The notes under the pieces: generated by a model
Told to the model about the DNA's origin: nothing
Databases searched by the model: none
The model's input: the letters and a program-made list of their open reading frames with translations, nothing else
Position numbers and translations under genes: made by a program
Part shown: positions 1-22,971 of the stretch, piece after piece
How positions within the stretch are numbered: the first letter of the stretch is position 1
How the letters are laid out: each line of letters starts with the position of its first letter
DNA from: a virus
Direction: 5' to 3' (one strand)
Length of the DNA: 22,971 bases
IMG/VR virus record: IMGVR_UViG_3300047492_000035
Location: 1 to 22,971 of that record

Positions 1-2
1 AC

Positions 3-53
3 ATACAAACTGAATATCAACAGTTAATGGTATTAGTTAAGTTATTAAGTTAA
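3..53 (+). CDS. 3' end of a plus-strand gene (partial)
   Basis: The third plus-strand frame is open from the window edge and ends at TAA 51-53, giving the C-terminal residues IQTEYQQLMVLVKLLS. The stop is followed at once by a strong hairpin terminator, which is what one expects at the end of a real gene. If real, this gene converges on the minus-strand gene ending at 73 and would mark the left boundary of the minus-strand virion block. Sixteen residues are too few to name a function. The other two plus frames are stopped by 27. Confidence 0.4.
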   Translation: MQTEYQQLMVLVKLLS

Positions 54-72
54 AAGCCCTTTCGGGCTTTTA
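51..72. terminator. Bidirectional rho-independent terminator between convergent genes
   Basis: A perfect 9-bp stem (TAAAAGCCC at 51-59 with GGGCTTTTA at 64-72) closes a TTTC loop. On the plus strand it is followed by ATTATTTTT, a good U-tract. On the minus strand the stem itself ends in TTTT. It overlaps the stop of the plus-strand partial gene and lies one base past the minus-strand stop at 73, so it can serve both transcripts. Confidence 0.8.
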
Positions 73-378
73 TTATTTTTCTTTTACGATTACTTCAATG
101 TCGTAATGTTTTTTTAATGTTGACCAATGAGTAGTTTTTTCATATGCTTCTACATCATCGTACGCTGACCTAACACATCTTTTAATTATATCTTGCAAAA
201 ACAATAATTTTTGTTCTTCTTCTTCTGCGTATGCTTTCGCTATTTTAGTTGGCTTAGTTTGTCTTGAAATCTCAAGAACCTTTCTATCCATATCTTCAAT
301 TATATCAATTAAATTAATTTTTTTAGTAGTTGGATTTATTATCTGTTCTACTAAAATTTCATGATTTAAGTTTGTCAT
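73..378 (-). CDS. Hypothetical 101-residue helical protein
   Basis: I do not recognise this protein. It is 101 residues, charged and predicted mostly helical, with an acidic run AEEEEQK near residue 51 and a lysine-rich C-terminus. It has no signal peptide, membrane segment or cysteine motif. The ATG at 378 follows AAGGAAATGA, giving a clear ribosome binding site. It is separated from the structural block by 345 bp holding a terminator and has its own sigma70-like promoter (414-441), so it may be expressed early or independently of the virion genes. It ends in the shared terminator at the window's left edge. Confidence 0.75.
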   Translation of the reverse strand: MTNLNHEILVEQIINPTTKKINLIDIIEDMDRKVLEISRQTKPTKIAKAYAEEEEQKLLFLQDIIKRCVRSAYDDVEAYEKTTHWSTLKKHYDIEVIVKEK

Positions 379-413
379 TTCATTTCCTTAATGTCTGCTC
401 TCGCATTAAAGTA

Positions 414-441
414 ATTATACAATAGATGTAGGTAAACACAA
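414..441 (-). promoter_or_regulatory. Candidate sigma70-type promoter
   Basis: On the minus strand TTGTGT (441-436) and a perfect TATAAT (419-414) are 16 bp apart. Transcription would start near 407 and give a leader of about 28 nt to the ATG at 378. It differs from the ATAAATA boxes used elsewhere in the window. A second TATAAT (501-496) lies upstream just past the terminator but lacks a well-spaced -35. Confidence 0.5.
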
Positions 442-530
442 TGCTATTAGGGCAAAGTGAAAAACTGGCACGCAATGGCGCCGTATATTGAGTATATTAT
501 ACCTTGATTTAACATACAAGCATTTAGGGT

Positions 531-557
531 AAAAAAAAGCCTGCTAATTGCAGGCTT
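531..557 (-). terminator. Strong rho-independent terminator (minus strand)
   Basis: A perfect 8-bp stem, AAGCCTGC (minus 557-550) with GCAGGCTT (minus 544-537), encloses a 5-nt loop. It runs into an unbroken A8 on the plus strand (531-538), i.e. T8 on minus. It ends transcripts coming from the membrane-protein gene or from the candidate non-coding RNA, and isolates the 101-residue gene from them. Confidence 0.87.
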
Positions 558-716
558 AATTGTTTACATCTGTGATTATTATTTTAATTCTGTCACAGGA
601 TATAAGATGTAGATGGGCAATAACATCAGGAAATAACATCTAATGGCATTAGATTACTTAAACAACGACCTTCACAACATGTGACAGGGTTAACGGAACT
701 TCATTGCCCATCTACA
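531..716 (-). ncRNA. Candidate structured phage RNA with pseudoknot, about 186 nt
   Basis: There is no convincing ORF here, yet base pairing is dense. Reading minus, P1 pairs 716-703 (TGTAGATGGGCAAT) with 621-608, 14 bp without mismatch. P2 pairs 687-680 (CTGTCACA) with 597-590, 8 bp. The arm order P1-P2-P1'-P2' makes a pseudoknot. P3 is an inner hairpin, 654-648 with 644-638. Two local hairpins compete with P2: 672-676 with 680-684, and 570-575 with 593-598. An AATAAATA box at 728-721 predicts a start at 715 or 716, exactly at P1, and the terminator above closes the 3' end. The pairing is seen directly; that it is a transcribed RNA is inference. It could instead be a DNA-level site or a long 3' UTR. 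Confidence 0.5.
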
Positions 717-720
717 CATA

Positions 721-728
721 TATTTATT
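721..728 (-). promoter_or_regulatory. AATAAATA late-promoter-like box before the candidate RNA
   Basis: Minus-strand AATAAATA overlaps the stop codon of the membrane-protein gene (GAA TAA ATA). If it acts like a T4 late promoter at -13 to -6, the transcript starts at 715 or 716, the first base of the 14-bp stem. No gene start follows within 300 bp, so the box would serve the structured stretch itself. Confidence 0.4.
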
Positions 729-918
729 CTTTATTTTTGAATGTAACTTTTGGTGGGAAGAATTGTATTTCTTCAATACTATTCGCCCTACGCCCAATAA
801 TGCGTATACCACACCATACACCAGCAAGAAATGTCATTATCGTTAAAAATACAACAGCGACAACAAGAACCTCTACCACTTGACTTAACCAAGTAGGTAG
901 AGATTTGATAAAAGCCAT
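724..918 (-). CDS. Small single-helix membrane protein, possible holin or lysis accessory
   Basis: A protein of about 64 residues with one strong hydrophobic helix (about residues 12-36, VVEVLVVAVVFLTIMTFLAG) and a basic then mixed cytoplasmic-type tail (GRRANSIEEIQ). I chose ATG 918 because GGAA lies 7 nt upstream; the in-frame ATG at 933 has no ribosome binding site and the one at 924 has GGA too close. It lies directly downstream of the tail fibre, the usual place for lysis genes in short-tailed phages, which makes a holin or similar lysis protein possible. No lysozyme or spanin is visible in the window. Function is inferred from topology and position only. Confidence 0.6.
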   Translation of the reverse strand: MAFIKSLPTWLSQVVEVLVVAVVFLTIMTFLAGVWCGIRIIGRRANSIEEIQFFPPKVTFKNKE

Positions 919-935
919 TAACATTTCCAACATGA

Positions 936-3900
936 TTATACCGCACTATTGTCGTGGACATAACTCCAACGAGCGTTTGTTGTATCCCAGAACGCAATCA
1001 TGCCATTTGGATTACCACCACTAGCACTATCGCTTACAGCAGCCATCCAACCAATCTGTCCTGTGATTGCTGTTAATGCCGCCGCCGTATAACTACTAAG
1101 TTTCATGAAACCATTAGTATCAATCTTAACATTGTCTGCTGTAAGTTCGCCATTAGTGTTAACCGCACCGTTAGCATAAATGTTTGTATTGGCTGTGCTG
1201 AACTGTGTAGCATTAACCAAACCATTACTATAGATAGTTGTGTTTGAGTTAACAATAGCATTACCAGTTATATTAATGTTACCACTAACATTGATATTAG
1301 CAGAAGTCAATTCAATTTTACTTAAACTTTGACCTGTCGTGCCAACTCCACTAGCATCCAATGTTAATCTGCCGCCTATATTACCTGCATTATCATTGTA
1401 TGTAACTGAACTTGATATTTGGTTAAGACTTGTAGCAACATTATTACTATTAACTAAAAAGTTAAAAACTGCAACTTCGTCACCTGCAAGTACTGGGCTT
1501 TGATTAGCAAAACTGTTTCCTCGGGCACGCTGAAAAAACATTGCCCCTACTTGACTACTTAATGAAGTGTACTGGTTAAATCTAAATGGGCTGAATCCAC
1601 CACTAGTATTAACATTACTTAATGCAACTGCAAATTGTGTGTCAACTAAACTTACAGAACTATTAACTGTTTTATCACCGGTAATTGTCACAAATGAATT
1701 ACTACTTGCATTACCTAATGTTACATTACCTTTAACATCAAGTAATCCATTTGTTAATAAATTGCCACCAGTAATATTGCCTGTAGCGGTAATTAATCCA
1801 CTTGCACCTAAATTACCAACATTACTATTACCAGTTATATTTGCAGTACCAGTTATATTAGCATTACCTGAAAGAATTATATTGGCTGCATTAACTGTTT
1901 TAGCAAATGATACATTACCATTACTCCAAAAATTATGTGAAAAACCCGTATTTGCAGTACCTGTTTGTGTAGTTTGTGCAACTATAAATTGTAAGCCATA
2001 TGGTATATTTGCTGTATTAGCAGTATACGCCGCATCTACTTTAGCACGAATTATTGCAGGTAATGTTGTGCTTAATCCAGTACCATTGTGTGCAAAAAAT
2101 ATCAATGTTCCCACATTAGCATTAGGTTGTACACTTGTTGAATTTGCAACATTTGTTTCATATCTAGCAAATGTAATACGGCAATCTTGTTGCGGACTAC
2201 CTATACTATTAAAACGCAATGCATTTGTTTGAGTAATTAATGGGAAAACATTCACTAGTGCATTAGTATCAGCACTAATTTGAACTAAATTACTGTTATT
2301 ATTTGCACTAAAATTTATGTTACCATTTGCAGATGGTATACTGACATTACTTGTGCCATTAGCGAGTATAGATTGAGTCGCTGGCGTTGCAAATACGCCA
2401 TTACCATAAAGAATGTTACTTGCATTGCCGTCTAAATTAATTGTAGCAATATTACCTAAACCAGTAATATTACCAACTGCAATATTGCTTAAGTTGCCAC
2501 CATTACCGCTAAAACTAGCGGCATTGACATTATTGCTAAAGTTTACATTACCATTTGCATAGAAACTATGTGCGATGAAAGCATTACTACTATTCACTAC
2601 ATCCATTTCAAAGCCAATTGGCATGACATTACCTGGACCACCATAACTGCTGTCTACTTTAGCGCCAAATGTAGCAATTCTGCTGTTTAATGAACCAGTA
2701 GCACTACCACCAGCACGCCATTCAATGTTACCTAAATAATCACTTGCTGCCACATTACTGCGAACATCGCCATTACCTCGTCTACGATTGATACGAATTG
2801 CGCTTGCTTGACTTTGCGTAGTGTTACCATATATGAATGCACCTATTGCAGGAGCACTTGTTTGTGATCCAACAATCGCAGTCAATCCACCTTGACCAAC
2901 ACTTAAACTGGTTCCTGTACCTGTGTTGGGATTGGTTAAATCACTTGAAGTTTCAAAAACTTGAACTGTATAAGTGCCGGGAACGACATTACTACCAGGA
3001 GCCCCATAACCACTCATTGCTTGTTTACCAGCATAAATGGTATTACCAGTATTCAAATCATTACCATAATATAATTGATTCCAAGTTATGTTATCAATGT
3101 TGTAATCCCAATTGGTAACATAACTGCCTTCGTTAAAAGTATAATTTGATGATGTTTTTAATAAACTTACATTACTTGTTGTGCCAGGTATGGCGGCTGT
3201 ATTTGGATTAAAATTAAATAAAGTTAAATTACTAGTATTACCTACCTGCAATGATAATAAATTACCAAGACTTGTAATATTAGGTTGGTTACTTACAGTT
3301 ACATTACCAGCAAAGTTTGCAAAGTTAGCATTTCCTGTAATGTTGCTAACATTAATATTGCTTAGACCGCTTCCATCTCCATTAAATATGCCAGTGGTAC
3401 TAGTAATATTACCAGTAACTGTAACATTGACTAATGTACCAACACTTGTAATATTTGGCTGTGCTGAATTAGTAACATTGCCAGCGAAATTTGCGAAGTT
3501 AGAATTTGCTACTGAATTAGGAGCAATTAATGCGTCATATGTTATTTCACCTGTAGTGTTGTTATAAAACAACATGTTTGCTGTATTGGCATTACGCACA
3601 GGCTTAACTGTAAATGTATTTGCAGTTGTTTGGTTTAGTACGGATCCAGTAGCATTTAATATAATACTGTTATTTGCTTGACTCATGAATCCTGCGTCTT
3701 TACCAACAGCAATACTATTTGAACCCTGACTAGTAAAGCCGGCACCACCACCAATAGCAACACTATAGTTGCCTTGGTCATTTCTACCCGTTTCTTTACC
3801 TATAGCAACCCCTGCGTAGCCTTGATTATTACTAGCCGCTGAGTTACCAATTGCAACACTAAATCCTGTTTGATTATTACTACCGGCATTATGTCCAATG

Positions 3901-4406
3901 GCAATAGCATAACCATAAATATTACCTTGATTAGTTTGTCCAGCCTTTTCGCCAACCGCTATAGATTTAAGTAATTGATTAGTTTGCCCTGCATTCGCAC
4001 CAATTGCAACTTGGTCAACAGAAACGACCATAACATTAGCATTGCCATTTACTCCAAATGTAATATTGCCATTAGCAACAGGAATGCTTACATTGCTTGT
4101 TCCATTAACTAAATTACCTGAAAAGTTAGCATAGTTTGCGGTATTTGCTGTATTTGCGGTATTTGCTGTATTTGCGGTAACATTGCTTAAATATCCACCA
4201 TCACCAACAAAATACCCATTTGCTTCAATATTACCATTAGCAGTAATAGTTCCATTTGCAATAATGTTTTGTACTGTGTTGCCACCATCTGTGCCAACAT
4301 TTAAGAATGCTTCAACATTTGCATTACCATATGGTTGTTGTGGTGCAACAGCGCCAGCAGTAGTGCTGTATAATGTTGTGTAATTGCTTGTATTAGTTAC
4401 TGGCAT
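936..4406 (-). CDS. Tail fibre / adhesin-like protein, 1156 residues
   Basis: This is a large Asn-, Gly-, Thr- and Ala-rich repetitive protein with no long hydrophobic stretch, as expected of trimeric beta-structured fibres. Residues 79-92 are a (N)TAN tandem repeat. Residues about 133-245 carry seven or more AIGxxAGxxNQ units, like the head repeats of YadA-type trimeric adhesins. Several later blocks repeat ANFAGNVT, QPNITSxGxL and GDGSGLSNI, typical of phage tail fibres. The last 60 residues (GWMAAVSDS, MIAFWDTTNARW) look like a receptor-binding or assembly tip. Start ATG 4406 has AAGGA 7 nt upstream, overlapping the adaptor stop. It follows the head-tail adaptor, so it probably forms the fibres attached to the short tail. 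The exact receptor is unknown. Confidence 0.85.
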   Translation of the reverse strand: MPVTNTSNYTTLYSTTAGAVAPQQPYGNANVEAFLNVGTDGGNTVQNIIANGTITANGNIEANGYFVGDGGYLSNVTANTANTANTANTANYANFSGNLVNGTSNVSIPVANGNITFGVNGNANVMVVSVDQVAIGANAGQTNQLLKSIAVGEKAGQTNQGNIYGYAIAIGHNAGSNNQTGFSVAIGNSAASNNQGYAGVAIGKETGRNDQGNYSVAIGGGAGFTSQGSNSIAVGKDAGFMSQANNSIILNATGSVLNQTTANTFTVKPVRNANTANMLFYNNTTGEITYDALIAPNSVANSNFANFAGNVTNSAQPNITSVGTLVNVTVTGNITSTTGIFNGDGSGLSNINVSNITGNANFANFAGNVTVSNQPNITSLGNLLSLQVGNTSNLTLFNFNPNTAAIPGTTSNVSLLKTSSNYTFNEGSYVTNWDYNIDNITWNQLYYGNDLNTGNTIYAGKQAMSGYGAPGSNVVPGTYTVQVFETSSDLTNPNTGTGTSLSVGQGGLTAIVGSQTSAPAIGAFIYGNTTQSQASAIRINRRRGNGDVRSNVAASDYLGNIEWRAGGSATGSLNSRIATFGAKVDSSYGGPGNVMPIGFEMDVVNSSNAFIAHSFYANGNVNFSNNVNAASFSGNGGNLSNIAVGNITGLGNIATINLDGNASNILYGNGVFATPATQSILANGTSNVSIPSANGNINFSANNNSNLVQISADTNALVNVFPLITQTNALRFNSIGSPQQDCRITFARYETNVANSTSVQPNANVGTLIFFAHNGTGLSTTLPAIIRAKVDAAYTANTANIPYGLQFIVAQTTQTGTANTGFSHNFWSNGNVSFAKTVNAANIILSGNANITGTANITGNSNVGNLGASGLITATGNITGGNLLTNGLLDVKGNVTLGNASSNSFVTITGDKTVNSSVSLVDTQFAVALSNVNTSGGFSPFRFNQYTSLSSQVGAMFFQRARGNSFANQSPVLAGDEVAVFNFLVNSNNVATSLNQISSSVTYNDNAGNIGGRLTLDASGVGTTGQSLSKIELTSANINVSGNINITGNAIVNSNTTIYSNGLVNATQFSTANTNIYANGAVNTNGELTADNVKIDTNGFMKLSSYTAAALTAITGQIGWMAAVSDSASGGNPNGMIAFWDTTNARWSYVHDNSAV
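4138..4179. repeat. Tandem TATTTGC(T/G)G repeats in the fibre gene
   Basis: Six-base units TATTTG plus CTG/CGG alternate five times and encode the TANTANTAN run at fibre residues 79-92. The repeat length is a multiple of three, so gain or loss of units would keep the frame and vary fibre length. Confidence 0.75.
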
Positions 4407-4415
4407 GTTTTTTCC

Positions 4416-5630
4416 TTACTTAATATTGTATTGGCGATATTGTCTAGGTTGCCATACACTTGTTAATCTTGTGTGTCCGCCACTCCATTTACCAAGATTG
4501 TTTTGGTCTTCAACAGTATTCCAAGCATTGTCAAACTTTGCTTGATATGTTGCCGCATCTTCTGTGTTGTGACGCTTGATATAATATTCACGCAAAGTAG
4601 AGTATACATAACCTTCTGGCCATGTTGCTAATACTGCATTAGTCTGTACAGTTTGGTTTGTTAAACTGATGTTTGTGATTGTACCACCTGTTGGGCTTGT
4701 ACCACCAGTGACAACAACTTGCATACTAGTACTACTTAGTATCTGTGTTACTTCAGCACTTGTGAAGCCAAAGCCCAAACTACCTGTACCATCAGTAGCA
4801 GTAATAAAATCGCCAACACTAACACTTGCTGTGCTAGTCATACCTGTGATTGCGATTGTCCATGGTCCTGAACCGCTGATTGGGTTTACGCTACCAGTTG
4901 TGCTGATTACTTCGTCTGCTACAGGAGCAAAAAGTAACGGCCACGCTTTGTAATAATACATGTTGATTAAGTCGCCTTCAGCAACATATGGTAAAAACTT
5001 ATATTTTTGTCCAACTTCACTAAACTTGCCACGAATAACTGCTGGTACATTGACTGGCTGCAAATATAATTGTGCAATCATGCCTTGCGTAATGATATCT
5101 CTGTCACCAATTCTATCGTAAACAATCCATGGACCTGTCTGACTGCTTTGACTTGCAGGAGGTGTTGTTTGGAATGTTAATGTACCATTAACTGTACCTG
5201 TGTTGTTATTGCTTAATGTTAATGTATCACCTAATCCACCGCCACCTGTTGCTAGAATTGTTGTACCAGTTTGTATGCCTGTACCAAACACAAACATACC
5301 TACTGTAAGTTGTTGAGGTGGTTCGCTAGTCAATACTACTGTGTTTTGTCCAACTGTTCCAGTTGCAGTAGCACTTGTAATATATTGCTGTCCTTGCTTA
5401 AAGAACAATATAGGTTTATTCATATCACCAGGAATAGGAATACCGCCCTCACTATCAACGATACCAATATATAATGGATCATATGGGTCGCTACGCAATG
5501 CTGGTAACTCAATGTTACGCATTGATAATTCTGCTAAGAATATACAATTTTTAATTTCTTGCGTATTAGTGCTTCCAGTAAATTCTTTAATGAAGTCTAC
5601 TAATTCGTCTCCTGTTTGTATGTTAAACAT
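4416..5630 (-). CDS. Head-tail adaptor (gp4-like) with two inserted beta domains
   Basis: The outer segments match the phage adaptor family in style. Residues 1-83 are helical with DELVDFIKEFTG, EIKNCIFLAELSMR and PYDPLYIGI. Residues 160-240 contain GPWIVYDRIGD, AQLYLQPVNVPAVIRGKF and MYYYKAWPLLF. Residues 330-404 contain VLATWPEGYVYSTLREYYIKRHN and AAxYQAKFDNAW. This fold joins the portal to the tail. Two Gly/Thr/Ser-rich inserts (about 84-158 and 241-328; TVGMFVFGTGIQTGTTI, SVGDFITATDG) are not part of the usual short adaptor and look like small beta domains, perhaps exposed on the neck. Start ATG 5630 has AAGGA upstream, close after the previous stop at 5634. Role confident at family level, inserts unassigned. 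Confidence 0.72.
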   Translation of the reverse strand: MFNIQTGDELVDFIKEFTGSTNTQEIKNCIFLAELSMRNIELPALRSDPYDPLYIGIVDSEGGIPIPGDMNKPILFFKQGQQYITSATATGTVGQNTVVLTSEPPQQLTVGMFVFGTGIQTGTTILATGGGGLGDTLTLSNNNTGTVNGTLTFQTTPPASQSSQTGPWIVYDRIGDRDIITQGMIAQLYLQPVNVPAVIRGKFSEVGQKYKFLPYVAEGDLINMYYYKAWPLLFAPVADEVISTTGSVNPISGSGPWTIAITGMTSTASVSVGDFITATDGTGSLGFGFTSAEVTQILSSTSMQVVVTGGTSPTGGTITNISLTNQTVQTNAVLATWPEGYVYSTLREYYIKRHNTEDAATYQAKFDNAWNTVEDQNNLGKWSGGHTRLTSVWQPRQYRQYNIK

Positions 5631-5633
5631 ATT

Positions 5634-6218
5634 TTAATGTCCTTGGAAAAATCTTTGTTGACCCTTTTTAGTTGGATAAGGTACATCAACTGGGATTGGC
5701 AACTTACCGCCCGGATAGCAGACATATTGATTATATTCTTTTTCTACTACCTTATAAAATTGTGCCTTTAATGTTCTGTCGTGTTTAATTGCAGACCAAG
5801 GCATGCCACCAAAATAGTCATCGCTGATACGAATCGCTACGACTTTTGGTAATTCCATCCATTTGTGCTGTAACTTACCATCTTCACCGATTGGTGCTAA
5901 TGGATCAGGAATACCTAATTCTGCCGCATGACGATAATTCTTGCAATGTTCAGCGATTGCTTTTGCATTCAACTGTTCACGCCTAATATAGAATTTACCA
6001 TCTTCACGACCACTAGTAACTAGTATGTTTTTGCTTTTGTTAAAATCTGTGCGTTTCCAATCGCCCTTCATGCTATTATAAAGGTCGTTATTTTGAAGTA
6101 ACCTATCTGCTACTCCATTGTCATTTGTGACCATTCCACCGTTGTCTTGACGGTAGAAATTGTAGTTCTTTTCTGGATCATTATCGTCCAGATATTCTGG
6201 TTGGTTGTTGTCATTCAT
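5634..6218 (-). CDS. Conserved-type unknown protein between capsid and adaptor
   Basis: A 194-residue hydrophilic protein I cannot name. The first 70 residues are Asn/Asp-rich and probably flexible. The rest looks folded, with KFYIRREQLNAKAIAEHC, WMELPKVVAIRISDDYFGG and a C-terminal VCYPGGKLPIPVDVPYPTKK. Position between major capsid protein and head-tail adaptor suggests a virion or assembly protein (decoration, completion or neck), but nothing in the sequence proves it. The start is notable: ATG 6218 has no Shine-Dalgarno and lies 5 nt after a CATAAATA box, right behind the capsid gene's terminator. If that box is a promoter the mRNA would begin at the start codon. Confidence 0.7.
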   Translation of the reverse strand: MNDNNQPEYLDDNDPEKNYNFYRQDNGGMVTNDNGVADRLLQNNDLYNSMKGDWKRTDFNKSKNILVTSGREDGKFYIRREQLNAKAIAEHCKNYRHAAELGIPDPLAPIGEDGKLQHKWMELPKVVAIRISDDYFGGMPWSAIKHDRTLKAQFYKVVEKEYNQYVCYPGGKLPIPVDVPYPTKKGQQRFFQGH

Positions 6219-6223
6219 ATTAG

Positions 6224-6231
6224 TATTTATG
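6224..6231 (-). promoter_or_regulatory. CATAAATA late-promoter-like box, start codon 5 nt downstream
   Basis: Minus-strand CATAAATACTAAT is followed directly by ATG 6218; the extended form ATAAATACTA is close to the T4 late-promoter consensus. It sits just downstream of the capsid terminator, so the next transcription unit would begin here. A start site placed as in T4 falls on the A of the ATG. Confidence 0.5.
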
Positions 6232-6236
6232 ATGCG

Positions 6237-6259
6237 AAAAAAGGCTCCGTAGAGCCTTT
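6237..6259 (-). terminator. Rho-independent terminator after the major capsid gene
   Basis: A perfect 8-bp stem (AAAGGCTC at minus 6259-6252 with GAGCCTTT at minus 6247-6240) encloses a 4-nt loop. The plus-strand A-run 6237-6242 gives a T6 tail on minus. It lies 26 bp past the capsid stop and would let capsid mRNA be made in excess over the downstream neck and fibre genes. Confidence 0.85.
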
Positions 6260-6284
6260 CTTCTTGCTATTACACTTAATAAAA

Positions 6285-7457
6285 TTAAGGTGTAACATCT
6301 CCAGGACCGAAGTTTGTGCGGCTGACAAGAGCGGCTGCACGAGGACCAGGCAATGAAGATTGAGCAGTTGTACCTGCTTCAATGTTGTTCAACACAGCAA
6401 CGCCAGCTGGGTTACGAACAATCAATGTACCTTCCATGATGAACTGATCCAATGAAGCGTCAGCATTGCTGAATACTTCGTTGTTAGGTCCTAAATCACG
6501 CAATGCACCCCACTGTACTACATCTTCGTTCAAGAAGTACATTTGGTTAGGTACGACTTGATCCATGATCCAAGAATCAAAGATTTCGTAAGTGTAGTTG
6601 AAGTCACCTTCATAAGTGCTGATTGTGTCGCCTCTTGCTGAGTCAACACGATTGATACCTCTTGACTGAGGCATGTTATCAGAGATGCTTGTACGCAATG
6701 AAGTTGGAGCAACAACAGTACGGATCTTAGCATTGTAACGCTGTTCAGCAACAGTTACCAACTGCTTGTATAGAGCAGGTGAGAAATACTGGTTAGTGAA
6801 AGTACCAGCATAGTAGTAACTACCATTTGCATAAATGCGTAATGCATTAGAAATTTGAGTTGCAGAGTCAGTATCTTCGTTGTTGAAGAAAGTGTCTAAA
6901 CCACTCAATGTACCAGAAGTTGTATTAAAACTCCATGTGCCAGCGAAGGATGCTAATGAACCCATACGACGGCCTGTTTGACCTGCTGGTAAGCCTGAAG
7001 CACTACCAGTTTGACCGGCATACTTTGTACCGATTTGGTCATTACGAACTAGTTGTAATTCCACATCAAACATCAATTCAATCAATTGCTTGACTTCTTG
7101 ATATGCTTGTGGGTCACCACCAGCCTGCATAACTGCACGGGCTGTACCTGAAGCGGCGATAACTGTACTGAAAATTTGTGTGTAGTTACCTAAGTTGTAA
7201 CGCTGATTGCTTTCTGCTTGAGAAGTAGCAACTGTAGCACCTTCAACTTGCGCTTGTACTGCTGGCGCACGATAAATGTCATCAGTCCATAATGGTAATG
7301 TTGAATTTACTTTACGCTTTTTGCTCATACACATGTTCAACACAGGTGTATCATCTTTAACACGATTAGAAACATCTAAATCTAAGTCTTTGACAACGAT
7401 ATCTGAACCATAAGCGGTTGTACCATTACCAATTTGACTGGTTGTAATTTCTGCCAT
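6285..7457 (-). CDS. Major capsid protein, SU10/DUF5309-like (HK97 fold)
   Basis: The 390-residue protein matches the SU10-type capsid family in order: DDTPVLNMC near residue 35, LPLWTDDIYRAP at 54-65, VEG then RYNLGNYTQIF at 86-96, a long helix (AYQEVKQLIELMFDVELQLVRND, about 118-140), GRRMGSLASF, then a P-domain-like region and a C-terminal LDQFIMEGTLIVRNPAGVAVL. This family builds the shells of phiEco32/SU10-like podoviruses and many uncultured phages. It follows the scaffold gene by 32 bp and has the strong site AAGGAGAATAAAATG. Its own terminator follows. No protease or cleavage site is obvious. Confidence 0.87.
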   Translation of the reverse strand: MAEITTSQIGNGTTAYGSDIVVKDLDLDVSNRVKDDTPVLNMCMSKKRKVNSTLPLWTDDIYRAPAVQAQVEGATVATSQAESNQRYNLGNYTQIFSTVIAASGTARAVMQAGGDPQAYQEVKQLIELMFDVELQLVRNDQIGTKYAGQTGSASGLPAGQTGRRMGSLASFAGTWSFNTTSGTLSGLDTFFNNEDTDSATQISNALRIYANGSYYYAGTFTNQYFSPALYKQLVTVAEQRYNAKIRTVVAPTSLRTSISDNMPQSRGINRVDSARGDTISTYEGDFNYTYEIFDSWIMDQVVPNQMYFLNEDVVQWGALRDLGPNNEVFSNADASLDQFIMEGTLIVRNPAGVAVLNNIEAGTTAQSSLPGPRAAALVSRTNFGPGDVTP

Positions 7458-7489
7458 TTTATTCTCCTTGAAATTTAATTAGGCTATTA

Positions 7490-8644
7490 TTAACGACCTC
7501 CACGACTTGCTCTGATTTTTTGTAATTGAGCAACTAGTAGATTGTCTGCGGCTTTTTTATCGCCACTCTTGGCTTGTTCACGAAGTTTAGAGATGTTATC
7601 ATCGTTGCTGCGTTGCGTAGTGCTACCTTTACGGTTAGTTAACTGCGCCAAACTAGATCCAGCACTTTTACTGTTAGGTTTTTGACGATACTTAAGTCCA
7701 TCACGAACCAAACTTAATAGATTTTCATCACTACTGATTAAATCAATATTTGGTACACCAGGAATGATTTCTTCCTTTGCGTGTGGCCATATCTTAGCGA
7801 CCTTTTCACGGATCTCGTTGTAGACATATTCATTCTTCAACTCTTTATCACTAAAGTTTCTACGAGCCTCATCTAATCTACCTGCAATCTGTTGTGACCT
7901 GATACTACGAAACTGGTCTACTTGTGGTTTCAACTGCCCGATTAGTTGCTGTTGTTGCCTAATATACTGTTCGTTCTGTGCCATGCTTGCTTGAATTCTT
8001 GCTTGCATTGCCGGGTCTTTAGTTTGCTGTAGTTGCTTTTGAAATGTAGTCTGATAACCTTGTGTTTTCACAATTTCATCATAAGCATTTCTCAAGCGAG
8101 GTTCAATAGTAAACTCCATCGCTAACGCTAAACCTTCAGTTTTAGCACGGGTCTGGTTTAGGTACTCCTCAAACTCAGCCTTTTGGATTTTTAACTCTCT
8201 TGCTTCTTCATGTATTGCTGAACCTTGACCTAATATTGCTGCCGCCTTTTTAGCATCAATAACTACTTCTTTACCGTTCCGCATAAACTTGAACTTAGCG
8301 TTCGGATTAGTTTCTGCAAACTCAATAAAATCAATTAGTTCATCTGCTGTACTGTCAGAATTACCAGTAGTTACCTGTTCAGGGCTATCTGATTCTTCTG
8401 TGCTTTCGCCAATATACTCGTCATTTGATTCATCAACTTCTGGCACATTATCTGTTGCCACAGGGACTTCTGATTCTGCCGTCTCAGTTGTACCTGTTGC
8501 GTCCTCTTCGGTAGCACGAAGTTGATTACGCAAGGTTTGTTCACGCATTGCGGTCATCTTTTGTGCTATACTATCCAAACTCGGAACAGCGGGTGATTCA
8601 GTGGCCGCACTCACTTGAGTGTTAGGGCTGATTTCTGTTGTCAT
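7490..8644 (-). CDS. Capsid scaffolding protein
   Basis: The 384-residue protein lies directly upstream of the capsid gene and has the composition expected of a scaffold. Residues 45-115 are very acidic (ESTEESDSPEQ). Residues about 140-265 form a long Gln/Glu/Lys/Arg helix with coiled-coil character (EEARELKIQKAEFEEYLNQ, QYIRQQQQLIGQLKPQ). The C-terminus is basic (DKKAADNLL then ASRGGR), the part that in P22 and phi29 scaffolds binds the coat. There is no catalytic motif of a maturation protease. Start ATG 8644 follows TAAGGAAATTAA. Function is inferred from position and composition, as scaffolds diverge quickly. Confidence 0.78.
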   Translation of the reverse strand: MTTEISPNTQVSAATESPAVPSLDSIAQKMTAMREQTLRNQLRATEEDATGTTETAESEVPVATDNVPEVDESNDEYIGESTEESDSPEQVTTGNSDSTADELIDFIEFAETNPNAKFKFMRNGKEVVIDAKKAAAILGQGSAIHEEARELKIQKAEFEEYLNQTRAKTEGLALAMEFTIEPRLRNAYDEIVKTQGYQTTFQKQLQQTKDPAMQARIQASMAQNEQYIRQQQQLIGQLKPQVDQFRSIRSQQIAGRLDEARRNFSDKELKNEYVYNEIREKVAKIWPHAKEEIIPGVPNIDLISSDENLLSLVRDGLKYRQKPNSKSAGSSLAQLTNRKGSTTQRSNDDNISKLREQAKSGDKKAADNLLVAQLQKIRASRGGR

Positions 8645-8653
8645 TTAATTTCC

Positions 8654-9004
8654 TTAATTGTTAGTTGTATTGGGCACTTCATTCGTGTTACCAATACGAT
8701 TCTTCCAATAAACTGCCCTTTTAAGGCTATTTACGAAATTGTCAATTCCAACAAGTTCGTTACATAACGCAACTCGTTGCAAATTATCTTCTGTTGTATG
8801 TCCACGCAAACTAGCAATATTATCTGCTAGTTCAAACTTAAAGTGATGGACAAACATCGCTAAATCTTTATTTTTTAATAATGCTTCTGCTTGACTACCA
8901 TAATGTCTGACACGGTCTTTTTGTGCCGCTGTCATATTTTTAATATTGTTTAAGTCAACATTAAGTTTTGTATTATAATGGTCAATCGTATCTTCACTAA
9001 TCAT
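8654..9004 (-). CDS. Small helical protein between portal and scaffold
   Basis: A 116-residue, mostly helical protein I do not recognise. Features include AAQKDRVRHYGSQAEALLKN at 25-44, a central HHFKFELADNIASLRGH and NFVNSLKRAVYWKNRIG near the C-terminus. Placement between portal and scaffold in a compact block implies a role in procapsid assembly or a late role in the head, but no motif supports a specific one. The start ATG 9004 has GGAA 9 nt upstream, and a CATAAATA box (9025-9032) lies ahead of it, after the portal stop. Confidence 0.7.
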   Translation of the reverse strand: MISEDTIDHYNTKLNVDLNNIKNMTAAQKDRVRHYGSQAEALLKNKDLAMFVHHFKFELADNIASLRGHTTEDNLQRVALCNELVGIDNFVNSLKRAVYWKNRIGNTNEVPNTTNN

Positions 9005-9024
9005 ATTCTATTCCAATTATATTT

Positions 9025-9032
9025 TATTTATG
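9025..9032 (-). promoter_or_regulatory. CATAAATA late-promoter-like box
   Basis: Minus-strand CATAAATAAAATA lies between the portal stop (9041) and ATG 9004. A T4-like start site would be 9019, giving a 15-nt leader that contains GGAA. It would boost the small protein, scaffold and capsid relative to the portal. Confidence 0.45.
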
Positions 9033-9040
9033 CGTTTATT

Positions 9041-11323
9041 TTACGAATAGACTTTTGGTTGTCCTTGAGCGATAGCCATTAAATCTAATGTTGTTTCGGC
9101 ATCATCTCCGCTTAATTCACTCATAATTTGATTTGCTTTTGCTATATCAAGTTGGGCACTAGCAGTATCTTTCTGATCCTTAGGACTTGGTTGCTTATTA
9201 GCCATAGCCTGTTGTGCCTGTTGTATCATACTCATAACTTCATCATCGCTAGGCAAATACACATCAGCATCTTTCACGCCCAATACATATAATGTATCTG
9301 CGAATGGCTTCTTGACTTTCTTGAATATATCAGGAGTCAATGTACCTTGCATAACCATACTTTGTATTGCTTGATATAAATCTGCTTGACACTTTTGAAT
9401 GATTTGTAATCTTGCTAATTGATTTTCTTCACTCATCATACCAACTGCTAGACTCAATTCAATCTGATGACGGTCACAGAAGTTCATATCGTCCCATGCT
9501 AAGAAGTCTAAGAATTCTGGCTGATTGTCTGGATGTGATTTCTGTGCCAATTTCTTGACACCATAATCATCACCATATTGTATCAATGTACGCCATACTA
9601 ACCATAGTGCTTCTTTAAGACCTTCTGCCGCATTACGAACAGTATTGTCTTGTATAATTTGGTTAGGACTTAACGCAAGTTGCAATTTGATACCACTATT
9701 ACCAGGCGCCATGACTTCTGGATTGAATACATCTTGCGGAGTAGTCATACCTACCATAGCCATTGTGTCTTGCTGAATACGATTCATAGCAACTTCCAAG
9801 AACTGTAAGTTTCCACTTGGAGGAGGCAATTGGTAGATATCTTTACTAGGATCAAATTTGCTATCTAATATAAAGATAGCACTCTCACCATCTTGTAACA
9901 TCTCAAAATCTAATCTGTCTGGCTTAACACCAATGCGAGGTGTTGCTGTCAATAATCCTAATTGAATTTCTGCTCTTGCTGCCGATGTATTATACTCCTG
10001 CATAGGAATAACACTTTCAGCAATACTCATGCCATAGAAGTTACCTGGCAATGGCTTTGGACACATATTTGCTACAGGAATAAATTCTACTTCTCTAGCA
10101 CTAATGATGTAACTACCGCTATAAATGATTTCTACAAGTTCTAGTTCACCATCACCATCAATATCATATTTGTTCCAAACTGTAACAACTGAAATCTGGC
10201 GACTATCTGGATCAGCACTACTCGCACTACTGACAGGAATACCCATGACAGGTACAGAGTCTCTTGCGTGAATGGCTAAGTTGTTTAATACTGAACCTGC
10301 TTGATATGCGCCATTCATGTTGTATTCAGCATAGCGTTCAAATTCTTCTAAGTTAATGCCTGGATATAAATCTACTGCTTCTTGAATAGTCATAGGATCA
10401 TAGTAACCGCAGAAAGGTTGATCCTTCATTTCAGGTACTGTAGGATCACAGATCCAATAATGTTGTGCGATAGGATGAAACTTGATATTAAGATTATAAC
10501 CAGTTAATTTATATTTTGCTGTATAGATTGTGTTTCTGTTTAATGCTTCATCTAAAACGCTTTGTTCAGTATCAACCATACCTTGATTAAAATTATCACG
10601 CATAATGGTCATACTTTCCATACTTGCTTCGTCAGGACTTTCCTGTAATGATGCTATATGTTCGTCCATAAATCCACGCATGGCATCACGCTTTTCAGGA
10701 CCTAATAATTGTGTAACTTCTGCCATTGCGTTTTCCATATCTACATTAGTTTTACGCTTGCTTTGGCGAGTTGCTGTAAGACCACTGCTACTTGCTTGTG
10801 CTTCAAACGCTAATAATTGGTCATTAGTACCTTGAATCTCAACATAGCGTGTGATAGGTTCACGCACAGGCTTAATCATCATCATACCATTCTTATGCAT
10901 GGCAGCGTCCATGATCCAGCGTTCTAATATAAAGTGTGGGTCATTCATTTGGTTAACAATCTTGCTAACCATATCTGTCGCTTGTCTACTTGCACTTTCG
11001 TCATCTTCTCCATCAGCGACAAACTCAAAGTTAATCTCGCCATTTGGCATCAATCCTTTAGCGATTACAGCAGTAGCATAATCAACTACTGGTTTTACGC
11101 TAGGGTGAATATAGTCAATACCATTTACTGGAGCAGTACTGTCAGTAACAGCAAGGCACAAATAGTGATAATCGCTGGCTCTGTTAACAGCATTTTTAGT
11201 CCCTAAATAGCGCAGATAGGATGCCATTTTCACATCCATGAGGTTTTTCATACGCACAAATCGTGCGTTGATATTCTTGTTTTGATTGATCCTATCAATA
11301 GGTATTTGTTTAATGTCTAACAT
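9041..11323 (-). CDS. Portal protein
   Basis: At 760 residues this has the length and layout of large podovirus-type portals. The N-terminal part has helices flanking IHPSVKPVVDYATAVIAKGL (about 72-91). Residues 150-280 hold a charged, helical insert. The stem and clip region carries the typical strand YDIDGDGELELVEIIYSG at 386-403 and FYGMSIAESVIPMQ at 429-442. It is followed by the tunnel-loop/wing stretch NRIQQDTMAMVGMTTPQDVFNPEVMAPGNSG (about 514-545). The last 100 residues are Gln/Ala-rich and helical, a barrel-like or scaffold-contacting tail. It forms the ring at the capsid vertex through which TerL drives DNA. A CATAAATA box precedes it; the ATG at 11323 has only a distant AAGG. TerL lies two genes upstream of the glycosyltransferase. 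Confidence 0.88.
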   Translation of the reverse strand: MLDIKQIPIDRINQNKNINARFVRMKNLMDVKMASYLRYLGTKNAVNRASDYHYLCLAVTDSTAPVNGIDYIHPSVKPVVDYATAVIAKGLMPNGEINFEFVADGEDDESASRQATDMVSKIVNQMNDPHFILERWIMDAAMHKNGMMMIKPVREPITRYVEIQGTNDQLLAFEAQASSSGLTATRQSKRKTNVDMENAMAEVTQLLGPEKRDAMRGFMDEHIASLQESPDEASMESMTIMRDNFNQGMVDTEQSVLDEALNRNTIYTAKYKLTGYNLNIKFHPIAQHYWICDPTVPEMKDQPFCGYYDPMTIQEAVDLYPGINLEEFERYAEYNMNGAYQAGSVLNNLAIHARDSVPVMGIPVSSASSADPDSRQISVVTVWNKYDIDGDGELELVEIIYSGSYIISAREVEFIPVANMCPKPLPGNFYGMSIAESVIPMQEYNTSAARAEIQLGLLTATPRIGVKPDRLDFEMLQDGESAIFILDSKFDPSKDIYQLPPPSGNLQFLEVAMNRIQQDTMAMVGMTTPQDVFNPEVMAPGNSGIKLQLALSPNQIIQDNTVRNAAEGLKEALWLVWRTLIQYGDDYGVKKLAQKSHPDNQPEFLDFLAWDDMNFCDRHQIELSLAVGMMSEENQLARLQIIQKCQADLYQAIQSMVMQGTLTPDIFKKVKKPFADTLYVLGVKDADVYLPSDDEVMSMIQQAQQAMANKQPSPKDQKDTASAQLDIAKANQIMSELSGDDAETTLDLMAIAQGQPKVYS

Positions 11324-11347
11324 ATCGTGACTGTACCCTTATTATTA

Positions 11348-11355
11348 TATTTATG
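11348..11355 (-). promoter_or_regulatory. CATAAATA late-promoter-like box before the portal
   Basis: Minus-strand CATAAATATAATA lies in the 41-bp gap between the glycosyltransferase stop (11365) and the portal ATG (11323). A T4-like start would be 11342, with a 19-nt leader containing AAGGG. Confidence 0.45.
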
Positions 11356-11364
11356 TCTGTAAAA

Positions 11365-12219
11365 TTAGTGTCGTAGCGAGTACTTTAAGTTATCTAAAAA
11401 CTTAGCAACATCACATAGTTCGTTCGTTTTGTAACTGCCATAATTCTTGTCTTGTAACTCAATAACGCCAGGATACTTCTTTTGCTTCCATCCACCGATA
11501 AAATGAGTGAAATAATCGTTAAATGGATAATCTGTCTTATGATTATTCAATAAGACCTTTGTTTTTATCTTTTTGTAGTATTTCAATATACATCCCAATG
11601 TCTGTTGTTCAACACTACAAATATGTAATTTCTTGTCAGTTTTGAATAATTCACGATTATTTTCTACCAACTTGATTGCTGTGTCTGTATATTCACGATT
11701 TAACTTCATATCGTTCATGTACATAAATCCTAGATTAGGACATTGTATACTATCCAATTCATGTTCAGTTCTAGGAAAAACACTGGGCAATTTATAATAT
11801 TTGTATAATCTTCCCAGATTGTAAACTCGTTCTAAACTGCCACCGATATGTTCAAAACTTTGAAACGCAATATCACAATCAACTAACTCTAAATCTTTGT
11901 GTACTATGAAATCTAAGTCAAAATGTAGATAAGGTTCTTTTTGCTTTTCATATGTCAATATCTTGCTGTAAGCCCATAATGTATTTGGCACTAATCTATC
12001 TATGCCATCATATTCAACTACAAAGTCACAATTTTTTGTCAATTGACTAAAAACATTGCGACCTAATGTATCTGTGTATAATGTTGGACGACCATATATT
12101 TTATTGAAACTTTCAATGCTGGCAACACTACATGCCAACATATCTGTTGTGCTATGCCATACACTACTTCCCTTATCATTTAACCATGGACTAAAACTCC
12201 ATGTTGCTATACATTTCAT
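11365..12219 (-). CDS. Glycosyltransferase-like protein (DxD, GT-A type)
   Basis: The 284-residue protein has the hallmarks of a GT-A glycosyltransferase. It has an N-terminal strand-helix unit, PTLYTDTLG at 45-53, LWAYSKILTYEKQ at 81-93, the metal/nucleotide-sugar motif HFDLDF with D101-x-D103, a CPNLGFMYMN strand typical of the acceptor side, and HFIGGWKQK near residue 238, reminiscent of the HxxGxxK motif of GT8/GT32 enzymes. It resembles DUF6734-type proteins. The sugar and target cannot be read; virion glycosylation, DNA base glycosylation or host surface change are all possible. Its ATG overlaps the stop of the preceding 37-residue gene (ATGA), so the two are co-translated. Placement inside the packaging block is unusual. 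Confidence 0.7.
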   Translation of the reverse strand: MKCIATWSFSPWLNDKGSSVWHSTTDMLACSVASIESFNKIYGRPTLYTDTLGRNVFSQLTKNCDFVVEYDGIDRLVPNTLWAYSKILTYEKQKEPYLHFDLDFIVHKDLELVDCDIAFQSFEHIGGSLERVYNLGRLYKYYKLPSVFPRTEHELDSIQCPNLGFMYMNDMKLNREYTDTAIKLVENNRELFKTDKKLHICSVEQQTLGCILKYYKKIKTKVLLNNHKTDYPFNDYFTHFIGGWKQKKYPGVIELQDKNYGSYKTNELCDVAKFLDNLKYSLRH

Positions 12220-12329
12220 TTCTTATCAGTTGGTTCTTCTTTTTTCTTCTTACCAAATGTTTGTTCCCAGTTGTCTCTAAACTTATCTTTAGGGATATCA
12301 AATGGTCTTGGATTGCTACCTTTTCCCAT
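12216..12329 (-). CDS. Tiny conserved-type phage protein (MGKGSNPRPF)
   Basis: A 37-residue ORF: start ATG 12329 follows the strong site TAAGGAGACATT, stop TGA 12216-12218 overlaps the ATG of the glycosyltransferase. The peptide begins MGKGSNPRPFDIPKDKF, continues with RDNWEQTFGK and ends in a Lys/Glu tail. From memory, short proteins beginning MGKGSxPRPFxV and containing a W followed by IFG or TFG recur in many uncultured aquatic phages. No function is known to me. Good ribosome binding site, tight spacing and the recognisable pattern make the gene itself likely. Confidence 0.75.
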   Translation of the reverse strand: MGKGSNPRPFDIPKDKFRDNWEQTFGKKKKEEPTDKK

Positions 12330-12338
12330 AATGTCTCC

Positions 12339-12557
12339 TTAATTAGGTAATATAATTCTTGGTTTAGTCAGTTCATACTGTAAATTACATGCATGACATT
12401 CATGCTCATCGTCATCTTCTAACTCATAAATTGTATGAGGTATGTCATGTGCAATCATTACTTGTTCAAATGCTCTTGCGTGATTTTCACACATTATTGC
12501 CGGACTTCTATCCATAAGCATTGTAAAATACATTGGTTCTTTTTCAATTGGCTGCAT
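12339..12557 (-). CDS. Small CxxH/CxxC putative zinc-binding protein
   Basis: From ATG 12557 the protein has 72 residues. I chose this start over further upstream in-frame codons because GGAAG lies 8 nt before it; it then overlaps the end of TerL by 14 nt. Two pairs of possible metal ligands are visible: C23-x2-H26 (MCENH) and C54-x2-C57 (ECHAC), separated by an acidic linker (YELEDDDEHE). Such spacing fits a small zinc ribbon. Comparable short CxxC proteins are common next to phage terminase genes. Role unknown; a packaging accessory or a regulator are both possible. Confidence 0.7.
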   Translation of the reverse strand: MQPIEKEPMYFTMLMDRSPAIMCENHARAFEQVMIAHDIPHTIYELEDDDEHECHACNLQYELTKPRIILPN

Positions 12558-14154
12558 AAGTTTTCTTCCATGCTGGTTTATTACTATCATCAGGTTTAAT
12601 ATATCTATCACGATGCGCTAACATACGCTCACGATTTGTACGATTGTCCCATGGCTCTGCTATGCCCTGTAAGCAAGCAAGTATACCATAACGACAACTA
12701 TCAATACAATCGTCAGGATCACTAAATCGTCCTTGTGGGTCAACATAGTAATTTTGTGCTTCGCTTAAAAATTGTGTACAGTTTTCATTAATCATCAATG
12801 TACCAATCTCTAACATCTGACGCATCTGATTGATACCATAACTCTTATGATTAGTTATGCGACCTTGACTGTCAGGTGGATTCATTATGGGTTTTTCGTA
12901 AACATTTAATTCGTATTGTTCAAACAACTCACGGATACTATTAGCCGACATTGTATAGCGTCCACTTGTATTTGCATCTGCCGGTAGTACAATGGGCGTG
13001 CCAAATACTTCTGGTCTGAGTAAATGGTTGATGTATTGTGTTGGCACAGCCTCTTCAATTCCTTGAACGATGATTTGCCTGTGAAGATATGCAGTTCTTT
13101 CATATGGTTCCCAATATATTAAACTTATAACAGTTTTATCATTTACTAGACCTAAGTCTAAACTAATAACACGATGTATAGTTTTTAATTGTGTAAAATC
13201 AATATCACCAGTCTTATATGTAGGCCAGTTCTTGATTTGAAACACAGCGCCTTTACCCATGACAGGTTTACCAGCAATTCGTGCTTCACGCTCATGTGGC
13301 AAATAATCACGCTCTAATTGTCTGCGTGTTTCTTTTAATAAAAATGGTTGACCCCAAGGATCATATTCTGGGCAATCGTCCCAACTCACACGAATATATT
13401 CGTAACCTTCTTCACGATTCCAAAACTTACTAACTAGACCATTCAGTCCCTTTAATGGCGTGAACGAACACAAAACTTTACCTTGTGTAGTTGCTGTACG
13501 GGTAACAATTTCACTAAAAAAATCATCAGGAGGTTGTTCGTCAAACACAGCAAGATTTAATTTGAAACCTTGTAACTGACGAACTTCTTGTGTGTAGTTG
13601 GCAAATAATAAGTAACTTTTGCCACCTGAAGTATGTTTAATTTCACAGCCAATACAATTAGCACCGTCATTACGCATTGTATCCAAAACAATACAATCCC
13701 TAGGTATAGCGCCAGTACCAAGATTTTCTTGTAATTTAACATCTTGCGAACCTAATAATTCATTTTGCAATACAAGTGCTACCTGACTCCATCCTTCACC
13801 TGCGACCATTGCTGTGATTGGGCCTTCAAAACGATGGCCTTTCCACCAATCAGGATACAGTCCCGTGAGATGATAGGCTGTCTCAAAACAAGTAGATACG
13901 GTTTTCCCGATACGATTAGCCGCGAGTATTCCTCTACGCTCATTATTTCCTGTTTCAAAGAATCTATATTGGTGTTCAAATGGACGAAAATATTTAAGTT
14001 GGTTATACCTCATGTCATCAGCAATAGATATTGCTAAATCTTGAAGTTTATTTTTTAATGGCCCGGGTATAGTTTTTAATGCATCAATTGTAAGTTTATT
14101 TTCATCAACAACATACCTCAATGCTCTATTCATCAATATGTCTGGTGATAGCAT
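12544..14154 (-). CDS. terL: Terminase large subunit (ATPase and nuclease)
   Basis: The 536-residue protein has all landmarks of TerL, the motor that cuts concatemeric DNA and pumps it through the portal. The ATPase domain shows an adenine-binding region FRPFEHQYRFF (56-66), Walker A AANRIGKT (78-85), Walker B LAVFDE with D205-E206, and the coupling motif SFTPLKG near 230. The nuclease domain has the RNase H-like acids D333 (ISLDLG), D393 (PADANTSG) and D485 (CIDSCRYG). No intein or break is seen. ATG 14154 overlaps the upstream gene by 29 nt, with AAAGA just before it; ATG 14133 is an alternative start. Its end overlaps the zinc-protein gene. Confidence 0.93.
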   Translation of the reverse strand: MLSPDILMNRALRYVVDENKLTIDALKTIPGPLKNKLQDLAISIADDMRYNQLKYFRPFEHQYRFFETGNNERRGILAANRIGKTVSTCFETAYHLTGLYPDWWKGHRFEGPITAMVAGEGWSQVALVLQNELLGSQDVKLQENLGTGAIPRDCIVLDTMRNDGANCIGCEIKHTSGGKSYLLFANYTQEVRQLQGFKLNLAVFDEQPPDDFFSEIVTRTATTQGKVLCSFTPLKGLNGLVSKFWNREEGYEYIRVSWDDCPEYDPWGQPFLLKETRRQLERDYLPHEREARIAGKPVMGKGAVFQIKNWPTYKTGDIDFTQLKTIHRVISLDLGLVNDKTVISLIYWEPYERTAYLHRQIIVQGIEEAVPTQYINHLLRPEVFGTPIVLPADANTSGRYTMSANSIRELFEQYELNVYEKPIMNPPDSQGRITNHKSYGINQMRQMLEIGTLMINENCTQFLSEAQNYYVDPQGRFSDPDDCIDSCRYGILACLQGIAEPWDNRTNRERMLAHRDRYIKPDDSNKPAWKKTYAAN

Positions 14155-14446
14155 GTTCTTTAAGACCCTCTCTTACAAGATACATTTTATAAACTGCGTT
14201 GCTTAAATCACACAATTCACTTGGTGTTAGTTTCCATGTATTAACATCATCCAAATTCACATTATCACGCTTATCTAATCCGTTTTGTAAGCGTTCGGTT
14301 AGTAAGCGTAATATGTGTTCAACTTGACCAGGAAACTTTTCAGTAAAAGCCATACGATGACTAGCATTAATCTTTTGTAGTATTAATGTGTCATTATATC
14401 GTGCTGCCTCTTGTGCCCTTTTAATTTCTTGGTCTCTGTCGTTCAT
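14126..14446 (-). CDS. Small helical protein directly before TerL, possible small terminase
   Basis: From ATG 14446, which overlaps the preceding stop as ATGA, the protein has 106 residues. An upstream TTG at 14461 is less likely. It is charged and helical: DRDQEIKRAQEAARYND at the N-terminus, MAFTEKFPGQVEHILRLLTERLQNGLD in the middle, LTPSELCDLSNAVYKMYLVREGLKEH at the end. Size, helical character and position immediately upstream of TerL fit a small terminase subunit, but no DNA-binding motif stands out and a second candidate exists at 17088-17435. It overlaps TerL by 29 nt, suggesting translational coupling. Confidence 0.72.
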   Translation of the reverse strand: MNDRDQEIKRAQEAARYNDTLILQKINASHRMAFTEKFPGQVEHILRLLTERLQNGLDKRDNVNLDDVNTWKLTPSELCDLSNAVYKMYLVREGLKEHAITRHIDE

Positions 14447-15255
14447 TTGTTTAAGTCCCAAGGATTATTAGCAACACTATCATTCAATGTGACGAATTCA
14501 CGGTCTACCCATACATCCCATTGGTTACTCTTGTTAACACGATATGTTTGCATAGTAGCACGAAGTCGTTTACCGATAGGAGTCAAACTTCCATCTTCAC
14601 GCTGAACAACTTGTTCACCACTTCTTGGATCATACCATTTGATAACTTCAGGACGAATACGACCAAACTTATCAATCTTTTCGCCAACTGGTCGTTGACT
14701 TAATGGACCCATGATTTCATAACTAATCATACCATTTTTGTATTTTCTAAACAACATATGGCATTTCATATCTTTTGCTCTTGCTTCCTCATCTGGATGT
14801 GGGAAAGTAGGAACATAGAATAAGTTCTGAACTTCACTACGGTCAGGTAGTAATTTGCTACGCTCAGGTACTTCTTTGATTGGATCAATAGGAACTAATT
14901 CAGTTCTATCAATATATGGATTCTCACCACCAATAAACTTAGGATCAACTTGTACGCCATTTAATACATCCATAGCAACTTGATATTTTAGTTTATTAGC
15001 ACGACCTTTTAGTGTTAATACAACACCAGTTTGGTCATAAACAAATCTTTCAAGTTCAGTTGCCGTTGGAAAGTCAGTCATCAATCCATCCATATCAAAT
15101 TCTGGATGTGTCAATGCCTGCACTTCTTCTGTTTTTTGTTTTGGCTTTTTAGATTTCTTGACTTCTTCTACTAAGTCAACATGAGGTTCTACCGCATTTT
15201 CAACGACAATATCGTTGTCCCATGGGCTGGGTTCATTTGTAGTTTTTCTATTCAT
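14443..15255 (-). CDS. Unknown 270-residue protein at the head of the packaging operon
   Basis: I chose ATG 15255 (MNRKTTNEPSP) because AAAGGAAA lies 5-8 nt upstream; the frame also extends upstream to a TTG. Residues 1-50 are charged and probably flexible (KKSKKPKQK). The rest appears folded, with FPTATELERFVYDQTGVVL, FIGGENPYIDRTELVPIDP, FRKYKNGMISYEIMGPL, DKFGRIRPEVIKWYDPRSGEQ and a C-terminal VANNPWDLNK. The pattern seems familiar from uncultured marine phages, but I know no function. It opens a unit that runs, with ATGA overlap, into the 106-residue gene and TerL, so a packaging-related role is a reasonable guess only. Confidence 0.73.
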   Translation of the reverse strand: MNRKTTNEPSPWDNDIVVENAVEPHVDLVEEVKKSKKPKQKTEEVQALTHPEFDMDGLMTDFPTATELERFVYDQTGVVLTLKGRANKLKYQVAMDVLNGVQVDPKFIGGENPYIDRTELVPIDPIKEVPERSKLLPDRSEVQNLFYVPTFPHPDEEARAKDMKCHMLFRKYKNGMISYEIMGPLSQRPVGEKIDKFGRIRPEVIKWYDPRSGEQVVQREDGSLTPIGKRLRATMQTYRVNKSNQWDVWVDREFVTLNDSVANNPWDLNK

Positions 15256-15274
15256 AAATTTTCCTTTCAATAAA

Positions 15275-15304
15275 AATACAAGGGTATTTATGTACCCTTG
15301 TATT
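15275..15304 (-). terminator. 12-bp perfect hairpin, probable terminator, with box in loop
   Basis: AATACAAGGGTA (15275-15286) pairs without mismatch with TACCCTTGTATT (15293-15304) around a 6-nt loop. On minus it is followed by TTTATTG and has AT-rich flanks, as in a rho-independent terminator, 7 bp past the stop of the 101-residue gene. The loop and the first bases of the stem contain CATAAATA. Confidence 0.7.
15285..15292 (-). promoter_or_regulatory. CATAAATA late-promoter-like box inside the hairpin loop
   Basis: Minus-strand CATAAATA spans the loop of the 12-bp hairpin and its next two bases. A T4-like start would be 15279, giving a 24-nt leader with AAAGGAAA to ATG 15255. Terminator and promoter thus share the same 30 bp. 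Confidence 0.45.
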
Positions 15305-15311
15305 GACTACA

Positions 15312-15617
15312 TTAATAACCAGAAGTTGCGCCCATTGCGCCCTTCTTTACTGTGCTACGCTTACCAGCGTTGCCCTTTGTAGGTCCACGACCTGTGTTAG
15401 TTGTGTCATGTACGCTTTCTAATGCAGGATTAACTTTGCCTGCTTGACCACGACCACGCATACCTAATGCGTTAGTAATCATATCAGCAAGTTGTGCCTT
15501 TTCGCTACTGCGTGTGTTCTTTTCTTCCATAAAAGTGGCACGCTTTTCACTATTACCTTTATTTCCAACTTGTGGTCCACGACCACTATTGAATGTCATT
15601 TTTGTATTTGATTTCAT
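15312..15617 (-). CDS. Glycine-rich basic protein with GRGPxxGN motifs
   Basis: A 101-residue low-complexity protein, rich in Gly, Lys, Arg, Asn and Thr, probably disordered apart from a helix EKAQLADMITNALGM (39-53). The motif GRGPQVGN occurs at 12-19 and GRGPTKGN at 76-83. The latter is also present in the 147-residue protein two genes upstream, so the two are related in part. It ends VKKGAMGATSGY. Start ATG 15617 has AGGA 9 nt before it, overlapping the previous stop. Function unknown; short GRGP proteins seem common in aquatic phages. Basic charge may point to nucleic-acid contact. Confidence 0.7.
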   Translation of the reverse strand: MKSNTKMTFNSGRGPQVGNKGNSEKRATFMEEKNTRSSEKAQLADMITNALGMRGRGQAGKVNPALESVHDTTNTGRGPTKGNAGKRSTVKKGAMGATSGY

Positions 15618-15621
15618 AATA

Positions 15622-15951
15622 TTATCCTACAATTGTTACTGGAGTGATATAACCAACAACAGCGTTTGCACTACTTACATAGAAGTATACATTGCCAGTA
15701 TTGTTTGTTTCTGCCACTTGAATGAATTCTGTTGCTGATGGCGGAATAACAACAGGATTACTATCAGTACTTAATACTGCGCTAGTTCTAAAACTTAATT
15801 TGATATTGTCAACATTGCTACCATTTGTTACTTTAACAAAACTAATTGAACTAGTTCCAAACAATGGAGTAGTGATATTGCTAATATTAAGTGTTAGTGC
15901 CGCATTTGCAGTAACAGCAGTTGTTGCGCCTAATTTAGAGTATACAGTCAT
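15622..15951 (-). CDS. Small beta-rich protein, possible capsid decoration
   Basis: The 109-residue protein is rich in Thr, Ser, Asn and Val, with almost no charge and alternating hydrophobic strands (ALTLNISNITTPL, SISFVKVTNGS, IKLSFRTSAVL, NVYFYVSSANAVVGYITPVTIVG). This fits a compact beta-sandwich of virion type such as a head decoration or cement protein. No cysteine, signal or membrane segment. ATG 15951 follows AAGGAGTAGACT, which overlaps the stop of the 147-residue gene. The assignment as a virion protein is inferred from composition; no family is recognised. Confidence 0.7.
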   Translation of the reverse strand: MTVYSKLGATTAVTANAALTLNISNITTPLFGTSSISFVKVTNGSNVDNIKLSFRTSAVLSTDSNPVVIPPSATEFIQVAETNNTGNVYFYVSSANAVVGYITPVTIVG

Positions 15952-15961
15952 AGTCTACTCC

Positions 15962-16405
15962 TTAGTATTGCTTTTTAGGACCATAGTTGATACCGTCTGT
16001 TTGACCTGCTGCCACTGGACGGCTGCCCTTGACAACTTTACCATCACCCATACTGTATCCACTTACATTAATCTTGTCAGGATTACCTTTGTAGTTCTGA
16101 CCCTTTTGTGGATCCCAACTACGAGTACCACCTGGTGTACGAACTTGAGCATGTCCTGTAAACATCTCTTTGCCCTGTTGCACTTTTGGATCGTGACATG
16201 AAGGTGGTCCTCTAAACGCATCTTTAGTTGCGCTTGGTCCTACATTCATAGGCTTATGGTCTTGATTGCCCTTAGTAGGACCACGACCTTTATTTACTAA
16301 GCGACCATCATTGCTGTGACCGCTCCATTGATTGTGACTGAACTTGTCAGAACCACGACTGAAGCCAGGGCCCTGTGCATAAAATAGTCCATTGTTTTGT
16401 TTCAT
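15962..16405 (-). CDS. Glycine-rich protein with GRGPTKGN motif
   Basis: A 147-residue protein rich in Gly, Lys, Pro and Asn, predicted disordered. GRGPTKGN lies at 40-47 and recurs in the 101-residue protein downstream. Other stretches include NAGP-like NVGPSATKDAFRGPP, TPGGTRSWDPQKGQNYKGN and a C-terminal YGPKKQY. It has a single cysteine. Start ATG 16405 overlaps the preceding stop (ATGA), so translation is coupled to the tiny basic genes upstream. Unknown function; related to its neighbour by motif and perhaps by duplication. Confidence 0.7.
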   Translation of the reverse strand: MKQNNGLFYAQGPGFSRGSDKFSHNQWSGHSNDGRLVNKGRGPTKGNQDHKPMNVGPSATKDAFRGPPSCHDPKVQQGKEMFTGHAQVRTPGGTRSWDPQKGQNYKGNPDKINVSGYSMGDGKVVKGSRPVAAGQTDGINYGPKKQY

Positions 16406-16563
16406 TTTGTTTTTCCTTTTGGTTTTTTAGCGGTCTTCGCTGATTGTCTAAATGCTGCCGCAGTTGGCGCACCTTTAGATCCTGGCTTACGCATACGCTC
16501 GCCTGAGCCTGCTTTTATTCTTTCACGCTTGGCGTGTATGTTTGCGTATAATCCGTTTTTCAT
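16402..16563 (-). CDS. Tiny basic phage protein (GLYANIHAKRERI family type)
   Basis: A 53-residue ORF from ATG 16563 to TGA 16402-16404. It reads GLYANIHAKRERIKAGSGE, then RMRKPGSKGAPTAAAFRQSA and a Lys-rich tail. I recognise the pattern GLYxNIHAKRxRIxxGSGExMRKPGxxGAPT as recurrent in phages and prophages, but not a proven function. It begins one base after the previous gene's stop and its own stop overlaps the next ATG. Net charge is strongly positive. The conserved pattern and tight packing make the gene convincing despite its size. Confidence 0.82.
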   Translation of the reverse strand: MKNGLYANIHAKRERIKAGSGERMRKPGSKGAPTAAAFRQSAKTAKKPKGKTK

Positions 16564-16791
16564 TTAACATCCCCATCTTGCTCTAGCAGCCTTACCTCGT
16601 TCACCTGTCCAAGATTTGCTTCTAGCACAAAAACTCTTATGTCGTGGGTTCTTACTATCTTTTGTAGGTGCTTTCAAATTGCTACCTGTCTCACGATTGT
16701 ATTTCGCACGACCTTTCGCTGTTAAACCTGCGCCTTTACTTGCGGGTAACTTCTCTCCACGACCAACGCTAAGTTTAACATTCTTTTTCAT
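16564..16791 (-). CDS. Small basic Cys-containing phage protein (DUF6321-like)
   Basis: The 75-residue protein shows GAGLTAKGRAKYNRETGSNLKAP (21-43) followed by HKSFCARSKSW and RARWGC at the very C-terminus. The order LTxKGRxKYNRxTGSNLKxP then SFCARxxxW is one I associate with a widespread small phage family (DUF6321-like). Two cysteines, one of them the last residue, and many Lys/Arg. Function not known; some members lie near terminase or portal genes, as here. Start ATG 16791, stop TAA directly abutting the next ATG. Strong polar charge suggests nucleic-acid or virion-DNA contact, but that is inference. Confidence 0.8.
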   Translation of the reverse strand: MKKNVKLSVGRGEKLPASKGAGLTAKGRAKYNRETGSNLKAPTKDSKNPRHKSFCARSKSWTGERGKAARARWGC

Positions 16792-16792
16792 A

Positions 16793-16933
16793 TTACTTTT
16801 TCTTTGGCTTTTTTAATTCACTAATAACACGCTTCTTTTCAGCCATAAGATTCTTTTTACCTTTTGCTGTCTTTGCTTTTTCAGCATTAACACGACCTAA
16901 TTCTTCAAGTCTATTCATTCGTTTTGTGTTCAT
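16793..16933 (-). CDS. Tiny lysine-rich helical protein
   Basis: A 46-residue ORF: ATG 16933 overlaps the stop of the preceding gene (ATGA) and TAA 16793-16795 ends 1 bp before the next start. The sequence is [18 protein letters not shown] followed by [17 protein letters not shown] and a Lys-rich end. About a third of residues are Lys or Arg, in a likely single amphipathic helix. I know no family. The gene is supported by coupling on both sides and by sitting among like genes. Confidence 0.68.
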
Positions 16934-17079
16934 TTTTTCGCCTTTGTTTTCTTTTTACCTGCTGCCCTTTGAGTCGCATAAGCAATAGCAACAGCCTGCT
17001 TTTGCGGCTTTCCTGCTTTGATTTCAGTAGAGATGTTTTTCTTAAACGCCTCTTTACTTTTTGACTTAATTAATGGCAT
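16930..17079 (-). CDS. Tiny basic phage protein ([14 protein letters not shown] type)
   Basis: A 49-residue ORF from ATG 17079 to TGA 16930-16932. It begins [19 protein letters not shown], followed by [19 protein letters not shown] and a Lys-rich tail. The block SKxAFxxNxxxExxAGKPxxQAxAIAY is a pattern I recognise from many phages, function unproven. The ATG lies 5 nt after an AATAAATA box that overlaps the stop of the small-terminase-like gene; an AAGGAG is 13 nt upstream, rather far. It opens the four-gene run of basic peptides. Confidence 0.82.
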
Positions 17080-17084
17080 AATTG

Positions 17085-17092
17085 TATTTATT
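17085..17092 (-). promoter_or_regulatory. AATAAATA late-promoter-like box, start codon 5 nt downstream
   Basis: Minus-strand AATAAATACAATT is followed directly by ATG 17079, the same spacing as at 6218. The box includes the stop codon of the small-terminase-like gene (GAA TAA ATA). A T4-like start would fall on the A of the ATG. Confidence 0.42.
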
Positions 17093-17435
17093 CTCCTTGT
17101 TTACCGACAAGTTTTGCCAATGCGTCACTAAACGCTTGTTGTTTTGCTTGAATAGCATCTTGGCTATCTTCAACTTCAACACGATTTAATGTATGCATGA
17201 CTTTGTTCAATATCAAATTGTGATATTTGATTATAAGTTGTGTGTCGCCACTAGCACGGGCTTTGAAGAAATCTTCAATAAGCATATCTTCATATGGTTT
17301 GCCATTACTTTTCTGTGCTAGACTACCCAATAATGTGTCAATGGTAACAAGATTTTTTCCGCCGGCTTTGCGACCGGCGCCGGGTCTTGCACCACCTCTT
17401 CCATCTTTTTTCTTAATTGGTAATTCAGAGTTCAT
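17088..17435 (-). CDS. Small terminase subunit-like protein ([10 protein letters not shown])
   Basis: From ATG 17435 the protein is 115 residues. ATG 17441 is two residues longer; a longer frame to 17540 runs antisense into the acetyltransferase and is rejected. The N-terminus has [21 protein letters not shown], the GxRPGAGRKxG signature often seen at the start of phage small terminases and related DNA-binding proteins. Helices follow: [50 protein letters not shown], then [19 protein letters not shown]. The pattern fits TerS, which recognises the packaging site, though TerL is about 3 kb away and another candidate is adjacent to it. ATG 17435 lies 5 nt after an ACTAAATA box. Confidence 0.7.
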
Positions 17436-17440
17436 ATTCA

Positions 17441-17453
17441 TATTTAGTAAATA
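17441..17453. promoter_or_regulatory. Palindromic TATTTA-G-TAAATA box between divergent genes
   Basis: TATTTAGTAAATA is a perfect palindrome around one base and gives ACTAAATA on minus and AGTAAATA on plus. On minus the small-terminase ATG 17435 follows after 5 nt. On plus a T4-like start at 17459 gives a 13-nt leader with AAGGA before ATG 17472. It could drive both divergent genes. Confidence 0.42.
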
Positions 17454-17471
17454 ATTATTTAAGGAATTGCT

Positions 17472-17960
17472 ATGAATTATATTTGGAGACCTGCAGTTGG
17501 TACTGATGTAGAAAGTATCGTCAATATGGCGCAAAGCCATTTTCAGTCTGAGATTGACAACATATTCGTTCCAGAACCTGTAACTTATAGTCGTAATGTA
17601 ACATTAGCAATCGTAAATCAATTCTATAATCCTTTAACTTGTCTGTTTAGTGTTTGCGTAGATGAGAATAATCAACTACTGGCATACACATGGGCTGTTC
17701 GTGGGGAAAGAGCAGTTTGGAGTGATGATGAGATGATTGTGATTCGCATGGCTCATGTAAATCTATCATTGTCCACAAAACTACGAATACGCTTAATAAC
17801 AGATATGTTATCAATGTGGGAAGTATTCGCTTCATACTGTTCTGTTCCTATCATTTGCAGTACCACTATGCGTAAAGACCAAAATGCTTTTCTTAAACTA
17901 CATCAAAAACATGGTTATGATGTTCGTGGTAGTTACGCATACAAAAAATTGAGTGCTTAA
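17472..17960 (+). CDS. GNAT-like acetyltransferase, the only complete plus-strand gene
   Basis: The 162-residue protein begins MNYIWRPAVGTDVESIVNMA, like the first strand and helix of GNAT enzymes. It continues with LFSVCVDENNQLLAYTWAVRG (central strands), LSTKLRIRLITDMLSMWEVFA (cofactor-side helix) and ends with DQNAFLKLHQKHGYDVRGSYAYKKL, a good match in style to GNAT motif B (AxxFLxLHxKxGFxxxGxxxxxKxL). The R/QxxGxG/A phosphate loop is not clear, so acetyl-CoA binding is uncertain. AAGGA lies 6 nt before ATG 17472. It is flanked by minus-strand genes on both sides, so minus read-through would produce antisense RNA over it. Target unknown. Confidence 0.65.
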   Translation: MNYIWRPAVGTDVESIVNMAQSHFQSEIDNIFVPEPVTYSRNVTLAIVNQFYNPLTCLFSVCVDENNQLLAYTWAVRGERAVWSDDEMIVIRMAHVNLSLSTKLRIRLITDMLSMWEVFASYCSVPIICSTTMRKDQNAFLKLHQKHGYDVRGSYAYKKLSA

Positions 17961-18033
17961 CAAACTCGCCTGCCAATTCGTTGATGCCCATACTAGAAAG
18001 ACGCAAAATCATATGGTTCTTGATAGCACTCAT
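17893..18033 (-). CDS. Possible 46-residue ORF overlapping the acetyltransferase end
   Basis: ATG 18033 lies 6 bp after the Dps-like stop, continuing the minus-strand spacing pattern. The peptide starts MSAIKNHMILRLSSMGINEL then AGEFVKHS; its C-terminal half (68 nt) is antisense to the acetyltransferase codons and looks random (HEHHNH). There is no clear Shine-Dalgarno. It may be a real small gene overlapping a convergent one, or chance. A 7-bp complementary pair (17998-18004 with 18035-18041) surrounds its start. Confidence 0.25.
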   Translation of the reverse strand: MSAIKNHMILRLSSMGINELAGEFVKHSIFCMRNYHEHHNHVFDVV

Positions 18034-18039
18034 GGCGTC

Positions 18040-18471
18040 TTAACTTAAAGTTGAATCTAACATCCATACAAATTTAGCAAGGGCAAGTATTCTGTCCTGT
18101 GCGTAGTTTGCTATTTCTTCGTGACCTTCGCTTTCAGCAGTAGCCATAAGAGTTTCATATTCTCCTTTAAGCGATTCCAAATCATTTTTTACCTCTGTTA
18201 ATAATGTATCACTATCGCCAAATATCATAGTAGTAGGTATATTGCTACGATTTAATACATCTTGTATTTCTTCAGGCATAAAGCCATCTAATGTTCTGAT
18301 TAGTTCTGCGATTTTATCTATTTGGTCTTGTAGATCCTCATAGATTTTTTGTAATAGTTTATGGTCGCTGTAAAAGTTGCGACCTAAAATGTTTACATGT
18401 GCAACATGGCTGCGATAGTATGCAACAAAGTTGTCATTGAATGTTTGTGTTAGTTGTTCTAGTGTATTCAT
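18040..18471 (-). CDS. Dps-like ferritin-fold protein
   Basis: At 143 residues and all-helical, this fits the Dps family of iron-storing, DNA-protecting shells. Helix A carries YYRSHVAHVNILGRNFYSDH and helix B KIYEDLQDQIDKIAELIRTL, followed by LLTEVKNDLESLKGEYETLM and a last helix ending FVWMLDSTL. The Dps ferroxidase positions align by spacing: H25, H37, D52 and E56 are present, but the Asp four residues after the second His is Q41. This matches AHxNxxGxNFxxxH and DxxAEL/RI. The basic N-terminal DNA-binding tail of E. coli Dps is missing. It ends the block of ejection-type proteins; start ATG 18471 has AAGGA 6 nt upstream. Might be virion-borne or an enzyme-like protectant; altered ferroxidase centre noted. 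Confidence 0.75.
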   Translation of the reverse strand: MNTLEQLTQTFNDNFVAYYRSHVAHVNILGRNFYSDHKLLQKIYEDLQDQIDKIAELIRTLDGFMPEEIQDVLNRSNIPTTMIFGDSDTLLTEVKNDLESLKGEYETLMATAESEGHEEIANYAQDRILALAKFVWMLDSTLS

Positions 18472-18480
18472 TTCTTTTCC

Positions 18481-19248
18481 TTATCTTCTTGCCTGTACAG
18501 GGCCCAACATGCTATCAAAAGCCATTGGATTATTTTCATATTGAGTTATTTCTTGTGGCGTCCAAGGTCTACGAGTCATTGGATTTATTTCATAACCTCG
18601 CATTCTACCCACTGTAGGTGTTTTTGGTCCTAATTCTGGACTATACAAACTTAAACTTGCTAAACCACCAAACTTAGCCATGTTTTGAACTGCTTTATTT
18701 GCTGCCATTTGACGAACCATTTGACTTGCTCTGTCAATCATACTTTGTTGTGGCATTTCTGCAGGTCTTACTGGTCCTGGTTGTACGCCAGCTGATGGTG
18801 CAACTGATTGAGTAGGTTGTGTTGGAAAGCGTATTCTATTATCAGCCAATTGTTCGGCCATTTGCCCAAACGCTTGTTGACCTGCAGTACCAGTTGCTCT
18901 TGCGCCAACTTGCTGTGCGGCTTGCTGTGCTACCTGCTGTCCAACTTGCTGTGCGGCTTGCTGTGCTACTTGTGGTGCAACAGGCCCCCTATTAGCAATA
19001 TAATCAAATGCTTTTTTTGCACCATATGCTCCAGCACCAACTGCCGCCGCTTTACCTCCAACATCAATAACATTACCCATTGTATCTAATGCAATACCTT
19101 GCGCTAGACCTTTATATTCTTCGCTACGGTCAATAGGTACTTGTGTAGGCACAGGCTGTTGACTGGTAGCAAGATACTGTTGAATTTCTTCATCAGTATA
19201 TCCATTCTTTCTTGCTTCATCAATTTTTTGTTGTAAATTTTGATCCAT
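18481..19248 (-). CDS. Ala/Gln-rich virion-type protein with 12-residue repeats
   Basis: The 255-residue protein starts with a helix-turn motif IDEARKNGYTDEEIQQYLATS (8-28), a short segment often found in phage virion proteins that I associate with internal or tail-associated proteins. Residues about 65-95 are Ala/Gly-rich (GGKAAAVGAGAYGAKKAFDYI), possibly membrane-active. Residues 95-118 are a Gln/Ala repeat (VAQQAAQQVG twice). The C-terminus has GLASLSLYSPELGPKTPTVGRMRG and a Pro-rich tail. Composition fits an ejection protein that leaves the virion with DNA. ATG 19248 follows AGGAAGATAAT, one base after the previous stop. No enzyme domain. Confidence 0.68.
   Translation of the reverse strand: MDQNLQQKIDEARKNGYTDEEIQQYLATSQQPVPTQVPIDRSEEYKGLAQGIALDTMGNVIDVGGKAAAVGAGAYGAKKAFDYIANRGPVAPQVAQQAAQQVGQQVAQQAAQQVGARATGTAGQQAFGQMAEQLADNRIRFPTQPTQSVAPSAGVQPGPVRPAEMPQQSMIDRASQMVRQMAANKAVQNMAKFGGLASLSLYSPELGPKTPTVGRMRGYEINPMTRRPWTPQEITQYENNPMAFDSMLGPVQARR
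18905..18969. repeat. 29-bp direct repeat, 36-bp period
   Basis: Positions 18905-18933 and 18941-18969 are identical over 29 bp. They encode the repeated Ala/Gln/Val segment of the 255-residue protein with a 12-residue period. The identity at DNA level implies recent duplication. Confidence 0.75.
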
Positions 19249-19249
19249 A

Positions 19250-21625
19250 TTATCTTCCTAATATTGCACCCAGTGGCTTTGTTTTCTTCCATGTATTTGT
19301 ATCTGGATCATACTCTGGAATTGGAAATCTACGGTAACCTTCACGCACAGCATTATATGTGTTGCCGTTTTGATTAATGAATTTAATACGCTCTTTAGCC
19401 ATATCTTCATATATCTTACTCAAGCGTTGACTTTCTTTACGCCATGCCGCATCTAATTCAATTCTGTTATTAGCAGGTTGTCTGATGGCCCAATCTGCTT
19501 TCCATCTTGCTCTGTCACCATCAAATTGACTTTGAGCCATAGCGTTATATGCTGCCAGTGCAGGAATCTTAGTTGGATCTATGTTGCTTTGTCTATTGGC
19601 TTTTTGTTCAGCATCACTAACTGAACCTGCGCCGGCAGTTTGTTTCAATGTTGCCACATTAATTTTTTGATTAGCCAAATTGTATTCTTCTAATGCTGAT
19701 TTTTCAGTAGGGGTTAGATTTAATTGTGCTAATCTTTGACTTACTTCTATTTCAGGTTTAAAGATGCCACCAAATATATCACGAATGATACTATATTTTT
19801 GGTCACTAGGATTTTCTTGTGCGGCATTGTATAAACCAAAGATTTTATTAGCGTCAATACCCGGTCTATCAAAAATAGCAAACTGTTGTTTGCGAACACT
19901 AACAACTGTATTACCATTTTCTGCTTGTGGAGCGAGTTCTTTGTCTAGGTATTCATTATAACTTTGACTACGCTCTTTAGCAATACCAATTTGTGCTTCA
20001 CCTGCTGTTTTACCCAATGATTGTTGAGTTTGTAATGCGCCTATAGGTGTTGTTAATCCACCACCTGGACGACCTACGCCAGGAACGCCAACTGTTGGTG
20101 GTCTTGATACTGGTAATTGTTGTGAAGCAACTGGTTGTTGTACAGGAGCCTGCGGTGGTCTTGCTACTTGTTGTGTAGGAGCAACACTACCTTGTGCTTG
20201 TGTAGTGGTTGCAGGCATTTGTTGTGCTTGTGCAGGAGCCTGTTGTATTTGTGCAGGTTGTTGTTCAACGCCTGGACGATATACTGGTTGTGCGCCTTGT
20301 GGCATGCCAGGCATTGCGCCACCGGGAACAGTTCCACCATATCCATATATTTGTAAGAAACGCTGACGACCAGCATCATCTAATGGGCCCGCTATATTTT
20401 GGAATTCTTTCAACGCATCTAGTACATTGCCACCATGTCGTTGTTGTAATGCTGTAATAGTTTGATAATCCATCTTTGCCATTGCTGTAGATACAGATTT
20501 GGCTTGTGGTATCGCTGTACCAGTATACAATTTACCAGCATTTTCACCAGTAACGATAACATTTTCAACTTGACCTGTTTGACTATTAGTTCTTTGACGA
20601 ACTTCAACATCTTTACCAGTGCTAGGATCTTTAACAATACCAACTTCACCAGTAAATCCATAAATTTGTGCGCCAGGTCGTAATCCGCCTGCACTAATCT
20701 TAGCAAGCGTATCTTCACCTACTACTGTTCCACGAACATTCCAAGCACGAAGTGGAGCGCCTTGAGCATCATACTCAACTGTATATTGTTTTCCATCAAC
20801 GCTTGCTTGACCTACTTTGCCACCAGCGCCTAATTTGAATTGTTCTTCTCTTGCTAAGTCTGTTAAACCTAAACGATTAAACAAATACGCTTTGATATAA
20901 CTACCTTCATCTGTTCTTTTGCGTAAATCTCTACTAACAGTATTGATAGCACTTGGATCACCCGTTACAAATCTTTGTATCAATGCGGCAGCATCATCAC
21001 GGTCTGCTTGATCCTTAAACATTTTCTGTAATAAACCAGATGCCCACTTGCGTTGTTCTTCAGGATTGTTTTCATTGCCAACAAAAGCGTGAAGTTTAGT
21101 CATATCACCTTGACTAGCAATCAAATCTTTTGCCCATTGTGGTTGTTGTTCAACTTGTTGTCCTGCGGCAGGCGGTGTAGCACCCATTGCTTGTGCGGCT
21201 TGTTGCGCTTGCGAGGGTTGTGCAGGTTGTTGTGCAGGTTGTGCTTTTGGTTGCTGTTGTGCCAATCTTTGTTGACGCAATCTTTCCATTTCTGCTGGAT
21301 CAAGTTCTTGTGGAGCAACACTTTGAGCAGTCATACCTTGTTGTGGCTGCTGTGGTAACTGAGCAGGACCAGCAACTTGAACACTAGGTTGTTGTTGAAT
21401 CATACCCATTCTACGCTTCATTTCTTCAGCAGGATCTGTTATTAAATTTGCGGCATTAGTTATATTTTGTCCCGCTTCATTAAATCTGTCAGTAAGATAT
21501 TGACCTGCCATATCTTCAATAGGTAATCCTCCAGCAAACATGCTTGCATATTTTAATCTACGCTTGCGTGTTTCTTCATTAGATTCGTCACCGTAACCTG
21601 AATAATCTGTATATTGGTAAGCCAT
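19250..21625 (-). CDS. Large Gln/Pro-rich internal virion (ejection-type) protein
   Basis: The 791-residue protein has alternating folded-looking and low-complexity parts. Residues 1-65 are charged and helical (YGDESNEETRKRRLKYASM). Residues 70-165 are Gln/Pro/Ala-rich. Residues 165-430 look globular (KLHAFVGNENNPEEQRKWASGLL, SYIKAYLFNRLGLTDLAREEQFKLGAGGK, ADDTLAKI-like DTLAKISAGGLRPG). Residues 435-540 are again Gln/Pro-rich, and 560-791 are helical. No lytic transglycosylase motif is visible. Size, composition and neighbours fit an internal virion protein ejected with DNA in short-tailed phages, but the call is by context. ATG 21625 follows AAGGATAGATA. Confidence 0.7.
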   Translation of the reverse strand: MAYQYTDYSGYGDESNEETRKRRLKYASMFAGGLPIEDMAGQYLTDRFNEAGQNITNAANLITDPAEEMKRRMGMIQQQPSVQVAGPAQLPQQPQQGMTAQSVAPQELDPAEMERLRQQRLAQQQPKAQPAQQPAQPSQAQQAAQAMGATPPAAGQQVEQQPQWAKDLIASQGDMTKLHAFVGNENNPEEQRKWASGLLQKMFKDQADRDDAAALIQRFVTGDPSAINTVSRDLRKRTDEGSYIKAYLFNRLGLTDLAREEQFKLGAGGKVGQASVDGKQYTVEYDAQGAPLRAWNVRGTVVGEDTLAKISAGGLRPGAQIYGFTGEVGIVKDPSTGKDVEVRQRTNSQTGQVENVIVTGENAGKLYTGTAIPQAKSVSTAMAKMDYQTITALQQRHGGNVLDALKEFQNIAGPLDDAGRQRFLQIYGYGGTVPGGAMPGMPQGAQPVYRPGVEQQPAQIQQAPAQAQQMPATTTQAQGSVAPTQQVARPPQAPVQQPVASQQLPVSRPPTVGVPGVGRPGGGLTTPIGALQTQQSLGKTAGEAQIGIAKERSQSYNEYLDKELAPQAENGNTVVSVRKQQFAIFDRPGIDANKIFGLYNAAQENPSDQKYSIIRDIFGGIFKPEIEVSQRLAQLNLTPTEKSALEEYNLANQKINVATLKQTAGAGSVSDAEQKANRQSNIDPTKIPALAAYNAMAQSQFDGDRARWKADWAIRQPANNRIELDAAWRKESQRLSKIYEDMAKERIKFINQNGNTYNAVREGYRRFPIPEYDPDTNTWKKTKPLGAILGR

Positions 21626-21634
21626 TATCTATCC

Positions 21635-22345
21635 TTAAATCTTGATGCCGAAGTTCATGCCAGTTTGTGATTGTCCTTGTGTACCAGCAAAGTTAGGATT
21701 ATATGCGGCACTAGGTGTTCCGAAAATAACTCCAGCATATTTGTTAAACAAATCTTGTGGCGTCATTGCGGCAGTAACAACTTGTCCTGCGGCACCCATT
21801 GCTTGTCCTAATCCGCCTTGACCTAATCCTGCTAGACTTTGACCTGCAGCCAATCTTTGTTGTGCTACATCACGCTGAATCTGTGCGGCTGTGCTTGCTT
21901 GTTGTGCCTGTGCTTGACCTGCTAATTGTCTTTCTGCTAATGCTTGTCTAGCACTACCTAGATTACCAGCACCACCAAATTGACTACGCAAGTTAGTAAC
22001 ATTTTGTTGAAACTGTTGCTGTGCGGGTGCTAGTGCGGCACTAATTTGATTTGCTTCGTAATTTGGATTAAAAATACTTTCTAATCCTGTGATACCCGTG
22101 CGTAATGCACTTTCACCAGTACTACCTAGTGCTTCTTGTGCTTGTCTAGCAACACCTGCTTGATTTTGTGCCGCATTTAATACGCCTGGGGCGTTAACAT
22201 TGTATAGTTCTGTAGCACCACGAACCGCTTCCTGATATGTAGGTGCGATTGTACCAGTGAAAAAGCCAGTTTGCGCCGCAATCTGATCCTTTTGCTCTTG
22301 TGTTAACTGTGGTGTTGTATATGAACTTGATTTGCCGAAACTCAT
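21635..22345 (-). CDS. Ala/Gln-rich internal virion or ejection-type protein
   Basis: The 236-residue protein starts MSFGKSSSYTTPQLTQEQKDQ, continues with IAAQTGFFTGTIAPTYQEAV and a long Ala/Gln/Gly helix (residues about 60-195, e.g. LAPAQQQFQQNVTNLRSQFGGAG, SARQALAERQLAGQAQAQQ). It ends in MTPQDLFNKYAGVIFGTPSAAYNPNFAGTQG. I recall this pattern from many uncultured phage virion clusters, where it is tentatively a DNA-transfer protein like P22 gp7. No catalytic motif. ATG 22345 follows AAAGGACAACAT, and an ACTAAATA box lies 18 nt further upstream. Probably leaves the head with the genome. Confidence 0.7.
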   Translation of the reverse strand: MSFGKSSSYTTPQLTQEQKDQIAAQTGFFTGTIAPTYQEAVRGATELYNVNAPGVLNAAQNQAGVARQAQEALGSTGESALRTGITGLESIFNPNYEANQISAALAPAQQQFQQNVTNLRSQFGGAGNLGSARQALAERQLAGQAQAQQASTAAQIQRDVAQQRLAAGQSLAGLGQGGLGQAMGAAGQVVTAAMTPQDLFNKYAGVIFGTPSAAYNPNFAGTQGQSQTGMNFGIKI

Positions 22346-22363
22346 ATGTTGTCCTTTATAATA

Positions 22364-22371
22364 TATTTAGT
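22364..22371 (-). promoter_or_regulatory. ACTAAATA late-promoter-like box (variant)
   Basis: Minus-strand ACTAAATATATTA lies between the stop at 22378 and ATG 22345. A T4-like start would be 22358, giving a 13-nt leader with AAAGGA. It matches the variant box at 17448-17441. Confidence 0.35.
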
Positions 22372-22377
22372 GTATGC

Positions 22378-22971
22378 TTAACCAGCATTAATGTTAGGAT
22401 TTAATATCGCATACACTTGTGCCTGTATTTGATAATATGTTGCCCAATCACCAGTCTCTGCTGCCTTTTGTTGACGAATCAACCAATCACTACCCAATGC
22501 TTTACTAACTTCTTTGAATTGTTCGTTAGTAACACCACTCTGACCTGGTGTCGTAGGTGTAACTTGATTGACAGGCGTAGCAGGTATTTGATTTAGTTGT
22601 GGAGCATAAATGCCTAGTTGTTCAATTGGCTTACTACCAGGTGGAGTTGGTATAACTTTTGTTGCTGGTGTAATATTAGGTTGTTGTAATTGCTTGCCCA
22701 TGATTAAGTCCATGATTTGTTGACTAGTCATCATAGGTGCAACATACTGTGATCCAAAAGGTGTGTTTGGTGCAGCCGGCGCATAATTATACAAATTAGG
22801 ATCAAATGTTGGTCCTGGTTGATATGCATGTGTACCATAATAATACTTTGCTTGTTCAGGTCTAGTTGTATTATAGAATGGTGTGGGCGCAATAAAGCCT
22901 GGATTCAATCCTTTAGGTATCTGTAGTTTTATCTTTGTTCCTGTACCAGTACCCGTTCCAATACCGGTACC
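22378..22971 (-). CDS. Pro-rich virion-type protein, cut by window edge
   Basis: The frame is open without a stop to the window end, so the gene extends beyond 22971. The TTG at 22908 is only an internal codon. The 21 extra codons read as Gly-Thr dipeptide repeats (GTGIGTGTGTGTK) then IKLQIPKG. The rest is Pro/Gln/Tyr-rich (PTPFYNTTRPEQAKYYYGTH, TSQQIMDLIMGKQLQQPN) with a C-terminal helix ALGSDWLIRQQKAAETGDWATYY. Low complexity and position at the head of the ejection-type block suggest a virion or tail protein. No family recognised. The visible part ends 32 bp before the next gene. Confidence 0.65.
   Translation of the reverse strand, partial: GTGIGTGTGTGTKIKLQIPKGLNPGFIAPTPFYNTTRPEQAKYYYGTHAYQPGPTFDPNLYNYAPAAPNTPFGSQYVAPMMTSQQIMDLIMGKQLQQPNITPATKVIPTPPGSKPIEQLGIYAPQLNQIPATPVNQVTPTTPGQSGVTNEQFKEVSKALGSDWLIRQQKAAETGDWATYYQIQAQVYAILNPNINAG

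Follow-up and report, generated by a model that had tools for sequence, protein, structure and literature searches.

A palindromic box between two divergent phage genes reads as a probable pair of abutting late-type promoters, one of them predicted to give a leaderless mRNA

T4 late promoters (TATAAATA) are read by gp55 together with gp33 and gp45. The T4 late promoter is described as an 8-bp box that extends from -13 to -6, lacks a -35 element and is followed by AT-rich sequence (PMC2988020), and variants of this box are described for Aeh1, with a/gC at -13/-12 (PMC2988020), and for S-PM2, with NATAAATA (PMC2984593). The phiEco32/SU10 group is described as using a single-element promoter from which RNA starts 6–8 bp downstream (PMC8948821). 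In Deinococcus-Thermus, leaderless mRNAs are described whose -10 motif adjoins the ORF, and middle and late mRNAs of the phage phiYS40 are likewise described as leaderless (PMC12340547, PMC3594737). T4-type late boxes, the single-element promoters of phiEco32 and leaderless mRNAs adjacent to -10 motifs are each already known. In the open-licence literature, we found no paper that joins T4-type late boxes with leaderless phage genes.

The DNA studied here is a phage contig of 22,971 bases (the whole record, hereafter the window), which encodes an SU10-type portal, an SU10-type major capsid protein and a terminase large subunit. A megablast search among phages with the window as query returned no match. 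All the credible genes of the window are carried by the minus strand, except one plus-strand gene for a GNAT-fold acetyltransferase-like protein (the GNAT gene; 162 aa). Between its ATG (17472) and the ATG (17435) of a 115-aa small-terminase-like (terS-like) gene on the minus strand, an earlier note reported the palindrome TATTTAGTAAATA (TATTTA-G-TAAATA, 17441–17453) and considered it the only place where a promoter-like box appears on both strands. The palindrome is real, with one occurrence of TATTTANTAAATA in the window and 0 in 100 dinucleotide shuffles, and the uniqueness of the site is borne out as well: no other close pair of opposite-strand TAAATA is present in the window. The total of TAAATA is not raised (19 in the window versus a shuffle mean of 34.7); the signal lies in the positions of the hexamer. 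Ten of the 19 are intergenic (1337 intergenic bases), nine on the minus strand, which matches the strand of nearly all genes, and one on the plus strand, which precedes the only plus-strand gene. A chance palindrome in AT-rich DNA would agree with a hexamer that is not over-represented, but the shuffles and the conservation of both halves in relatives, described below, make this explanation extremely improbable. Judged from the sequence, the palindrome probably represents two abutting, divergent phage-type late promoters, with a leaderless message on the terS side and a leadered message on the GNAT side. The coordinates of the relevant features are collected in Table 1.

Table 1. Positions of the boxes, genes and associated elements in the window.
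Feature	Coordinates	Strand	Remarks
Leftward promoter box ACTAAATA	17441..17448	-	Core TAAATA 17441-17446; toward the terS-like gene; predicted +1 at 17435
Shared central base pair	17447	.	C before leftward TAAATA (consensus A/C); G before rightward TAAATA (off-consensus)
Rightward promoter box AGTAAATA	17446..17453	+	Core TAAATA 17448-17453; faces the GNAT gene; +1 predicted near 17457-17459
Shine-Dalgarno (SD)-like AAGGA of the GNAT leader	17461..17465	+	SD-like motif before GNAT in 28/28 boxed loci
Small-terminase-like gene, 115 aa	17088..17435	-	Likely start ATG 17435 from box spacing and alignment; predicted leaderless
GNAT-fold acetyltransferase-like gene, 162 aa	17472..17960	+	AlphaFold2 pLDDT 91.7; 3f0a Z 17.6
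Box 5 nt before ATG (6218) of the 194-aa gene	6224..6229	-	Predicted leaderless
Box 20 nt before ATG (9004) of the 116-aa gene	9025..9030	-	Leader type
Portal box, 24 nt ahead of ATG 11323	11348..11353	-	Leader type; 12/13 clade members
Box before the gene upstream of the terL-adjacent genes	15285..15290	-	Inside a hairpin loop
Box 5 nt before ATG (17079) of the 49-aa gene	17085..17090	-	Predicted leaderless; gene matches phrog_2423
Box 18 nt before ATG (22345) of the 236-aa gene	22364..22369	-	Leader type; 14/14 clade members

On the leftward side, the TAAATA ends 5 nt before ATG 17435, a spacing on which the earlier note did not remark. Combined with T4 late geometry, this spacing places the predicted +1 at the A of AUG 17435, and the terminase-side mRNA therefore appears to be leaderless and to start at the AUG. 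Two rival starts exist for the terS-like gene, namely ATG 17441 and a 150-codon ORF from 17540; under T4 geometry, ATG 17441, which lies partly within the box, would be left out of the transcript, and 17435 is the likely start. The small-terminase label itself rests on the position of the gene and on an N-terminus of the GGARPGAGR type, which we take to be a small-terminase motif. No named terminase family was matched: the protein has no Pfam match, and the only PHROGs reached are phrog_15261 (function unknown), by 6 of 12 members, and phrog_1613 (tail assembly chaperone), by one.

On the rightward side, 18 nt separate the end of TAAATA from the GNAT ATG. The 13-nt leader proposed earlier is obtained if +1 is the sixth base past the box, and the AAGGA proposed with it is present; the fifth and sixth bases after this box in the window are both T, which weighs against the predicted start. 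The acetyltransferase-like label finds support in the fold, since the AlphaFold2 model matches 3f0a over 147 aligned residues with an rmsd of 2.5 and 13% identity, so that the plus-strand protein, as modelled, has a GNAT acetyltransferase fold. It is like known GNAT acetyltransferases in this whole-length fold match and unlike them in that no Pfam GNAT family was reached by sequence. Next to the GNAT gene, a clade-conserved gene (18040–18471, minus) encodes a ferritin-like (Dps-like) protein (Pfam Ferritin, E 2.5e-15).

Relatives were collected by scanning viral contigs with three proteins, namely the large terminase (80 loci, the best 80 of 167 stretches), the plus-strand protein (9 loci) and the terS-like protein (11 loci). 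Matches to both divergent genes define 31 distinct loci, with the window included and sequence duplicates left out. A minus-strand TAAATA is located 4–5 nt before the terS-like ATG in 29 of the 31 loci (5 nt in 22 and 4 nt in 7), and a plus-strand TAAATA is located 18–28 nt before the GNAT ATG in 28 of the 31. The box-to-box offset is 7 in the window only and 13–34 in most relatives. It is -4 in L025, L027, L033 and L086, four loci whose boxes face and overlap each other as TAAATATTTA, and it reaches about 1170 in L020 and L024, each of which has an insertion. Because the separation of the boxes varies among relatives, the conserved units are the two boxes and not the palindrome. The promoter reading of the earlier note is upheld and needs amending on two points, as the palindromic symmetry itself is not conserved and the terS message looks leaderless. 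This variation also bears on the possibility that both genes are controlled by a dimeric regulator, with the palindrome as its symmetric operator. Perfect 6-bp arms between divergent genes are unexpected by chance and would suit such a site; however, a symmetry that is not conserved in relatives, and a half-site that stands singly ahead of many other genes, render an operator very improbable.

Insertions and displaced genes are found at several of these loci. An insertion of ~1.2 kb lies between terS and GNAT in G008 (27866–29033), L020 and L024, and that of G008 carries a gene of 373 aa, whose separate box points away from that of GNAT. In L030, as read by eye, a gene is inserted between terS and GNAT, and a box with AGGAG precedes the inserted gene. 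In L088 and L090, which share the same terS context, the GNAT gene is elsewhere and no rightward box is seen by eye beside terS; the terS gene is preceded by a terminator-like hairpin with a T run and retains GACTAAATA-ATGTT-ATG, also as read by eye. In L089, the GNAT gene is likewise elsewhere, and reading by eye gives a box 20 nt before an ATG, with AGGA, and no rightward box; the terS match of this locus is weak (41% over 76 aa). Absence of the right half in loci without an adjacent plus-strand gene, which had been suggested as a check, is thus seen in a few cases from two distinct contexts (L088/L090 and L089), both of which retain a box toward terS. MW202484, which portal and terminase place closest among the named records, is a distant relative and does not have the divergent-box arrangement.

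The two boxes differ in the base that precedes TAAATA. This base is A or C in all 29 terS boxes, while it is T or G in 24 of 28 GNAT boxes and A in the other four; the four loci with face-to-face boxes read ATAAATA. The consensus of the locus is [AC]TAAATA toward the terS-like gene and [GT]TAAATA toward the GNAT gene, and the preference before late genes is [AG][AC]TAAATA. A or C is also found in nearly all boxes of six further tabulated clusters. GNAT boxes, with T or G where nearly every other late gene has A or C, form a conserved promoter sub-class, and the GNAT promoter may be weaker than the others or differently timed. In the window, the shared central base pair places the terS side on consensus and the GNAT side off consensus, an asymmetry that is also kept in relatives with separated boxes.

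The spacing between box and ATG was analyzed in a genome-wide set that comprises the window and 14 related records, of which G013 (same population) was trimmed to its extra part and G012 was used in part. For each TAAATA, spacing was taken as the distance to the first ATG belonging to an ORF of at least 50 codons, and 180 of the 327 boxes have such an ATG within 60 nt. The distribution is bimodal, with 45 cases at 4–5 nt, 92 at 14–30 nt and 3 at 8–13 nt. Counted from 1006 candidate ATGs, 35, 1 and 84 cases fall at 4–5, 8–13 and 14–30 nt, compared with shuffle means of 3.1, 9.4 and 25.9. TAAATA has 34 cases at 5 nt versus 0–6 for each of 14 permuted hexamers. An SD-like motif is present in 1 of 37 close-box genes versus 65 of 91 leader-type genes. 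The pattern MTAAATA-N5-ATG occurs 18 times in nine T4-type genomes (1.61 Mb) versus 8 for the reversed control, a slight excess, and 12 times in four clade genomes (0.153 Mb) versus 2 for the reversed control; with N10 instead of N5, the counts are 8 and 2.

The box is found ahead of packaging and virion genes throughout the clade, and no box was found for the primase and helicase clusters in a tabulation of the window and 13 relatives. In the near-complete G002, sigma70-like hexamers lie ahead of two early genes. In the window and 13 relatives, the GNAT gene (14/14), a ~241-aa gene (14/14) and the portal gene (12/13) are leadered, and in the window and its relatives the 194-aa gene has its box at 5–7 nt in 12 of 12 clade members. 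For the ~114-aa gene after the portal, the box is located at 4–5 nt in G001, G003 and G014, at 7 nt in G004 and at 17–22 nt in seven members, including the window; this gene forms a natural switch of mode between relatives, with the window (9004–9030) among the leader type. A DUF6734 protein (E 6.5e-25) is encoded between portal and terminase in the window (11365–12219, minus), where relatives carry other genes.

Hairpins accompany two of the boxes in the window. At 6224–6260 (minus), the 194-aa gene has its box CATAAATA directly after the end of a terminator-like hairpin and T run, an order expected for a promoter that restarts transcription. At about 15270–15310 (minus), a 12-bp perfect stem (AATACAAGGGTA / TACCCTTGTATT) holds the box in its loop and is followed by a T-rich tail; several relatives have a box just ahead of a hairpin at the same gene, so that the mRNA may begin with a stem-loop there.

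These data also bear on whether TAAATA near an ATG is a translation signal, an AT-rich and unstructured start region, rather than a promoter. The rarity of SD-like motifs in the close-box genes is in line with such a signal. However, the same box stands 14–30 nt ahead of mostly SD-led genes, follows terminator-like hairpins (at 6224 in the window and in L088) and lies upstream of the inserted gene in L030, and the permuted AT-rich hexamers give no comparable peak. We consider a translation signal to be very improbable and retain the promoter reading.

With respect to the start site, no information peak is present near -35, and bases 5–6 after the box are almost never G or C. The leader-type set has A at the fifth base past the box in 73%, whereas in the 5-nt class the A of the AUG is the sixth base, and the two sets therefore agree on +1 only to one base. 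With a prediction exact only to about one base, the promoters could be real and the terS message could still carry a short SD-less leader, by starting at least one base upstream or from another element. Two such elements are present: a further leftward TAAATA in the gap (17456–17461, as TTAAATA) and a perfect leftward TATAAT of the sigma70 type in the GNAT start region of the window; no TATAAT was seen in the relatives' sequences inspected. Yet the close spacing at 29 of the 31 terS loci, the 5–7 nt of the 194-aa gene in every clade member and the near-absence of 8–13 nt spacings indicate selection for an AUG at +1, and we regard a leadered terS message as unlikely.

In the arrangement that we favor, each promoter would consist of one element only, [AG][AC]TAAATA or a close variant of it, which occupies the -10 place and has no -35 partner; RNA would start approximately 5–6 nt past the box. 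Leftward, the first base of the mRNA would be the A of AUG 17435, and the small-terminase-like protein would be translated from this leaderless mRNA. Rightward, the mRNA would start near the predicted +1 (Table 1) with a leader of ~13 nt that contains AAGGA, and the GNAT protein would be expressed by ordinary initiation. As this promoter type would need no upstream element, two of them can sit one base pair apart; the polymerase footprints would then overlap, so that occupation of one promoter would exclude that of the other.

Several searches were made for a factor that could recognise the box. Sigma70_r2 and the gp55 PHROGs phrog_234 and phrog_12791 were each found in 0 of 14 related records. 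A purpose-built gp55 HMM detected none in the six-frame ORFs of the relatives, with leave-one-out controls at E 1e-31 or better; hhalign of 67 protein clusters against gp55 gave a best probability of 4.3, and phmmer with phiEco32 gp36 gave a best E of 0.41 in six-frame ORFs. These negative results count against the promoter reading, since they leave it with no known reader. A host search by TerL in GTDB contigs returned none. The contig ends of G002 and G003 carry terminal repeats of 102 and 127 bases, which suggest complete genomes of ~37–38 kb (IMG/VR class linear). As these two look complete, it is unlikely that the factor is simply encoded beyond the contig ends in them. The reader of the box may be a diverged phage factor, a host sigma factor or one supplied by a helper phage. 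Separately, a gene of ~108 aa that lies upstream of terL and is missing in MW202484 was tried as the factor and rejected; its modelled fold is helical, with a best PDB E of 0.49 and no sigma match.

A broader reading, on which we are evenly divided, is that a clade of small SU10-type phages uses a T4-late-like promoter without a recognisable gp55, through an undescribed phage or host factor. The box-to-AUG spacing would then act as a gene-specific switch, with leaderless terS-like and post-capsid genes, SD-led others and in-between spacings avoided, and divergent pairs could sit a single base pair from each other, in which case the stronger side would be determined by the -12 pair that they share. 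The palindrome alone is of low interest, and the spacing pattern adds to it. If the reading is true, spacing alone decides in this clade whether one promoter type yields leaderless or leadered messages, and the phages form a natural series for it. Together with the ~114-aa gene, which swaps modes among relatives, such a series would make leaderless translation of particular late genes directly testable. It would also pose the puzzle of a T4-late-like promoter code in phages without a recognisable T4 late sigma. Such starts may be misplaced by gene callers that look for an SD site, here at 17441 or 17540 versus the likely 17435.

Compared with the T4 late promoter, the putative clade promoter shares the single 8-bp TATAAATA-like box, the lack of a -35 element and the AT-rich downstream sequence, and its [AG]CTAAATA form is of the a/gC type described for Aeh1 (PMC2988020). 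Unlike T4, the clade phages are SU10-type, 36–40 kb in size and without a recognisable gp55; in T4, 0 of 24 TATAAATA lie nearer than 13 nt to an ATG. The clade resembles the phiEco32/SU10 group as a podovirus with SU10-type capsid and portal and a putative single-element promoter, whereas the consensus of the phiEco32 gp36-type promoter is tAATGTAtA instead of TAAATA, and no gp36 relative was found. It resembles the leaderless mRNAs of Deinococcus-Thermus and phiYS40 in having a box a few nucleotides before the ORF and no SD site. It differs from them in its T4-late-like box, in belonging to another phage clade and in the predicted use of one box for both leaderless and leadered genes.
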